From Bryobacterales bacterium (lineage in GTDB: Bacteria; Acidobacteriota; Terriglobia; Bryobacterales; Bryobacteraceae): a stretch of DNA of 64,000 bases. Numbering within the stretch: position 1 is the first letter of the stretch; each line of letters starts with the position of its first letter. The position numbers were made by a program, and so were the translations under genes. The stretch lies in the NCBI GenBank assembly GCA_003170295.1, contig PNAJ01000077.1, positions 1 to 64,000 of the forward strand, in the 5' to 3' direction. Positions 1 through 64,000 of this stretch are shown here, piece after piece. Under the pieces are notes generated by a model. The model did no database searches, was not told the DNA's origin, and was given only the letters and a program-made list of their open reading frames with translations.

Positions 1-24
1 ACCATTGGGACAGGAGACTAGTCT

Positions 25-187
25 CCTGACTCTGAAGTCCGCGACATGAATCGAGGTGGGGCGGACGCCCCCGTCCGCGCCGGACCCCCTGGCCCGGCTC
101 TGCCAACGCACTCAAAGAGGCCGACGGGGGCGTCGGCCGCGGACCCAGGGAGTCCGCCCCACTTGATACATGAACTTCAGAGTCAGG
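25..187. repeat. Foldback (inverted-repeat) element
   Basis: The left arm (about 25-66) and the right arm (about 152-187) are imperfect inverted copies of each other. Both carry CCTGACTCTGAAG at the outer end and GTGGGGCGGAC at the inner end. The roughly 85-base centre is G+C rich and has no convincing coding frame. No transposase is nearby, so this is either a non-autonomous MITE-like element or a REP/BIME-like structure. Together with the repeat directly after it, it fills the gap downstream of the NRAMP-like gene. Confidence 0.6.
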
Positions 188-191
188 ACTC

Positions 192-277
192 TAAGGCCCG
201 TCGCAAAATCGTTATCATGGGGCGCTTGTGGCGCGCGCACTCGTGCGTGCCGCGTTGACACTCGTGTCTACGCCCCA
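192..277 (+). repeat. Dispersed repeat, family C copy with leader
   Basis: The segment 221-277 (GCGCTTGTGGCGCGC, then ACTCGTGCGTGCCGCG, then GACACTCGTGTC) recurs nearly intact at 30753-30807. Shorter or inverted copies lie at 5513-5546, 36277-36321, 53686-53715 and 53834-53870. The core is close to a palindrome (GTCGACAC-GA-GTGTCGAC). The 25 bases in front of it (GCCCGTCGCA and ATCGTTAT) match the right arm of the large foldback at 61847-61991 in inverted orientation. Non-coding. Confidence 0.65.
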
Positions 278-326
278 AGCGCTTCCCCCAGCCCCGTTAG
301 CGAGTCTGAGGCAATCCGCCCCTTCT

Positions 327-1589
327 TCAAAACATCGACCACAGCAGCTTCGCCGTCAGCAGAATCATTGTTACGCTGGTGGCTCCTGCGATCAGGTTTT
401 GGAATAGATTGTTCTTATACTCGTGCATTATATGATTTCGGTTAATCAACGACACCATGTAGAACAGCACAAACGGCAGCAATATTCCATTGGCGACCTG
501 CGAAAGCACGATCACCTTAAATAGAGGCAGTTTCGGGATCAGCACAAAGCCCGCTCCGCTGACAATCAAGAAAGTGTAGAGGCCGTAGAAAACTTTCGCC
601 TGCGAGAAACGCTTTTCGACCCCCGATTCGAAGCCCAGTCCTTCGCATACGTTGTAGGCCGTCGCCAAAGGCAATATCGCCGCCGAAAGAACAGACGCGT
701 TGATCAGGCCGATCGCGAAAAGTCCGGCTGCGAATTTTCCCGCCAATGGCACCAGCGCCACGGCGGCCTGCGCGGCATCGCTGATTTTGCCATGCCCGGA
801 TTTGAAGATCGTGGCGGCGCAAGCGACGACGATGAAGAATGCAATCACGTCGGTAATAATGCAGCCGATGATCACATCCCAGCGGCTCATCCAATAGCGG
901 CGCTTGTCGATGCCGGCCTCGACAACGGACGCTTGCAGGTAAAACTGCATCCACGGCGTGATGGTGGTTCCGATGAGGCCGATCAACATGATCACGTAGT
1001 CGGGATTGCTCGAAAGATGGGGAACCAGAGTTTCCTTGAGGGCCGCGGGCCAATCCGCTTTCACGAAAAACGCTGAAATTGGATACGCGAAATAGATGAG
1101 CGAGAAGATGACGAGCGTCCGCTCCACTGGTTTATAGCGGCCTCTCACAATCACGAACCAGACGATAAACGCGCCAACGGGCACCGAGATATATTTACTG
1201 ACGCCGAAGATTTGCATGCCGGACGCAATCCCGGCGAATTCGGCCGCAATGTTGCCGAAATCCGCCACCCCGAGGATCGCCATGGTGATGAAGGTCGCTC
1301 GCAACCCGAACTCTTCGCGGATCAGGTCGGACAGCCCTTTCCCGCTGATCGCGCCCATGCGCGCCGCCATTTCCTGAATGACAATGAGCGCGATCGTGAT
1401 TGGAATCAGGACCCACAGCAGCGAATAGCCGAACTCCGCGCCCGCCTGCGAATAAGTGAGGATGCCGCCCGGATCGTTATCGACGTTGGCGGTGATAAAG
1501 CCAGGCCCTAGAATCGCGAACAGCGCCACGATTCTCCACTTCATTCCGGCAAAGCCGGTGGGCCGGCGCAATGGGACTATTTTCGACAC
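327..1589 (-). CDS. NRAMP-family divalent metal transporter, NRAMP-related (Mg-type?) variant
   Basis: A 420-residue integral membrane protein with about 11 hydrophobic helices, which is the usual NRAMP/MntH length. Helix 1 carries DNDPGG at residues 37-42, where classical Mn/Fe transporters have DPGN. Helix 6 carries TPW at 211-213, where classical members have the metal-binding MPH. The family couples uptake of divalent cations to protons. The Met of MPH gives selectivity for transition metals, so its loss argues against a plain manganese transporter and fits the NRAMP-related magnesium transporter (NRMT) branch; that assignment is inference. The gene stands alone, with repeats downstream and a 131-base gap to the glycosyltransferase stop upstream. 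Confidence 0.85.
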   Translation of the reverse strand: MSKIVPLRRPTGFAGMKWRIVALFAILGPGFITANVDNDPGGILTYSQAGAEFGYSLLWVLIPITIALIVIQEMAARMGAISGKGLSDLIREEFGLRATFITMAILGVADFGNIAAEFAGIASGMQIFGVSKYISVPVGAFIVWFVIVRGRYKPVERTLVIFSLIYFAYPISAFFVKADWPAALKETLVPHLSSNPDYVIMLIGLIGTTITPWMQFYLQASVVEAGIDKRRYWMSRWDVIIGCIITDVIAFFIVVACAATIFKSGHGKISDAAQAAVALVPLAGKFAAGLFAIGLINASVLSAAILPLATAYNVCEGLGFESGVEKRFSQAKVFYGLYTFLIVSGAGFVLIPKLPLFKVIVLSQVANGILLPFVLFYMVSLINRNHIMHEYKNNLFQNLIAGATSVTMILLTAKLLWSMF

Positions 1590-1720
1590 TTGTTCGAGGC
1601 TAACCTAATCGGAGCCACGAACGCTACGATAAAACGCGAAAAAAGGGACAGACAGCGGCGTTGAATCCCCAGGCTGACGCCAGGGGTTATAACCCCGTCC
1701 CGTGGGCGGGATTCTATCTT

Positions 1721-2788
1721 TTAGAGAACGCTACGGAAGAATTGTAACGATTCGGTTGCACATTTTTCCCAGCGAAAAAGCTCCGCTCTCTTTCGTCCCA
1801 GCGCCCGCAGTTCCATTTGCAACAATTCCGATTCGAACAAACGGGTCAGCACCGACCCGATTTCATCGGGGCTCTTAGGATCGATCAGAAGCGCTGCATC
1901 ACCCACGATTTCCGGTAGACAGGAATTATTTGAAGTAATCACCGGCGCGCCCGCCGCCATCGCCTGCACCACCGGGAACCCAAAACCTTCGTAGAGAGAA
2001 GGATAGACAAACACCGTAGCCGCGGCGGTGAGTCCCGGCAGATCGCCTTCCGGCACATAGCCCAGATACGTGGCCTCCCGCTGAATGCGCTCGAGCGTCA
2101 GATCGGAACTCCAGCCTCGCGGTCCCGCAATCAGCAGATCGAACTCGGCGCGCAGCGAGGGCTTCAGCAGCGCCCAGGCATCGAGAAGCGTATCGAGATT
2201 TTTTCTCGGCTCGATGGTGCCGACGTAAAGGGCGTAAGGGCGCGTGCGCGGCGCCGGTTGCGCATTGTAATACGATTCCGCGATGCCCGAGTAAATCGTC
2301 TGAATGCGATCCGGTGCGATGCCGAGCAATCGAATCGCATCCTGCCGCGTATTTTCGGAAACCGCGATCAATCCGTCCGCACGGGGCAAAATATTTTCGC
2401 CAAACGCGCGATCGGCTTCGACGTTGCCCGGCGTGTGAACTTCGGGCATCGACCAGCAAGTCAAATCGTGAATCGTCGCCGTCAGCTTTGCGCGGCGCGG
2501 AGGACGGCGCAGCAGGTTCGTCGCATGAAAAACATCGGCCCCGCGGATCAACCAGTCGAGCGGCGGAAAGCCGGTCTCGTTCATCGATTTGATCAGAGCC
2601 AGGCGCGCCATGGTGGCTGGCCGCGAAAGCGCGCTCGTTTCGTGATCGAGCAGGCCGAGATCGCCGAGGAAAGGAAACGCTCGAACATCGGCGCCTTGTT
2701 TTCGGAGATGACGCAGCCAGTGCCACACGTAATTCTTCACGCCCGCGCTGCGGACCAAAGTCGACGTAGCATCGATAATTATGGTCAT
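1721..2788 (-). CDS. GT4-family glycosyltransferase
   Basis: 355 residues with the two Rossmann halves of a GT-B enzyme. The sugar-nucleotide half shows YVGTIEPRKN near residues 188-197 and SLYEGFGFPVVQAMA near 264-278, followed by LPEIVGDAALL. The family transfers a sugar from an NDP-sugar to polysaccharide or lipid acceptors in the cytosol. The usual E-x7-E pair is E267 and Q275 here, so the second Glu is a Gln. It lies 32 bases downstream of asnB on the same strand and is probably co-transcribed, which suggests a role in surface glycan assembly. The acceptor cannot be told from sequence. Confidence 0.85.
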   Translation of the reverse strand: MTIIIDATSTLVRSAGVKNYVWHWLRHLRKQGADVRAFPFLGDLGLLDHETSALSRPATMARLALIKSMNETGFPPLDWLIRGADVFHATNLLRRPPRRAKLTATIHDLTCWSMPEVHTPGNVEADRAFGENILPRADGLIAVSENTRQDAIRLLGIAPDRIQTIYSGIAESYYNAQPAPRTRPYALYVGTIEPRKNLDTLLDAWALLKPSLRAEFDLLIAGPRGWSSDLTLERIQREATYLGYVPEGDLPGLTAAATVFVYPSLYEGFGFPVVQAMAAGAPVITSNNSCLPEIVGDAALLIDPKSPDEIGSVLTRLFESELLQMELRALGRKRAELFRWEKCATESLQFFRSVL

Positions 2789-2820
2789 TTAAGGCTTCGC
2801 CAGGCGTGTTTTTGAAGCAA

Positions 2821-4677
2821 TTAAGGCGTGCTAACGGCGGATAAGGGCTCGGAAACAGCCTCTTTTGTCTCGATTCCCCAGCGTCTGATCCACAGAAACA
2901 GCACCAGCAGACCCCACAGATGATACCCGAGATTCGCGCGCCTTTCCAGATGCGCGCGGATGGCCCGATCGATGGCCGGCCAGGAGAAAATGCCGCTGGC
3001 GCGAACCGTTCGCTCATTCAGCGTATCGAGCAGCAGCGGCCGCAAAACCGTTCGTAACCAATGGTGTACCGGAATATCAAAGCCTTCTTTGGGACGTGAC
3101 AGGATGGACCGCGGCAGCTTGTCCTTCATCAGCTCGCGCAGCACAAATTTCAATTTGCCGCTGCGGATCTTCAAATTTTGCGGTAGCTTAGCGGCAAACT
3201 CCACGATTCGATGATCGAGAAACGGCGGCCGCACTTCGAGCGAATGCGCCATGCTCATGCGGTCGCACTTGTGCAAAATATCATCGGGGAGATACGTAAG
3301 CTGGTCAAGCCACAGGAAGTTATCGCCGGTCAGCGCAGGCTGTTCTACAGGATCGAGCAGCAGCTCGCGCTTTTCTGCTCTATTAAAGGTCCCGTTCCAA
3401 AAAAAATGCGCCTCTACCGGGTCAAGCAACGAGCCGTTGAGCATCCGCGTGATTTTGTAATCGAGACCGATCTTGTCGTCCGATACCGGCAGCAAGCTGG
3501 TCATGCGGGCGGCCAGTTTGCGAACGCCCCTGGGAATCATGCGCAGTTTACGCGCATAATCGTCAGCAAGATACGTGTTGTATCCGCCGAACAATTCGTC
3601 CGCTCCGTCGCCAGAAAGCGCTACCGTAACTTCCTGACGTGACATGCGGGAGAGAAACCAGACCGGAATTAAGCCCGCATCCGCGCAGGGATCGTCGGAG
3701 TACTGCGCCAGCTCCTCCACCGCGCCCTGAATATCCATATCCGCGTTGAGATCGAACTCGTGATGATCGGTGCCATATTTCTTCGCAACTTCGCGGAAAT
3801 ATTGGCTTTCGTCAAACTCGCGGCCGTGGAATGAAATAGAAAATGTCTTGAGATGCGGAGCGGCTTCAGCGGCGTAATGCAGGATCGTGGAGGAATCGAG
3901 CCCACCGCTAGACCAGACGCCAAGTGGCACATCGGAAACGAGATGCTCGCGCACCGCAGACCGCAGCAGCCGGTCGAGCTCGTCTTTTGCCGATTCCAGA
4001 TCTAAGGAAACATCGGGGTGGAATGCAAGGGTCCAATATGCCGATATTTTGCCGTCGTCGAAAAAATGGCCGGGAGGAAGTTTTTCGATTCCTTCCACCA
4101 TGGTACGCTCGCCCGACACATAGTTCAGAGACAGATAACGATCGAGCGAAAGAGGGTCGATGCGGCGGCTGATTTCAGGGTGATGAAGGATGGTTTTTAG
4201 CTCAGAACCGAAATAAATATTGCTGTTATGTTTAGCAAAGTAAAGGGGCTTGATGCCCATGCGGTCCCGCACCAGGACCAGGCGGCGGCGCGACTCGGTC
4301 CAGAACGCGGCGGCGAACATACCGCGCAATTTCGCAAATGCGGCGGTATCCCATTGGAGGAAGGCGCGGAGCAACGTTTCGGTATCGCAGCGCGAATGGA
4401 AACGATGGCCGAGGCCTTCTAACTCCTGGCGCAATTCCGCATTGTTGTAAATCTCGCCGTTGAAGACCAACACGGTCTCACCGTCATCGCTCAACATCGG
4501 CTGTTCGCCGTGCTCCAGATCGATGATTTTCAGGCGTACCGCGCCCAGAGACACGTGCGCCGACTCCCAGACTCCCTGCTGGTCGGGCCCGCGGTGAACG
4601 ATGGAGCGCATGATCTCCCAAATCTTTGAAGAATCAGGACATCCGGAAGAGTGGGTGAATCCCGCTATCCCGCACAT
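2821..4677 (-). CDS. asnB: Asparagine synthetase (glutamine-hydrolysing), AsnB type
   Basis: 618 residues beginning MCGIAGF, so Cys2 is the N-terminal glutaminase nucleophile exposed after Met removal. The class II amidotransferase domain occupies the first 200 residues (NGEIYN, then RCDTE). The ATP pyrophosphatase synthetase domain follows, with its P-loop SSGGLDSS near residue 260 and SGDGADELFGGY further on. The enzyme makes asparagine, or in polysaccharide clusters amidates sugar acids, using glutamine nitrogen. Its ATG overlaps the TAA of the upstream unknown gene by one base (TAATG), which implies translational coupling. The glycosyltransferase downstream suggests the polysaccharide-associated subtype, but this is not proven. 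Confidence 0.9.
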   Translation of the reverse strand: MCGIAGFTHSSGCPDSSKIWEIMRSIVHRGPDQQGVWESAHVSLGAVRLKIIDLEHGEQPMLSDDGETVLVFNGEIYNNAELRQELEGLGHRFHSRCDTETLLRAFLQWDTAAFAKLRGMFAAAFWTESRRRLVLVRDRMGIKPLYFAKHNSNIYFGSELKTILHHPEISRRIDPLSLDRYLSLNYVSGERTMVEGIEKLPPGHFFDDGKISAYWTLAFHPDVSLDLESAKDELDRLLRSAVREHLVSDVPLGVWSSGGLDSSTILHYAAEAAPHLKTFSISFHGREFDESQYFREVAKKYGTDHHEFDLNADMDIQGAVEELAQYSDDPCADAGLIPVWFLSRMSRQEVTVALSGDGADELFGGYNTYLADDYARKLRMIPRGVRKLAARMTSLLPVSDDKIGLDYKITRMLNGSLLDPVEAHFFWNGTFNRAEKRELLLDPVEQPALTGDNFLWLDQLTYLPDDILHKCDRMSMAHSLEVRPPFLDHRIVEFAAKLPQNLKIRSGKLKFVLRELMKDKLPRSILSRPKEGFDIPVHHWLRTVLRPLLLDTLNERTVRASGIFSWPAIDRAIRAHLERRANLGYHLWGLLVLFLWIRRWGIETKEAVSEPLSAVSTP

Positions 4678-5450
4678 TACGGCTCCAGTTGCTCGGGGAA
4701 AACGGCGTAGCCGGGCGGCGGAGGGAACATATGTTCGAGCGCCATCAGGCGTTTGCGGAGATACCGGCTGGGCAACTGGCGCGGCCCGGTATCAACATCG
4801 ATATCGCAGCAGATGCCGTGGAGATAAAGCGTCAAAGTATCGATGAAGGACTGGCGCGCGTATTCGCGGAACGTCTTACTGTTCTTGACGGCGCCGCCAC
4901 GGGAGTTTTGCACGCGCCGCAGAGTCTGTTTTAATCGCCAGCTCGGCTCATCGACTTCCCCGTGCGTATCGGCGTTCAACTCTTCCCGAAGCACGCGGCC
5001 GTAGACGGACTCCGTTTCATCGGACCAGTGGTCGCCCATCAGGGTCGCGAGGAGATGATAGAACCGGTAGTGATATTCCGCGACTTCCTGATCCTTCAAT
5101 GCGAAGGCGAGCACGGTTTCGTCGCCCAAGCGGAGTTGGGTCGACGTCGAGATCTTACCTTCCGGCGGTTTTTCGATGGAGACAAAATCGGAGGCCGGAG
5201 TCTTGGAACGGCTTCCGTTGGCTCGCTCCAGATAGGGAACCAGCAGAATCGAGATCTTCGGAAGGGCCGCGGTGATGGCGGGCGGCAGAGCGGCGACAGG
5301 CTCCTGGAGATACTCCTTCAGGTCGTCATCGGTCATCGGGACAGAGGCGCAAAAGTAGGAGAACGTATTGCTAAGCGGGATCATTTCGCTGCGGAATCGT
5401 TCGGCAAACTGGCGGACGCTCAGTCTGGTTAGGTCGAGTTGAGCGGGCAT
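4677..5450 (-). CDS. Unknown protein coupled to asnB
   Basis: 257 residues, soluble, with no signal peptide or membrane segment and no motif I recognise. It is largely helical in composition, with charged Lys/Arg stretches in the second half (RLKQTLRRVQNS, SRYLRKRL) and a Cys-Cys pair (GICCDID). The stop overlaps the asnB start by one base, so the two are almost certainly translated together. By context it may belong to the same glycan or amide-forming pathway. No function is assigned. Confidence 0.7.
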   Translation of the reverse strand: MPAQLDLTRLSVRQFAERFRSEMIPLSNTFSYFCASVPMTDDDLKEYLQEPVAALPPAITAALPKISILLVPYLERANGSRSKTPASDFVSIEKPPEGKISTSTQLRLGDETVLAFALKDQEVAEYHYRFYHLLATLMGDHWSDETESVYGRVLREELNADTHGEVDEPSWRLKQTLRRVQNSRGGAVKNSKTFREYARQSFIDTLTLYLHGICCDIDVDTGPRQLPSRYLRKRLMALEHMFPPPPGYAVFPEQLEP

Positions 5451-5512
5451 TGATTGGCTGCCACTATTCTACCGGAGTTTTGTGGAGGTCCCGGGAGATA
5501 GTGGTTGCTTGA

Positions 5513-5546
5513 GCGGCGACACGAGTGTCGACGCGGCACGCAAAAG
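5513..5546 (-). repeat. Dispersed repeat, family C short copy
   Basis: GCGGCGACACGAGTGTCGAC followed by GCGGCACGC is an inverted copy of the palindromic core and flank seen at 221-277 and 30753-30807. It lies in the 140-base gap between the permease stop (5591) and the start of the unknown gene at 5450. Confidence 0.5.
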
Positions 5547-5590
5547 ACAAGCGCCGGGATTTGCCTTGTCACACACCGAGCCAAGACCGC

Positions 5591-8116
5591 TCAGTCCTGC
5601 CGGAGGGCTTCGGACGGCTGGATGGCTATGGCGCGGCTTGCGGGGACGAATGCGGCTATTGCGGCTACGACGGCGATTAGGGCTATGGCGATTGAAATTG
5701 AGATAGAGTCCATGGGACGGATTCCGTAGAGCACGGGGGAAATCACTTTGGCGCAGGATGCATAGACGGCCATTCCGAGGATCAGGCCGGGGACGACGCT
5801 TAATGCAACGTCTCGGGAAACCATTTCAATCATGTGGGCGGGACGTGCGCCTAAGGCCATGCGGATGCCTATTTCCCGCGTCCGGCGGGCAATCGAGTAT
5901 GCGAGCATTCCATAGAGGCCGATGGCGACTAAAACGGCCGAGGCGATGGCGAACACGGAGGCAAGCGCGGCGATGAGGCGCTCCTGCCATAGCGAGGTCT
6001 CGATGTCCTGCTCCATGGTGGCGACCTCGGATGGCGCGATGCCGGGGCCGACGCTTGCGAGCATGGCGCGGAGTTCGGCGATGACGGTGCCGGGAGGGCG
6101 GCGGGTACGGACGTGCAGCGCGACGCCGCCGTAATTTGTCGAGCCGTCGACCAGGGAATAGGACACTGGCGGAGGGTCTTCCCTCATGGAGCGATATTTT
6201 GTGTCCGCGACCATGCCGATAATCAGATTACCCGGCCCGGCCGTCGTATTCATCCCGCTTCCGAAGGTTTTCCCGATAGGATTTTCATTGGGAAAGAATC
6301 GCCGCGCGAAGCTTTGGCTGACAATCGCCGGGCGAGGCTTGATAACACCTGCGTCCGCTGGGCGAAAGTCCCGCCCGGCGAGGATGCGAATCCCGACGTT
6401 TTCAAAATGTCCGAGGCTGACTCCATTGAGACTCGTATTTAGAAAATCAGCATCGCGAATGAAAACTCCGGTGGGAGCGACCGTCGCCTTGATCCCGATG
6501 CCGCGCATCAGCGGCCTGTCGGCGAAGCTGACGCCATCCACTCCATCGAGTTCCCTGGCGCGGCGGACGATCTGTTCGATGGTCGCGGTCATCTCCGGGG
6601 TTTTCACGCCAGCCATGCGCGGGTCGACTACCATCACGATAAGATTCCGCCGTTCGACTCCGGCGTCGGTAGACCGTAAACGATCGAGCGTCCGCACCAG
6701 AGCGGCTCCGCCGATCAGTAGAATCGTCGACAGCACGACTTGCAGGGCGACCAACGCGATGGCGGCATGGGAGCGGCGCTGGCGAGGTCCTCCGCGTCCC
6801 ATCAAGACGGTCAGATCCGCTCGAAAGAGATGCAAGGCGGGGACCATACTCATGGCGAGAGCCGTGATAACGCAGGCGCAGGCGGCGAAAAAAAGGACCC
6901 TCAAATCAGGGGCAAGGTCGAGTGTCAGCGGCCTGCGCGACGGAAGAAACGCGAGCAGCAGGCGGCCGCCCCATCTGACGATCAGCAGCGCTCCCGCCGC
7001 GCCGAGGATCGAGAGAACCAACGCGTCCATCATCAATTGTGTCGCGACGGTGAACCGCGTTGCGCCGAGACTCAGCCGCACCGCGATCTCTTTGCGCGCT
7101 GCTTCTCCGCGCGCCAGCATCAGGCCGGCGATGTTCGCACAGACCAGGAGCAGGAGCGCGCCAACCGCGCCCATCAATACCTGAACGGAAACCGCGAATT
7201 GCTTCCGCAGCTTCGAGACTCCGCGAGAGAGAGGCTCCAGGATGACCCTGTTGATTACCCTGTTCTTGCTTTGGTTCGAGATCCGGGCCCGCCTCTGTTC
7301 CGGCGTAAGATCCGGGTCCATCTGATCTTCCGCTTCGAGAAGTCCCGGATAAAGAGCTTGCACTTCGGCGACCGCTTGAGTTCGCGGAACGTCCGGCCTT
7401 AGTCGCAGATAAATCTGCGCCTCAGCGCCGCCCTGTGGGAGGCTCGGGTTGGTAGTCCACAAATAATAGGCGGCGATCGGAACAGTGACGTCGGCACCGC
7501 CTTCCACCTGCAGGCCCCGGAAGCTCCGCGACATCACGCCGGCGATCGTGAAGGGAACGCCTCGGAGACGAATTGTCTGGCCGAGCACGTTCGCCCGGCC
7601 GCCGAGCGCGCGCTGCCAGAACGCGTGGCTGAGCACCACTGGATAGGGGATACCCGCGCGATCGTCATCATCGGCGATGGTCCTACCGATTTGAGCGTGC
7701 GCGCCGAGCGCGCGGTAGTAATTGCCCGAGACCGCAAGCGCCGAGACGTTTTCGACGCGGGTTGCCGATTGAAAGGACATGTCGAGATCGGCGGCCGAAA
7801 ATACTTCGCTGAAGCTCTTCGCGCGGTCACGAAGGAGCGTCCGGTAAATGTCGGGGTATGACGGGACAGGGCTGATAAAACCCGTCGGATGGATGTCCTC
7901 CATCAGTACCAGTTGTTCGGGGTGGTCGACGGGCAGATCGCGGAGAAGCAGGACGTCGACGGCGGTGAAGATCAGCGTGTTCGCGCCGATGCCGAAGGCG
8001 AGCAGGAGCACGATGACGGTGGAGAATGCCGGATTGCGGGCGAGGCTGCGGACGGAGTAGCGGACGGCGCGCATCTGTTTAATGTTAGGCACAAGCTGAG
8101 CCGCCATGCGAAGCAT
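5591..8116 (-). CDS. Large FtsX/MacB-like permease (acidobacterial duplicated orphan permease type)
   Basis: 841 residues with the architecture MacB periplasmic core plus FtsX domain, duplicated. An N-terminal helix (VIVLLLAFGIGANTLIF) is followed by a periplasmic domain, three helices around residues 310-420 and a second copy ending in three more helices. ARRTREIGIRMALGA in the last third is the FtsX signature. In characterised relatives such permeases work with an ABC ATPase in export or envelope mechanotransmission; in Acidobacteria many copies lie alone, hence 'orphan'. No ATPase gene adjoins it here. Translation may begin at the Met before RAVRYSVRSLARN (about 8071) instead, since that matches family starts better. 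Confidence 0.88.
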   Translation of the reverse strand: MLRMAAQLVPNIKQMRAVRYSVRSLARNPAFSTVIVLLLAFGIGANTLIFTAVDVLLLRDLPVDHPEQLVLMEDIHPTGFISPVPSYPDIYRTLLRDRAKSFSEVFSAADLDMSFQSATRVENVSALAVSGNYYRALGAHAQIGRTIADDDDRAGIPYPVVLSHAFWQRALGGRANVLGQTIRLRGVPFTIAGVMSRSFRGLQVEGGADVTVPIAAYYLWTTNPSLPQGGAEAQIYLRLRPDVPRTQAVAEVQALYPGLLEAEDQMDPDLTPEQRRARISNQSKNRVINRVILEPLSRGVSKLRKQFAVSVQVLMGAVGALLLLVCANIAGLMLARGEAARKEIAVRLSLGATRFTVATQLMMDALVLSILGAAGALLIVRWGGRLLLAFLPSRRPLTLDLAPDLRVLFFAACACVITALAMSMVPALHLFRADLTVLMGRGGPRQRRSHAAIALVALQVVLSTILLIGGAALVRTLDRLRSTDAGVERRNLIVMVVDPRMAGVKTPEMTATIEQIVRRARELDGVDGVSFADRPLMRGIGIKATVAPTGVFIRDADFLNTSLNGVSLGHFENVGIRILAGRDFRPADAGVIKPRPAIVSQSFARRFFPNENPIGKTFGSGMNTTAGPGNLIIGMVADTKYRSMREDPPPVSYSLVDGSTNYGGVALHVRTRRPPGTVIAELRAMLASVGPGIAPSEVATMEQDIETSLWQERLIAALASVFAIASAVLVAIGLYGMLAYSIARRTREIGIRMALGARPAHMIEMVSRDVALSVVPGLILGMAVYASCAKVISPVLYGIRPMDSISISIAIALIAVVAAIAAFVPASRAIAIQPSEALRQD

Positions 8117-8244
8117 GCGGTGCCCTGGATCTGCGGAGAAAAACAGTAGCCCAAGTATCGCGTCGCTAACCGATTATGAAATCAAAAAGATAAGCTCTTC
8201 AATCACCGTCGTTTCTCCACCCTGCATTTATCCGGAGCAAAGTA

Positions 8245-8293
8245 GGAGAGGCCCCCGGCCTCTCCCAGCTTCGCGTTAAAATAACGCGAAGCT
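8245..8293. terminator. Two back-to-back hairpins between the VCBS and permease genes
   Basis: 8245-8265 reads GGAGAGGCC-CCC-GGCCTCTCC, a perfect 9-base stem. 8267-8293 reads AGCTTCGCGTTA-AAA-TAACGCGAAGCT, a perfect 12-base stem. They sit in the 295-base gap downstream of the VCBS gene stop (8412) and upstream of the permease start, and neither has a clear T-run on the minus strand. They could stop transcription, protect a 3' end or be REP-type repeats. Nothing else in this gap looks coding. Confidence 0.5.
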
Positions 8294-8411
8294 AACGCGA
8301 GGAATTCTTCGCAGACTGGAGTAAGTGATGTGTTTTCTTGGACTCGCGCATCGGAGCGCCTTTTTAGCTCCCGACGTTATCCGGCGTTATTTAGTTCCAA
8401 CCTGGCGTCAC

Positions 8412-9575
8412 CTAGTGCCCTAGATTTTCGTACCAGTTCAGGTTGGTTGTCGCGCTGCCGATGCAGGCCAGGTCGATGCGATGGTCTCCGTTGAGGTCAA
8501 CGGCGGTGCAGGATGCGGCGGCCATGGTTCCGGTGTCGAGCACGCGGCGAGTCCAGCGGCCTTTTTCATTCGTGTAGATCAGCACTTGATAGGGCTTGCC
8601 GCGCATGCCGGCTACGATCTGGTCTCGTTTATCGCCATTGAGGTCCGCGGTGAGAATGGTGTGGGCGTCGAGGAGGGAATCGTCGATGGCGTCGCGGTGC
8701 CATTGGCCTTTGTGTTCGGTGTAGACGACTACCTTATTGCCGTGCCAGGGTTCGATGGCGGCCAGGAAACGCTGCTTGCCGAGGTGACCGACGGCGATGT
8801 CGCTGGTTCCACTTTTCGGCCAGGGATCGGGATTGCCTTTCGAAATCTCCGTGCGCGTCCAGCCATTGTTGAAGCGGTAGAGGTCGATTCCGAGGAACGA
8901 CGCGGTCAGGATGGAGTCGCGGCCCTTGCCGTCCCAATCGACGACCGTGATGCCGTGCTGGACGCCTTCGTTGTCGGCGGCGATGAGCGTACGTTTCCAT
9001 TCACCTGGTTTGTAGTAAACCAACGGCACGTGATCGCGATAGTCGGGGGCGACGGCATTCTCGCCAATTAGAGGAGCGTTGAGGAAGACCGTTGAGCCGT
9101 CGATATTGGCTGATCGAATGCGATGGGAGGTCGGCAGGCGGTCGATTTCGGTGAGAGTCCACGGCTGACGAGGATCGCCGTGGGGCTTGAGCACGGCTAC
9201 ATTGCCCTTGCTGTTGGCAGCCACCATCGAGAAACCGTAAGCGAGCACGATCTGGTCGTTGGAAACGGCGAGATTGATCATCCCGGTGAGGCCGGAGGCG
9301 ATGACGTGCCTTTCCCAGGTTGGATTTTCGAACCACACCAGGTCGGTCATGCCGCTGGCTAGCGCGATCAGGTCGGGCTTGCCATCGCCGTTGAGATCGG
9401 CGGCAACTACTTGGTATCCGCCTTTAAGGCCGGTGGCGATGATGTGTTCGCGGAAGTCGGCGGCCAGGAGGAGCGTTAGAGATGAAAACGCCAGAAGAGC
9501 CGCCTGAAAGGGCGGCTGCCGCCAAAATTTGCGGCCCCACAAGCGGCGGGGAGGGTGCTTTGTCACACGATGCAT
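8412..9575 (-). CDS. Secreted FG-GAP/VCBS repeat beta-propeller protein
   Basis: About 387 residues if started at the ATG at 9575, four bases after the stop of the upstream gene. An earlier ATG at 9635 would overlap that gene by 56 bases. It holds repeated blocks of the DLNGDGKPDLIAL kind (also DLNGDKRDQIVAG, DLNGDHRIDLACIG), which are calcium-binding FG-GAP/VCBS blades of an integrin-like propeller. The N-terminus has a basic stretch and then a hydrophobic run (AALLAFSSLTLLLAA) that serves as a signal peptide. The front half of that run and the residues LWGRKFWRQPPFQ are encoded by a family A dispersed repeat (9484-9541). Likely extracytoplasmic; its ligand is unknown. Confidence 0.8.
   Translation of the reverse strand: MHRVTKHPPRRLWGRKFWRQPPFQAALLAFSSLTLLLAADFREHIIATGLKGGYQVVAADLNGDGKPDLIALASGMTDLVWFENPTWERHVIASGLTGMINLAVSNDQIVLAYGFSMVAANSKGNVAVLKPHGDPRQPWTLTEIDRLPTSHRIRSANIDGSTVFLNAPLIGENAVAPDYRDHVPLVYYKPGEWKRTLIAADNEGVQHGITVVDWDGKGRDSILTASFLGIDLYRFNNGWTRTEISKGNPDPWPKSGTSDIAVGHLGKQRFLAAIEPWHGNKVVVYTEHKGQWHRDAIDDSLLDAHTILTADLNGDKRDQIVAGMRGKPYQVLIYTNEKGRWTRRVLDTGTMAAASCTAVDLNGDHRIDLACIGSATTNLNWYENLGH
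9484..9541 (+). repeat. Dispersed repeat, family A copy inside the VCBS coding region
   Basis: Contains GAAGAGCCGCCTGAAAGGGC followed by GGCTGCCGCCAAAATTTGCGGCCCCAC. Near-identical copies are at 34498-34555 (same orientation) and 53737-53800 (inverted). Diverged copies lie at 22062-22111, 43494-43543 and 53617-53668, and a fragment at 60174-60195. Two hairpins are possible: CCGCCTGAAAGGGCGG and TTGGCGG/CCGCCAA. Here the copy is read on the minus strand as the beginning of a protein. Confidence 0.75.
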
Positions 9576-9579
9576 CCAT

Positions 9580-10377
9580 TTACTTTGACACGGGAACGAT
9601 TTTGAAATCCCAAACCTGGGTGTTGATGCTTTCAAGACCCTCCGTGTACTCGACCAGCGCGTACTCGCCGGGCTCCAGATCTTTCTCGGGCCAGACTTTG
9701 TAGACGTTGTCGCCTTCCTGCTTTTTAAACGTAGCGACTTCCTTAAACTCCTGCAAGACTTCCTTGGAGACGGGAATGAGATGGATATTCTCGACGATGC
9801 GCGAGCCTTTCTTGGTGGGCGTCAGCTTGACTAGGGCGAAACGCTCGAAGGTGGAGAGGCGGAAGAAGAATTCGGGCCGCGGTTCGGCGATCGGCTTGGC
9901 GGAAGTATCGCCGTCGATTTCAAGAGTGGCTTTGCCGGCGACCATCGGGATCGGCGACAACGCTTTGAGGACCTGGCGCTTTTTGTCGTTGACGACTTTC
10001 GATTCGCCGACTTTGATCGCCTCGAGATTGTTGTTGTGGATGTAATAGACGCCGGGTTCGGAGGGGATTTGCTCCACCTGTTTCACTACCAGGCGCTCCG
10101 CCGCGTCCTCCTCGGCTTGCGACTTCGCATCGGCCTTCAGATCCTCGTCGTGCTGCTCGGCTTCCTTCTTAGTACGCGCGAGATCGACGAGCTCCAGAGG
10201 GATCTCTTCCCATTCGCCGCGCTCGCTGCTCAGGTAACTGACGCGGTCCTTGACGACCTTGTATTCGCTGGCCAACTGATAGGTGCCGTCTTTGAGATAG
10301 AGACGGGTTGTTCCGCCGAAAGCGGCGGCGGCGAACACTTGGAAAAAGGCGAGAAGAAAGACGATTCGCGAAAGCAT
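9580..10377 (-). CDS. Secreted protein of unknown function
   Basis: 265 residues with a clear signal peptide (MLSRIVFLLAFFQVFAAAAFG). The next stretch resembles a short SH3-like beta segment (TTRLYLKDGTYQLASEY), then a charged helical linker rich in Lys/Glu/Asp (residues about 65-100), then a beta-rich C-terminal domain ending EYTEGLESINTQVWDF. Proteins of this outline recur in Acidobacteria with no known role. Its start codon is only 17 bases from that of the divergent aldo/keto reductase, so their promoters must overlap coding sequence. The VCBS gene follows four bases after its stop and is probably co-transcribed. Confidence 0.75.
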   Translation of the reverse strand: MLSRIVFLLAFFQVFAAAAFGGTTRLYLKDGTYQLASEYKVVKDRVSYLSSERGEWEEIPLELVDLARTKKEAEQHDEDLKADAKSQAEEDAAERLVVKQVEQIPSEPGVYYIHNNNLEAIKVGESKVVNDKKRQVLKALSPIPMVAGKATLEIDGDTSAKPIAEPRPEFFFRLSTFERFALVKLTPTKKGSRIVENIHLIPVSKEVLQEFKEVATFKKQEGDNVYKVWPEKDLEPGEYALVEYTEGLESINTQVWDFKIVPVSK

Positions 10378-10394
10378 ACCTTTATTATGGAATC

Positions 10395-11366
10395 ATGCGC
10401 TATCGAAAACTTGGACGCACTGGCATCGAGATAAGTGACATCGGATTTGGGGCCTGGGGCATCGGGGGCAAGCAGTGGATTGGCGGATCGGACGAGGAAT
10501 CGCGGGCGGCGCTCCAGCGGGCGCTGGAACTCGGCGTCAATTTTATCGACACCGCGCTGGCGTACGGCGACGGGCATAGCGAGGAGCTGGTCGGCGAGAT
10601 CGTGCGGTCGGCGGCGGGAAAAGTTTACGTCGCGACGAAAGTGCCGCCGATGAACATGAAATGGCCGGCGAAATCGGGCATTGGGATCGAGGATGTTTTC
10701 CCTTACGATTACGTGATCCGGTCGACGGAGAAGAGCCTGCGTAATTTGAAGCTCGACGCGGTGGATCTGCAACAGCTTCATGTGTGGAACACGGAGTGGA
10801 CGGATCGGGACGAATGGAAACGCGCGTTTGAGGATTTGAAGAAGTCGGGAAAGGCGAAGGCGGTCGGCGTGTCGCTGAACGCGGGCGATCCGGATTCGGG
10901 ACTGGACTTGATTCGCACCGGGCTGTGCGATTCGGTGCAAGTCGTCTACAACATTTTCGATCAGTCTCCGAACGCGAATCTGTTGCCGCTTGCGCTGCAG
11001 CATAACGTCGGCGTGCTGGCGCGTGTGCCGCTCGATGAGGGCGCGCTGACCGCGACCATCACGGAAGACACGGTGTTCGAGAAGGGCGAGTTTCGCGATT
11101 GGTATTTCCGGGGTCGCGATCGCAAGAAGCAGGTAGTGGAACACGTGAGCGCGTTGCAGAAGGATCTGGAGGGGATCACGGGCTCGCTGCCGGAGATTGC
11201 TCTGCGCTACTGCCTATCGCATCCGGCGGTTTCGAGCGTGATTCCAGGGATGAGGAAAGTGCGGACGGTGGAATCGAGCTGCTCCGTGTCGGACTTGGGC
11301 GCCTTGCATGATTCCGTGCTCGCCAAGCTAAAAAAACACGCCTGGGTTAAAGATTTTCACTCGTGA
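10395..11366 (+). CDS. Aldo/keto reductase
   Basis: 323 residues starting at the ATG giving MRYRKLGRTG. It has the TIM-barrel AKR fold with the catalytic tetrad visible as D52, Y57 (FIDTALAYGDG), K82 (VATKVP) and the His in LQQLHVWN. SVIPGMRK near the end matches the NADPH-binding region. The family reduces aldehydes or ketones, or oxidises sugars, with NADP(H) in the cytosol; the substrate is not predictable. The TGA overlaps the GTG start of nfo by four bases (GTGA), which indicates coupled translation. Confidence 0.9.
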   Translation: MRYRKLGRTGIEISDIGFGAWGIGGKQWIGGSDEESRAALQRALELGVNFIDTALAYGDGHSEELVGEIVRSAAGKVYVATKVPPMNMKWPAKSGIGIEDVFPYDYVIRSTEKSLRNLKLDAVDLQQLHVWNTEWTDRDEWKRAFEDLKKSGKAKAVGVSLNAGDPDSGLDLIRTGLCDSVQVVYNIFDQSPNANLLPLALQHNVGVLARVPLDEGALTATITEDTVFEKGEFRDWYFRGRDRKKQVVEHVSALQKDLEGITGSLPEIALRYCLSHPAVSSVIPGMRKVRTVESSCSVSDLGALHDSVLAKLKKHAWVKDFHS

Positions 11367-12241
11367 GAATCGGGCTGCACACCTCGATCGCCGGGGCGCT
11401 GGAACGGTCGGCGACCACGGCGGCGGAACTGGGCGCGAATACGTTCCAGATTTTTTCGTCGAGCCCGCGGCAGTGGAAGGCATCGGTGCCCAGCGCGTCG
11501 GCGATCAAGCTGCTGAACGCGGCTCGCGAGAAATTCGACCTGACGCCGCTGGTGATACACGACAATTATTTGATCAACCTCGCGTCGGCGAATGAGGGGA
11601 TACGGAAGGAATCGATTGAGGCGTTTCGCGGGGAACTGGTGCGAGGGATCGCGATGGGCGCGGAGTATCTGGTCGCGCATCCCGGAAATTACAAGGGACA
11701 GACCATCGAGCAGGGGATTTTTCATTTTCTCCAAGGCGTCGCGGCGGCGGCGGATGGGTTGGTGTTCGACAAGCTGATGCTGCTGGTCGAATGCACAGCG
11801 GGCGCGGGGGCGCAGATCGGGGGGCGGTTGGAGGAGCTGCACGCGATTCGCGAGTATGCGGCGCAGATGACTCATCTGCCTGTAGGCTTTTGCCTGGATA
11901 CGTGCCACCTTCTCGTCTCCGGCTACGATATAGCGACCGAAGATGGATTCAAGAAAACCGTTGCCGAGGCCGACCGGATTCTGGGGCTCGATCATGTGCG
12001 CGTGATCCACGCGAACGATTCGAAGGGGGCGCTCGGATCGCATATGGATCGGCATGAACACATCGGGCAAGGTTATATTGGATTAGACGGGTTTCGTCGC
12101 ATTCTCACCCACCCGAAGCTTCGCAACAAAGCCTTCATTCTTGAGACGCCGGTGGATCACGAGGGCGACGATCAACGGAATCTCGACACGCTGAAGTTGC
12201 TATGGAAGAAAAAGTCTACGACCACAACCAAATCGAGCTGA
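11363..12241 (+). CDS. nfo: Endonuclease IV (AP endonuclease)
   Basis: 292 residues, GTG start overlapping the previous stop. The AP endonuclease 2 TIM barrel is complete, with zinc ligands in [23 protein letters not shown], the segment [10 protein letters not shown]...DRHEHIG and ILETP. It cleaves 5' to abasic sites and removes 3' blocking groups in base excision repair, using three zinc ions. The last 40 bases overlap the start of leuS, an unusually long overlap for two unrelated housekeeping genes. The extra tail ([14 protein letters not shown]) is created by that overlap. Confidence 0.95.
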
Positions 12242-14634
12242 AGTGGCAGGAGCGCTGGAAAGACGCGCAGCTTTATCGCGCCGATCCGAGCTCCGCTGCG
12301 CCCAAATATTACGTGGTCGAGATGCTTCCGTACCCCAGCGGTCGGCTGCATATGGGACACGTTCGCAACTACTCGATCGGCGATGCGCTGGCGCGTTATA
12401 TGTGGATGCGCGGTTACAACGTCCAGCATCCCATGGGCTGGGATGCGTTCGGGTTGCCCGCCGAGAACGCCGCGATCAAGGGCGGCGCGCATCCTCGCGA
12501 TTGGACTATCGCAAGAATCGCCGAGATGACGCGGCAGATGAATCGCATGGGCTTCGCCTATGACTGGAGCCTGGAAATCACCACGTGCGAGCCCGAGTAT
12601 TACCGCTGGAATCAGTGGTTTTTCCTGAAAATGCTGGAGCGCGGCTTGGCGTATCGCAAGAGAGCGCTGGTGAACTGGTGCCCGGAGTGCGGGACCGTGC
12701 TCGCGAATGAGCAGGTGGTCAATGGCTGCTGCTGGCGTCATGAAACGACACAGGTGGAGCAGCGCGCGCTCGAACAGTGGTTCTGGAAAATCACCGACTA
12801 CGCGGATGAATTGCTGCGAGACATCGACGAAAAGCTCGAAGGCGCGTGGCCGGACCGAGTGCTCGCGATGCAGAGGAATTGGATCGGCAAATCGGTGGGG
12901 TCGGAGATCGATTTCACCCTCGAAGGGTCGGGCGAAAAAATCCGTGTATTCACGACGCGGGTCGATACCATTTACGGCGCGACGTGCATGATCCTCGCGC
13001 CGGAGCATCCGTTGGCGCAGAAGCTGCTCGATGAAGCTGGGCGAGTGCGGGCGAAAGAGATGATCGACGCGCGGGCGAATAAGGGTCCGGGCGATGTAGT
13101 TAAGGACGGCGCGCCCACCGGCGCGTTCGCGATCAATCCCTACAGCGGCCTGAAGGTGCCCGTGTGGATCGGCAATTTCGTGCTGATGGACTACGGCACC
13201 GGTGCGATTATGGCGGTACCCGCTCACGACGAGCGCGATTTCGAATTCTGCACGACGTTCGGACTGCCCATCGTTCCAGTGATTCGGCCAGTGGACACCG
13301 AACGAAACTTACCCTTCTGCGATGACGGCATCGTCGAAAATTCAGGCGAATATTCCGGCTTGACCAGCGCCGAGGCCCGGCGGAAAATGAACGAGCGCGC
13401 CGAGCGCGAAGGATTCGGCAAGGCGGCGATCACGTTCCGCATCAAGGACTGGGGAATCTCGCGCCAGCGCTACTGGGGCACTCCCATTCCGGTCATTCAT
13501 TGTCCGAAATGCGGCGTGGTTCCGGTTCCCGAGAAAGACTTGCCGGTGGAATTGCCGTACGACGTGAAGTTCACGGGCAAAGGCCGGTCGCCTCTCGCCG
13601 AGAATCCGGAGTTCATGAACGTGAAGTGTCCTCAATGCGGCGAGAATGCGCAGCGCGAGAGCGACACCATGGACACCTTCGTCGATTCATCCTGGTACTT
13701 CTATCGCTACTGCGATCCGCACAATGACAAGGCTCCATTCGATTCGGCGAAGATCGCGAAGTGGTTCGAGATCGATCAATACATCGGCGGCGTCACGCAC
13801 GCGATTCTGCATCTCATCTACTCGCGATTCTTTACTAAGGTGATGCGCGATCTCGGGCTGATTGCAAACGACGAACCGGCCGCGAATTTGTTCACGCAAG
13901 GCATGGTGCTGGGCAACGACGGCACGGCGATGTCGAAGTCGAAGGGCAATGTCGTCGATCCGGAAGAAATGATGGACAAATATGGCGCGGATACGTGCCG
14001 CCTGTTCGTTCTGTTCGCCGCGCCTCCGGAAAAGGACATGCCGTGGATCGAGGCGAGCGTCGGCGGCCAGCGCCGCTTCCTCGAGCGGGTATGGAAATTC
14101 GTGACGCGCAACGTCGGTCGCGATGCGGGCACGGGCGATCCGGCGGCGGACCGCCGGGCACTGCGTAAACTGCACCGGACGATTCACAAGATGACCGACG
14201 ATTTCAGCAATCGGTGGCATTTCAACACGTCGATCGCCGCGCTGATGGAACTCATCAACACGTTGACCGAAGAAGAGGCGAGCCTTTCCCGCCGAGCGTT
14301 GGATCAGATCCTGCCTTCGCTGGTTTTGCTGCTGGGTCCGTTCGCGCCTTACATTGCGGAAGAGCTATGGGAGCAGTTGGGCCGCACGGGTCCAGCGTTC
14401 AAGCAACCGTGGCCCGCGTTTGACGAGTCATTGGAAAAAGAAGACGCCGCGGATGTTGTGTTGCAAGTGAACGGCAAAGTGCGCGGACGCATCTCGATGC
14501 CATTCGGTGCGCCGAAAGAAGAACTGGAGCGGCTGGCACTCGCCGATCCGAAGACACAGGCGTCGATCACAGGCAAGCAGGTAGTTAAGGTAATCGTGGT
14601 GCCGGATAAGCTCGTCAATATCGTCGTAAAGTAG
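12202..14634 (+). CDS. leuS: Leucyl-tRNA synthetase
   Basis: 810 residues, bacterial LeuRS length. Class I signatures are HMGH at 50-53 and AMSKS at 576-580 (the KMSKS loop with Ala first). The CP1 editing domain lies in between, with GYGT-like and VPAHDERD motifs. Two cysteine pairs (CPKCG, CPQCG) form the zinc-ribbon insertion around residues 434-480. It charges tRNA-Leu and edits mischarged norvaline or isoleucine. The start [19 protein letters not shown] matches the family, so the 40-base overlap with nfo is probably real. No T-box or other leader is visible. Confidence 0.97.
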
Positions 14635-14661
14635 ATCATATGACCAGCGGACGCCTATCCG

Positions 14662-15141
14662 GTGGAGGAGTATCTGACGACCGTCTATCGTCCCGACTGC
14701 GATTACGTCGATGGTGAGGTATTAGGGCGCAATTTTGGCGAAAGGGATCACAGCTATGTTCAAGCCGCGATGATGTCGTACTTTTTCGCGAGGCGCAAGA
14801 CCTGGAACATCGAGGTCTATCCGGAACAGCGAGTGCAGGTGCGCCCGAATCGGTTCCGCATCCCGGATGTTTGTGTAGTCTTGGGCGGAACGAAGGAGAA
14901 AATCTTTACCACTCCTCCCTTCCTCTGCGTGGAAATCCGCTCCCTCGAAGACCGCATGAGCGAATTCCTCAGTCGCATCGACGACTATTTCGCGATGGGC
15001 GTCCCCAACGTCTGGGTGGTCGATCCGGCGCGGCGCTGCGCTTATCAGGCCACCGCCGCAGGCGATCTCCACCGAAACACGGAGCTTCTCCGCACCACCG
15101 ACGCCGCGCTCGAAGTTCCTCTCTCAGAAATCTTCGAGTAA
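14662..15141 (+). CDS. Uma2-like (DUF820) endonuclease-fold protein, probable 5' frameshift
   Basis: 159 residues from a GTG. It shows the PD-(D/E)XK-type Uma2 pattern: YRPDCDYVDGEV, then R-IPDVCV, then FLCVEIRS, then DYFAMGVPNVWVVDP. The family is abundant in cyanobacteria and Acidobacteria; its role is unsettled. In the frame upstream of this GTG the codons read P-A-D-A-Y-P-V-E-E-Y-L, a normal family N-terminus, but a TGA precedes them. An ATG at 14640 would give M-T-S and join that frame if one G of the GG at 14649-14650 were absent. So either a one-base insertion has damaged the start or the GTG is used. Confidence 0.75.
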   Translation: MEEYLTTVYRPDCDYVDGEVLGRNFGERDHSYVQAAMMSYFFARRKTWNIEVYPEQRVQVRPNRFRIPDVCVVLGGTKEKIFTTPPFLCVEIRSLEDRMSEFLSRIDDYFAMGVPNVWVVDPARRCAYQATAAGDLHRNTELLRTTDAALEVPLSEIFE

Positions 15142-15148
15142 CATACGC

Positions 15149-18100
15149 CTACTGCACCGCCACCGTTGGACCGCTCAGCGTCGTACTCCCGTTGATGGTG
15201 ACCACCAGCGGCAGCGCGCTCCCGGTTACGCCGGTCGGGACCTGGAGATTTACTTGGATGACGCCCGTGACCAGTCCCGGCGCGGCCCCGGCGAATAGGA
15301 CGGTAGCGTTCACCCCGTTAATGGTCGCGGTCACTTTGGTCGGGATGTTATAGAGCGGGGTTGTATTTGTTGGCGTGGGTGTGATGGTTCCCGTAACGCT
15401 GGCCGGACTCGTCTGCCCGCCACCAGTCATGTATACGTAAATGTACGAGCCTTGCGCCGCGGGTGTAGTGCTGACATTCTGCCCATTGATCACAATCCCG
15501 GCTGCGGGTCCGTTGAAGGTGTAGTTCTGGTTGAGAACCGCCGCCTGTCCTGCTCCCGTGGCGCTGAACGTGTAAATCCCCGGCGCCTGACTCGCGACAT
15601 TCTGCAGAATCGCGGACGATTGCACCTGCTGATAGGAGACCACCACGTTGGTGGTCGCCCGGCCGGCGATTTCGTACGGCACGACCACATTGATCTGCGT
15701 AGCGGAGACGTAGGTTGGCGTGCCGGGAATGCCGTCAAATAGCACCTGCACTCCGGAGAGCAAGTTGCTCACCGTGTTCCCCGCCGCCAGAGTGAACGTC
15801 GCCGACGTGGACGGCCCGATGCCCGTGCCTTTGATGGTAATCAGTTCCCCTGGCGCGATCGCGCCGAATCCACCATTCGCGCTATTGGAGATGGACGTCG
15901 GTTGGGGAATCGGAACACCGGTAACAGTGACCGTCACCTGAACCGTGATTGCCGTTTGACCCGTGGGAGTGATGGTGATGGTCCCGGTGTACGTTCCCGC
16001 CGTCGTGAAAACGGCGGGCGTCACGGACACCGTCAGAACCAACGGCCCACTCGGAGCTCCTGTCGAACCGCTGGCGGGCGTTACCGACAGGAAACCCGGC
16101 GTGCTCGTCGATGCAACCGAGATGGCGACCGCCCCTCCCGTACTGGTCACGTTGAGCGTCTGATTCGCGGGCGCCGCGCTTCCCAGTTGATAGTTGAAAC
16201 CGAGCGTGGTCGACGACACGACGACCGTTTGCGACGCAGTTACCAACAAAGTCACGGGGATCGTGGCGTTCGGCGTCGCCGAGTTTTGGAACGTCAGCGT
16301 GATGTTACCGGTATACGTTCCCGGCGAGAGCGTATTCTGCAGGATGCTGGCGGTAATGGTGCTGGTTGTGGCGCTCGCGGTACCGCTTAACGGCGTGATC
16401 TGCAGCCAGTTGCCAATGACCGTGCTCGCCGTCGCCGTGAACGTGGTGGTTCCGCCGGCGGCCGTCAGCGCGACCGTCTGCGAGGCGGGCGGCGTCGCTC
16501 CCTGCGCCTGTGTGAAGGAAAGCGAGGCGGGCGACACGCTTACCGTCGTAGCCGCCGCGACCGTCAGCACCACCGGAATCGTCAAGTCTCCGCTCGGAAG
16601 ACTCGCGCTGTTCGTCGCATGGATCGTAATCGATCCGTTGTAAACACCCACCGGCAACCCACTAGGCTGAATGTTGACTTGCAAGTAGTTCTGCGTGGTG
16701 CCGGAGGAGGACGCCAGGTACAGCCAGGAAACCGGAGCTCCCGGAGTGGACGCGAAAGCTGAAAACTCGAGCGGCGACACCCCGTCCGTACTGTTGAGCG
16801 ATATCCTGCTTGAAAGAGACGAAGTCGATCCATACGTTGCCGCGACCACACCAAAGCCCGAATCTGGCGTGACCGTAAGGAGAGGCGTCGCCGCTATATC
16901 CACGACCACGGGAATCAGGGTTGTGGTGTTTGAGACTCCGTTGAAGTAGGTCACAGTCACCGTGCCCGTGCAGAATCCGGACGTCATTCCCGTCGGCGCG
17001 ACGGAAACCGTGAGGGTCGCCGGCGTGACGTTCTGACTCGCTGCCGCACTCAGCCAGTTCGACGTGGGGCAGTTGCTCGCATTCATTGTGGTGGTGCTCA
17101 CCGAGAATCCCAGGGTGGACGGGCTAGTCAATTTCACATTCTGCTGCAAACCGGATTGGGATGTCAGCGTTGTCTGATAGCTGAATAGCAGCTCAGCCGG
17201 CCCGGCGAAAATCTGCGCGCTTGCCGCTGTCACGGTAAGTTGCACCGTGATCGGGATGCTGTAAAGGCTATAATCGCTATTATTCGGATACACCGTGAGC
17301 GTTCCCACATAGGGCGTCGCGCTGACGTTCAAATTCGACGCGTTTACGGTCACGTTGAGGACGGAATTGGCGGCGGTCGTGCCACTACCCGGCGATCCCG
17401 ATAGCCACGATTGGTTCGATAAAACCGTGTACGCGATACTGCTCCCATTGGAGCTGCTCACCTGGACGGACTGCGTCTGCGGCGACGTGCTGCCAAAAGG
17501 TATGGAGTACGTCAGCGATCGGCTGTTCACGCTGAGAAGCGCATTGTTAGTCACCAGCAGCGTTACCGTGACATTCGTCGCACTGCCGGCGCCCGCGGTC
17601 GGCCCAATGGCAAGCGTAATGGTATATGTTCCCGCAGGCAGGCTCGCGACGGTATTGTAGGAAAGCATCAAGTTGAGTTGCTGCGGCACGGTGCTCGCCA
17701 AGCCTCCGGTCGAGCTCAGCACCAGCCAGTTCGTCGTCTGTACCGGCGAGCCCGCGCCGGGTGTTGCCGTCACCTGATAGTTCAGCGACGCGCTGGTGGT
17801 GGAGATCATCAGCGTTTGCGTTTGCGCTGAGAACCCCCCCGCGCCGGACCCAGACTGGTAGACAAAATTACTGAGCGTGCCCGTCACGTTCAGCGCCGCA
17901 CCCGTCGTCACCGAGAGCGTCACAGGTATCGTCACGGAATCAGCCGTCGTCGTGCTCTGCACCGTAATCGTCCCCGTATAAGTACCGGACGCCAGAGTCT
18001 GCGCATTCACGGAGACCGAGAAACCCGGTATCGAATTACTGGTCGAAATAGCGAGCGTATTGGAAAGCAACAGCCAGTTCCCGCTGCCGAACTGCGTCTG

Positions 18101-18643
18101 AGCACTGACATTGTAATTCAATGCGGGCCCACTACTCTGGATGATGATTGGAGTCGAACTCGGGCTTCCCGAAGAAGCCCCTTGTACCGCGCTGAACGTC
18201 AGAGAGACCGGGTTCGACGATAACAGCGACGGCGTGCCGACGGCCAGCACCACGGGAAACTGCACCAGAGTAGACGGCTGGTTATTAATCGCGATCGAGA
18301 TGTTTGCGGAATAGGTTTGTCCGGTGGTGAGGCCCGTCGTGTTCACCGTCACCGGCAGCGTCACGCTGGGGCTAGCGTTTGGGAAAAACATAGTGCCAGG
18401 CGGATAGGGGCCGACCGTCATCCACGTCTGATTGTTGGGCACCGTCACCACCAGCGTAGTTGCGCCCGCAGTTGCTGTGATCGTGAGGCTTTGAGACGAC
18501 GTCGCTCCTCCGCTCTGCACCTGGAAACTCATACCGGTTCCCAGCGCCGGAGTCGTTGTAATTTGTCCATTCGCTGTGTCGGAAAAACCCAATCCCAGCA
18601 GACACAACATGGCCCCGAACATCGAGATCTTATGGCGATTCAT
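15149..18643 (-). CDS. Giant secreted protein with tandem BACON/Ig-like domains and Solibacter-type C-terminal domain
   Basis: About 1164 residues from the Met of MNRHKISMFG; a Met five residues earlier (18658) is also possible. The signal peptide ends near TANGQ. The body is roughly nine tandem beta-sandwich repeats of 90-100 residues, each ending like L-AGTYTGTITVQ..-TIPVTLSV and carrying a NWL-hydrophobic segment, as in BACON-type domains. The last 230 residues (from SISNSANGGFGAIAPGELITIKGTGIG) match the TIGR03437 pattern named for Solibacter. Very rich in Ser/Thr and nearly without Lys/Arg/Cys, as expected for a surface or extracellular protein. It may bind carbohydrate or mediate adhesion; that is inference. 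Confidence 0.85.
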   Translation of the reverse strand: MNRHKISMFGAMLCLLGLGFSDTANGQITTTPALGTGMSFQVQSGGATSSQSLTITATAGATTLVVTVPNNQTWMTVGPYPPGTMFFPNASPSVTLPVTVNTTGLTTGQTYSANISIAINNQPSTLVQFPVVLAVGTPSLLSSNPVSLTFSAVQGASSGSPSSTPIIIQSSGPALNYNVSAQTQFGSGNWLLLSNTLAISTSNSIPGFSVSVNAQTLASGTYTGTITVQSTTTADSVTIPVTLSVTTGAALNVTGTLSNFVYQSGSGAGGFSAQTQTLMISTTSASLNYQVTATPGAGSPVQTTNWLVLSSTGGLASTVPQQLNLMLSYNTVASLPAGTYTITLAIGPTAGAGSATNVTVTLLVTNNALLSVNSRSLTYSIPFGSTSPQTQSVQVSSSNGSSIAYTVLSNQSWLSGSPGSGTTAANSVLNVTVNASNLNVSATPYVGTLTVYPNNSDYSLYSIPITVQLTVTAASAQIFAGPAELLFSYQTTLTSQSGLQQNVKLTSPSTLGFSVSTTTMNASNCPTSNWLSAAASQNVTPATLTVSVAPTGMTSGFCTGTVTVTYFNGVSNTTTLIPVVVDIAATPLLTVTPDSGFGVVAATYGSTSSLSSRISLNSTDGVSPLEFSAFASTPGAPVSWLYLASSSGTTQNYLQVNIQPSGLPVGVYNGSITIHATNSASLPSGDLTIPVVLTVAAATTVSVSPASLSFTQAQGATPPASQTVALTAAGGTTTFTATASTVIGNWLQITPLSGTASATTSTITASILQNTLSPGTYTGNITLTFQNSATPNATIPVTLLVTASQTVVVSSTTLGFNYQLGSAAPANQTLNVTSTGGAVAISVASTSTPGFLSVTPASGSTGAPSGPLVLTVSVTPAVFTTAGTYTGTITITPTGQTAITVQVTVTVTGVPIPQPTSISNSANGGFGAIAPGELITIKGTGIGPSTSATFTLAAGNTVSNLLSGVQVLFDGIPGTPTYVSATQINVVVPYEIAGRATTNVVVSYQQVQSSAILQNVASQAPGIYTFSATGAGQAAVLNQNYTFNGPAAGIVINGQNVSTTPAAQGSYIYVYMTGGGQTSPASVTGTITPTPTNTTPLYNIPTKVTATINGVNATVLFAGAAPGLVTGVIQVNLQVPTGVTGSALPLVVTINGSTTLSGPTVAVQ

Positions 18644-18785
18644 CGGTTTTCTCCACATTTCACACCTCGTACTCTTGCAATCTACTCTCCAAACTCAGCA
18701 TACACCGAAACAAATCTGGTCAATAATGTTTTAGGTGTGGACTCCGCGTTGGACGGCGGGCTGACGATATGATGGGTATCAGCGC

Positions 18786-19478
18786 ATGTTCGTTTCATCC
18801 GAAATTGCCATCCGGGCCACCGGACTTGCTAAATCCTACCGCTCAGGCGACTCCGAACTCGTCATTTTTTCCGATCTCAATATCGACGTGGCGCGCGGCG
18901 AACGGCTGGCGCTCGTCGGCGAGTCGGGCGCCGGAAAGAGCACTCTGCTCCACTTGCTGGGCGGTCTGGACACGCCGTCTGAGGGTGCGATATACTTCGG
19001 TCATAAAGATATCTGCAAGCTCCCTCAAAATGAGCTGGCCGACTTTAGGAACCGGGAGTTGGGTTTTGTCTGGCAGATTCATACATTACTCGCCGAATTC
19101 ACGGCTCTTGAGAACGTGATGATGCCGCTGCTCATCCGCGGGCAATCACGGGATCAGGCGGAGCCCGTTTCGCTTGCGAGGCTGGATGAAGTGGGTCTCA
19201 GGAATCGCGCCACCCATCGCGCCGGAGAGCTATCGGGCGGGGAACAACAACGAGTGGTTCTGGCCCGCGCCCTGGTCGGAGATCCGAAGGTCCTGCTGGC
19301 CGACGAGCCCACCGGCAGCCTCGATTACCGGACCGGCGAGATGATCATGGAGCTGATTGAGGATCTTCATCGCTCCCGCAATCTTACGTCGATTCATGTG
19401 ACGCACAATTTGAATTTCGCTCGCCGCGCCGACCGCGTGCTCGCGCTGGAGCGCGGGCAATTATCGGAGTCGGCTTAG
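18786..19478 (+). CDS. ABC transporter ATP-binding protein (LolD/MacB-like)
   Basis: 230 residues with Walker [10 protein letters not shown] at 45-53, a Q-loop ([16 protein letters not shown]), signature [10 protein letters not shown], Walker [12 protein letters not shown] and a switch His in IHVTHN. The spacing and the ENVMMPLLI segment place it in the LolD/MacB/FtsE class, which partners FtsX-like permeases in lipoprotein release or export. No permease gene follows; clpC begins 10 bases after the stop and is likely in the same transcript. The partner might be an unlinked orphan permease such as the one at 5591-8116 (speculation). The Trp before the Q-loop Gln is unusual. Confidence 0.9.
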
Positions 19479-19488
19479 GACAGGAATT

Positions 19489-21978
19489 ATGTTTGAACGT
19501 TATACCGAAAAGGCCCGCCGCGTAATCTTCTTCGCCCGCTACGAAGCGAGCCAGTTCGGCAGTCCCTGCATCGAGACCGAACATCTGTTGCTCGGGTTGC
19601 TGCGGGAGGATAAAGCGCTTGCCAATCGCTTCCTCCGTTCCTCGGCGTCCGTCGAATCGATCCGCAAGCAAATCGAGGCGCATACCACACTGCGCGAGAA
19701 AGTGTCCACTTCCGTCGACCTTCCTTTGAGCCATGAGTGCAAGCGCGTGCTTGCCTACGGCGCGGAGGAGGCCGAACGGCTCAATCACAAACACATCGGC
19801 ACCGAGCATCTTCTTTTAGGCCTTTTGCGCGAAGAAAAATGTTTCGCCGCCGACATTCTGCATGAACGCGGGCTGCGCCTTTCACAGGTCCGCGAGGAGA
19901 TTGCTCGTTCGAGCTCTGAAAAAATGTCCTCCAATCGACCCAAGGAAAGTTCCCTGCTCAGCGAGTTCAGCCGCGATCTGACGCAAGCCGCGATGGACGG
20001 CTTGCTCGATCCGCTCATCGGCCGCGATTACGAACTCGAACGTGTGGTGCAGATTCTCTGCCGGCGTACGAAGAATAACCCCGTCCTGATCGGCGAACCC
20101 GGCGTCGGCAAAACCGCCATCGTCGAAGGACTCGCCCAGCGCATTGCCGATGGCGACGTCCCCAGCTTCCTCGCCGATAAGCGCATCCTCGCGCTCGATC
20201 TGTCGCTGATCGTCGCCGGCACGAAATATCGCGGCCAGTTTGAAGAGCGCCTGAAGACCATCATGAAGGAGTTGATGGAAAACCAGAACGCCATCATCTT
20301 CATTGACGAGCTGCACACACTCGTCGGTGCGGGATCAGCCGAGGGCTCGCTCGATGCGGCCAATATTTTGAAGCCCGCTCTCTCGCGCGGCGAAATCCAG
20401 TGCATTGGCGCGACCACTCCTTCGGAATATCGCAAGTCCATCGAAAAGGATCGTTCGCTCGAACGCCGCTTCCAGGCCGTAAAAGTTCCTCCGCCCAACG
20501 AAGCCGACGCCATCCGCATTCTGTTCGGAATCAAAGAGCGTTACGAAAAATTCCACGCCGTCTCCTATACCGACGAGTCCATCGAAAACGCCGTCTACAC
20601 CTCGACCCGCTTCATCCCCGACCGTTTTTTGCCAGACAAGGCCATCGATTTGATCGACGAAGCGGGCGCGCGCGTGAAACTTCGCCAGACCACGCTACCC
20701 GGTGAAGTCGCCGATATTCAGAAGCGCATCAAATTCATCGTCCACCGCATGGAGAACGCGATCGCCAATCACGAGTTCGAAAAAGCGCGTTTCTACTCCG
20801 ATGAAGAACGCAAGGAGCGCGAAAATCTCCGCCAGCTCCGCGAAAAGTACAACCTCGACGACACGTCCACCGGCATTGTCACTAAAGACGATATTGAGGA
20901 CGTGGTCGCCCGCTGGACCGGCGTCCCGATGACCGCGATTCGCGAAGAGGAAGTCGCCAAGCTCCTGCGCATTGAAGGCGAGCTGCACCGCCGCATCATC
21001 AGTCAGGAAAAAGCCATCTCCGCTCTATCTCGCGCCATACGTCGTTCGCGCGCGGGCTTGAAATCTCCCAAACGTCCCGCCGGATCGTTCCTGTTCCTGG
21101 GCCCCACGGGCGTCGGCAAGACCGAAGTCGCGCGCGCCCTTGCCGAATTTCTGTTCGGCAGCGAAAAAGCGCTCATCCGCTTCGATATGTCGGAGTTCAT
21201 GGAAAAGCACTCCGTCTCGAAGCTGATCGGCTCGCCTCCCGGCTACGTCGGATATGAGGAAGGCGGCCAGCTCACGGAGCGCGTGAAGCGCGCGCCCTAT
21301 TCCATCATCCTGCTCGACGAAATCGAGAAGGCCCACCCGGATATTTACAACATCCTGTTACAGGTCTTCGAAGACGGTCAATTGACCGACGGTCTCGGCA
21401 ATACCGTCGATTTCAAAAACACCATCATCATCATGACCTCGAACCTCGGTGCGAGGTTCCTGGAAAAGCGCAGTCAAATAGGCTTCAGCGCTCCTGGCTC
21501 CGGCATGCCGGCGAAGGTCGAGGATCAGGTAATGGGTGAGGTCAAGAAGGCCTTCAACCCCGAATTCCTGAATCGTCTCGACGAGATTATTCTGTTCACC
21601 TCGCTCTCCGACGACGACCTGCTGAAGATCATGCACTTGCTCGCCGACCAGATCAACGTCAACCTGGTCGCCAAGCAGATCAAGATTCGCCTCAACGACG
21701 ACGCGGCGAAATACATCCTGGAGAAAACCTGCACCGACCGCAGTTACGGAGCCCGTCCGTTGCGCCGCGCCTTGCAGAAATATATCGAGGACCCGTTGAG
21801 CGAAGCTCTCATTCAGGGCACGCTCCCGCGTCCCTCCGAGCTCGAAATATACCTGGGCGACGGCGGCATCTACTGCCGTCAGCTCGTGCCCGTCGAGCAG
21901 CCCGTAGGCGTCTCCGGCGACCCGTCGGCCCCGGAGGAAACTCCAGCCCCGGTGACTCCGCTCTTCATGTTCGAGTAA
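19489..21978 (+). CDS. clpC: ClpC-type AAA+ protease ATPase
   Basis: 829 residues. Two Clp N-terminal repeats (1-145) precede D1, with Walker [14 protein letters not shown] and Walker [16 protein letters not shown] middle domain with a UVR-like [19 protein letters not shown] segment follows. D2 has Walker [16 protein letters not shown] and ends in the D2-small domain. ClpC unfolds tagged or damaged proteins and feeds them to ClpP, and needs adaptors in some species. No clpP or mcsAB lies nearby. It sits 10 bases after an ABC ATPase gene. The C-terminal 25 residues are Pro/Glu-rich and variable. Confidence 0.96.
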
Positions 21979-21989
21979 AGAACACAGAC

Positions 21990-22111
21990 TAAAAGTCTGT
22001 GCCACCCAGTTACACATTGGTGGCACAGGCTTCAGCCTGTGAAATCCATTCTCTGGACCAATTGTGGTGCCGCCAATACTGGCGGCAGCCGCCGTTTTAG
22101 GCGGCTCTTCT
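21990..22111. repeat. Tandem dispersed repeats after clpC (family A copy plus palindromic pair)
   Basis: ACAGACTAAAAGTCTGTGCC at 21984-22003 and GGTGGCACAGGCTTCAGCCTGTG at 22019-22041 are each near-palindromes and share a GGTGGCACAG edge in opposite orientation. They are followed at 22062-22111 by an inverted family A copy (CCGCCAATACTGGCGGCAGC, then CCGCCG..GGCGGCTCTTC). The block separates clpC from the convergent small gene and may also serve as the bidirectional 3' end of both. Confidence 0.55.
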
Positions 22112-22424
22112 ACAGCGGACGACTGGCCGCCCGACAGTAATTCTCAACAAACCGCCGAGCCTGTACCCCCAGCACTCCCTTGAGCGCCTCGACAAATTCC
22201 CCGGTCGACTCCCGGTATTCCAGCAACCCGTGCTCCATCGGCGCGTGATCTTTCTCCAGAATCCACACGACCCGTACCACTCCCTCCGCACTCCCGGCCA
22301 CGGAAAATCGAACCGCATCGGCCGCCGACTCATCGGGGAAATCCGCGCACAATCCCCGCGCATATCCGAAATTGCAAAGCTTCGGCTCTCCCACTCCGTG
22401 CCGCTCGCACTCGCCATGAAACAT
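22110..22424 (-). CDS. Small conserved-looking protein with Cys-rich N-terminus
   Basis: 104 residues starting MFHGECERHG. An N-terminal C-x3-H / C-x8-C pattern (CERHGVGEPKLCNFGYARGLC) resembles a small metal site. It is followed by a compact alpha/beta body (AADAVRFSVAGSAEGVVRVVWILEKDHAPMEHG) with no membrane segment. Codon use and composition look coding, whereas the overlapping frames do not. An earlier Met (22460) is possible. The gene is divergent from the TPR gene. No function can be assigned; a metal-binding accessory role is a guess. Confidence 0.6.
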   Translation of the reverse strand: MFHGECERHGVGEPKLCNFGYARGLCADFPDESAADAVRFSVAGSAEGVVRVVWILEKDHAPMEHGLLEYRESTGEFVEALKGVLGVQARRFVENYCRAASRPL

Positions 22425-22511
22425 CCCGCCCAGCGGTGCGCGGCCCTGCGAAGACTCCATCGGGCGAATCGGCCTAAAAAATGGACAAGCCACGACGTGT
22501 ATCCTAACAGT

Positions 22512-22820
22512 TTGGAACCCACCAGAATCGAAATCCTCGAACAGCTCCTCGAGCAGAATCCCGCGAGCAGCTTCGCCCGCTACGGACTCGCCATGGAGTA
22601 CGTCAAGTCGGGCGACCTCGATCGTGCCGTCGCCGCCTTCGAAGCCGTCACCCAAACCGATCCCAATTACTCCGCCGCCTATTTCCACGGCGGGCAGACG
22701 CTCGAAAAGCTGGGCAAGCTTGACGAAGCTCGCGATTTCTACCGCCGCGGCATCGCCGTCACTCGCGATCCCCACGCCCGCAGCGAACTGGAAGCGGCGC
22801 TCGATATACTGGGTGAATAG
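22512..22820 (+). CDS. Small TPR-repeat protein
   Basis: About 102 residues from a TTG (22512); a GTG at 22497 in the same frame is an alternative. The sequence FARYGLAMEYVKSGDLDRAVAAFEAV followed by YSAAYFHGGQTLEKLGKLDEARDFYRRG contains two to three canonical tetratricopeptide helix pairs. TPRs mediate protein-protein contacts; no partner is evident. Its TAG overlaps the GTG of the next gene by one base, so they are co-translated. There is no signal peptide, in contrast to the next two genes. Confidence 0.75.
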   Translation: MEPTRIEILEQLLEQNPASSFARYGLAMEYVKSGDLDRAVAAFEAVTQTDPNYSAAYFHGGQTLEKLGKLDEARDFYRRGIAVTRDPHARSELEAALDILGE

Positions 22821-24295
22821 TGCGTCTCGCAGCTCTTCTATTGAACCTTGCCCTCCTTGCCCTCCCCGCTCTTGCCCAGACGCCTAAGCCGGAGAACCAG
22901 CTCGATGGCAACGAGACTCTCTTCACGGTCCTCGCCGCTATCAATGCTGCGGGCTACGACGCCGAAATCGATTCGCCCTCGAATAACCCTGTGCGCAAGG
23001 CCATCCGCGATCATCTGGCCGCGCAAAAACTCAATAGCGTTTTTGAGCTGAAACGCTTCGTCAGGGATCACAAGCTGGCGGATCCGTCCGCGGACCTCAG
23101 CCAGTACATTTCCTTCGCGCTCTCCGTCGATAGCCCGCCTTTATTCACGCCGCGCTATCTCAACAACCTGATGCCGCCCGACGCCGCGCAACTCGAAGGA
23201 TTCACGCCGCTCCTGACCGCCTTCTATCGCGAGGCCCATATCGAGGATCTCTGGAAGCGCGTCCAGCCGGAGTTTGACAAGGTCATCGAGCAGTACCATC
23301 AGCCCGTCAGCCGCGCCGTGCTTCTCGCCAACGCGTACGCGCGCAATCCCACCAGCGGATTCCTCGGCCGCCGTTTTCAGATTTACGTCGATTTGCTCGG
23401 CGCCCCGAACCAGGTGCAGACACGCAGTTACGTGGACGATTACTTCGTCGTCGTCACACCGTCGGCCGAGCCTCGCACCATGGACATTCGCCACGCGTAT
23501 CTGCATTATTTGATCGATCCCCTGGGTCTCAAATACGCGAAGCAGTTGCTGACGAAAGCCCCTCTAGGCGATTACGCGCTCGCCGCGCCCCTGCTTGCCG
23601 ACCATTTCAAAAAGGATTTCGTTCTCCTCGCAACTGAGTGTTTTATCAAAGCCGTCGAATCCCGCATCGACAAGAAGCCGGAGTTGGCGCTCCAAGCCGC
23701 GAAGGAAGGATTCGTCCTCACCCCCGGCTTTGCCGAGATCCTCGCCAACGATTATGAGAAGCAGCAGGTCGTTCTGCGGCTCCATTTTCCCGATATGGTG
23801 GAGGAACTCAGTTTCCGCACCGAGGAAAAGAGGTTCGAGAATTTCCAGTTCGCCAATGAAATCGCCGGCCGCACGGTTCATGTGACCTCCGAAAAGCCGG
23901 CGGTGCTCTCAGGCGTCGGATTAACGCTCGATAAGGCCGAAACAAGCTACACAAATCGCGATTTAAAGCACGCTAAGGAGCTTTATCTGCGAGTCCTGAC
24001 CGAAACTTCGGTGAAACCCCTGCACGCGAAGGCGTATTATGGTTTGGCGCGCATCGCCGTGCTGGAACATGAGCCGGAGGTAGGCGACCGTTTGTTCCGC
24101 AAAGTGCTCGAACTGGAGCCCGACGCCTACACCAAGTCGTGGAGTCTTTTGTACATCGCCCGGTTGGCCGATTCCCAGGGTGACCGCGAACAGGCGCAGG
24201 AGCATTACAAAGCTGCCTTGGCAGTGGAAGGCGCGCCGGAGTCGGTCCGCAAGGCCGCCGAAAAAGGTTTGAAGGAAGCGTTCGACAAAAAATAA
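22820..24295 (+). CDS. Exported protein with C-terminal TPR repeats
   Basis: 491 residues, GTG start, with a signal peptide (MRLAALLLNLALLALPALAQ). The central domain contains a D-I-RHAYLHYLIDP segment like the helix of gluzincin-type metalloprotease folds, but a full HExxH is not present, so peptidase activity is doubtful. From residue 370 on, two or three TPR units are visible (HAKAYYGLARIAVLEHEPEVGDRLFRKVLELEP). Likely periplasmic. It lies in a run of TPR genes and is translationally coupled to the preceding one. Confidence 0.8.
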   Translation: MRLAALLLNLALLALPALAQTPKPENQLDGNETLFTVLAAINAAGYDAEIDSPSNNPVRKAIRDHLAAQKLNSVFELKRFVRDHKLADPSADLSQYISFALSVDSPPLFTPRYLNNLMPPDAAQLEGFTPLLTAFYREAHIEDLWKRVQPEFDKVIEQYHQPVSRAVLLANAYARNPTSGFLGRRFQIYVDLLGAPNQVQTRSYVDDYFVVVTPSAEPRTMDIRHAYLHYLIDPLGLKYAKQLLTKAPLGDYALAAPLLADHFKKDFVLLATECFIKAVESRIDKKPELALQAAKEGFVLTPGFAEILANDYEKQQVVLRLHFPDMVEELSFRTEEKRFENFQFANEIAGRTVHVTSEKPAVLSGVGLTLDKAETSYTNRDLKHAKELYLRVLTETSVKPLHAKAYYGLARIAVLEHEPEVGDRLFRKVLELEPDAYTKSWSLLYIARLADSQGDREQAQEHYKAALAVEGAPESVRKAAEKGLKEAFDKK

Positions 24296-24312
24296 AATTG
24301 AGGAGTGACGGA

Positions 24313-25044
24313 ATGAGGACGAAAATGCTGGCTGCCTTCCTGGCAGTGGCGGCGCTGGCGACGGCGCAAAAACCGAAAACGAAGGCGGAAGCCGAAGCGC
24401 TCATGGCGATCCAGAGCGAGCCGGATGGCTCGGCGAAAATCGCGAAAGTGGACGAGTTTGTCAAGAAGTACGCCGACACCGAGTTCAAGTCGTGGGCCTA
24501 CACGCAGGCCGCCGATGCAGCCGAGCGCAAAGGCGACGGCATCAAGGTGCTCATTTATGCGGAACTCGCGCTCGAAACCGACCCCAAGGCCGTCCACCCC
24601 ATGTTGATGGCTGCCGGCGAACTGGCCCGCAGCACTCGTGAAAACGACCTCGACAAGGAAGAAAAACTCACCAAAGCAGATAAATATTCCCGCCAAGCCA
24701 TGGAACTCGCCCCCACCGTGGTCAAGCCGAACCCCGCGATTACCGACGCCCAGTGGGACGAGGTCAAGAAGGAATTCGTGGCCGACGCCCATCGCGATCT
24801 CGGTATGATCGCCGCCGTCAGGAAGAAGTACGATATCGCGATCGCCGAATTGAAGCTGGCCGTGGAGATTCCGGCGGAGCCCGATCCCGCAACTTACATC
24901 CGCCTTGCCGCCGCCTATAACGACGCCAACAAGCCCGACGACGCGCTCGCCGTGCTGGCCAAAATTCCCCCCAGCCCAGCCTTGAAGCCGTTCGTCGATA
25001 AGGAGCAAAAGCGCGCCGTAGCCCTAAAGGAGGCCAAAAAATAA
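24313..25044 (+). CDS. Exported TPR-like helical protein
   Basis: 243 residues from the ATG giving MRTKMLAAFLAVAALATAQ (signal peptide). A GAGG-type ribosome site sits about 8 bases upstream, which favours this start over the in-frame TTG at 24298. The mature part is all helical and Lys/Ala/Glu rich with TPR-like units (HRDLGMIAAVRKKYDIAIAELKLAVE and YIRLAAAYNDANKPDDALAVL). It sits 17 bases after the previous gene and 6 bases before rnc. Probable periplasmic scaffold; no specific role is known. Confidence 0.8.
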   Translation: MRTKMLAAFLAVAALATAQKPKTKAEAEALMAIQSEPDGSAKIAKVDEFVKKYADTEFKSWAYTQAADAAERKGDGIKVLIYAELALETDPKAVHPMLMAAGELARSTRENDLDKEEKLTKADKYSRQAMELAPTVVKPNPAITDAQWDEVKKEFVADAHRDLGMIAAVRKKYDIAIAELKLAVEIPAEPDPATYIRLAAAYNDANKPDDALAVLAKIPPSPALKPFVDKEQKRAVALKEAKK

Positions 25045-25050
25045 CAATTC

Positions 25051-25803
25051 TTGACGAAACGCTCCACTCGTTCGGCGACACTAAAGATAGTGGGTGCCGA
25101 TCTCACACTTCTCGAAAAAGCGCTAGGACACACCTTTCGGGATAAGGGGCTGCTGGAGCGCGCCCTGACGCATAAGTCTAAAGCCTACGAGAAGTCCGCC
25201 GAGGGCGAGCCCGCAACCGATAACGAACAACTCGAGTTCCTGGGCGACGCAATCCTGGGCTTCGTCGTGAGCGATTGCTTGGTGCGCCGCTACGCCTCGT
25301 CGCCTGAAGGCCGCCTCTCCAAGCTCAAAGCTCTCTTGGTGTGCGCCGCCCGGCTCTACGAAGTCGCGCAGGATCTGAAGTTAGGCGAGTATCTCCTGCT
25401 CGGCCGCGGGGAAGAAATGACCGGCGGGCGCGAAAAAAAAGCGCTGCTGTCCGACGCCGTGGAAGCCTTGATCGCGGCCCTCTACCTGGACGCCGATCTC
25501 GATACAGCCCGCGCCTTCATCGAATCCCATGTGGTGGGCTCCTTTCAGCCTCCCGACGGCGAGATCGACGACGCCGTCGCCGATCATAAGAGCGCGCTGC
25601 TGGAGATGGCCCAGGCCCTTAAACTACCTCCTCCGCGCTGGGTGACCGTCAACGAGGATGGCCCCGAACACTCCAAAACCTTCACGGTCGAGGTCCGGCT
25701 GGGTAAGGAGTGGGTCAGCCAGGCGCAAGGCATGTCAAAAAAGAGCGCCGGACAAAAAGCCGCCCAGCAAATCCTCCAGCAGCTCACCGAGTGGGGCCGA
25801 TAG
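25051..25803 (+). CDS. rnc: Ribonuclease III
   Basis: 250 residues with the RNase III signature NEQLEFLGDAIL near residues 58-69 and the second catalytic acidic cluster around LLSDAVEALIAALYLD. A C-terminal double-stranded RNA-binding domain follows (DHKSALLEMAQALK through KKSAGQKAAQQILQQL). It cleaves double-stranded RNA in rRNA maturation and mRNA decay. The TTG at 25051 gives a short basic extension; the true start could be the GTG at the V of VGADLTLLEKALG. Preceded by TPR genes, not by the usual acpP/fabF neighbours. Confidence 0.95.
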   Translation: MTKRSTRSATLKIVGADLTLLEKALGHTFRDKGLLERALTHKSKAYEKSAEGEPATDNEQLEFLGDAILGFVVSDCLVRRYASSPEGRLSKLKALLVCAARLYEVAQDLKLGEYLLLGRGEEMTGGREKKALLSDAVEALIAALYLDADLDTARAFIESHVVGSFQPPDGEIDDAVADHKSALLEMAQALKLPPPRWVTVNEDGPEHSKTFTVEVRLGKEWVSQAQGMSKKSAGQKAAQQILQQLTEWGR

Positions 25804-25937
25804 TTGGTAGAATACTCCCCACGTAAATCGTTTCCTATTGACGTTCCTGGTGTTTCAGCCATAATACGAAGTACGCATCCTCCCGATATCTAAATTGGCG
25901 GGAGAGGCGGTTCACTGACGTCCCGGATAGGAAGCCA

Positions 25938-27170
25938 ATGGTCTCTTGGGCTCGTTTGGCATTATTTCCGTTTGCAGCGGCCGTGCTATCGGTCCCCTTG
26001 GCGGCTCAGTCGCAGCTCGCCGCGACCGGCGGCGGCGGGCTTAACCTGATGAACACGGACCTCGCGGTCCTCGAAGCCGGGGACGTCCGCAAGGATCTCC
26101 CATGCACCGTGACCCCCGTCAAACCTGTCCTGGGCTTCGACCTCCGCTTTCATGCCGGTTATGAGGTCACCGTCCCGCTGAAAGACCTTGCCGGAACCGA
26201 AAACAAGCTCACCATCCTGTTCCGCGTGCGGCCCGAAAATCACAAGGACGAACCGGTCTACTTCGTCCAGCACATCCACGTCCCCTCTATTGAGGACGAC
26301 GCCAAGGGGGATGCCACCCTCGGCGGCATGTTCGACGTCGGCGAAGGTAACTATCATGTCGATTGGCTGGTGCGGGACCGCGCCGAGCGCGTCTGCTCCT
26401 ATTACTGGGACCCCGAGGCGCTGCTGCCGCCCAAGGACAAGCAGATCGCCCTCGAGATGGCTCCCGGCGCCATCCGCCGCTCCCAAGACGAGCAGTTTAA
26501 TGAGGATCCGCCCGTCGAACGCTCTCCCTCCACTGGCGCCCCCCTCAATATCAAGGTGCTCGTCAATTTCGCGCCCCAGAATTTCGACTCCCCCACGCTC
26601 CGGCCCATGGATACGGTAGCGCTCGTGTCAATTCTAAGGCGCATCTCCCGGGAACCCCAATTTGGCAAATTCTCCCTGATCGCGTTCAATATTCAGGAGC
26701 AGCGCGTGCTCTACCGCCAATCGAGCTCGGAGCGGATCGATTTTCCGGCCCTCGGCCAAGCCCTTCAATCCATGAAGCTCGGTACCGTCGATCTGAAGCG
26801 CCTGTCCCAAAAGCATGGCGATACGGATTTCCTTACCGACCTGATTAAGAAGGAGATGGGCTCCGACGATCATCCCGACGCCCTGGTCTTCGCCGGTCCC
26901 AAAATCATGCTCGACGCGGCCGTTCCCCAGGAAACCCTCAATCCCCTCGCCATCGACGTCGATTATCCGGTGTTTTACATGAATTACACCCTCAACCCCC
27001 AAGCGGTGCCGTGGAAAGACTCCATAAGCCGCGCGGTCAAGGTTTTTCGGGGAACCGAATATACCATCAGCCGTCCAAGAGACTTGTGGTTCTCCGTGAC
27101 GGAGATGGTCTCGCGTATTGTAAAATCAAAGCACAGAAGCGCGATACCGCCGGTAGCGGCGAACGACTAG
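25938..27170 (+). CDS. Exported protein of unknown function, acidobacterial type
   Basis: 410 residues with a signal peptide (MVSWARLALFPFAAAVLSVPLAAQ). The body has a beta-rich first half with DLPCTVTPVKPVLGFDLRFHAGYEV and a later alpha/beta half with alternating strands (TVALVSILRRIS, KFSLIAFNIQEQRVLY, PDALVFAGPKIML) that resembles a degenerate VWFA/Rossmann-like domain. I do not recognise a catalytic motif. The 134-base gap upstream contains only a weak inverted repeat (GCCTCCCGAT..GCGGGAGAGGC type). The next gene follows by 11 bases and is probably in the same transcript. Confidence 0.75.
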   Translation: MVSWARLALFPFAAAVLSVPLAAQSQLAATGGGGLNLMNTDLAVLEAGDVRKDLPCTVTPVKPVLGFDLRFHAGYEVTVPLKDLAGTENKLTILFRVRPENHKDEPVYFVQHIHVPSIEDDAKGDATLGGMFDVGEGNYHVDWLVRDRAERVCSYYWDPEALLPPKDKQIALEMAPGAIRRSQDEQFNEDPPVERSPSTGAPLNIKVLVNFAPQNFDSPTLRPMDTVALVSILRRISREPQFGKFSLIAFNIQEQRVLYRQSSSERIDFPALGQALQSMKLGTVDLKRLSQKHGDTDFLTDLIKKEMGSDDHPDALVFAGPKIMLDAAVPQETLNPLAIDVDYPVFYMNYTLNPQAVPWKDSISRAVKVFRGTEYTISRPRDLWFSVTEMVSRIVKSKHRSAIPPVAAND

Positions 27171-27181
27171 GGGAGTTGAAT

Positions 27182-27745
27182 ATGCGTTGGGGTAGTCTCA
27201 TTTTTGCGTTGGCGTCTTTGTCTGCGATGGGGCCGGCAGTCGCCCAGGACACGCGTTACTCGAACAAGCTCGCGCCCTACGTCGGCACGCCCGTTCGTGT
27301 CATGGATCGCATGCTGGAGCTTGCCAATATCAAGCCCGGCGACACCGTCTTCGACCTCGGCTGCGGCGACGGCCGTATCGTCATCGCGGCAGCCCTCCGC
27401 TATCGGGCCAAGGCCATCGGTGTCGAGATTTCGCCAAAACTCGCCTCTCAGGCGACCGCCGCTATCGACAAGGCGGGATTGAACGGCCGCGCCCGCATCA
27501 TCCAGGGCGATCTTTTAGAAGCCGACCTCACCGGCGCCGACGTCGTGACCATGTATCTGGCCACCCAGTTGAACGCCCAGTTGCGCCCGCGCCTGGAAAA
27601 ATATCTCCACGCCGGCGCCCGAGTCGTCTCGCACGACTACGCCGTCCCCGGCTGGAAGCCCACGAAGATCGAGCGTACCGAAGGCAAGCAGCCGCACGTA
27701 ATTTACGTCTACGAAATGCCTCCGGCAAAAGACCCCGGCGACTAG
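27182..27745 (+). CDS. SAM-dependent methyltransferase with N-terminal signal sequence
   Basis: 187 residues from the ATG at 27182, with GGGGAG about six bases upstream. It begins with a signal-like helix ending PAVAQ. The rest is a class I methyltransferase: motif I VFDLGCGDGRIVIAA, a motif II-like acidic residue in IGVEIS, and DVVTMYLATQLN and ARVVSHDYAVPGW further on. This fits the small lysine methyltransferase (ATPSCKMT/DOT1-like) group. SAM is not expected in the periplasm, so the sequence may be an uncleaved membrane anchor keeping the catalytic domain cytoplasmic, or the start may be misjudged. The target is unknown. Confidence 0.82.
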   Translation: MRWGSLIFALASLSAMGPAVAQDTRYSNKLAPYVGTPVRVMDRMLELANIKPGDTVFDLGCGDGRIVIAAALRYRAKAIGVEISPKLASQATAAIDKAGLNGRARIIQGDLLEADLTGADVVTMYLATQLNAQLRPRLEKYLHAGARVVSHDYAVPGWKPTKIERTEGKQPHVIYVYEMPPAKDPGD

Positions 27746-27746
27746 G

Positions 27747-28097
27747 CTACGATCTGGGTTTGATGTTCGTGACTTGTATTGACTCACCGCCGGCATCCAA
27801 TTTCCCGGTGATCGTCACCTTCCGCCCCGCGAATGCCTGCGCCTTCTTCTGATTATCCAGCTTATAGGCATGCCTGCCCGCCGCATCGTACAGCACAAAC
27901 GTGCCGCCTTGCTTTACGCACGCGATGGCGCAGTCCTTGGCGTTGGTAGCGTGTGCTCCCGCCATCATGTTGTCATGGGAGCCCATGTCGGCGCACTGGC
28001 TGTCCATGATCTCTCCGGTAAACGTCTTGTCGGCGGCTCGAGCAACGCCGAGTCCCGCGACGGCACAAAGTACAGCGATGAATAACGATTGTTTCAT
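27747..28097 (-). CDS. Small exported DUF5818-like protein
   Basis: 116 residues with a signal peptide (MKQSLFIAVLCAVAGLGVARA). The mature part is an OB-like beta barrel (KTFTGEIMDSQCADMG, then CAIACVKQGGTFVLYD, then GRKVTITGKLDAGGESIQV) with three or four Cys that could bind metal or form disulfides. This family is widespread in Acidobacteria and uncharacterised. It stands convergent to the methyltransferase, with the two stops only a base apart, and is read away from the toxin-antitoxin pair. Confidence 0.8.
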   Translation of the reverse strand: MKQSLFIAVLCAVAGLGVARAADKTFTGEIMDSQCADMGSHDNMMAGAHATNAKDCAIACVKQGGTFVLYDAAGRHAYKLDNQKKAQAFAGRKVTITGKLDAGGESIQVTNIKPRS

Positions 28098-28215
28098 AGG
28101 TGGTTGTTAGAGAATCTCCCGCCGCGGACGTTTCCCGCGAGGATGTAAAAGTATTGTGAAGAGGATTGTTGCTGCGATCCGCGTGCGATCTCAGCTTACC
28201 GATGCTCACCCAACC

Positions 28216-28464
28216 TCAATCGGCGTCTCCTCGACTTTCGACCGCCAATACGTGTATCACACTCTGCAACCTGCGGAATCGCACGCGCCAATCGCCAATT
28301 CTAAGCCGATGAGTACCTGTGAACTTTCCTTCGAGCGCTTTGACATCGCCCTCGCCAGTTTCCGCGTAGCGAGTCAGGGCGAGAAGGATGCGCATCGCAG
28401 TCTGGCGGTCAACGCCGCGAAGTTGTGACCGAGCGCTGGAGTACCAAATAAAACTGAGCTTCAC
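28216..28464 (-). CDS. RelE/ParE-family toxin
   Basis: 82 residues from a GTG overlapping the antitoxin stop by four bases (GTGA). It carries the RelE-fold pattern: ALLALTRYAETGEGDVKALEG, then HRLRIGDWRVRFR, then IHVLAVESRGDA. Toxins of this fold cleave ribosome-bound mRNA or poison gyrase; which one cannot be told. The last positions (ESRGD) replace the common HRxxAYR ending. It is encoded second, as in the HigBA-reverse or RelBE order antitoxin-toxin. Confidence 0.8.
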   Translation of the reverse strand: MKLSFIWYSSARSQLRGVDRQTAMRILLALTRYAETGEGDVKALEGKFTGTHRLRIGDWRVRFRRLQSVIHVLAVESRGDAD

Positions 28465-28718
28465 AGCCCGAATTCGCGCAGAAGGTCCTCATGCTTGATG
28501 CCTTCCCCGCGCGCAATCGCATCCTCGGCCTGCGCATCTTCCCTGCGCTGTCCTTCTGTATACGGTTCGTCGTCAGGCGGAGCGTTCAGGAGCGAAAGCA
28601 GCACTGGATCGGCGGACAGCGACTTCAACGCGCGGAGAAACGCGCCGCTCCGCTCCGGCGGAAGCTGATCCACCAGCTCATGGAGCCTTCGTTTTTCAGA
28701 GCTGAAATCCGTCGCCAT
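28461..28718 (-). CDS. Antitoxin partner of the RelE-like toxin
   Basis: 85 residues starting MATDFSSEKRR; upstream ATGs at 28733/28730 would add 4-5 residues. It is acidic and helical (LHELVDQLPPERSGAFLRALKSL) with a disordered C-terminal tail (QRREDAQAEDAIARGEGI) typical of antitoxins that wrap a toxin. There is no recognisable HTH, so it is assigned by position and by the four-base overlap with the toxin. The 58-base gap to the divergent PHP-esterase gene contains both promoters. Confidence 0.72.
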   Translation of the reverse strand: MATDFSSEKRRLHELVDQLPPERSGAFLRALKSLSADPVLLSLLNAPPDDEPYTEGQRREDAQAEDAIARGEGIKHEDLLREFGL

Positions 28719-28776
28719 AGCCTCCCTCATCATACCGCTCGCAAGCGCAATCCCACCAACCGCGTAGAATAAAAGT

Positions 28777-30651
28777 GTGCGTCTCTTCGCCCTCCTTCTC
28801 CCCACTCTCCTCTCCGCCCAAATCTCTGTCCAGCGCTTGGAAACCGCACACCTCCAAGCCGTCCACGCCCAACGTGTCGAATGGATGAAAATTCGCGCCG
28901 TCGCCCCTCCCCCTCCCGGCGTCTATCGCGATTTCCGAGCCGTCCTACACATCCATGCCGAGGACGCCGACCATACCAAGGGCACCCGTGCCGAGGTTTT
29001 GAAAGCCGCCAAGGAAGCCGAAGTCCGCGTCGTCATGTTCACCGACCATCGCGGCCCCAAGCCCGAAACCTGGTCCGGACTCCGCGATGGCGTGCTGTTC
29101 ATCCCCGGCTCTGAGGACGATCATCTGCTGCGCTATCCCGCCTCGCCTTCCGGTCCCGAACTTCGTTTTCTTTCGCATCTCGAAGAGCGTCCCGACATGC
29201 CGTCGGATGGCTTTCACGGCATGGAAATCTACAACCGCCACACCGACGCGGTCGTCCATAAGGACTTCGTCGAGTACTTCCAGTCCGCGATGAAAGATCC
29301 CAAGCAATGGAAGCACCTCGTCCAAAAGGAGAAGGAGTTTCCCGACGAAGTCTTCGCCGCCGGCACCGATGCGCTGCCTCAGTTCCTCACTCGTTGGGAT
29401 AAAGAGACGGCCAGCCGTCCCTTCACTGGAATCGCAGCCAACGACGCGCATCAGAACCAGATTTTCAACGGCACGACTTTCGATCCGTACGCCGTGGCGT
29501 TCCGCCACGTCAGCACGCATATTCTCGCGCGCGAGCTCAATGAATCCGACATTCGCGAATCGCTCGCCGCCGGCCGAGCTTATGTCTCGCACGATTGGCT
29601 GTGCGATCCCAACGGATTCTCGTTCATCGCCGAAAACAATCTCGGCCTGTTCGAAATGGGCGACCACGTTCCTCTTGCCGGCCTCGGCGTCGGAGGCGTC
29701 AGCCTCCACGCGTCGCTGCCCATTCCAGCGAATTTGAAGCTCCGCCGCGATGGCGTGGTCATCACGGAAGAGACTACCGCGAAGTTCGCCTACACACCCA
29801 AGGAACCCGGCGCTTATCGCCTCGAAGCCTGGCTCACCATCGATGGAGAGGATCGCCCCTGGATCTTCTCGAATCCGATTTACTTCACCGCATCCAGCGC
29901 CCTCGCGCTCCCGCCCACTACTCTCGCATCGAATGTCGAGGTCCAGCGCGACATCGTCTACACCGAAGGCGATCCCGCCGACGCGGCGAAACATAAACTC
30001 GATTTTTATCTGCCACGAGACCAAAAAACATTCCCCGTGATCGTTTTCATTCACGGCGGATCCTGGCGATCCGGCGATAAGTCGATGTATACCGCGTTAG
30101 GGAATCGATTCGCAAAGCTCGGCATCGGCGTTGCGATTCCGAGCTATCGCTTGATGCCGAAAAATCCTCATCCCGCGCAAATAGAGGACACGGCGGCAGC
30201 CTTCGCGTGGGTTTATAAGAACGTTGCGCAATACGGCGGCGACGCAAGCCGCATCTACATCGCCGGTCATTCCGCCGGAGGCCATCTCGTCGCCTTGCTC
30301 GCGCTCGACCCGGCTTATCTCAACAAATTCGATATTCCGCTCAGCGCGATTCGAGGCGTCGCTGCCATCTCCGGCGTCTACGACGTCAGCAAAATTGCGG
30401 GCTTCTTGAGCGCCGATGCCTCGCCGATCGCGCACGTGCATTCCAAGGCGCCGCCGTTTCTAATCGCTTATTGCCAGTGGGATTATCTGGCGCTACCCTT
30501 GCAGGCGCGCGAGTTCGCCAGCGCGCTGAAAAAATCCTTCGATGCCGTGGACTTGCTATACGTTCCCGGCCAAGGCCACATCTCAGAAATCATTCACATC
30601 GTCCAGGACGACGACGTCATCGCGCAGGCGATCCTCAAACTGATCCAGTGA
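28777..30651 (+). CDS. Exported fusion: PHP-type metallohydrolase domain plus alpha/beta-hydrolase esterase
   Basis: 624 residues, GTG start, signal peptide MRLFALLLPTLLSAQ. Residues about 45-260 form a PHP domain: HIHAEDADH, then MFTDHRG, then AANDAHQNQ as metal sites. A beta-sandwich-like linker (PGAYRLEAWLTIDG) follows. From about residue 395 there is a BD-FAE/carboxylesterase-like hydrolase with the oxyanion motif FIHGGSW, nucleophile elbow GHSAGGH and a catalytic His in GQGHISE. PHP domains hydrolyse phosphoesters, the other releases acyl esters. Joining both in one exported chain is unusual; a substrate carrying both groups is an inference. Confidence 0.85.
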   Translation: MRLFALLLPTLLSAQISVQRLETAHLQAVHAQRVEWMKIRAVAPPPPGVYRDFRAVLHIHAEDADHTKGTRAEVLKAAKEAEVRVVMFTDHRGPKPETWSGLRDGVLFIPGSEDDHLLRYPASPSGPELRFLSHLEERPDMPSDGFHGMEIYNRHTDAVVHKDFVEYFQSAMKDPKQWKHLVQKEKEFPDEVFAAGTDALPQFLTRWDKETASRPFTGIAANDAHQNQIFNGTTFDPYAVAFRHVSTHILARELNESDIRESLAAGRAYVSHDWLCDPNGFSFIAENNLGLFEMGDHVPLAGLGVGGVSLHASLPIPANLKLRRDGVVITEETTAKFAYTPKEPGAYRLEAWLTIDGEDRPWIFSNPIYFTASSALALPPTTLASNVEVQRDIVYTEGDPADAAKHKLDFYLPRDQKTFPVIVFIHGGSWRSGDKSMYTALGNRFAKLGIGVAIPSYRLMPKNPHPAQIEDTAAAFAWVYKNVAQYGGDASRIYIAGHSAGGHLVALLALDPAYLNKFDIPLSAIRGVAAISGVYDVSKIAGFLSADASPIAHVHSKAPPFLIAYCQWDYLALPLQAREFASALKKSFDAVDLLYVPGQGHISEIIHIVQDDDVIAQAILKLIQ

Positions 30652-30672
30652 AAAACTTCCGTATCGCCGTGC

Positions 30673-30725
30673 TTGGTGGCGCGAGCTTCAGCTTGCAGCG
30701 GCGGCTTCAGCCACCGTCTCGTCCG
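30673..30725 (+). repeat. Dispersed repeat, family B copy
   Basis: GGTGGCGCGAGCTTCAGCTT followed by GCAGCGGCGGCTTCAGCCACCG matches 55643-55695 almost base for base. It holds two short hairpins (GCGAGCTTCAGCTTGC and GGCGGCTTCAGCCACC). It lies in the gap between the PHP-esterase gene and the PfkB gene and is followed directly by a family D-like fragment and a family C copy. Confidence 0.65.
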
Positions 30726-30752
30726 AGCCGCGACCCAGGGAGCGATATTCCC

Positions 30753-30807
30753 CGCGCTTGTGGCGCGCACTCGTGCGTGCCGCGGCGACACTCGTGTCGC
30801 CGCCCCG
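30753..30807 (+). repeat. Dispersed repeat, family C copy
   Basis: GCGCTTGTGGCGCGCACTCG followed by TGCGTGCCGCGGCGACACTCGTGTCGCCGCC. It is the best match to 221-277. The end GGCGACACTCGTGTCGCC is a near-perfect palindrome. It sits about 35 bases upstream of the PfkB start, so it may be transcribed as part of that leader. Confidence 0.65.
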
Positions 30808-30841
30808 GGACCATCGCGAACGACCGTGAGCAAGAATAACC

Positions 30842-31801
30842 ATGCCGATCTTCAATAAATTCGACCTGGTCGGCATCGGCTTAAACGCGACCGACACGCT
30901 TTTACTCGTGAATCACTTTCCCGCCTATGCCGGGAAAGTCCCGTTTGAAGCCGAACTCCTCAGCCCCGGCGGCCAAGTCGCGAGCGCCATGGTCACGGCC
31001 GCGAAACTCGGCCTGCACGTCAAATACATCGGCACCGTGGGCGACGACGAGCGCGGCCGCGTGCAAATCGACAGCCTGCGCGAAACCGGCATCAATCTCG
31101 ACGACGTGGAAACTCGCGAAAACTGTCCTAATCAAACCGCGTATATCGTCATCGATCAATCGACCGGCGAGCGCACCGTGTTCTGGAGCCGCCCCGCATG
31201 TCTCCGCCTCGCGCCCGAAAGCATCACGCTCGAAAAGATCGCCGGCGCGCGAATGCTCCACGTCGACGGTCACGATACACCCGCTGTCGAGAAGGCTGCG
31301 AAACTGGCGCGCTCGAAGAACATTCCGGTCACCTGCGACGTGGATACGATTTACCATGGCTTCGATCGCGTGCTCGAATCCGTGGATTACCTCGTCGCCA
31401 GCTCCGAATTTCCCAGCCAGTGGACCAGCGAACCGGATCCGTTCCGCGCGCTCGAAGTGATTCAGAAGGATTCTGGAATGAAGTGCGCCGCGATGACGCT
31501 CGGCTCGCACGGCGCCCTCGCGCTCATCGATGGAAAGTTCGTCTATTCACCCGCATTTGTCGTCAATTGCGTGGATACCACAGGCGCGGGAGATATCTTC
31601 CACGGCGCGTTTTGTTACGCTGTCCTCCAAGGGATGCCGATGTTGGAAACGCTCGAATTCGCCAATGCCATGGCCGCTCTGAACTGCACCAAACTCGGCG
31701 CGCGAGGCGGCATCGCGACGGCTGCCGAAGCGCGCGCACTGATCGAGCGCGGAGAGCGGCGCGCCAGCAAGGACTTCGCTTCCGCCTCGCACTCCGCATG
31801 A
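30842..31801 (+). CDS. PfkB-family sugar/nucleoside kinase
   Basis: 319 residues of the ribokinase fold. The N-terminal glycine-rich substrate site is LSPGGQVASAMVTAAKLG. The anion-hole and catalytic base motif DTTGAGD is near residue 244, followed by IFHGAFCYAVLQG. It uses ATP to phosphorylate a sugar, nucleoside or related alcohol; the substrate is not evident. The TGA overlaps the ATG of the rhomboid gene by four bases (ATGA). Confidence 0.9.
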   Translation: MPIFNKFDLVGIGLNATDTLLLVNHFPAYAGKVPFEAELLSPGGQVASAMVTAAKLGLHVKYIGTVGDDERGRVQIDSLRETGINLDDVETRENCPNQTAYIVIDQSTGERTVFWSRPACLRLAPESITLEKIAGARMLHVDGHDTPAVEKAAKLARSKNIPVTCDVDTIYHGFDRVLESVDYLVASSEFPSQWTSEPDPFRALEVIQKDSGMKCAAMTLGSHGALALIDGKFVYSPAFVVNCVDTTGAGDIFHGAFCYAVLQGMPMLETLEFANAMAALNCTKLGARGGIATAAEARALIERGERRASKDFASASHSA

Positions 31802-32472
31802 TCCCTCTTCGATCCACGGAGCGCATTTACTCGACGGCGGTAGTCACCATATCGCTGATCGTCCTGAACGTGCTGATTTTTCTCTACCAGGCCACTCTCA
31901 ATCCTTACGACTTGAATACGTTCGTGACCCAATTTGGCATCGTCCCCGACCAGATGCGCGGATTGGGCCTTTTGTCGCTATTTACGTCCATGTTTCTCCA
32001 CGGCGGATGGATGCACCTCATCGGCAATATGCTGTTCCTGTGGGTATTCGGGCGCAATGTGGAGGACCTCATCGGCGGTCCAAAGTTTCTTGCGTTTTAC
32101 ATCCTCTGCGGACTCGGCGCGGGGGTGGTGCATGTCATCGTGAACGCGTATTCGCGAGTGCCCACGATTGGAGCGAGCGGTGCGATCGCGGGCGTGATGG
32201 GCGCGTACCTCATAAAATTTCCGCGTTCCCGCATCATCGTGCTGTTTCCGATTATCATCTTCTTCACGACGGCGGAAATCCCGGCTGCGTTTGTCTTGTT
32301 GTACTGGTTCGCGATTCAGTTCTTCAGCGGTGTCGGATCTTTGGCGTCGCAAGACTACAGCGGCGGCGGTGTGGCGTATTTCGCGCACATCGGAGGCTTC
32401 CTGCTAGGCATGCTCTTCATCCGCATGTTCCCCGCGCGGCAGAGATGGCGCGCGTGGTACGAGGAAGATTAA
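31798..32472 (+). CDS. Rhomboid-family intramembrane serine protease
   Basis: 224 residues with six predicted helices. The L1 loop and helix 2 carry HGGWMHLIGNM, the catalytic Ser lies in GASGAIAG near residue 126, and the His in AHIGGFLLG near 195. The enzyme cleaves transmembrane substrates within the bilayer. The start is the ATG that overlaps the kinase stop; a longer upstream frame is not coding. Coupled translation with a cytosolic kinase is probably only operonic. Confidence 0.92.
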   Translation: MIPLRSTERIYSTAVVTISLIVLNVLIFLYQATLNPYDLNTFVTQFGIVPDQMRGLGLLSLFTSMFLHGGWMHLIGNMLFLWVFGRNVEDLIGGPKFLAFYILCGLGAGVVHVIVNAYSRVPTIGASGAIAGVMGAYLIKFPRSRIIVLFPIIIFFTTAEIPAAFVLLYWFAIQFFSGVGSLASQDYSGGGVAYFAHIGGFLLGMLFIRMFPARQRWRAWYEED

Positions 32473-32530
32473 GGTCAAATAAGGTGTTGTCAGGCGTGTT
32501 TTTGAGTCAATTTTGACCGATTAAGTGCGC

Positions 32531-34222
32531 TTAAGGCGTGAGGAATGCACCCGAATTAGTGATGCGCTCGCATCTTAGCAGCGCATCTTGCAATTCCGCG
32601 AGATGCATCGGTTTGGCGAGGAAATCGTCCATGCCGGCGGCGGCGCATTGCTCGCGATCCTCTTTTAGAACGTTGGCGGTGAGCGCGATCAGGCGGGGGC
32701 GCGATCCGGGCTCGGACCGCTCCGTGATGCGGCGGGCGGCTTCGAGGCCATCCATTTCGGGCATCTGGAGGTCCATAAGGACAACATCGTAGACCTGGCG
32801 CTCGATCGCTGCAAGAACTTCCAATCCGTTGGAGGCGACATCCGGACGATAGCCGAAGCGTTCGAGTAACCGGACCGCGACCCTCTGATTCACGACATTG
32901 TCGTCGGCGAGAAGAATGCGCAGAGGCTGGCGGCGGGCGATAAGAGCGGTGAGACGGGCGCTGATGGCGAGCCCGAGTCCGGTGCCACCGTATTTGCGAG
33001 TGGTGGAAGTATCCACCTGACTGAAGGAGCGGAACATGCGATCCATGCGACCGGCTGGAATGCCCGGACCTGTGTCGCGGACGGCGAAACGGAGACGGCC
33101 GAGCTCCCGGCAAATGGAGACGACGACCTCACCGTCCGCGGTAAATTTCACGGCGTTGCCGATCAGGTTCACGAGAACCTGCCTGAGACGGGTGACGTCG
33201 CCCGAAATCCACAGGGGCACGGCGGGATCGATTTCGAGCAGGAGTTCGAGTTTTTTCAGAGCGGCTTGAGGGGCGAGCAGATCGACGGCTTCTTCGACGC
33301 AGCGCACCAGATCGAAAGGTTGATCCTCCAGCTCCAGCATGCCGGATTCGATTTTGGAGAAATCCAGAATGTCGTTAATGATGGTCAACAGCGAGTCGGA
33401 GGAGGACCGGATGATTTCCACGAATTCGCGCGATTCGCCGCGAATATCCGTATCCAGCAGCAGGCTGGTCATGCCCATGACGGCATTCATGGGAGTGCGG
33501 ATTTCATGGGACATGTTCGCGAGGAATTCGCTTTTCGCGTGACTGGCGCGCTCCGCGGCGCGAGTGGCGGATTCAGCCTCCAGTTTGGCGGCTTCGAGCT
33601 CGCACACGCGGGCGCTCTCGCGGGAGTGGGCGCAAATCTGTTTCCAGTAAGTGGCATTGAGCCGCGTGCCTTGCATGAGGAGAAACGCGATCAGAATGAG
33701 GGTCGCAAACGCGAAGGTTTCTCCATGCGCTCCGCCTCGGATCAATCCAACGGAGAGCGCCGGGGTGAGGATCAGGACGATGTAGAGGCGCAGCAACCGA
33801 ATGTCGGGCGTGAAGGAGATGGTGGCGCCGCACGACGTTCCCACAGTCCACAGCATGACTACGGTGAAGTTCCAATTTTCGAAACCGTAATACCACAGCG
33901 TGCCTCCGTAAAGCAGTCCCGCCGTCGCCGTGGACAGCGTTACGGTGAAGACGATCAGGAAGCGCAAGAGGCTCGGCGCCGCGGTCAATTGCCGCTCGCG
34001 AACTTTGAGGAAAATGCGAAGAGCCGTGGTTAACACGACGGAACCCGCGACGGCCCCAAACGACCAGGGATGCTGCACTGCAATCGAGGTGGTCATCGCC
34101 AGGACCGCTACCAGCAGCACGGCCGGATAAAAGCCTTGAAACAGCCTGGCGATGAGCTCCGCCTCCGCTTCGCGAAGGAGGGAGGGCAGGGCTACGTCGT
34201 CTGATGCGGGATTGCGGGTCAA
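32531..34222 (-). CDS. Hybrid sensor histidine kinase with shortened ATPase domain and receiver
   Basis: About 563 residues from a TTG at 34222; the open frame upstream contains repeats and no family homology. Order: five to six membrane helices (about 20-190), a coiled coil, HisKA H-box [10 protein letters not shown]-box [13 protein letters not shown]1 [10 protein letters not shown]-box FRSFSQVD, G2 [10 protein letters not shown], then almost at once the receiver LRILLADDN with phospho-Asp in [12 protein letters not shown] and Lys in FLAKPM. The 40-60 residues that normally close the ATPase domain after G2 (GG-I-V-S-x-G-GSTF) are missing, and the reading frame is intact. Kinase activity is therefore doubtful; phosphatase or receiver functions might remain. 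Confidence 0.85.
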
Positions 34223-34332
34223 ATGAACGCCTATCCAGAGGTATCGACACGGAAGGGTGAGGTAGTGAACGTATTTTTCGATATTTGTACGATTTTGCGG
34301 TAGGTAGGCTACGCTAGCATGTCTCCCCTGAC

Positions 34333-34370
34333 CGGGTTCGGAGGCTCCGCTCCCTGCGGTCACGGCTCGA
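34333..34370 (+). repeat. Dispersed repeat, family D copy
   Basis: GGAGGCTCCGCTCCCTGCGG followed by TCACGGCTCG resembles the 3' end of the methyltransferase gene at 35434-35468, so two direct copies flank that gene. Related units in either orientation are at 51735-51765, 53869-53893 and 55702-55778. The 360-base gap 34223-34582 otherwise holds the histidine kinase leader and a family A copy at 34498-34555. Confidence 0.5.
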
Positions 34371-34497
34371 TAGGGAGTTTGCGCTGCTACAGAGAACAAG
34401 CATTCACCGCGGCGGCAGGGTTCGTGGTGCCGGCGCGACGGAAAACAAGTGGGGAAAATGAGTTTTTCAGCAATCTCTGCCAACCTGCACCCCAGCT

Positions 34498-34555
34498 GAA
34501 AACGCCAGAAGAGCCGCCTGAAAGGGCGGCTGCCGCCAAGATTGGCGGCCCCACA
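34498..34555 (+). repeat. Dispersed repeat, family A copy upstream of the methyltransferase
   Basis: The sequence from AAAACGCCAGAAGAGCCGCC through GGCGGCCCCACA is nearly identical to 9484-9541 over its whole length, including the flanking AAAACGCCAGAAGAG. An open frame passes through it in phase with the methyltransferase, but no start favours including it in the protein. Confidence 0.75.
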
Positions 34556-34582
34556 TGGTGCGCGCCACAATTGATTAGAGGG

Positions 34583-35470
34583 ATGGGCCTGACGGTGCTG
34601 TGCGATAGGATGGCTTTCATGCATGAGTTGCTTGGCCGCCTGCCAGTCGAAGGCAGGGTTCTCGATCTGGGCTGCGGAAACGGAAGCTTCGATGCGTCCG
34701 GGCTCCAGGCGACCGTGATCGGGCTGGATCTGGAAGGGGGATCGACCCCTCCTGCTCGCTTCGTCCGAGGTGACGCATCGGGGCTTCCGTTCGCTGCGGG
34801 CACATTCGATGCCGTCGTATCCAACCACAGCCTGGAGCACGTCCGGGATTTGGATGGCTGTTTGTCGGAGATGTCGCGAGTCCTGAAATCCGACGGATGT
34901 GTGTACGTCGCGGTGCCCGACTCGACGACGCTCACCGACAGGCTGTATCGCTGGCTTGCCGACGGAGGAGGTCATGTTAACCCGTTTACTTCGGCGGCGG
35001 AGCTTTCGCGGAAAATAGAAACAGCAACGGCGCTGCCTCATTGCGGGACACGAACGCTCTGCACTTCGTTCTCGTTCCTGAACCGAAAGCTGCATCGCAC
35101 GCCCCGGCGTTTACTCCTGCTGGGAGGCGGAACTCAGACATCGTTGCTTCTGGGCACATATTTCCTTAGATTGATGGACCGGTTCTTTGGCACGCGCCTG
35201 ATCGTGTACGGGTGGGCTCTCTACTTCGGAGAGGGTACGGAGAGCATCGAGCGGGCGACGTGGACGAACGTCTGTATTCTGTGCGGAGCGGGTCACGGTT
35301 CCTCGTGGCTGCTCGATGAGAAGCGCGTGTTTCGAAGGCTTCTGCCCTTTTATCGATGTCCTCAGTGCGGCACGTTGAATCTGTTCACTAGGGATGAGCA
35401 TTACTCGCACTTGAACGCGCCTGTATCCCAGGCCCTCGAAGCTCCGCCCCCTGTGGTCGCGGCTCGGTAA
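34583..35470 (+). CDS. SAM-dependent methyltransferase with C-terminal zinc-ribbon-like segment
   Basis: About 295 residues from the ATG at 34583; ATGs at 34610 and 34619 are alternatives. The class I methyltransferase core shows [11 protein letters not shown], then VIGLDLEGG, then the Methyltransf_11 block ([30 protein letters not shown]). The C-terminal part has CILCGAG and [10 protein letters not shown], a likely zinc site. The final residues ([11 protein letters not shown]) are encoded by a family D repeat at 35434-35468, so the native end was probably earlier. The decayed glycosyltransferase follows by 23 bases, which hints at a former glycan-modifying unit. Confidence 0.8.
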
Positions 35471-35493
35471 GCGGTTTCGCGGTATAAAGGCTC

Positions 35494-36263
35494 ATGAAGA
35501 AGCTGCTGCCGCTGAGTGCCGCGGGGATGATCTTGTGCCTCGTCGCGGCGAAGCTCCTGATCCACTTGTACGCCGGGCGGCATTACGGGTATTTCCGCGA
35601 CGAGTTGTATTACCTGGCGTGCAGCCGGCATTTGGATTGGGGTTACGTCGACCAGCCTCCGCTGATTGCATTGATCGCGTGGATGGTGCGGTCGGTGATT
35701 GGCGACTCGCTGGCGGCGATCCGTTTATTGCCCACCGTGGCGGGAGCTTGCGAGGTCGCGCTCACCGCTCTGATCGCGAAGGAGCTTGGCGGCAAACTGG
35801 TGGCGCAGGGCCTGGCCGCTCTGGCGACGCTGGTCGCTGGAGGAATTCTCGCTACCCAAAGCTTCTTCTCGATGAACGCATTCGAGCCGCTGTTTTGGAT
35901 GGGATGCGCGTGGGTGGTCATCCGCATTGTGAATACCGGAAACCAGAAGCTCTGGATCTGGTTCGGAGTTCTGGCGGGATTCGGCCTGGAAAACAAGCAC
36001 TCCATGCTGATCTTCGGAGCCGGCAGCCATCAGCGGGCATCAGAACTACTTTCTGTGGGGACCGCGCGGCTACACGGGCGAGAGCGTCATCGTGATGCAT
36101 GGACGGCAGGAGGAGCTCGAGGCGCAATTCGCCGAGGTTCAGAAAGTCGCGAGCGTGTATCATCCCTACTCGATGCCTTTCGAGCATTTCGACGTGTTCT
36201 ATTGCCGGGGGGCTGAAGCAGCCGCTGAGCGAGATCTGGCCGCAGTTGAAGAATTGGAATTAG
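35494..36263 (+). pseudogene. Decayed PMT_2/ArnT-like membrane glycosyltransferase (internal deletion)
   Basis: The first 175 codons encode a good N-terminus: YFRDELYYLACSRHLDWGYVDQPPL is the family's acidic loop, followed by several helices to LENKHSMLIFG. Near 36020 the frame shifts and homology jumps to the family C-terminus (SGHQNYFLWGPRGYTGE, then VYHPYSMPFEHFDVFYCRG), read in another frame. A second shift in a run of six G at about 36209 is needed to finish with LKQPLSEIWPQLKNWN and TAG at 36263. Roughly 250 internal residues are missing. The enzyme class transfers sugars from polyprenyl phosphate in the periplasm; this copy cannot work. Confidence 0.8.
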
Positions 36264-36276
36264 CGGCGTCAAGACA

Positions 36277-36321
36277 TGTCGACACGAGTGTCGACACGGC
36301 ACGCGTGGACGCGTGCGCCAC
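36277..36321 (-). repeat. Dispersed repeat, family C copy (inverted)
   Basis: TGTCGACACGAGTGTCGACA followed by CGGCACGCGTGGACGCGTGCGCC. The palindromic core and the CACGCG flank are as in the other family C copies, in reverse orientation. It lies directly downstream of the pseudogene. Confidence 0.55.
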
Positions 36322-36466
36322 GGGGGGACACTCATGGCTTCTAAACGTGACTCGCGGACAGCCCACAGATCGCCGAATCGCCGCCCTCACGGGACGGGGT
36401 TTCATTTACAAACTGTTTACGTAACATCCCCTGGCGAAGCATTCTCCCTTGAACAGGGGTGTAAAT

Positions 36467-38038
36467 ATGAAACGGTTTCATAGTCGTTGGTCAATCGTTG
36501 GGAGTGTTATTTTCATTTCGCTCGCGGCCGCCTTCGCGTTGCGGAGCCAATCGAATGAGAGAGACTCGGCACAATGGTCCGCCGCGGGTCAGGATCTTCG
36601 CAACACGCGCGCGCAGCCTAATGAACATCGCATCAACATAGGAAACATCGCTTCCCTGAAGGTCCACTGGACGTTCTCGACGGGCGGGGATGTTTCCGCA
36701 ACGCCGACGGTCGGCGAAGACGCGGTGTACTTTCCGGATTGGGCGGGGAATTTATACGCGGTCCGAAAGGATAAAGGAACGCAGATCTGGACCCACAAGA
36801 TTTCCGACTATGACAATTTCGCGGGAGCAATCTCGCGCGCGAGTCCCGCGGTTCACGGTGACGATCTGATTATCGGGGATATCGAGAGCTCCAAGGTTCA
36901 CAACGGCGCCAACGTGATGGCGATTAACCGGCACACAGGAGTGCTGCGGTGGATCACCAAAGTAGATGCGCATCAAGCAGCGATTATCACGGGGTCCGCT
37001 GTAATCGACGGCGATATCGCTTACGTGGGTGTCTCATCGAGCGAGGAAGGGCTTGCGACGGACCCGGCTTATCCGTGCTGCAGCTTCCGCGGCAGCATGG
37101 TGGCCATCAACACGAATACCGGCGTGATTGTTTGGCAGACATTCATCGTGCCTGATAATCACGGCCAAGCGGATGGCTATAGTGGAGGAGCAATCTGGCA
37201 GGCTCCGGCGATCGATACAGCGCGCGGAACACTTTTTGTGGGCACGGGTAACAACTATGAAGTGCCGGTGGCCGTTAAAAACTGCCTGGCTGGCACGGTC
37301 GGGAATGCCCAATCCAATTGTTTCGCCGCGGACGATCTTTTCGACACGGCATTGGCGCTCGATACGAAAACTGGACAAGTAAAATGGTCGCGAAGAGTGC
37401 AAGGCGTCGATGTCTGGACCGTCGCGTGTCTGCAAAATCCAAATCCTGTTTCTTGTCCCGAGCCGAACAGTCCGGACTACGATTTGGGCGGATCCGGTCC
37501 GAACCTGCTGCCGAATCTGGTCGGATTCGGGCAGAAGAGCGGAATCTACTGGGCCTTCAATCCGGACACCGGCGCAATCCTGTGGACCACTATGGTTGGT
37601 CCGGGATCCACTTTGGGCGGAATCGAATGGGGAACGGCGACCGATGGTCAGCGAATTTATGTCGCCATCACGAACAGCAAACACCTGCCTTATCCCTTAA
37701 TTAATGGACCGGCGATTACCTGGGGCGCATGGAGCGCTCTGGACGTGAAGACTGGAAAAATACTTTGGCAGACCGCGGATCCCGCCCAAGCGATCGACAT
37801 GGGATCGGTGAGCGTGGCCAACGGTGTGATGTTCGCACCGTCGTTCTCGGGGAATATGCATGCGCTGAACGGGAAGACCGGAGAGATCCTGTGGACATTT
37901 GCAAGCGGAGGCTCCGTGATAGATGGTCCGTCGATCGCGAATGGCACGGTGTACTGGGGATCGGGATACAAACGGATTTCGCCTGGAACTCCGAACAACA
38001 AGGTGTTCGCGTTTTCGATCAAAGCAGCGCAGAAGTAA
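36467..38038 (+). CDS. PQQ-type beta-propeller protein (polyvinyl-alcohol dehydrogenase-like)
   Basis: 523 residues from the Met of MKRFHSRWSIVG, with a hydrophobic signal/anchor. Blades show the repeating VYFPDWAGNLYAVRKDKGTQIW, MVAINTNTGVIVW, ALALDTKTGQVKW and ALDVKTGKILW tryptophan-docking motifs of quinoproteins. A vicinal Cys pair (YPCCSFRG, near residue 205) is suggestive of the disulfide over PQQ in alcohol dehydrogenases. No CxxCH haem motif is present, so electrons would go to a separate cytochrome. Presumed periplasmic oxidation of an alcohol; the substrate is not known. It could also be a propeller that has lost PQQ. Confidence 0.85.
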   Translation: MKRFHSRWSIVGSVIFISLAAAFALRSQSNERDSAQWSAAGQDLRNTRAQPNEHRINIGNIASLKVHWTFSTGGDVSATPTVGEDAVYFPDWAGNLYAVRKDKGTQIWTHKISDYDNFAGAISRASPAVHGDDLIIGDIESSKVHNGANVMAINRHTGVLRWITKVDAHQAAIITGSAVIDGDIAYVGVSSSEEGLATDPAYPCCSFRGSMVAINTNTGVIVWQTFIVPDNHGQADGYSGGAIWQAPAIDTARGTLFVGTGNNYEVPVAVKNCLAGTVGNAQSNCFAADDLFDTALALDTKTGQVKWSRRVQGVDVWTVACLQNPNPVSCPEPNSPDYDLGGSGPNLLPNLVGFGQKSGIYWAFNPDTGAILWTTMVGPGSTLGGIEWGTATDGQRIYVAITNSKHLPYPLINGPAITWGAWSALDVKTGKILWQTADPAQAIDMGSVSVANGVMFAPSFSGNMHALNGKTGEILWTFASGGSVIDGPSIANGTVYWGSGYKRISPGTPNNKVFAFSIKAAQK

Positions 38039-38041
38039 CCG

Positions 38042-38749
38042 TTAGTCTTCCGGGACGGTCCAGCCTTCGCCGGGGTGGAACACTTTGAAGCGCTGCCCCG
38101 GGTGGTGTCCTAGCATGTGTTCGAGGAAGGAGGGGTGCGCGGGATAGGGGACTAGCCAGGTGGCTCCGATATCGGAGGCCAGCTTGGCGGCTGCGGCGGG
38201 AGAGAAATTGGCATCGCCCAGGGGGAGCAGCGCGACGCTTACGTTGAATGGGCGCAGGCGGTCCGCTAGTCCTTCGTACGGCGCGCAACTGCCGGCGTGA
38301 TAGATGGTCCAGCGGCCGAAGCGGATGAGATATCCGAGCGAGGGATAGCCTCCGGCGGGGGTCCAGGAAAGAGATGAGGGCGCGGAATAAACGCGGCTGT
38401 AGAGATTGTCCTTGAAATACTCGATGCGCAGACCGGCGTCGGTGGTGGTCATGCGGTGGTAGGGGATCCCTGCTGCTTGCGCGGCGTCGGCGGCGCTTTT
38501 GGGGAGAATTAATTTCGCGCGTTTCGAAGAGTCGAGCATGGTGGCGATGGAAGCGTCGACCCGCCGGGCGCTGGTTGCGAGAATCATATCGGCATGGTTC
38601 ACTTCGGCTGGCGAGAGCGGCAATTCGGTGAAGCAGGGGTCGATGTAAAACGTGATGGACGCGAAACGGATGACGAATCCGGCTTGACCGAGCCACCAGA
38701 GCGAAGGGGTCGCGGTGATGGTGCGGTCAATTTCGGAGAGAAGCGTCAT
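38042..38749 (-). CDS. Degenerate metallo-beta-lactamase-fold (UlaG-like) protein
   Basis: 235 residues with the fold of UlaG-type lactonases (WLGQAGFVIRF, FYIDPCF, GYPSLGYLIRFGRWTIYHAG, ALLPLGDANF). The metal sites are gone: the HxHxDH loop reads ATSARRVDAS, the GD of the HxGD motif is GS, and the PAAH motif is SAPSS. The protein is therefore unlikely to be a zinc hydrolase. The gene overlaps the tsaC stop by four bases (ATGA) and is the last cistron of prfB-tsaC-this gene. Its conserved fold and coupling suggest a non-enzymatic role; this is inference. Confidence 0.8.
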   Translation of the reverse strand: MTLLSEIDRTITATPSLWWLGQAGFVIRFASITFYIDPCFTELPLSPAEVNHADMILATSARRVDASIATMLDSSKRAKLILPKSAADAAQAAGIPYHRMTTTDAGLRIEYFKDNLYSRVYSAPSSLSWTPAGGYPSLGYLIRFGRWTIYHAGSCAPYEGLADRLRPFNVSVALLPLGDANFSPAAAAKLASDIGATWLVPYPAHPSFLEHMLGHHPGQRFKVFHPGEGWTVPED

Positions 38750-39645
38750 TTTGAAGCCGCTCGTTTGAGGCGGTCGGCTATGGCGGCCCAGCCGGAGGTA
38801 TCGGGAGGAGCTTCGACGGCTATCCAGGGCCAGTTTTCCTCATCGAGATCGTGAAGGACGCTGTAAATGCGGCGCGCGTAGGCGATGGGATCGTCGGGCA
38901 TGCGGAGACTGCGCGCGGTGAGTCCGGAGGTATTCCACCAGACGTAGGCTCCGCGACGGTCGGGCATTTCGGACGGAGTGTTGACGATCAGCAGAGGCGT
39001 GCGGGGACTGTAATGACGCTCGTGCATACCGGGCGAGGGATGGGGGCCGGCGGGGGTTACGGCTTGCTCAATTTCTCCGAGCGCGATCATGCCAGGACGC
39101 AGCAAGGTGATCTTGCCAACGGCGATCGAGACGACTGTGGATTCGATGCCTACGAGCGTGGGTCCTCCATCGAGCACGGGGATGATGTCGCCGAACGCGG
39201 CTCGGACATGCGCGGCGGTGGTGGGCGAGAGTTCCTTGAAACGATTCGCGCTGGGCGCCGCGAGAGGGAGTCCGGCGGCCTCTATTAACTCAAGAGCCAC
39301 GGGATGGGCGGGGACGCGGACGCCAACCGTGGGCAGACCCGCGGTGACGATATCCGGGATGTGCGCGGCCTTGGGGAGAACGAGCGTCAAGGGTCCGGGC
39401 CACCAGCGCTGGGCGAGCTCCTTGGCCTCGCGCGGCCATTCGGTCACCAGAGAGCGCGCCATCGCGATCGACGATGCGTGGACGATCAGGGGGCTCGACT
39501 GCGGGCGGCCTTTGGTTTCGAAAATTTTCGCAACGGCAGAAGCGTCCAGCGCGTTGGCGCCCAGGCCGTAGACGGTTTCCGTGGGGAAGGCGACCAGGCC
39601 GCCGTCGCGGAGGATCTGCGCGGCTTCTTTAATCGAGAGGCTCAT
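38746..39645 (-). CDS. tsaC: L-threonylcarbamoyladenylate synthase (TsaC/Sua5)
   Basis: 299 residues: a YrdC-like N-terminal domain (FPTETVYGLGANALD, then KGRPQSSPLIVH, then SANRFKELSPTTAAHV, then STVV) and a C-terminal Sua5 domain after GIESTVVSI. The enzyme makes threonylcarbamoyl-AMP from threonine, bicarbonate and ATP for tRNA t6A37. The start overlaps the prfB stop by 17 bases and its stop overlaps the next gene, so three translation-related genes form one tight operon. The length with the extra domain is normal for Sua5. Confidence 0.93.
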   Translation of the reverse strand: MSLSIKEAAQILRDGGLVAFPTETVYGLGANALDASAVAKIFETKGRPQSSPLIVHASSIAMARSLVTEWPREAKELAQRWWPGPLTLVLPKAAHIPDIVTAGLPTVGVRVPAHPVALELIEAAGLPLAAPSANRFKELSPTTAAHVRAAFGDIIPVLDGGPTLVGIESTVVSIAVGKITLLRPGMIALGEIEQAVTPAGPHPSPGMHERHYSPRTPLLIVNTPSEMPDRRGAYVWWNTSGLTARSLRMPDDPIAYARRIYSVLHDLDEENWPWIAVEAPPDTSGWAAIADRLKRAASK

Positions 39646-40760
39646 CTTTATCCGAAGCGGTTTTGCCGGTCTTAATCAACACGAGATAAGCGTGGATCAG
39701 CGAGTCGAGATCGCCGTCGAGGACGCGGTCGACATCGCCCACCGCGAGTTTGGTGCGATGGTCCTTGATGAGGCGATAGGGCGCGAGCACGTAGCTGCGG
39801 ATCTGGCTGCCGAAGTTGATTTCGAGTTTGGTGTCTTCGAGCTTTCGCTCCTCGACGCGTTTCTTCGCTAATTCGTGCTCGTATAGTTTGGCGCGAAGCT
39901 GCTTCATCGCGGTGGCGCGGTTCTTGTGCTGGCTGCGCTCGCTCTGGCATTGCACGACGATGTTGGTGGGCAGATGCGTCATGCGAATCGCGGAATCGGT
40001 GCGGTTGACGTGCTGTCCTCCGGCGCCGGAGGCTCGGAAAGTATCGATGCGCAGGTCTTCGACTTTGATGTCGATCTTGATCTCGTCGTCGATCTGGGGA
40101 TAAACGAATACGCTTGCGAAAGAAGTGTGGCGGCGCGCGGCGGAATCGAAGGGAGAGATGCGGACCAGGCGATGCACGCCGACTTCGCTCTGCAAGAGGC
40201 CGTAGGCGTTCTCGCCGTTGACTTCGAAGGTGACGGACTTGATGCCCGCGCCTTCGCCTTCCAGGCGATCGGTGACGACGGTTTCGAATTTGTTGCGTTC
40301 GGCCCAGCGCAGGTACATGCGCAGTAACATTTCAGCCCAGTCCTGACTCTCAGTGCCGCCAGCGCCGGGGTGAATGGTGACGATGGCGTATCGCGCGGCG
40401 TTTTCGCCGGAGAGCAGCATCTTCGTTTCGAGGGACTCAAGATACGCGGCAAAAGATTTCATTTCGCGATCAAGGTCGGCCGAGACGTTCTCGCCTTCGC
40501 GAGCAAGCTCGAACAGCGCGTCGAGATCGCCTGCGAGCGAGGAGATTTCCTTATCCTGCGCGATCTGCTCCTCCAGGCGCTTACGGTCCTGCATGATTTT
40601 CTGGCTTTTTTCGGGCTGGTTCCAGAAGTCGGGAGCGTTGATCTGATCGTCGGTTTGAGCTAACTGCGCGCGGCGGGAGGGCGCGTCAAAGATAGCTCCG
40701 CACAGCGTCAGCCTGCTGGCGGAGCGAAACGTACTCTCTTTCGAGTTCTTCGAGGGTCAT
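39629..40760 (-). CDS. prfB: Peptide chain release factor 2, with +1 programmed frameshift
   Basis: The long second part (from 40594 down) carries GAGGQ (peptidyl-tRNA hydrolysis) and SPFD (the stop-codon reading tripeptide SPF), so it is RF2. Upstream a short frame begins at the ATG at 40760 (MTLEELEREYVSLRQQA) and ends at TAT-CTT-TGA-C (TGA 40688-40686). The sequence before it, CGGAGC, looks like an internal Shine-Dalgarno site. Slippage at CTT-TGA gives L-D-A-P and joins the main frame, as in many bacteria. RF2 thus regulates its own synthesis: low RF2 favours shifting. The product is about 377 residues. Confidence 0.93.
40684..40700 (-). promoter_or_regulatory. prfB +1 frameshift site
   Basis: The minus-strand sequence CGGAGCTATCTTTGAC contains a Shine-Dalgarno-like CGGAG followed three or so bases later by CTT-TGA-C, the classic RF2 slippery codon and poor-context UGA stop. 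The reading frame after it continues into the conserved RF2 body in the +1 frame. This is seen directly; the mechanism is known from the E. coli gene. Confidence 0.85.
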
Positions 40761-40784
40761 TCCATTTAAGTTTAGCAGGGAGTG

Positions 40785-42281
40785 TTATGGCGCCGGCGTG
40801 TTCACCGGCATGGTAAGCGAGCCGATGGCGTTGGAGCCGCGGTCGAAGACGATCAGGCGCACCTTCACTATCTGATCGGAAGGCACGCTCTTTGACAAAG
40901 CGATTCCCTCGTTGCGAGCCTTCTCGCGCTCCGCGGCGGAGTAATGCAAGTCGAAGGGCAAAACCTGGGAGCCTTCGATGCGGCCGTCGCTGAAATAGCC
41001 CACCACTGCAAGCCTGAGTTGTGCGTCGGAACGGTCGTCCACTTGGCCGAAGGCGACGTCTCCGGCTTCGATACGGACGTTCAACAGCGCCGAATACTGA
41101 TCTTTTGGATCGATCGAAAGGGTGCCGCGTAGCCCGATTTCCGCGGCATCGAACTCGGTCGAAACAACCGAGCGGATCGCCTGTTCGGACCTTTGGCCGG
41201 GTGGGAGGGCCCAGGCATAATAGCCGGTTTTGGCCTGAATATGCACTCCTTTCCGTTTACAGGTGACGCGAACCTTGTGAAATTTTCCGTCCCAGTTGTT
41301 CTCCGGGGCGTAATATCCGAGCTGATAGCTGACGCGCACATCGTTCATGGCCTGCTTGAGTGCGGCGCCGATATCCTTGCCTAAGTTAGGCCTTCCTCCG
41401 GTCACATTCGCGAACTCCGTGAGAGTCGACATGCTTTGCATGCCCATACCGGAGCCGCCGGTGGCCCCGCTTCCCCCCGAGGTTGCGCCAATAGAGTCGG
41501 GACTGCCGAGCATCACCTGCCGCACCGGATAGATCGCTACTCCGGAGCGTTCGAGCGCTTGGCTTAATTGCCGCAGTTGAGGCGTGAAATCGACAAATTC
41601 ACCTGTATCGGAGCGGACCGGACCGAGGCCGATCGGCACTCCGTCGGTCACCCAGACCACGTTTTTGCGGCCCGGAACCCTCGACAGTTCCAGGCCCAGC
41701 GCGTCCAGCGCAGCGAAGGTCAATTGAGTTCGGATGGCGACATCGACTTCGGGTGGCCTGGTGTGCAGAACGGCGCGCATGGCAGTGTCCATTCGCTGCT
41801 TGATCTGTTTGGTCCAGCGCGCCGCGTCGGGGCCTTCCTCTACGTTAGGCAGTCCGTGGACCGCGAATAACCGGCCCTCTATGGTCAGCATATAAAGGAA
41901 AAGATTGTCTGCCGTCTCTAGACCTTCGAGACAGTGAATGATTTGGTTCGCCGCATATCCGCGCGACCCGAATCCCTCGTTCATCAGGTCGAATAGAATC
42001 ACTGTGGCGTAAGGAATTGCCGCGCCTGCCCGATTTGAGAATTCGTTCGGCGCCAGTTTAGGGGTCGGCCGCAAAGTGGCGTCCTTGTGGCGAAAAAAAA
42101 CGATTTTATGTGGCTTGCCGGCGTCGGTCACCTGGAAATCATCGACGGTCAAATCGTTTACGGGTTGCTCATGACTGTCGAGGGCGACGACGTTCATGTC
42201 CAGGAGCCTCAGTTCCGGCGAATCGTCTCCACGGAGAGCCGCAAGTGCGAAGGTGAGTCCAAGTGCGATTCGGAATCTCAT
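40785..42281 (-). CDS. Exported VWFA-related acidobacterial protein
   Basis: About 498 residues from the ATG giving MRFRIALGLTFALAAL, with GGGAGG about nine bases upstream. An earlier ATG (42332) lacks support. A signal peptide is followed by a beta segment (LDMNVVALDSHEQPVNDLTVDDFQVTDAG) and a VWFA-like Rossmann domain (VILFDLMNEGFGSRGYAANQI, KNVVWVTDGV, GVAIYPVRQV) of the kind catalogued as TIGR03436. A Gly/Ser/Met-rich loop splits the domain near 290. The MIDAS DxSxS is DLMNE, so metal binding is not assured. Likely periplasmic; role unknown. Confidence 0.85.
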   Translation of the reverse strand: MRFRIALGLTFALAALRGDDSPELRLLDMNVVALDSHEQPVNDLTVDDFQVTDAGKPHKIVFFRHKDATLRPTPKLAPNEFSNRAGAAIPYATVILFDLMNEGFGSRGYAANQIIHCLEGLETADNLFLYMLTIEGRLFAVHGLPNVEEGPDAARWTKQIKQRMDTAMRAVLHTRPPEVDVAIRTQLTFAALDALGLELSRVPGRKNVVWVTDGVPIGLGPVRSDTGEFVDFTPQLRQLSQALERSGVAIYPVRQVMLGSPDSIGATSGGSGATGGSGMGMQSMSTLTEFANVTGGRPNLGKDIGAALKQAMNDVRVSYQLGYYAPENNWDGKFHKVRVTCKRKGVHIQAKTGYYAWALPPGQRSEQAIRSVVSTEFDAAEIGLRGTLSIDPKDQYSALLNVRIEAGDVAFGQVDDRSDAQLRLAVVGYFSDGRIEGSQVLPFDLHYSAAEREKARNEGIALSKSVPSDQIVKVRLIVFDRGSNAIGSLTMPVNTPAP

Positions 42282-42393
42282 CACGAATTCCCTCCCTGAA
42301 GGCGGTGGACTGACGTCATCCATCATAGACAAACCAGACGCAGGATAGTCGCGAGATTATCCGCAGTCTGCTCTTGTGGAATCATAAGAGGCA

Positions 42394-43530
42394 ATGCGTC
42401 GCGTGCCGGTTTATGTTTGGGTCGTCGTTCTGGCGTTCAGCCTGGTGTGGATTTCGTTGGGCTCGCTGATTACGCCGGGGGCGAAGTCGCAGGATTTTCT
42501 TAACATCTATACGGGCGCGTCGCTGGCGCTCGATGGGAAATTTACGACGATGCACGATGTCGATGTGCAGCTTCAGCGCGAAAAGAAATTTCTGCCGTCC
42601 ATCGAGGAGCTGCGGCCGTTTGTGCGGCCTTCGTTTTATGCCTTGCTGCTGGCGCCGCTTGCGTTGATTCCGTTTGCCGCTGCGTTTTGGGTGTGGATTG
42701 GGGCTCAGAGCGCGTTGCTGATCGGATGCTGGGCTTGGGGCTTCAGGCGTTTTGGGCGGGACGCACTAGTGTTCGCGGCGTTCTCCCTGCCGGGGCCGCT
42801 GGGGGTCGCGAGCGGCCAGGATTGCGTGATGCTGCTGGCGCTGTTCGTCATTGCCTTCGAATTGACGGATCGGGGCAAGCCCGCGGCGGGCGGAGCGGTG
42901 CTCGCGCTGATGCTGATCAAATTCCACTTGATTTTGTTGTGGCCTGTGGCGCTGCTGTTGCAGAGGCGCTGGAGAATGCTTGCCGGATTTTGCGCGGCGG
43001 CGCTAACGGAAGCTTGTGTTTCGCTCGCGCTCGGCGGGATGCAAGGGGCGCGGACTTATGTGGCGCTGCTGCGGAATAAAAGTCTCGACCGTTTGTCGCC
43101 GTCGAAAGAGCTCATGATTTGCTTTCAGGGATTGACGGAGAATCTCGGGATTCAGTCTACAGTGGGGACCGTGGTGGTGGTTGTTGCGATCCTGGCGGTC
43201 TTCGTTTTCGCGGTGTATAAGGCTCCGCTTTGGAAAATGTTCGCGGTGACGGCGGTCGCGTCGCTGCTGGTTGCGCCGCACGTTTATGGGTACGATGCGA
43301 CACTGCTCCTGCTGCCGTTCTTATTGACGATTTTCAACTCGCAGCAACCTGCGTCGAAAATCGCGGCGACATTGCTCTGCACGCCGCTGCCATTCGGATT
43401 CGCGCTGGCGGGGAAGCCGTTTGCGATCGTATCGTCGGCTTCGCTGGTGATTTTTCTGGTGTTATTGCTGTACGAGAGCTACGCGAAACATAGCGAAGAG
43501 CCGCCTGAAATGCGGCTGCCGGCTGTATAG
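42394..43530 (+). CDS. GT87-like (DUF2029) membrane glycosyltransferase
   Basis: 378 residues with about ten hydrophobic helices and the early acidic motif SQDFLNIYTGA of the GT87/ArnT-like GT-C superfamily. Members use polyprenyl-phosphate sugars to glycosylate cell-surface lipids or glycans. Helix pattern and length match. The last dozen residues (SEEPPEMRLPAV) are encoded by a family A repeat at 43494-43543, which also provides the stop codon. So the natural C-terminus has been replaced by repeat-derived sequence. Divergent from the VWFA gene. Confidence 0.8.
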   Translation: MRRVPVYVWVVVLAFSLVWISLGSLITPGAKSQDFLNIYTGASLALDGKFTTMHDVDVQLQREKKFLPSIEELRPFVRPSFYALLLAPLALIPFAAAFWVWIGAQSALLIGCWAWGFRRFGRDALVFAAFSLPGPLGVASGQDCVMLLALFVIAFELTDRGKPAAGGAVLALMLIKFHLILLWPVALLLQRRWRMLAGFCAAALTEACVSLALGGMQGARTYVALLRNKSLDRLSPSKELMICFQGLTENLGIQSTVGTVVVVVAILAVFVFAVYKAPLWKMFAVTAVASLLVAPHVYGYDATLLLLPFLLTIFNSQQPASKIAATLLCTPLPFGFALAGKPFAIVSSASLVIFLVLLLYESYAKHSEEPPEMRLPAV

Positions 43531-43543
43531 CCCGCCCCACAAG
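43494..43543 (+). repeat. Dispersed repeat, family A copy at the 3' end of the GT87-like gene
   Basis: GAAGAGCCGCCTGAAATGCG followed by GCTGCCGGCTG and CCCGCCCCACAAG matches the family A consensus at the left and right ends, with the inner GCCAA..TTGG region degraded. It encodes the final residues and the TAG of the GT87-like gene. Confidence 0.6.
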
Positions 43544-43564
43544 ACACGCAGTCCGTGGTGTTTT

Positions 43565-44161
43565 CTACAACTCCAGCAGGTAGCCTTGTTTCCCGACGTT
43601 TTGAGCGCGTGTCGAGCCCATCTGGATCACGACGCCTTCGGCCTCGTGAATGTGGCCGCAGAAAAAGTACTCGGGCTGATTCGCTGCGATAAACTCGCGG
43701 ACGGCGAGGCTGCCGGCGTGGAGTCCTTCTTTGATACGGTCGAGCGCGGTATTGAGCGGAGGGCAGTGGCATATCAGAACCAACGGTTTCAGATTCGCGA
43801 ATTTCTTGAGACGCTCGGCAATTTCGTCTTCCGAATATTCGCCGGGAGTCGCGAAAGGCGTCGGGCTGGAGTAGCCGAGTCCGGCGACGTGGGTGGAACC
43901 GATCCGCATGATCTGCTCGTGGAAATTCACGAAGCCGAAATGGGCGCAGAGAGCCTTTATATCTTGAGCCGATTCGTGGTTGCCGGGCAGCACATACGTC
44001 TTGTCCGCGCGGCGCTTCATGACCTCGCCCATTTTGTCGAGACCGCGGGCCCAGTTGACCAAGTCGCCGGCAGCGAAATAATAGTCGGCTTCGATATCCA
44101 TTAGTTTTTCGAGGGCTTTGACGTCGTTATGGAGGTCGGAAAAGATGAGTGCGCGAGGCAT
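43565..44161 (-). CDS. Calcineurin-like metallophosphoesterase
   Basis: 198 residues with the full metallophosphatase set: FSDLHND near 7-13, AAGDLVNW, PGNHES, ICHCPP and CGHIHEAEG. These ligands bind two metals and hydrolyse phosphoesters. The small size resembles YfcE/MJ0936-type phosphodiesterases. The gene is divergent from kgd, with 30 bases between starts. Substrate unknown. Confidence 0.9.
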   Translation of the reverse strand: MPRALIFSDLHNDVKALEKLMDIEADYYFAAGDLVNWARGLDKMGEVMKRRADKTYVLPGNHESAQDIKALCAHFGFVNFHEQIMRIGSTHVAGLGYSSPTPFATPGEYSEDEIAERLKKFANLKPLVLICHCPPLNTALDRIKEGLHAGSLAVREFIAANQPEYFFCGHIHEAEGVVIQMGSTRAQNVGKQGYLLEL

Positions 44162-44191
44162 CAGTTATCATGATAAGAGAAGTCCATTCGC

Positions 44192-47100
44192 ATGCCCGAA
44201 GCCCCCAAACCCAGTATCAATAGCTGGCTCGAAGACGAGCTGTATCATCAATATCTGCACGACAAGAAAACCGTCGACGCGGGCTGGACGGAGGTATTTG
44301 AATCGAACGGCCACCAGGCACCGGAAGCTCCTCTTCCGGTTGCCGTCGTCGCGCGAACGGTGACGCCGATCGGCGCGGGCGATCAACTGGTGCCTCTGCG
44401 CGGACCAGCTTTGCGTATCGCCGAGAACATGACGGCGAGCCTGACGATGCCGGTGGCATCCAGCCAGCGCGCGATGCCGGTGAAGGTGATCGACGAGAAC
44501 CGGCGGTTGATTAACGAGCGTCGCCAGGTTGCGGGGAAGAGCAAAATCTCATACACCCATTTGGTCGCGTGGGCGATCGTCAAGGCGGTGGAGAAAGTGC
44601 CCGCGCTGAATCAGGCTTATTCGGAAAATGGCGATGAATCGTTCCGCATTACACATCAAAATTTGAATCTCGGAATTGCGGTGGATGTGGCGGGCAAAGA
44701 TGGCGCGCGATCGCTGAAAGTACCGTCGATTAAGGGCGCGCAAGCGATGGATTTTGCGCAATTCTTGGCATCTTTTGACGATTTAGTGGCACGCGCGCGG
44801 GCAAATAAGCTGGTTGTGGCCGATTTTGAGGGCACCACGATTTCCCTCACGAATCCGGGTACCGTCGGGACCATGGGATCGACTCCGCGGCTGATGCCGG
44901 GGCAGGGCGCGATTATCGCGACTGGGGCCATCGATTATCCGCCGGAATATCGTGGCGTGCCGGAGGATGTGCGCACTTCGCTCGGCTTGAGCAAGGTGAT
45001 GACGGTGACTTGCACCTACGATCATCGGGTGATTCAGGGCGCGGAATCGGGTCTGTTTCTGGGGCGTTTGCAATCGCTACTCGAAGGAGAAGACGGGTTT
45101 TACGATTCGATTTTCACGAGCCTCGGGATTCCGATGCGGGCGCTCAAATGGGAGCCGGACCAATCCGCTGCGCCGGTGATCAATGCCGATCCGATGAAGC
45201 AGGCGGCAGTCGCGCGGCTGATGCAAGCTTGGAGAGAGCGCGGCCACTTGGTGGCGGACCTCGATCCGCTGGGCGTGCCGCGAGTTTCGCATCCGGATTT
45301 GGAGCCTTCGACGCACGGGCTGACCATTTGGGACCTCGACCGCAGTTTTCATGCTGGGTCGTTCGGGGTGATGACGCTGCGGGCGTTGATCGACCGTCTG
45401 CGGGTGACGTACGCGAGCAAAATCGGCGTGCAATGGATGCACATCGACAATATCGAGGAGCGCAACTGGCTGGAGCAGAGGATGGAGCCGACACTGAATC
45501 AGTGGCCTCTGGCACCGGGGCTGAAGCGGCGCGTGTTGCAGGACGTGATCGGCGCGGAGAGCTTCGAAAATTTCCTCGACACACGCTTTAAAGGACACAA
45601 GCGGTTTGGCCTGGAAGGCGGCGAATCGGCGATTGCGATTATCGAGGAACTGCTCGACCGCGCGGCGAACGCGGGGACGGGCGAGGTCGTGATCGGCATG
45701 GCGCATCGCGGACGGCTGCTGGTGTTGTGCAACATCGCGGGCAAGAGCATGGTGCAGCTTTTCGCCGAATTCGAAGGCGACGACGACCCCGATTCGATTG
45801 AAGGCTCGGGCGATGTGAAATATCACTTGGGCGGTTCCGAGGAGCGGACTCTCCCGTCGGGCAAGAAGATCAAGGTCACGGTGGCGTTCAATCCGAGCCA
45901 TCTGGAGGCCGTGAATCCGGTGGTGGAAGGCTATGTGCGCGCCGAACAGGATCTGCTTAAAGACGCTCGCCGCGACAAAATAATTCCGTTGGTGATTCAT
46001 GGCGACGCCGCGATGGCAGGGCAAGGCGTGGTCGCCGAGGCGTTCAACTATTCGCGGATCGACGGATACAACACCGGCGGAACGACTCACCTGGTGATCA
46101 ACAACCAGATCGGGTTCACGACCAATGCGAGTGAGGCGCGATCGTCGACTTATTGCTCTGATGTTGCGCTGTCGGTGCAGGCTCCGGTATTTCACGTGAA
46201 CGGGGACGATCCCGAAGCGTGCGTGCGCGTGACGCAGATCGCCAGCGATTACCGGCAGCGGTTTCACAAAGACGTGGTGATCGACCTGATTTGCTACCGG
46301 AAAAACGGCCACAACGAAGGCGATGATCCCAGCTATACGCAGCCGGTGATGTATCGCAAGATCAAGGCGCAAAAACCGGTGGCCGCGATTTACGCCGAGC
46401 GGCTGGAGCACGAGGGACTGGTCACCGCGGAAGAGGTGACGGCGTGGCATGAGGCGCATAAAAAACGTCTTTATGCGATCTACGACGAGGCGCAGAAGAA
46501 CAAGGATGCGGTGGAAGTGCAGGTGGTCTCGCTGCCCGCCGAGTCCGCGCTGGTGGTGCAGCCGGCGACGGGGGTCGAACGGCAAGTTATCGATCGAGTT
46601 GTGAACGCGATCACGACGTTCCCTGCCGATTTTCATCTGCATCCGAAGCTTACCGGGTTGATCGCGAAGCGGCGCGCGGTGCTGGAAGGCGCTCCAATCG
46701 ATTGGGCGATGGCGGAGTTGCTTGCGTTTGGCAGTCTCGCGATGGAAGGGCATCCGGTGCGCTTATCGGGGCAGGATTCGGGCCGCGGAACGTTCAGCCA
46801 GAGGCATGCCGAATATCACGATTACGAGTCGGACCGGGTGTTTACACCGCTCTCGCAAGTGGGGCTGTTCGAGGTTTATAACAGTCCTCTGAGCGAATAC
46901 GCCGTGATGGGATTCGAGTACGGCTACAGCGCCGCGGACCTGAACGCGCTGGTGCTGTGGGAGGCGCAGTATGGCGATTTTTCCAACGGCGGGCAGATTA
47001 TTACGGACCAGTTCATCTCGTCGGCGGAATCGAAATGGAGTTTGCGGTCGGCGCTGGTGCTGCTTTTACCGCACGGGCAGGAAGGCGGCGGGCCGGAGCA

Positions 47101-47779
47101 TTCGAGCGCTCGCCTGGAACGGTTCCTTCAACTTTCGGGCGAGTACAACATGCGCGTCGTCTATCTGACCACGCCGGCCCAATATTTCCACGTGCTCCGG
47201 CGGCAAATGAAGAGCCCGTCGCGCAAGCCGCTGGTCGTCATGACGCCAAAAAGTCTGCTGCGGCATCCGAAAGTGATTTCGTCGATCGATGATCTTACGC
47301 GCGGCACCGTGTTCCATCCAGTGCTGGCCGATGCGACCGTCGCCGACGCGTCCGCGGTGCGGAAGATACTGGTGTGCTCGGGTAAGATTTACTACGAGCT
47401 TCTCGCTGCTCGCGATGCTCGCAAATTGACCGATACGGCGATCGTGCGCATGGAGCAACTGTACCCGTGTCCCGAGGCGGAGTTCAACGAAGTGCTGCGG
47501 CGGTATCCGGCGGCGAGCCAGGTAGTCTGGGTGCAAGAGGAGCCTCGTAACATGGGCGCGTGGGGATTCGTGCGCGGCTACATCCAACCGATTCTCGATC
47601 GGCAGGGGAGGACGATTGGATACGCGGGACGCCCGGAGAGCGCGAGTCCGTCACCGGGCTCGCTGAAGCGGCATAATCAGGAGCAGGCGCAATTGATCGA
47701 AGAAGCGTTCGCGCCGCCGACGGTGGAGCGGAAGCGGAATAAGCGGCTGATTCGCAGAAGGCGTCGGCAGCAGGTGTAA
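44192..47779 (+). CDS. kgd: Multifunctional 2-oxoglutarate dehydrogenase, E2-E1 fusion (Kgd/OdhA type)
   Basis: 1195 residues. A short N-terminal helix (SINSWLEDELYHQYLHDKKTVDAGW) is followed by an E2 succinyltransferase catalytic domain (about 75-310) with CTYDHRVIQGAESG. The rest is E1: HRGRLLVLCNIAGKSM, the TPP motif region GDAAMAGQGVVAEAFNYS, NNQIGFTT and the C-terminal transketolase part (QDSGRGTFSQRHAEYHD, then EEPRNMGAWGFVRGYI). No lipoyl domain is present, so a separate lipoylated E2 is needed. It feeds 2-oxoglutarate to succinyl-CoA in the TCA cycle. The arrangement is best known in mycobacteria and corynebacteria. Confidence 0.95.
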   Translation: MPEAPKPSINSWLEDELYHQYLHDKKTVDAGWTEVFESNGHQAPEAPLPVAVVARTVTPIGAGDQLVPLRGPALRIAENMTASLTMPVASSQRAMPVKVIDENRRLINERRQVAGKSKISYTHLVAWAIVKAVEKVPALNQAYSENGDESFRITHQNLNLGIAVDVAGKDGARSLKVPSIKGAQAMDFAQFLASFDDLVARARANKLVVADFEGTTISLTNPGTVGTMGSTPRLMPGQGAIIATGAIDYPPEYRGVPEDVRTSLGLSKVMTVTCTYDHRVIQGAESGLFLGRLQSLLEGEDGFYDSIFTSLGIPMRALKWEPDQSAAPVINADPMKQAAVARLMQAWRERGHLVADLDPLGVPRVSHPDLEPSTHGLTIWDLDRSFHAGSFGVMTLRALIDRLRVTYASKIGVQWMHIDNIEERNWLEQRMEPTLNQWPLAPGLKRRVLQDVIGAESFENFLDTRFKGHKRFGLEGGESAIAIIEELLDRAANAGTGEVVIGMAHRGRLLVLCNIAGKSMVQLFAEFEGDDDPDSIEGSGDVKYHLGGSEERTLPSGKKIKVTVAFNPSHLEAVNPVVEGYVRAEQDLLKDARRDKIIPLVIHGDAAMAGQGVVAEAFNYSRIDGYNTGGTTHLVINNQIGFTTNASEARSSTYCSDVALSVQAPVFHVNGDDPEACVRVTQIASDYRQRFHKDVVIDLICYRKNGHNEGDDPSYTQPVMYRKIKAQKPVAAIYAERLEHEGLVTAEEVTAWHEAHKKRLYAIYDEAQKNKDAVEVQVVSLPAESALVVQPATGVERQVIDRVVNAITTFPADFHLHPKLTGLIAKRRAVLEGAPIDWAMAELLAFGSLAMEGHPVRLSGQDSGRGTFSQRHAEYHDYESDRVFTPLSQVGLFEVYNSPLSEYAVMGFEYGYSAADLNALVLWEAQYGDFSNGGQIITDQFISSAESKWSLRSALVLLLPHGQEGGGPEHSSARLERFLQLSGEYNMRVVYLTTPAQYFHVLRRQMKSPSRKPLVVMTPKSLLRHPKVISSIDDLTRGTVFHPVLADATVADASAVRKILVCSGKIYYELLAARDARKLTDTAIVRMEQLYPCPEAEFNEVLRRYPAASQVVWVQEEPRNMGAWGFVRGYIQPILDRQGRTIGYAGRPESASPSPGSLKRHNQEQAQLIEEAFAPPTVERKRNKRLIRRRRRQQV

Positions 47780-47810
47780 GCGCATCGCTCTGTACGCAGT
47801 AAGGAAGATG

Positions 47811-48086
47811 CTATTTTAACCGCCGGTACACTTCCTTTCGATCGCCGACGCGAATAACAAGCACAAGGAGCACCTCATCCTTGATCTGGTAAATCACCCG
47901 GTAGTTCTTCTTTGGACCCACGTGCAGTCGATACAGCTTTTCCTTCGCGTGAAGCCTCTCCGCGCCTGCGGGGCGCGGAGCCTCCTCTAACCGAAGCAGA
48001 TCGGAGTTAATCCTTTTGCGAATGTGCGGATCAAGCTTGCGAATGTCCCTCTGTGCCGCGGGCGACAACTCGAGGTGGTACGCCAA
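47811..48086 (-). CDS. RelE/ParE-family toxin (second pair)
   Basis: 91 residues with the full RelE pattern: LSPAAQRDIRKLDPHIRKRI, then ARGAERLHAKEKLYRLHVG-like segment, then KKNYRVIYQIKDEVLLVLVIRVGDRKEVYR. The end with R-x-G-D-R-K-E-x-Y-R matches mRNA interferases of the RelE/YoeB group. It is preceded by its Phd-type antitoxin with only a few bases between. Confidence 0.88.
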   Translation of the reverse strand: MAYHLELSPAAQRDIRKLDPHIRKRINSDLLRLEEAPRPAGAERLHAKEKLYRLHVGPKKNYRVIYQIKDEVLLVLVIRVGDRKEVYRRLK

Positions 48087-48089
48087 GAA

Positions 48090-48350
48090 TCAGTCCCCGA
48101 GTTCGCGCATAAAGACACGAAGTGGAACCCTCTTTCCACCCTCTGCGAGCGCCCTTCGCGCGTCTTCGATGTCCTGGCGATCCATCTCCTCTTGAGTCAG
48201 ATGCTCTAGTAGGCGCAGATCCTCGATTGGAACAACCGCAGCGATGCCTTTGCCTCGACGTGAAAGCACGGTCCGCTCTTTGGTTTGTGCGGCACGATTC
48301 ACGATTTCGGTAAGTTCAGCTTTCGCTTTCGATACGGTGAGCCGCGTCAT
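48090..48350 (-). CDS. Phd/YefM-family antitoxin (second pair)
   Basis: 86 residues with the Phd fold motif RLTVSKAKAELTEIVNRAAQTKERTVLSRRGKGIAAVVPIEDL, which binds DNA and represses the operon. The acidic C-terminal half (EEMDRQDIEDARRALAEGG) would cover the toxin. The stop lies three bases before the toxin start. Convergent with kgd and upstream of ssb on the same strand. Confidence 0.88.
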   Translation of the reverse strand: MTRLTVSKAKAELTEIVNRAAQTKERTVLSRRGKGIAAVVPIEDLRLLEHLTQEEMDRQDIEDARRALAEGGKRVPLRVFMRELGD

Positions 48351-48397
48351 TCCTTCAGTATCCTACTAGAGCGCAGCCCGCCGCTCCTTCAAGTCAC

Positions 48398-48874
48398 TTA
48401 AAAAGGAACGTCGTCCTCATCCACGCCACCGCTCATGGGCGCAGCCGCTGCTGCGGCGGGAGCTTGACGGCTTCTCGGCGCGCTCTTCATTGGCTCTTGC
48501 GAGAATTCTTCGCCACCGCCGCCGCTGGGGGCGCTATCGCCACGTCCGCCGAGCAGGATTACTTCGTCCGCAACGACCTCGGTCGCGTAGACCTTCTTGC
48601 CATCTTTATCGTCGTAGCTGCGCGTTTGCAGGCGCCCTTCGACGTAGATCTGCTTGCCTTTTAATAAATACGGCGCGACTGCTTCACCACGCCACAGGAC
48701 CACCCGAGTCCAGTCGGTTTCTTCCTTCCAATCGCCCGTTGCCTGATCCTTCCAGCGGCGGCTCGTGGCCACCGAAAACTTGGTGACGGCGACCTGCGAA
48801 GCGGTATACGCCGTCTCGGCATCGCGGCCCAGGTGACCGATCAGGATTACTTTGTTGACACTACGGCTTGCCAT
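48398..48874 (-). CDS. ssb: Single-stranded DNA-binding protein
   Basis: 158 residues: an N-terminal OB fold (NKVILIGHLGRDAETAYTAS, then TDWTRVVLWRGEAV, then QIYVEGRLQTRSYDDKDG), a Gly/Gln/Pro/Ala-rich linker and the acidic tip DEDDVPF that docks partner proteins. It coats single-stranded DNA in replication, repair and recombination. The linker is short. It ends 48 bases before the antitoxin operon, which it does not join obviously. Confidence 0.95.
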   Translation of the reverse strand: MASRSVNKVILIGHLGRDAETAYTASQVAVTKFSVATSRRWKDQATGDWKEETDWTRVVLWRGEAVAPYLLKGKQIYVEGRLQTRSYDDKDGKKVYATEVVADEVILLGGRGDSAPSGGGGEEFSQEPMKSAPRSRQAPAAAAAAPMSGGVDEDDVPF

Positions 48875-48957
48875 GATATTTGCAATCTAACATACAGCGC
48901 GCACCGATGTGGCGTTCCCCGTTTATTCTGGCGGTGCGCTCCGCACCCTTTGCGCTT

Positions 48958-50280
48958 CTAATGCTGGCGTGCGATGCGGTACAGGTTCGACGCGGTACGG
49001 ATAATCAAACTACCGCGAGCGATGGCCGGGGTCGCCATGCACATCTCGTCGAGCGAGTTTTTCCCGACCAGTTTGTATTGCGGACCCGCTTCGACTACGA
49101 ACGTATCGCCGTCTTCGCTCAACAGGAACAGTTTCCCGTTGGACGCCCAGGGCGACGCGGTGAACGCTCCGGCCGCGGGATCCATCCGCTGCTTGCCGTA
49201 AATTTCCTTGCCGGTCGTCGCGTCATGGGCCGTGAGAAATCCGCCGTCGAGCAGGGTGTAGTAATAATCGCCATAGACCAGAGGCGAGGGATTGTAGGGA
49301 CCCGCCTTCGGCTGATACCAGGCGATGCCTGCGTTGCTTGTCTCACCCGCGGCAAGTGTGAGGTCGCCACGCGCGCCCGGTTTCACGGCGTAAACGGGCC
49401 GCACCTGATCGAGGACGTAGCCCGAGGCGATGTACAAAAGTCCATGGCTCGAAAACGGAGTGGGGATCGAGATCGACGACATGCCTCCGAACTCCCACAG
49501 CAGTTTGCCATCGAGATCGTAGGACCGCACGCGGCCCGTGCCCGGCGTGACGATCTCCTTTTTGCCATCGTGCGCCCAGATGTAGGGAGTGGCCCAGTTG
49601 GTTTTCTCGTCGCGATCGACGCTCCAGATCACTTTGCCCGTTTTCGCGTCGAGTGCTTGCAAATACGAATGATCGTCGTTGTCGTTCACAAGGTACAAAC
49701 GGCCATGATCGAGCACGGGCGACGCCGCGGTGCCCCATCCGTATCGCGTCGCAACGGGTTTCGCCTGTTGCGACCAGAGCAGTTTGCCCGAAAAATCGTA
49801 GCAGAACAGGCCGACATTGCCGAAGTAGGCGTAGACACGCTCGCCATCGGTGACCGGAGTCTCCGACGCGTAGCTATTCTTCAGATGCCGCGATCCGGCG
49901 GGCACGCCGTGCCTGGCTTCGCGTTCCCACAAAATTTTTCCGGTCGCGAAATCGACCGCGTAGACCATCCATCGATGCTCGTCGACGGGAGCCTTGCGTT
50001 CGCCGCCAAAATAGAGGCCTTTTTTCGGCTTCTCGACCTCGGTGCTGCTGATCACGGTGGTCAAGAAAATCCGGTCGCCCCATATAATTGGAGAGGACCA
50101 GCCGACGCCGGGGATCGCGGCTTTCCATGCGACGTTTTCCGTCTGGGACCATTTGTCGGGCAAAGCAGGGTCGTCGGCCACGCCGGTCGATCCGGGGCCT
50201 CGGAATTGCGGCCACTGTTTGGCGTCCGGCAGATCCGCCGCGGAGAGCGTCATCGAAAGCACGGCTAACAATCTGAACAT
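48958..50280 (-). CDS. Exported PQQ-like beta-propeller protein
   Basis: 440 residues with a signal peptide (MFRLLAVLSMTLSA). Blades of the kind WPQFRGPGSTGV, then DRIFLTTVIS, then VYAVDFATGKILWEREA, then LQALDAKTGKVIW recur in outer-membrane-assembly factor BamB-like and quinoprotein-like proteins common in Planctomycetes and Acidobacteria. No vicinal Cys pair or haem motif is seen, so a redox role is unproven. Divergent from the M20 peptidase (starts 41 bases apart), suggesting shared control. Confidence 0.85.
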   Translation of the reverse strand: MFRLLAVLSMTLSAADLPDAKQWPQFRGPGSTGVADDPALPDKWSQTENVAWKAAIPGVGWSSPIIWGDRIFLTTVISSTEVEKPKKGLYFGGERKAPVDEHRWMVYAVDFATGKILWEREARHGVPAGSRHLKNSYASETPVTDGERVYAYFGNVGLFCYDFSGKLLWSQQAKPVATRYGWGTAASPVLDHGRLYLVNDNDDHSYLQALDAKTGKVIWSVDRDEKTNWATPYIWAHDGKKEIVTPGTGRVRSYDLDGKLLWEFGGMSSISIPTPFSSHGLLYIASGYVLDQVRPVYAVKPGARGDLTLAAGETSNAGIAWYQPKAGPYNPSPLVYGDYYYTLLDGGFLTAHDATTGKEIYGKQRMDPAAGAFTASPWASNGKLFLLSEDGDTFVVEAGPQYKLVGKNSLDEMCMATPAIARGSLIIRTASNLYRIARQH

Positions 50281-50321
50281 GGGACTATTCTATATGGACG
50301 CACGTGTTAACATTTGAGTCA

Positions 50322-51698
50322 ATGCGGCGTTTGTGCGCCTTGCTTTCCATCGCGGCCATCGGGGTGGCTGACGACAACCGGTCCCTTCCAGACCGCACGC
50401 GGCAGTATCTGATCGATCTGGTGAAGATCGATACGTCCAACCCGCCTGGAAATGAAACCGCCGTTGCTCAATACCTCAAGCAGGTGGCGGATTCGCACGC
50501 CATCTCCTGCGAGTTGATCGGCCTCGATCCGAAGCGGCTGAACTTTGTGGCTCGACTGAAAGGCTCGGGGCATGGGCGGCCTCTGCTGCTGATGGCGCAT
50601 AGCGACGTAGTGCCGGTGGAACGCGCGCAGTGGACCGTCGATCCATTCAGCGGCGAGACTCGCAACGGATATATTTACGGGCGCGGCACGATGGATGATA
50701 AGTCGCTGCTCGCAGCCGAAATCGCCGTGCTGGTGGAAATCAAGCGCCGTAATATTAAACTCGGCCGCGACGTGATCCTGCTTTCGGAGGCGGACGAGGA
50801 AGCCAACTCCTCCGGCATCCAATGGGTGCTGCAACACAATTACCCGAAGATCGACGCCGAGTTCGCGTTGAACGAAGGCGGCTCCATTCTGGAAACGAAG
50901 GACGGGCCGAAAATTTTCGAGGTCCAGACCATGGAAAAACTTCCGACCCGGATGATTCTCACCGCCAAAGGCACGGCCGGCGACGGATCGCTGCCGCGCG
51001 CGGACAATCCGAACACCCATCTGATCCGTGCCTTGGCGAAATTGTCAGAAGCCGAACAGCCCGTCTCGCTCAACTTCACCACGCGCCGCTATCTGCGCGA
51101 GATTTCGAGGATCGCGGAGTATTCCTGGCTTGCGTCATTGATCAAGGGGCTCGAAAATCCCGCCACGAGACAGGGGATCGCCAATCAGATCCGTGCGAAA
51201 GATCCGGAGCTCGACGCGATGCTGCGGACCACGGTGGTCCCGACGATGCTGAAAGCCGGGACCAAGAACAACGTCGTCCCTAATACGGCGGAGGCGCAGT
51301 TGGACGTGCGCCGGCTTCCCAACGAAACGAAAGAGGACGTGCTCGCGCGGTTCCGGCAGACGATCAACGATAGCGCCGTCGATATCGCGCTTGCGCCGGG
51401 CCCGCAGCTCGCGGCGACGGACCCAAGTCCGATGTCGACGCCCCTGTTTCAGGCCATGGTACGCGCGATCGGCCGCACCTATCCACGCGACGTGATCGTT
51501 CCCTACATGGCTCGCGGCGCCACTGACGGCAATTTCTTGCGCGCTCACGGCATGCCCGTTTATGGGGTACCGGTGTTTGTCCGCGACGGCGGCGATGCGC
51601 ATCCCCACGGGAATGACGAACGCATCTCGCCGAAAAATCTCGAGGACGGCGTGGAGTTACTGTGGCAGATCGTCCTCGAAATCGCGGGCGGTGGGTAA
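50322..51698 (+). CDS. Exported M20-family metallopeptidase
   Basis: 458 residues from the ATG giving MRRLCALLSIAAIGVA, a signal peptide. The M20 motifs are all present: AHSDVVPVE, GRGTMDDKSLLA, SEADEEANSSG, RGATDGNFLRAHG and HPHGNDERI. They bind two zinc ions; the central domain (about 185-310) is the dimerisation lid. The family removes amino acids from peptides or acyl-amino acids. The exported location suggests extracellular peptide or amide scavenging. The substrate is not evident. Confidence 0.92.
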   Translation: MRRLCALLSIAAIGVADDNRSLPDRTRQYLIDLVKIDTSNPPGNETAVAQYLKQVADSHAISCELIGLDPKRLNFVARLKGSGHGRPLLLMAHSDVVPVERAQWTVDPFSGETRNGYIYGRGTMDDKSLLAAEIAVLVEIKRRNIKLGRDVILLSEADEEANSSGIQWVLQHNYPKIDAEFALNEGGSILETKDGPKIFEVQTMEKLPTRMILTAKGTAGDGSLPRADNPNTHLIRALAKLSEAEQPVSLNFTTRRYLREISRIAEYSWLASLIKGLENPATRQGIANQIRAKDPELDAMLRTTVVPTMLKAGTKNNVVPNTAEAQLDVRRLPNETKEDVLARFRQTINDSAVDIALAPGPQLAATDPSPMSTPLFQAMVRAIGRTYPRDVIVPYMARGATDGNFLRAHGMPVYGVPVFVRDGGDAHPHGNDERISPKNLEDGVELLWQIVLEIAGGG

Positions 51699-51734
51699 GT
51701 GGCTCTTTTTTCAGACTTGGGGATCAAGAGAACC

Positions 51735-51765
51735 GCGACCGCCGGGAGCGGTCAGCGCCGAAGTT
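51735..51765 (-). repeat. Dispersed repeat, family D copy
   Basis: GAACCGCGACCGCCGGGAGC followed by GGTCAGC corresponds to the right arm at 55753-55778 with one or two changes. It sits in the 95-base gap between the M20 peptidase gene and the convergent small gene. There is also an in-line T-run (CTTTTTTC at 51705-51712) that could help termination. Confidence 0.5.
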
Positions 51766-51793
51766 TTCACACAGACTCGTAAGCCCGGGGATT

Positions 51794-52081
51794 CTAATCG
51801 ATGAAACCCTTCCAGGTCTTCCCCGTCCCGTCCCGCAGCGTCACCGTTACGTTCTCCGACACGCCCGAGAGCGTGCGGCCCTTGCCATCGCGAAAACGGT
51901 ACACCACGGAATTATCGTCATTCCTGGTAGCCGAGCCCTGCCACACGTTTCCGTACTCGTCCTTCAGCTTGATGTAGTCGCCGTGACCGTAGCCGAAAAC
52001 GCGCGTTTTTGTGCCCTCTTCTTCCAGATGGAAAAACCCTCCGGGAATGTGGGTGTGTTTTTTATTTCTGCCGTAAATCAT
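51794..52081 (-). CDS. Small basic protein of unknown function
   Basis: 95 residues, mostly beta (KTRVFGYGHGDYIKLKDEYGNVWQGSATR, then VVYRFRDGKGRTLSGV, then VTVTLRDGTGKTWKGF). The alternating pattern with two similar segments looks like a small beta-barrel repeat, perhaps of the SH3 type. No signal peptide. It lies between an M20 peptidase (convergent) and the GHMP kinase (43 bases downstream of it on the same strand), but there is no clear link to either. Not recognised. Confidence 0.65.
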   Translation of the reverse strand: MIYGRNKKHTHIPGGFFHLEEEGTKTRVFGYGHGDYIKLKDEYGNVWQGSATRNDDNSVVYRFRDGKGRTLSGVSENVTVTLRDGTGKTWKGFID

Positions 52082-52124
52082 GGGTCTTCTCTTATAGGAT
52101 GAGTCAGTACTCTCGATTTTTCGA

Positions 52125-53120
52125 TCAGGGATTGACCTTAGGGCGGATTACTTTGATCCCCAAGGGAGCGTACGATTCCTCCAGCTTCCGAAACATCCGA
52201 TCGTCCTCAAATGTCCCAGTCACTGCGCCGCCCGATCCTGAGAAATTCGAGGTCGCTCCCACGGAACGGGCCGTCCGAATCATTTCCAGATTGCCTTCGC
52301 TGATGGTGTAAATCCTCGCGCGCAAATCGAAATTGGCGTCGATCAATTTCCCCAACTCCGCCACATCTCCCGCGAGCAGCGCCATGCGCCCGCGTGCTGC
52401 ATAGCTCGCCCACTCCTCCATCGCGCCGCGAACGTCGGAATCGCCCGCATTCCACCGTTCCCGCACATTGGTATGGAATACTTCGGTACCCTCGCTCAAA
52501 CTGGTCCGATACGCCAGGTAAATATTCGGGAGTAACGACGGGTCCAGCCGCTCGTACTCGCCATAGCCGCGCGCATCCATCAAATGCTTGGCGAAATCCA
52601 TGTAGACCAGCCCTTCGTAGACCTGAATCACGCGATCCTGCGGACCCGCGGGAACGCCCAGCTCCTTAGTCTCCGTTTCGAGCGCCAGCTTGGCCTGCAA
52701 CGCCAGCGGAATCTCAACCGAATAGTATTGGCACAGCGCCCGCAGCGCGGCGATGATGATCGCACTCGACCCGCCCATGCCCAGGCGCAGGGGAATGGTC
52801 GACTCGTACTCGATTGTGAAATTGCGATTCGGAAGTTCGATGCCATGCTCGCGGCAATAATCCAGGAAGCGCACGATCAGCGCCTGAATGATGCGAATCC
52901 CGCCGTAATAACCTCGCCAGCGCGTACTGGCATGCAGATCTTCCAGGCTCTCGAAAACCGGCATGTCGGCTTTCGACGCCTTGATCTCCAGACGCGCGCT
53001 GGGAGAGAGGACCACGCGCGCGCGAAAATCACGCACCAGAAAAGCGATCGTCTTCCCAAAATATCCGTCGCTCGGGTTGCCCAGCAGTCCGGCTCGTGCG
53101 TACGCGTAAGTCTCGATCAT
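52125..53120 (-). CDS. GHMP-family kinase, glucuronokinase-like
   Basis: 331 residues with the N-terminal motif [21 protein letters not shown], the P-loop-like LGMGGSSA at 113-120 that binds ATP, and the C-terminal GSGGAVTG. The opening resembles plant glucuronokinase ([14 protein letters not shown]) more closely than galactokinase or mevalonate kinase. That enzyme makes glucuronic acid-1-phosphate for the UDP-glucuronate salvage route. Other sugar-acid kinases remain possible. The gene is divergent from dtd with 22 bases between. Confidence 0.8.
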
Positions 53121-53142
53121 ATCGTTATACTACTCTCACACC

Positions 53143-53583
53143 ATGCGGGCGCTATTGCAGCGCGTCACCGAAGCGCGCGTCACGGTCGATCGAGCTGTCG
53201 TGGGCCAGATCGATGCCGGACTTCTCGTGTTGCTCGGCGTCTCGAAGCTCGACACCGCAGCCGACGCCGAATTCCTCGCCGCGAAAGTCCTCAACCTGCG
53301 GATCTTCAACGATGACGCCGGGAAAATGAATCGCAGCGTCCTCGATACTGGAGGAGGTCTTCTCGTCGTCTCCCAATTCACCCTTTATGGCGATTGCCGC
53401 AAGGGACGCCGACCCAGCTTCGACGACGCCGCTCCCGCCGAGCAGGCCCGCGCGCTGTATGAGCATTTTGTCGCCATCGCACGGCGAAGCGAACTGCGCG
53501 TCGAAACTGGAGTCTTCCAGGCCGAGATGGCCGTTAAACTCATCAACGACGGTCCGGTGACACTGATTGTCGAAAGCCGCTAG
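53143..53583 (+). CDS. dtd: D-aminoacyl-tRNA deacylase
   Basis: 146 residues matching DTD throughout: [16 protein letters not shown], then [17 protein letters not shown] (SQxT site at 77-80) and the Gly-cis-Pro motif in NDGPVTL near 137. It hydrolyses D-amino acids, and glycine wrongly attached to tRNA-Ala, from tRNA. The length is standard. A cluster of repeats follows the stop. Confidence 0.95.
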
Positions 53584-53616
53584 CGTCCCGGACCTCGAAA
53601 ACACCTCTCATTCGCG

Positions 53617-53893
53617 TCTTGTAGGGCGGCCAATCCTGGCTGCAGCCGCCTTCAGGCGGCTCTTCCGGTTGCATTTTCATTCCCATCGTGCGTGCGTTCC
53701 GTGTCGACACTCTCGTAAACACTCCGCCACGCCGCTCTTGTGGGGCCGCCAATTTTTGGCGGCAGCCGCCCTTTCAGGCGGCTCTTCTGGCGTTTTCACC
53801 CCATCGTTCCCCAGCCGCTGGCCAGGGAAACACTCGTGCGCGCGTGCGTCGACACTCGTGTCGTCGCCGAACCGCAACCGTCAGGGAGCGGAC
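53617..53893. repeat. Cluster of dispersed repeats (families A, A, C, C, D)
   Basis: The 327-base gap between dtd and nikR contains, in order, an inverted family A copy (53617-53668, CTTGTAGGGCGGCCAATCCT), a short family C piece (53686-53715), a second inverted family A copy (53737-53800, very close to 9484-9541), a family C copy (53834-53870) and a family D piece (53869-53893, GAACCGCAACCGTCAGGGAGC). No gene is visible. Such pile-ups are typical of REP-like spread. Confidence 0.7.
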
Positions 53894-53910
53894 CAGCGTA
53901 CCATCAACAA

Positions 53911-54327
53911 ATGAGCGACCTAAGCCGCATCGGCGTAGCCATCGATTCCGACTTGCTCCACAAATTCGATCAGTACATCGGTCAGCGAGGCTACACCAAC
54001 CGTTCCGAAGCGTTTCGCGACCTGATCCGCGACGCCCTCATCGAGAAAACCGCCGAGAAGCCCGATAGTATTGTCGTCGGCACCCTGACGTTGGTCTACG
54101 ATCATCACGTGCGTCTCCTGTCGGACCGCCTCACGGCCATGCAGCACGATCATTTTCATCTGGTGCTGTCCACTCTTCACGTGCATCTGGATCACAATAA
54201 CTGTCTCGAAGTTCTGATCCTCAAAGGCAAGGCCGCCGCGGTACAGAAGATGGCCGACGCGCTGATTTCGACGAAGGGTGTCATGCATGGCCGCCTCACC
54301 ATCACGTCGCCTGGAGCCGCATCGTGA
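53911..54327 (+). CDS. nikR: Nickel-responsive regulator NikR
   Basis: 138 residues. A ribbon-helix-helix DNA-binding domain (SRIGVAIDSDLLHKFDQYIGQRGYTNRSEAFRDLIRDAL) is joined to an ACT-like metal domain. The nickel ligands are present with the E. coli spacing: H79, H90, H92 and C98 (11, 2 and 6 residues apart). It represses nickel transport when nickel is plentiful. No nickel transporter, urease or hydrogenase gene is in the window. The stop overlaps the GTG start of acpS by four bases (GTGA), an odd pairing that may be chance. Confidence 0.92.
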   Translation: MSDLSRIGVAIDSDLLHKFDQYIGQRGYTNRSEAFRDLIRDALIEKTAEKPDSIVVGTLTLVYDHHVRLLSDRLTAMQHDHFHLVLSTLHVHLDHNNCLEVLILKGKAAAVQKMADALISTKGVMHGRLTITSPGAAS

Positions 54328-54701
54328 TTGTGGGTTCCGGCATCGATCTGTGCGAGGTCGCGCGGATCAAGGACGCCATCGTGCGTCACGGCCGCCGCTT
54401 TCTCGAACGGGTTTATACGGCGCGCGAAATCGCCTACGCCGAGCGCAAGGCCAATCTTTATGAGCGCTACGCCGCCCGGTTTGCCGCGAAGGAAGCGGGG
54501 ATGAAGGCGCTCGGCACCGGTTGGCGAGGCGGCGTCGGATGGCGTGACTTCGAGGTAACCAATCTGCCCTCCGGCCGGCCGACGCTTCAGTTCCACGGCA
54601 AGGCCTCCGAAATCGCGCGGCAACTAGGCGTGGAGAACATATCGCTGTCGATCACCCACACTTCCACGCAGGCGATGGCCATGGTGATTCTGGAAAAATA
54701 A
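54324..54701 (+). CDS. acpS: Holo-[acyl-carrier-protein] synthase
   Basis: 125 residues, GTG start, with GSGIDLCEVARI, then the Mg-binding YAARFAAKEAGMKALGTG block and the end NISLSITHTSTQAMAMVI. It transfers 4'-phosphopantetheine from CoA to acyl carrier protein, an essential step of fatty acid synthesis. The gene is co-translated with nikR. It ends 15 to 20 bases before a region of structured sequence. Confidence 0.93.
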   Translation: MIVGSGIDLCEVARIKDAIVRHGRRFLERVYTAREIAYAERKANLYERYAARFAAKEAGMKALGTGWRGGVGWRDFEVTNLPSGRPTLQFHGKASEIARQLGVENISLSITHTSTQAMAMVILEK

Positions 54702-55120
54702 TTTTTATTTCCTTTCCTTAGCGAGCTTTGCGACTTAGCGTGAAATGTGTTTTGCTTTTCTCCGGGTACTCTCAAATCAGAAGGAGTCTCCCACCGAGGC
54801 TTCTTTGACAGTTTCTTCGTGGCCACGAAGTGTCGTATTACGGTGGTCCTGAGCTTCCGGAGCCCGTCAGACGGCTCGCGCCTCCGACTATATGGACGGG
54901 GTCGACGGAAGGATCTTGGGATCGATCCCATAAGAATTCCGGGAGAGCGGATAGCACTGATCGCCGTACCCGAGAGTTTCAGAGGGCTGTGCATCGAAAG
55001 GGAGCAAGGCTCCGTGAGAGACAGTCCAATCCACTAGCGGCCGGTCTAAAACGCCGGCCGCTCGCGACTTTTTCGTACAGCCGTAGTGTCTTTCTGCCGA
55101 TCCTCATTCTGGAAACGTCT
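54702..55120 (+). other. 419-base intergenic region with several inverted repeats, possible structured RNA
   Basis: No convincing coding frame is present. Inverted repeats: CTTCGTGGCCACGAAG (54820-54835, perfect), GAGCCCGTC..GACGGCTC (54860-54877), TGGGATCGATCCCA inside CGGAA..TTCCG (54907-54944) and GGAGCAAGGCTCC (55001-55013). A TTTGACAG motif sits at 54806. The block is followed by GCGGCCGG..CCGGCCGC and then the zinc-ribbon gene. It could be a non-coding RNA or a long leader. I could not match it to RNase P, tmRNA, SRP, 6S or any riboswitch I know. Confidence 0.35.
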
Positions 55121-55636
55121 ATGAACTGTCCCAACTGCGGCGCCGCGATGCGGCTCAAGGACGACGCGGACTATCTGCTCTGCGACTATTGCCAGACACC
55201 CCATTTCCCCGATCTGAATTCCGACGGCGTTCGTGTCCTGGGCGAGCCTGCCGGGATCTTCTGCCCGATCTGCGCAATTTCTCTGACGCACGCCTCGGTC
55301 GCCCGCGAACGCATTCTCTATTGCGAGCGTTGCCGCGGCATGCTCATTTCGATGGATCTGTTTCCGGAGATCGTGCGGGACCTGCGCTCGCGCCGCGAAG
55401 CATCGATCGACGCCGCGCGCCCGCCCGATTTGAAGGATCTCGACCGTCAGATCCGCTGTCCGAAATGCAGCGCGATCATGGATACGCATCCCTATTGCGG
55501 CCCCGGCAACATCATCATCGACACGTGCGAAAACTGCGCGCAAAACTGGCTGGATTACGGCGAGCTCGACCGAGTTGTGCGGGCTCCGGACCCGGCCGTT
55601 CCCATGAGCTTCTTGCCGACTAAGCAGCGCACATAA
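55121..55636 (+). CDS. Zinc-ribbon protein with TFIIB-type fingers
   Basis: 171 residues from the ATG giving MNCPNCGAAM. There are three cysteine clusters: CPNCG..CDYCQ, CPICA..CERCRG and CPKCS..CENC. Each looks like a zf-TFIIB ribbon with the CxxC-x-CxxC arrangement; the linkers are short and acidic. Such proteins are common in bacteria and their role is mostly unknown; metal binding is secure by motif. The upstream frame has a long extension with no features, so this start is chosen; GGAA at -8 could serve as the ribosome site. It ends close to a family B repeat. Confidence 0.8.
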   Translation: MNCPNCGAAMRLKDDADYLLCDYCQTPHFPDLNSDGVRVLGEPAGIFCPICAISLTHASVARERILYCERCRGMLISMDLFPEIVRDLRSRREASIDAARPPDLKDLDRQIRCPKCSAIMDTHPYCGPGNIIIDTCENCAQNWLDYGELDRVVRAPDPAVPMSFLPTKQRT

Positions 55637-55642
55637 CCCGTC

Positions 55643-55695
55643 GTGGTGGCGCGAGCTTCAGCTTGCAGCGGCGGCTTCAGCCGCCGTCTCGTCCC
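55643..55695 (+). repeat. Dispersed repeat, family B copy
   Basis: TGGTGGCGCGAGCTTCAGCT followed by TGCAGCGGCGGCTTCAGCCGCCGTCTCGTCC. Almost the same as 30673-30725 over 50 bases, including both small hairpins. It lies after the zinc-ribbon gene. Confidence 0.65.
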
Positions 55696-55701
55696 TCTGA
55701 C

Positions 55702-55778
55702 TGACCGCTCCCGAAAGGTTGCGGTTCCATCGATGCCCCGCGTTCGTGCTTTGGAACCGCGACCTGCGGGAGCGGTCA
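55702..55778. repeat. Inverted pair of family D repeats
   Basis: TGACCGCTCCCGAAAGGTTG and its continuation CGGTTCC on the left and GGAACCGCGACCTGCGGGAG then CGGTCA on the right form a near-perfect foldback with a 25-base loop. This is the largest palindrome among the family D copies. It sits 27 bases before the vapB start, so a leader transcript would contain it. Confidence 0.6.
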
Positions 55779-55804
55779 GCCGGTGCGGATGGTAAATTGA
55801 AGAC

Positions 55805-56035
55805 ATGCGCGTCACAGTCGATTTGGACGAAGACATTCTGCGTACCGCCAAGGAATTGGCCCGCGAAAGCGAGCAGAGCCTGGGCCGCGTCCTCTCCGAT
55901 CTGGCGCGGCGAGGATTAAAACCTGCAACTCCAAAGGTTAAAATCCGCAATGGAGTGCCTCTGCTCATGCCCAAGCCAGGAGCAAGACCGGTCACTTCCG
56001 AGCATGTGAAGGAACTGCTTGAACTCGACGACTGA
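55805..56035 (+). CDS. vapB: VapB-type antitoxin
   Basis: 76 residues with a ribbon-helix-helix start (MRVTVDLDEDILRTAKELARESEQSLGRVLSDLARRGL). The second half (KVKIRNGVPLLMPKPGARPVTSEHVKEL) is the toxin-binding tail found in antitoxins of PIN toxins in Acidobacteria. The stop overlaps the next start by 17 bases. It is assigned by context and pattern. Confidence 0.8.
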   Translation: MRVTVDLDEDILRTAKELARESEQSLGRVLSDLARRGLKPATPKVKIRNGVPLLMPKPGARPVTSEHVKELLELDD

Positions 56036-56483
56036 GTCGGCTTGGCTTCTCGATGTCAATGCCCTGATCGCACTCATTATTCCCCTCCACATCCATCACG
56101 AGAGAATGCATCGCTGGTTTCGACAAAACTCTGCGGCGGGTTGGGCCACATGCCCAATCACTGAAAATGGCGCGATCCGCGTTATCTCGCAGCCCAAGTT
56201 CGCAACCGGGCCATATACTGCCTCGGAAGCAACTGAGGCGCTCCGCTCTGTATGCGAATCGCTCTCCAAACAGCATCGCTTCTGGCCGGCTGATGTTTCT
56301 CTGACCGACGAATCCCTGTTTAACATCCAGAACATCGTTGGTCCTAAGCAGGTGACTGACGCGTACCTCCTCGGCCTCGCCGCCAAACACGGCGCAAAAC
56401 TCGTCAGCTTCGACCGCAGCCTCCCCTGGCAGGCGATTCGAAAGGGAACCGCACGGCTGATCGAGGCGCCACTGCTACAATAG
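56019..56483 (+). CDS. vapC: VapC-type PIN-domain toxin
   Basis: 154 residues from a TTG inside vapB. The PIN acidic residues are visible in WLLDVNALIAL, CPITENGAIRV, VTDAYLLGLA and VSFDRSLPW. The family are Mg-dependent RNases that cut tRNA or rRNA. The 17-base overlap with the antitoxin is typical. purA follows 23 bases after the stop. Only this VapBC pair is in the window besides the two RelE-type pairs. Confidence 0.85.
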   Translation: MNSTTESAWLLDVNALIALIIPLHIHHERMHRWFRQNSAAGWATCPITENGAIRVISQPKFATGPYTASEATEALRSVCESLSKQHRFWPADVSLTDESLFNIQNIVGPKQVTDAYLLGLAAKHGAKLVSFDRSLPWQAIRKGTARLIEAPLLQ

Positions 56484-56506
56484 TCCCCGGGTCTTCCTTC
56501 GAAACA

Positions 56507-57811
56507 ATGAGTAATGTAATCGTTCTTGGTGCGCAATGGGGTGATGAGGGCAAGGGTAAAGTTGTCGATCTTCTCGCGGAGCGCTTTGACATTGTCGCGC
56601 GCTACCAGGGCGGGCATAACGCCGGCCACACCGTCTTCATCGGCGAAAAAAAGTTCGTTCTCAAGCTGATCCCCAGCGGGATTCTTCGTCCCGGCGTCGA
56701 AGCCGTGATCGGCAACGGCGTGGTCATCGATCTCGCCGCGCTGCTCGACGAAATCGCCGCGCTCGAATCGCATGGCATCGACGCGACCAAGCAACTCCGC
56801 ATCAGCAATCGCGCCCACGTGATCTTTCCGTTCCATCGCCTGATCGAGAAAATGTCGGAGGCGCGCGAAAATCGCATTCCGATCGGCACCACGTCTCGCG
56901 GCATCGGTCCTAGTTATGAGGATAAAACCGGCCGCCGAGGGATCCGCATCGCCGATCTCTACGACCCCGAAAGTTTTCGCGACCTCTACGACACTCTCGC
57001 CGAGGATAAGAAGACGCTCGCCGCCACCTTCAATCTGCACGACACCATCGACTACGCGGAAATCCGCGCGCAGCATGAGCTGTACGCCGAGAAAATCCGT
57101 CCGATGGTCTGCGATACCGCCGCTCTGCTCGCCGACGCGATGGCCCGCGGCAAGCGCATTTTGTTTGAGGGCGCGCAAGGCACCATGCTCGATATCGACC
57201 ACGGCACGTATCCGTTCGTCACATCGTCGAGCGCCTCTGCCGGCGGAGCCTCCATCGGCACCGGCGTCCCGCCCACCAGAATCGAAGGCATCATCGGCGT
57301 CTCGAAAGCCTACAATACGCGCGTCGGCTCCGGACCTTTTCCTACTGAGAGTGACGACGCCGCCGGCGATCTGCTGCGCCGCGAAGGCAACGAATTCGGC
57401 GCCGTCACCGGCCGCCCGCGCCGCTGCGGATGGTTCGACGTGCCTCTGCTCAAGTACACCGCGATGGTCAACGGCTTCGACACTCTTTTCATCATGAAGC
57501 TCGACGTTCTCGACTGTCTCGAAGAGATCCCCGTCTGCGTCCGCTATCGTCTGCACAGCGCGGACGTCACCGAAATGCCGGCCACTTATCGAGCGCTCGA
57601 AGCCATCGAACCGGTGTACGAAAACCTTCCTGGCTGGCACACTTCGACACGAGGTATTGCGCGTTTCGACGGGCTTCCGACTGAAGCCCGCGCGTATTTA
57701 AAATTTCTCGAAGAGCGCACCGGCGTCGAAGTCGGCGGCGTTTCCACCGGACCGGAGCGTAACGAAACCATCGTCCGCGCCGGATCGAAGCTAGAACGCC
57801 TCATCGGCTAG
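56507..57811 (+). CDS. purA: Adenylosuccinate synthetase
   Basis: 434 residues with GAQWGDEGKGK at 8-18 (the GTP/IMP site), GGHNAGHT, TTSRGIGPSYEDK, GAQGTMLDIDHGTYPFVTSS and GFGRPRRCGWFD-type segment TGRPRRCGWFD. It converts IMP, GTP and aspartate to adenylosuccinate in AMP synthesis. The length is as usual. It is isolated from other purine genes and follows vapC by 23 bases. Confidence 0.97.
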   Translation: MSNVIVLGAQWGDEGKGKVVDLLAERFDIVARYQGGHNAGHTVFIGEKKFVLKLIPSGILRPGVEAVIGNGVVIDLAALLDEIAALESHGIDATKQLRISNRAHVIFPFHRLIEKMSEARENRIPIGTTSRGIGPSYEDKTGRRGIRIADLYDPESFRDLYDTLAEDKKTLAATFNLHDTIDYAEIRAQHELYAEKIRPMVCDTAALLADAMARGKRILFEGAQGTMLDIDHGTYPFVTSSSASAGGASIGTGVPPTRIEGIIGVSKAYNTRVGSGPFPTESDDAAGDLLRREGNEFGAVTGRPRRCGWFDVPLLKYTAMVNGFDTLFIMKLDVLDCLEEIPVCVRYRLHSADVTEMPATYRALEAIEPVYENLPGWHTSTRGIARFDGLPTEARAYLKFLEERTGVEVGGVSTGPERNETIVRAGSKLERLIG

Positions 57812-57847
57812 TTGATTCACACTAGAGGTTGGGTTGCCCTAAGGTGG

Positions 57848-57867
57848 GACAGGCGATTTCGCCTGTC
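57848..57867 (+). terminator. Hairpin downstream of purA
   Basis: GACAGGCGATTTCGCCTGTC is a perfect 9-base stem with a TT loop, 37 bases after the purA stop. There is no T-run, so it may be a REP-like palindrome (GTGGGACAGG..) rather than a rho-independent terminator. A similar GGGACGCG..GTGTCCCACC lies at 57927-57945 just before the next gene. Confidence 0.45.
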
Positions 57868-57961
57868 AGCGCACTCCCCATTAGCAACGATTCATGTTAA
57901 TCGGTGTTTAGAAAAGAAACGGTAAGGGGACGCGCCGTGTCCCACCCATAGGAGAAAATGT

Positions 57962-59011
57962 ATGCGCGGATTATTTGCTGCTCTGTTAGCCCTATCGCTC
58001 GTACCACTAGCGATAGCCCAGGACGACCCAGGCGCCGATCCACCCAGCCGTGCCGCTCGCCTCAGTTATATCAGTGGAACGGTTTCCTTCCAGCCCGGCG
58101 GCGTCGACGATTGGGTTCCCGCCGAGCCTAACCGTCCCCTGACCACAGGCGACCGCCTGTGGACCGACGACAATTCGCGCGTAGAAATGAATCTCGGCTC
58201 CGCCGCGTTCCGCCTTTCGAGCCGAACCAATTTCACGTTTCTCAATCTTGACGACAGGACCGCGCAAATCCAGCTCTCGCTCGGAACATTGAGCGTCCGC
58301 CTCCGCCGCCTCGACCAGGATGAGACGGTCGAGATCGATACGCCGCAAGTGGCCTTCACGCTGCTGCGCCCCGGCGAGTATCGCGTCGAAGTGAATGAGG
58401 CAGGCGACGCGACCATCATCACGGTTCGCGGCGGCGACGGCGAGGCCAGCGCCAATGGCCAGGCATTTGCCATTCACGCCCGCGAGCAGGTTCGCATTGC
58501 AGGACCGGAAGGCGCTGAGCCCATCCTCGACCGTCGCGCGGCTCCGACCGCCGATTCGTTCGATCTGTTCTGCCAGGATCGCGACCGCCGCGAAGACATG
58601 TCGCAATCCGCGCGCTATGTCTCGCGCGATATGCCCGGCTACGCCGATCTCGATGCCAACGGCAGTTGGCGCAACGATCCGCAGTATGGAGAGGTCTGGG
58701 TCCCGACCACAGTGGTCGTCGGATGGTCGCCTTATCATTACGGCCACTGGGCCTGGATCTCGCCGTGGGGCTGGACCTGGGTCGATGACGCGCCGTGGGG
58801 TTATGCCCCGTTCCACTACGGACGCTGGGCCCAAGTTGGAGGAGTGTCGGGAGCTTCGTGGGGCTGGATTCCCGGACCCATCGCGGTCCGTCCCGTTTAT
58901 GCTCCCGCCATGGTCGCCTTCGTCGGTGGCGGAGGCTTCAGCGCAGCCATCTCGATTGGCGGAGGAGGTGCCGCCGTCGGCTGGTTCCCTCTAGGACCGC
59001 GCGAAGTTTGA
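57962..59011 (+). CDS. Exported FecR-domain/DUF6600-like protein, 5' part of an interrupted gene
   Basis: 349 residues up to an in-frame TGA at 59009-59011. A GGAG site is seven bases before the ATG. A signal peptide (MRGLFAALLALSLVPLAIAQ) is followed by a FecR-like beta domain (about 30-185) with SYISGTVSFQPG and LRPGEYRVEVNEAG. Then come aromatic-rich repeats (WSPYHYGHWAWISPWGWTWVDDAPWGYAPFHYGRW) of the DUF6600 kind and a Gly-rich stretch to GWFPLGPREV. In relatives the sequence continues with Y-V-P-S-Y, and exactly that appears in the same frame after the TGA (VPSYRVSAGY). So this is one gene split by a stop codon. Confidence 0.8.
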   Translation: MRGLFAALLALSLVPLAIAQDDPGADPPSRAARLSYISGTVSFQPGGVDDWVPAEPNRPLTTGDRLWTDDNSRVEMNLGSAAFRLSSRTNFTFLNLDDRTAQIQLSLGTLSVRLRRLDQDETVEIDTPQVAFTLLRPGEYRVEVNEAGDATIITVRGGDGEASANGQAFAIHAREQVRIAGPEGAEPILDRRAAPTADSFDLFCQDRDRREDMSQSARYVSRDMPGYADLDANGSWRNDPQYGEVWVPTTVVVGWSPYHYGHWAWISPWGWTWVDDAPWGYAPFHYGRWAQVGGVSGASWGWIPGPIAVRPVYAPAMVAFVGGGGFSAAISIGGGGAAVGWFPLGPREV

Positions 59012-60160
59012 GTGCCTTCCTACCGCGTCAGCGCCGGTTATATGACGCGCGTCAACGTCAGCAATACCGTGGTGACGGAAGTGAATATCCGCAACGTAAA
59101 TAACGTGTACGTCAATCAGCGAGTCCCCGGAGCCGTGGTCGCCGTCCGCGGCGATGTCATGACCAGCGGCCGGCCCGTGGGAGCTTCCGCCATGCGCGTC
59201 ACGCCTGGCGTCGTCGCGAATATTGCGGTGATCCACGCCGCCCCGGTCGCGCCGGATCGGGCCGCGGTCCTCGGTGGCCGCGCTCCTATATCCGCGGGAG
59301 CCCACGTCCCTCCGCCCGCCGCGATGAACCGGCAAGTGGTGGCGAAGGCAGCTCCTCCTCCCGCTCCGGTTCCGTTCGTGCGTCAACAGCAGGCGCTCCA
59401 AGCCAATCCTGGACGTCCTCTCGATGCGGGAGCTGTCAGGAATCTGCAAGGTAGCCAGCCTCCCCCGCGCATGAATATCCGGCCCGCGGCCCCTACCGCG
59501 CCCGCCGCGAGAGTACCTTATGTGAGTCCCGCGAATCCGAACCCGGCAAATCGCCCGGCGGTGAACAATCCCACGCCGAACGCACCGGCCCGAACCGACC
59601 CATTCACGCGGCCGAATTCTACACCCAATCCGCCAGCTCAACCCGAGCCTGTCGCGCCGCGTGCCAATCCCACGCCGAACGCACCAGCCCGGCCTGACAC
59701 CTTCACGCGCCCGAATCCCACGCCCAACCCGCCGGCTCAACCCGAGCCTCGTTCGCGGCGTCCCGACCCCACGCCGGTTCCGCCGGAGCGTGCCGCGCCG
59801 CGTACTGATCCGACGCCCAATCCTCCCGCGAGACCCGAGCGCATCGCGCCGCGTAACACACCGGCTCCCAACCCGCCCGCCAGACCCGAGCCAGTCGCGC
59901 CGCGTGGGAATCCCGCGCCAAACCCGCAGCCCAATCCGCCGGCGCGACCCGAGTATGTCAGGCCGCGTAACGAGCCGACTCCCAACCCGCCAGCGAGACA
60001 GGAGGTTAGGCCACAGCCACAGCCGCAGCCCGCTCCTCCACTACGCTCGGAACCGCCTCGCAGGGAGGAAGCGCGTCCCGCACCCCAGCCCGAGCGTCAA
60101 CAACAAAAGACCACCAAGCCTCCGGACAAGAAAACGGAGAAGCCCGAGAAGGAAAAATAG
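59012..60160 (+). CDS. 3' part of the interrupted FecR/DUF6600-like gene, proline-rich tail
   Basis: 382 residues in the same frame as the preceding part, beginning at a GTG immediately after its TGA (TGAGTG). It continues the family body (VPSYRVSAGYMTRVNVSNTVVTEVNIRNVNNVYVNQRVPGAVVAV) and ends in a long low-complexity Pro/Asn/Arg tail built of about ten units like NPTPNPPARPEPVAPR. Such tails are usually extracellular and may bind peptidoglycan or span the wall. Without readthrough or re-initiation it lacks a signal peptide. Confidence 0.65.
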   Translation: MPSYRVSAGYMTRVNVSNTVVTEVNIRNVNNVYVNQRVPGAVVAVRGDVMTSGRPVGASAMRVTPGVVANIAVIHAAPVAPDRAAVLGGRAPISAGAHVPPPAAMNRQVVAKAAPPPAPVPFVRQQQALQANPGRPLDAGAVRNLQGSQPPPRMNIRPAAPTAPAARVPYVSPANPNPANRPAVNNPTPNAPARTDPFTRPNSTPNPPAQPEPVAPRANPTPNAPARPDTFTRPNPTPNPPAQPEPRSRRPDPTPVPPERAAPRTDPTPNPPARPERIAPRNTPAPNPPARPEPVAPRGNPAPNPQPNPPARPEYVRPRNEPTPNPPARQEVRPQPQPQPAPPLRSEPPRREEARPAPQPERQQQKTTKPPDKKTEKPEKEK

Positions 60161-60173
60161 CGGATCTGCCGAT

Positions 60174-60195
60174 TCTTGTAGGGCGGCCAATAGTG
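60174..60195 (-). repeat. Dispersed repeat, family A fragment at a gene breakpoint
   Basis: TCTTGTAGGGCGGCCAATAG matches the left end of the copy at 53617-53668 (CTTGTAGGGCGGCCAATCCT) and then stops. Directly after it, homology to codons of the upstream paralog begins at its LRPGxYRVEVNEAG segment. The repeat therefore marks the point where the second paralog lost its 5' part. Confidence 0.6.
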
Positions 60196-61779
60196 GTGTT
60201 GCGGCCCGGCGTCTATCGCGTCGAAGTGAATGAAGCGGGCGATACCACCGTCATCACCGTCCGCGGCGGCGACGGCGAAACCACGGCCGACGGCAAGGCC
60301 GCTCCACTGCACGTCAACGAACAAGTCGTGATGAGAGGCGCCACCAATCCCAGCTACGATAGGCACCCCGCTCCCAGAACCGACGAGTTCGATGCCTGGG
60401 GCGCGGACCGCGATCGCCGCTCGGATTCCTCAGTCTCCGTAAGGTACGTCGCACCGGGCGTGGTCGGCGTCACCGATCTCGATGTAGCAGGTGCTTGGAG
60501 ACCGGCTCCGGTATACGGCAACGTCTGGTTCCCGCATACCGTGGTTGCCGACTGGGCTCCCTACCGCTTCGGCCACTGGGGCTTCGTCGCGCCGTGGGGA
60601 TGGACCTGGATTGACGACGCTCCCTGGGGCTATGCGCCGTTTCACTATGGACGGTGGGTCATGGTCGGCGGAGCCTGGGGCTGGGCGCCCGGACCCATCG
60701 CGGTTCGCGCCGTCTACGCGCCCGCGCTGGTTTCGTTTATCGGCGGCGTCGAAGTGGTCGGTGTAGTCGACCCGGTAAGCTGGGTCGCGTTGAGCTGGGG
60801 CGAGCCCTGGTATCCCAGCTTTGGCGTCAGCTACGGCTATTACAATAGCGTCAACCTCTGCGGCTCTATCTTCGGGGCGGGCATCATCGCCGGTGTGTGG
60901 GGCGGAGCGGCCGTCAACCTGGCATACGGGCACGATTACCGGGCCGTGAACGTGGTGGGACGCGACGGTTTCGCCGGTGGTCATGGCGTTGGACGCGAGT
61001 TCGCCCATCGCGATCGCTTCGGCGGCCATGCCTTCGATCATGCCGGATCGCGGCGCGAAGGCGTGCGCGGGATCGGAGCTTCGAGAGAAGGCCGGTTTGG
61101 TGGGCATGCTCCTCTGCGGGCAGGCAGCCATGGAATCCCTCCGCGCGGCGCCATGGGCCGGTCGGCGGTAACTCGCCATGAGCCCGGTGCGGCTGGACAT
61201 GGAGGTGGATTCCGCGGAGCGGGCGTCGCGGCGAAACATGGGCCGTCGGCCAACGCCGGACACGCCGGGTCGTTCAACCACGTAAGTAACAACGGACACG
61301 CTGTCGGCGCCCCGTCGCACAACAGCACTCCGGCTGGTGGATCGAAGGTCGGCAGTGCCGTAACACATAACACCACTCCCGCGGGCGGATCCAAGGCCGG
61401 CAGTGCGGTCACGCACAACACCACTCCGGCCGGTGGATCGAAGGTCGGCCGCGCGGTCACGCACAACACCACTCCTGCGGGTGCCTCGAAGGTGAGCAGT
61501 GCGAGCGCGGCAACGCATAGCACCACTCCGGCAGGTGGGAGCAAGTTAGGGAACACCAACCACTCCGGTATGGGCGGTGCTGGTGCAGGGAGCACGGGTC
61601 GGTCCGGTATCGGCGGCGCCGCGAGCGGTGTGGGCCGCTCTGGTTCGTCCGGTATCGGCAGCGCTGTGGGCGGCGTGGGCCACTCGACCCCATCCGGCGG
61701 CGGGGCGGCAGCCCGCGGACCAGTCGGAGGCGTAGGGCACGCCCCATCCGGCGGCGGCGCACCAACCCACAAGAAGTAG
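60193..61779 (+). CDS. 5'-truncated paralog of the FecR/DUF6600-like protein, Gly/His/Ser-rich tail
   Basis: About 528 residues from a GTG at 60193, with no clear ribosome site. It starts in the middle of the FecR domain (VLRPGVYRVEVNEAG) and has no signal peptide. The aromatic DUF6600-like repeats follow (WAPYRFGHWGFVAPWGWTWIDDAPWGYAPFHYGRW), then a Gly/His/Ser-rich tail that includes five near-identical units of the type HNTTPAGGSKVGSAVT. The paralogs at 57962 and here share about 65% of residues in the common part by eye. A promoter for this copy may come from the first gene; a pseudogene status is possible. Confidence 0.72.
   Translation: MVLRPGVYRVEVNEAGDTTVITVRGGDGETTADGKAAPLHVNEQVVMRGATNPSYDRHPAPRTDEFDAWGADRDRRSDSSVSVRYVAPGVVGVTDLDVAGAWRPAPVYGNVWFPHTVVADWAPYRFGHWGFVAPWGWTWIDDAPWGYAPFHYGRWVMVGGAWGWAPGPIAVRAVYAPALVSFIGGVEVVGVVDPVSWVALSWGEPWYPSFGVSYGYYNSVNLCGSIFGAGIIAGVWGGAAVNLAYGHDYRAVNVVGRDGFAGGHGVGREFAHRDRFGGHAFDHAGSRREGVRGIGASREGRFGGHAPLRAGSHGIPPRGAMGRSAVTRHEPGAAGHGGGFRGAGVAAKHGPSANAGHAGSFNHVSNNGHAVGAPSHNSTPAGGSKVGSAVTHNTTPAGGSKAGSAVTHNTTPAGGSKVGRAVTHNTTPAGASKVSSASAATHSTTPAGGSKLGNTNHSGMGGAGAGSTGRSGIGGAASGVGRSGSSGIGSAVGGVGHSTPSGGGAAARGPVGGVGHAPSGGGAPTHKK
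61330..61545 (+). repeat. Tandem coding repeat in the tail of the FecR-like paralog
   Basis: Units of 54 bases encode S/THNTTPAGGSKVGSAVT-like blocks; about five units run from SHNSTPAGGSKVG to THSTTPAGGSKLG. The nucleotide copies are nearly identical at many third positions, so expansion is recent. Copy number may vary between strains. Confidence 0.65.
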
Positions 61780-61798
61780 CAGTTTTGTTCGAGAAATC

Positions 61799-61820
61799 GG
61801 GGAGTGCTTCGGCACTCCCC
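61799..61820. terminator. Strong hairpin after the FecR-like paralog
   Basis: GGGGAGTGCTTCGGCACTCC followed by CC forms a 9-base stem closed by a TTCG tetraloop, an extremely stable structure, 20 bases after the TAG at 61777-61779. The following TGTTCTTGT is only weakly T-rich. It is very likely a transcription terminator or 3' end stabiliser. Confidence 0.65.
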
Positions 61821-61846
61821 TGTTCTTGTCCAGTAGCGCCCTAGTG

Positions 61847-61991
61847 GCCCGTCGCAGCCGGATCATTAGCATGTCCCCTCCTTTACAGTCGGGGTTCTGT
61901 GTCCGAAGGATCGCGCATATCCGGGATCGCCTCAGCGTTGACACCGAACCCCGACCGTGAGGGAGGGGATAACGATTTCACTGCGACGGGC
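61847..61991. repeat. 145-base nested foldback element
   Basis: Outer arms GCCCGTCGCAG (61847-61857) and CTGCGACGGGC (61981-61991) are perfect. Inner arms (61875-61897 and 61946-61968) pair CCCCTCC..GTCGGGGTTC with GAACCCCGAC..GGAGGGG. The loop of about 48 bases (61898-61945) has its own short pairs. The right flank (GATAACGATTTCA) together with the outer arm is found inverted at 192-217. Non-coding; function unknown. It sits between the FecR-like tail and the truncated dehydrogenase gene. Confidence 0.6.
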
Positions 61992-62027
61992 TAAAAGTGC
62001 CCCGTCTCCAGATCACACCGTTTGAAA

Positions 62028-62603
62028 TCAAACGACGCCGGGCACTACAACGGTAAACTCTAAAAATAAGTGAGGGTCCCCGCTGTGGGCGAGAACCGTG
62101 AATCCGCGGTCCCTCTGCACGTAGAGCTGGAACCATACGGAACCGGTCGCGGCCTTCGCGACATCTTCAACCTTTATCGAGGCGCTGCTCGAAAAACACA
62201 GCGTCGCCTTCGCGGCACCAGCCCCGCGCACCGATGCCAGATCGCCTTCCGGGTGAACGAAGCTCTGAGCGCCCGTGGGCGCGAGGACGATCGGAAACGG
62301 AAGCTCCTCGCCGAACAACTTCACGCGCGTGTCCACCTTGGAAACATCGACCAGAATGCGCGGCTTCAGGCGGATATGCTCGTAGGCTTCGTGATTCCAG
62401 CGCATGGTGATCTCGTCGGCGGACGCGCCCGTGATGCGCTCCCAGGCTCCATGCGAGATTTTTTTTTGCGCTTCGGCTTGAAAATCGAACAAGGAGAGCA
62501 GCGAGTCGAGACGGGCTCGTTCCTGCGCGCCCAGGCGCAGCGCGGTAAGGCCGAACGTCGCCGTGTCGGCATCAGCCGGATTAGATACTATGGATGGCCG
62601 CAT
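62028..62603 (-). pseudogene. Truncated FMN-dependent alpha-hydroxy-acid dehydrogenase
   Basis: The first 169 codons encode the start of a lactate/glycolate oxidase-like protein: FDFQAEAQKKISHGAWERITGAS, then PFPIVLAPTGAQSFVHPEGD, then SVWFQLYVQRDRGF. The family is 350-400 residues long and needs the later part with the catalytic His, Arg and the FMN phosphate site. Here homology stops near 62096 and an unrelated tail (VLAHSGDPHLFLEFTVVV) leads to a stop. The break is near the large foldback. The protein cannot form the full TIM barrel. Confidence 0.72.
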
Positions 62604-62695
62604 CGAGGTATTGGGGTTGCCTCACCGACAAACAAGTAGTAGACTAACCGAGTTGAGCCCAACAGGGGCTGATCTTTGTAATCTCGGAGCTCGTA

Positions 62696-62938
62696 ATGGC
62701 GAATACCCAGCCCGTGGCGGAGCATCCTTCCAACGGAAACCCATTTCGTCGGCTATGGCGGTTCATGGCGCGCCAGATCGTCGATGATGTTCCGGAAGAC
62801 GTCGCGATTTGCGAGTTCGACTGCCGCAAGGGACAGTGCATGCAGGACGAATGGGCGGTCTGCGAGCGAAGGAGTCGCAAGGGCAGCGGAGAGTTATTTC
62901 CTCCCCAGAAACCCCCTTCGAGCGCCGCCGGTCTGTAG
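62696..62938 (+). CDS. Small Cys-containing protein of unknown function
   Basis: 80 residues from the ATG after a possible GGAG (CTCGGAGCTCGTA). It has a basic helical start (NPFRRLWRFMARQIVDD) and a central Cys cluster (ICEFDCRKGQCMQDEWAVCERR) with C-x3-C-x4-C-x8-C spacing, which might hold a metal. It does not resemble ferredoxins. Short proteins like this are seen in Acidobacteria; no function is known. Divergent from the dehydrogenase fragment. Confidence 0.55.
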   Translation: MANTQPVAEHPSNGNPFRRLWRFMARQIVDDVPEDVAICEFDCRKGQCMQDEWAVCERRSRKGSGELFPPQKPPSSAAGL

Positions 62939-63011
62939 CTCTCGCTTCACCGCAGCCTGCCCCGATGTCTCTACACAGTGGATAATATAAGGTAGAGGTA
63001 CTTTTCCTTCC

Positions 63012-64000
63012 ATGAACAAGTGGCTGGTCGCGGGCGCTTTGGCGCTCATCGCGAGCTCGGTGATTTCTGCCGCCGAGCTGACGCGCCCCAAGGCTGGGAA
63101 AGTTGAAATCTTTCATCTCAAAGACATCAAGCCCGGCATGACCGGCACAGCTTGGACCGTCTTCGAGGGCATGGACCCCGAGCCTGTCCCTATCGAGATC
63201 GTCGGTGTGTGGAAAAACGGCAGCGGCCCGCGTCAGGACGTCATCCTCGCCAAAATGGGCGGGAAAGCCAAGATCACCAACGTCGCTGCGGGCATGTCCG
63301 GCAGTCCCGTATACATCGATGGAAAACTAGTGGGTGCAGTCGCTCTCCGCATGAGCGTTTTCTCGCCCGATGCCGTCTGCGGCATCACGCCCATTGAGCT
63401 CATGCTCGAAATTCCGGAGCTCGATCAATCGCGACCCATGGACGCGAAGACACCCGACAAGCCCGTCGCCAGTCGCGCCGCCGCGTCGTCGCCACCCATG
63501 ATGATGCCGATTGATACGCCGCTGGTTCTGTCCGGATTCTCCGCGCAGGCGATCAATGCGTTCTCGCCATTCTTCTCTCAAATGGGAATCACCGCGGTCC
63601 AAGGCGGCTCCGGCGCTGGACCTCTCACCGCGAAACCGGTTGCCGGATGGCGCGATTCGCTCAATCCCGGTGAAGCTGTCTCGGGCGTTCTCGTTTCGGG
63701 CGACATGTCGGCCACCGGCATGGGCACCGTCACTTATAACGACGGCAAAAAAGTTCTCGCCTTCGGCCATCCCTTCTTCAATCTCGGCCCTCTCGACATG
63801 CCGATGGCGAAAAGCGAAATCCTGATGGTCCTCAGTTCCGCGTTTCAGCCAACTAAATTCGGCAATGCCACCGGAGTGGTCGGCGCGCTGCGCCAGGATC
63901 GCTTCAGCGGCATCATGGGCGAGCTCGGCGCGGAGGCTCCGTTCATCCCGGTTCATCTCAACGTGCGATCGCTTTCGAGCTCAGGCGCGCCTCTCCATGA
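63012..64000 (+). CDS. Exported SpoIVB-like S55 peptidase-domain protein (partial at window end)
   Basis: At least 329 residues, running off the window. A signal peptide (MNKWLVAGALALIASSVISA) is followed by the S55 start LKDIKPGMTGTAWTVFEG and the active Ser motif GMSGSPVYIDGKLVGAV, near residue 100. Relatives include SpoIVB, a serine protease of sporulation, and many acidobacterial proteins with unknown targets. A second segment (GTVTYNDGKKVLAFGHPFF) also belongs to the family. Start: the ATG at 63012, preceded by TTTCCTTCC with no strong ribosome site. Confidence 0.85.
   Translation, partial: MNKWLVAGALALIASSVISAAELTRPKAGKVEIFHLKDIKPGMTGTAWTVFEGMDPEPVPIEIVGVWKNGSGPRQDVILAKMGGKAKITNVAAGMSGSPVYIDGKLVGAVALRMSVFSPDAVCGITPIELMLEIPELDQSRPMDAKTPDKPVASRAAASSPPMMMPIDTPLVLSGFSAQAINAFSPFFSQMGITAVQGGSGAGPLTAKPVAGWRDSLNPGEAVSGVLVSGDMSATGMGTVTYNDGKKVLAFGHPFFNLGPLDMPMAKSEILMVLSSAFQPTKFGNATGVVGALRQDRFSGIMGELGAEAPFIPVHLNVRSLSSSGAPLH

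Follow-up and report, generated by a model that had tools for sequence, protein, structure and literature searches.

In enterobacteria, a mobile repeat, a 168-bp MITE, has been found fused in frame so that it forms part of a signal peptide with a SignalP score of 0.994, and similar proteins in other genera carry predicted signal sequences that are unrelated to the MITE repeat (PMC2759123). REPs are described as palindromes that bear a GTAG tag, one family having a GTGG variant, and they are sometimes located within open reading frames, N-termini included, and the same source mentions transposases of Acidobacteria species (PMC3733652). The tetranucleotide GT(A/G)G is a mark of those REPs that are associated with RAYTs (PMC2817692). 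In Rickettsia, palindromic elements have inserted in frame into several genes that are unrelated to one another within a single genome, where they are apparently tolerated (Ogata et al. 2000, cited in PMC2229807 and PMC3733652). The case described here is of the same kind as the enterobacterial precedent, with a different element, a different phylum and a different protein. As in that precedent, a short mobile repeat lies in frame and forms part of a likely signal peptide; unlike it, the element is of the REP/RAYT type and measures about 50-78 nt, the phylum and the host protein are others, and the signal is predicted here from a hydropathy profile only.

The gene concerned encodes a beta-propeller protein of 387 residues and lies on the reverse strand at 8412-9575, from ATG 9575 to the stop codon that ends at 8412, within the window, a stretch of 64,000 nucleotides on contig C79 of the 6.2-Mb draft genome that we searched (168 contigs, 82.86% complete). 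The protein scores above the Pfam gathering cut-offs for PF22301 (67.1 bits, cut-off 27, E 2.3e-18), PF13517 (58.2 bits, cut-off 26.9, E 1.3e-15) and PF01839 (31.2 bits, cut-off 22.1, E 1.9e-7), which places it among the AUDH beta-propeller and FG-GAP proteins. It is matched in 55 of the 81 genomes searched, its own included, and 15 of the 18 named records among the related loci are from Acidobacteriota, nine of these from Bryobacterales or Bryobacteraceae, which suggests a host close to that group. Immediately upstream, at 9580-10377 of the reverse strand, lies a gene for a protein of 265 residues with a hydrophobic N-terminus, whose stop codon precedes the propeller ATG. This upstream protein shows no Pfam match at E values up to 1 and is matched in 75 of the 81 genomes, again counting its own, with one match in each except two in G008 and G039. 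The gene downstream of the propeller gene, which we take to be FtsX-like, is matched weakly next to one of the relatives (L071, 29%).

Pattern and consensus matches place a 50-nt REP-type core, headed by GT(G/A)G and containing two hairpins, at 9494-9543 on the reverse strand, where it encodes residues 12-27 of the propeller protein together with the final base of codon 11 and the opening base of codon 28. To its right, an extension at 9481-9493 (reverse strand), which consists of T and GGCGTTTTCATC and is recognized by its flank motif and by a 98% consensus match over 9481-9543, completes codon 28, encodes residues 29-31 and contributes two bases to codon 32. To its left, a shortened extension at 9544-9558 (reverse strand), recognized by the flank motif GCACCCTC, which is followed by CCCGCCG, supplies the final base of codon 6, encodes residues 7-10 and contributes two bases to codon 11. 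Both motifs were chosen after the flanks had been read; GGCGTTTTCATC with at most one mismatch occurs in 11 of 66 right flanks, the window copy included, and in 0 of the 66 left flanks, shuffles giving about 0, and exact GCACCCTC occurs in 7 of 66 left flanks, likewise including the window copy, and in one right flank (shuffle mean 0.2). Judged by eye from these flanks, the middle of the left extension appears to be missing from the window copy. The repeat-derived span, 9558-9481, corresponds to residues 7-31 of the propeller reading frame. A preliminary description of this DNA had assigned the first 31 or so residues to the repeat; the copy itself, on the minus strand and in frame from ATG 9575, is real, but the part that it encodes begins at residue 7, and residues 1-6 have no shown repeat origin. 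The window copy is 98% identical to the 50-nt core and to the extended consensus alike, so the insertion may be recent and the intact frame downstream of it says little about function. RNA structure was also considered as the function of the repeat and was set aside as weak, the 141-nt fold having a z of -1.58 with 14 of 200 shuffles equally stable.

The same repeat is found at many other places in the genome. A 30-nt core pattern allowing up to three mismatches occurs 50 times genome-wide, compared with no occurrence of the reversed pattern used as a control, and BLAST located the repeat at 43 places. From the loci examined, 66 distinct copies were gathered. The head tetranucleotide is GTGG in 55 of these copies, GTAG in eight and another sequence in three; GT(G/A)G is thus present in 63 of 66, and the consensus and its predicted fold contain the GC-rich palindromes that, together with such a head, characterize REPs. 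Within the window, further copies lie at 22062-22111 (forward strand), at 34497-34555 (reverse strand) and, as another long copy, at 53737-53806 (forward strand), the last adjoining a diverged copy at 53618-53688. On contig C50 two copies stand in tandem (L098, about 8308-8427), and the next gene there probably starts at a later TTG. The window also holds a second, different repeat of 51 nt, with two copies 98% alike at 30674-30724 and 55644-55694, as well as tandem repeats at 59566-59763 and 61316-61503 with spacings of 99 nt and 48 nt.

Searches for the enzyme that might move such a repeat gave 12 Y1_Tnp matches in the genome, 11 of them above the cut-off. One RAYT, on contig C44, contains VMPNHVHLLV, and its two parts lie in different frames, which indicates that it is decayed. 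This RAYT sits between a full repeat copy (1161-1208 of L116, forward strand; L130 is the same place) and a partial, inverted copy that covers core positions 20-48 only (1788-1816), beyond which is a further copy (1860-1905, forward strand); it is the only RAYT for which flanking by two inverted copies was found. An intact RAYT frame on contig C71 (L117), 72% identical to the larger part of the C44 RAYT over residues 64-196, has one repeat copy near it (84%). With its GT(A/G)G head, its GC-rich palindromes and a RAYT gene flanked by copies, the family resembles the REP/RAYT and REPIN systems (PMC2817692, PMC3116915). Where more than 100 copies are said to be usual, 66 were collected here, from a draft genome and within the limits of the search; in addition, one RAYT carries a frameshift and has a copy in inverse orientation that is partial, and the intact one is accompanied by a single diverged copy. 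In none of the 22 same-genus genomes searched was the repeat found, and it was matched in 2 of 38 genomes of other relatives. We read this as a lineage-specific REP expansion, with transposition as the presumed route, and the repeat was probably spread by a RAYT transposase (Y1, HuH type). The description of the repeat as mobile, given at the outset, is supported to the extent that the element looks like a mobile one, being of the REP type, RAYT-associated and lineage-restricted.

The ORF listing opened the propeller frame at an earlier TTG, 9635, within the upstream gene, and the likeliest start codon is the ATG at 9573-9575 (reverse strand), which, as read from the sequence, lies four bases past the stop codon of the upstream gene; we infer that translation starts there. 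From 9575 onward, in-frame ATG, GTG or TTG codons are found at 9575, at 9566, at 9542, where a TTG (9540-9542, reverse strand) forms codon 12 within the repeat, and next only at 9350, so that none is present between codon 12 and codon 76. The start must therefore lie before or inside the repeat, unless the gene is damaged, and a late start at 9350 would cut conserved sequence, because residues 41-76 have a mean identity of 65% to 42 relatives. It is conceivable, although we consider it unlikely, that the repeat removed the true start or separated it from the gene, that chance alone keeps the frame open after ATG 9575 and that the gene yields little exported protein or none. Reading through the repeat without a stop is indeed unremarkable in itself, 308 of 396 copy-by-frame readings being open, and by eye several other copies lie upstream of genes that have an apparent later start of their own. 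Inspection by eye also found no clear ribosome-binding site ahead of ATG 9575, and folding predicts hairpins near the beginning of the coding part, with a stability that is nothing out of the ordinary, as the z score given above indicates. Damage to the gene would leave unexplained, however, that the frame yields a plausible signal at the right place, and the ATG four bases past the upstream stop would suit translational coupling. The codon score of the downstream part, 0.29, is also within the training range of -0.01 to 0.40, the score being a crude measure of codon usage trained on 26 ORFs of the window. Some of these ORFs have scores close to zero and are possibly spurious, and the propeller gene itself may be one of the 26.

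A Sec signal peptide is composed of a basic n-region and a hydrophobic core of about 10-15 residues, and signal peptides accept many basic-then-hydrophobic sequences. The hydropathy profile of the predicted N-terminus shows this pattern. Read from ATG 9575, it carries a net charge of +7 ahead of the hydrophobic peak, reaches a maximum 11-residue hydropathy of 2.28 and includes an uncharged run of 15 residues, AALLAFSSLTLLLAA, about half of which comes from the repeat and half from the old gene. As the gene stands, the greater part of the basic segment and the first half of the hydrophobic one come from the repeat, which bears out its first characterization as a basic-then-hydrophobic segment. 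Removal of residues 7-31 shortens the uncharged run from 15 to 8 residues and lowers the peak from 2.28 to 1.54, and removal of residues 4-31 gives a peak of 1.10 with a run of 8. Since 1.54 falls just below the weakest of 40 relatives scored as having a hydrophobic N-terminus (1.59), the repeat may not be essential to the signal. The 8-residue run that is left over is short, which suggests that some of the old signal has probably been lost.

The comparison with these relatives bears on the origin of export. A tblastn search (E up to 1e-60) was run on 48 loci, of which 42 remained after our own locus was excluded and the distant L074-L078 had dropped out. A hydrophobic N-terminus, with a peak 11-residue hydropathy of at least 1.59 (range 0.64-2.95), was found in 40 of the 42 under a start rule that took the most hydrophobic of the possible ATGs and is thus biased towards signals, L044 and L065 being without one under this choice; the 42 are not independent, the rows of L050 and L069 being identical and others near-identical. 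None of the 42 has the repeat near its start; a loose flag at L072 was rejected as a chance hit with two mismatches, the same pattern occurring three times in its 9,140-base locus. These findings suggest that export is probably ancestral to the protein family, and the proposal that a mobile element had supplied export to this protein is too strong, as 40 of 42 relatives have a hydrophobic N-terminus of their own and no repeat, unless the gene lost its own start on arriving at this locus. Orthologs that share the N-terminal residues and have no repeat, which would have argued against a repeat origin of this segment, were not encountered: identity within residues 7-31 is 30% (62 of 205 positions), mostly hydrophobic against hydrophobic residues, compared with the 65% over residues 41-76. 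The alignments of the 42 relatives start at a median of residue 32.5, and 20 of the 42 reach into residues 7-31. In four of them, L061, L036, L052 and L058, the alignment is gapless between residue 21 or 23 and residue 44, which indicates that the repeat-coded part occupies the place of their own hydrophobic segment. L032 reads LLALCTLTVCLLAAAEF where our protein has LLAFSSLTLLLAADF, a resemblance that spans the edge of the repeat and that we presume to be fortuitous, both stretches being rich in Leu and Ala. Identity to the best relatives is about 60-64%, no close relative with an empty site is among them, and 15 of the 22 same-genus genomes are without a propeller match; with relatives at this distance, the ancestral N-terminus cannot be read.

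Taken together, we consider it probable, with some reserve, that a REP-type repeat lies in frame at the 5' end of the gene of an already exported protein and has replaced or lengthened the front of its existing signal. The ribosome would start at ATG 9575, directly past the stop codon of the upstream gene, and the product would have a long basic n-region followed by the uncharged run AALLAFSSLTLLLAA. The Sec machinery should still recognize such an N-terminus, with cleavage presumably near LLAA-DF if the usual cleavage rule applies, both export and cleavage being predicted from the sequence. The element would thus have modified the front of a signal that was there before and would not have created export.

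The place of the gene in the genome admits a different history, which we regard as quite unlikely. The propeller gene may have moved beside the upstream gene and been cut off, at the breakpoint, from its own start codon and the first part of its signal; replacements for both would then have come by chance from the repeat and from the DNA that follows the upstream gene. Among 48 VCBS loci (our own and 47 others), only our own has the upstream gene within its flanks. In seven of 11 same-genus loci, the far flank of the upstream gene bears a gene that is also found on that flank here (aldo/keto reductase, endonuclease IV or LeuS), and none of the 11 has a propeller match near the upstream gene within the stretches searched, as is also the case in four longer stretches. 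From these neighbourhoods, the propeller gene seems to sit in a derived place, and the residues that do not come from the repeat make a short stretch for a hydrophobic core. Nothing, however, places the breakpoint at the repeat, the flanks compared extend over at most about 1.5-4 kb, and the relatives are too diverged for their intergenic DNA to be compared by eye. If the breakpoint were at the repeat, the element could have helped to restore export; that a REP at such a junction, together with an ATG that happened to lie upstream, provided a new and working signal peptide has in our view a rather small chance of being correct.

It is much less probable still that the repeat is a 5' untranslated sequence, with translation starting after it at a non-standard codon, such as a CTG in SLTLLLAA, and the open frame being a misannotation. 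Many REPs at the N-termini of open reading frames may be extragenic, with the start possibly downstream (PMC3733652); unlike those suspected cases, the propeller frame has no standard start until codon 76. ATG, GTG and TTG are all absent between codons 12 and 76, and if translation began within SLTLLLAA the product would lack a basic n-region and retain next to nothing of the signal. A wrong join of the contig at the repeat, which would mean that its two flanks are not from the same place, is scarcely credible. In its favour, the genome is a draft of 168 contigs, 82.86% complete, and the window copy has an exact stretch of up to 49 nt in common with another collected copy; against it, 49 nt is shorter than a usual sequencing read.

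The preferred reading, in which the repeat altered the front of an existing signal, can be set beside other copies of the family that lie in genes. Coding status was judged on the stretches around the copies with the codon-usage score described above; by eye, four copies are inside coding sequence and several are upstream of genes with their own start. Apart from the propeller gene, three copies look in frame within other genes. In ComEC on contig C61 (L132, L153; about 64703; Pfam Competence and Lactamase_B), 24 extra residues are present at the repeat copy compared with 11 of 13 relatives, the remaining two (L161, L162) being unaligned at the site, and they sit between the membrane part and the metallo-beta-lactamase part. 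In a membrane-type protein on the same contig (L133, L167; about 100576), 12-13 extra residues are found at the repeat compared with eight relatives at 30-40% identity, these being the rows left after L172, L176 and L179 proved unusable and L178 and L180 repeated other rows. The third host, a membrane-type protein on contig C44, shows no clear net length change in an alignment in which L186 is unaligned at the site and L194 carries a separate, long insert; its frame of 402 codons, as against 683-780 in 13 relatives, suggests that it may be damaged. Two proteins that we provisionally labelled SpeE and GT have no Pfam match. The copies at L084, L106, L149, L104, L098 and L145, among others, were examined as further repeat-made signals and rejected, because by eye a plausible start codon follows the repeat. 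By analogy, the in-frame copies agree with published REPs within genes and with the Rickettsia elements; for the latter, an effect on guanylate kinase was measured there, and the likeness seen here is an analogy of in-frame insertion (Ogata et al. 2000, cited in PMC2229807 and PMC3733652).

In summary, this locus offers a natural example of a short palindromic repeat that is tolerated, and perhaps put to use, within what is likely to be a signal peptide. If the propeller gene did acquire its signal front at a breakpoint, a REP could serve as a ready-made export module. The genome, with its three other apparently in-frame copies, could serve to compare tolerated insertion sites, among which permissive signal peptides would be landing sites for repeats with open frames.
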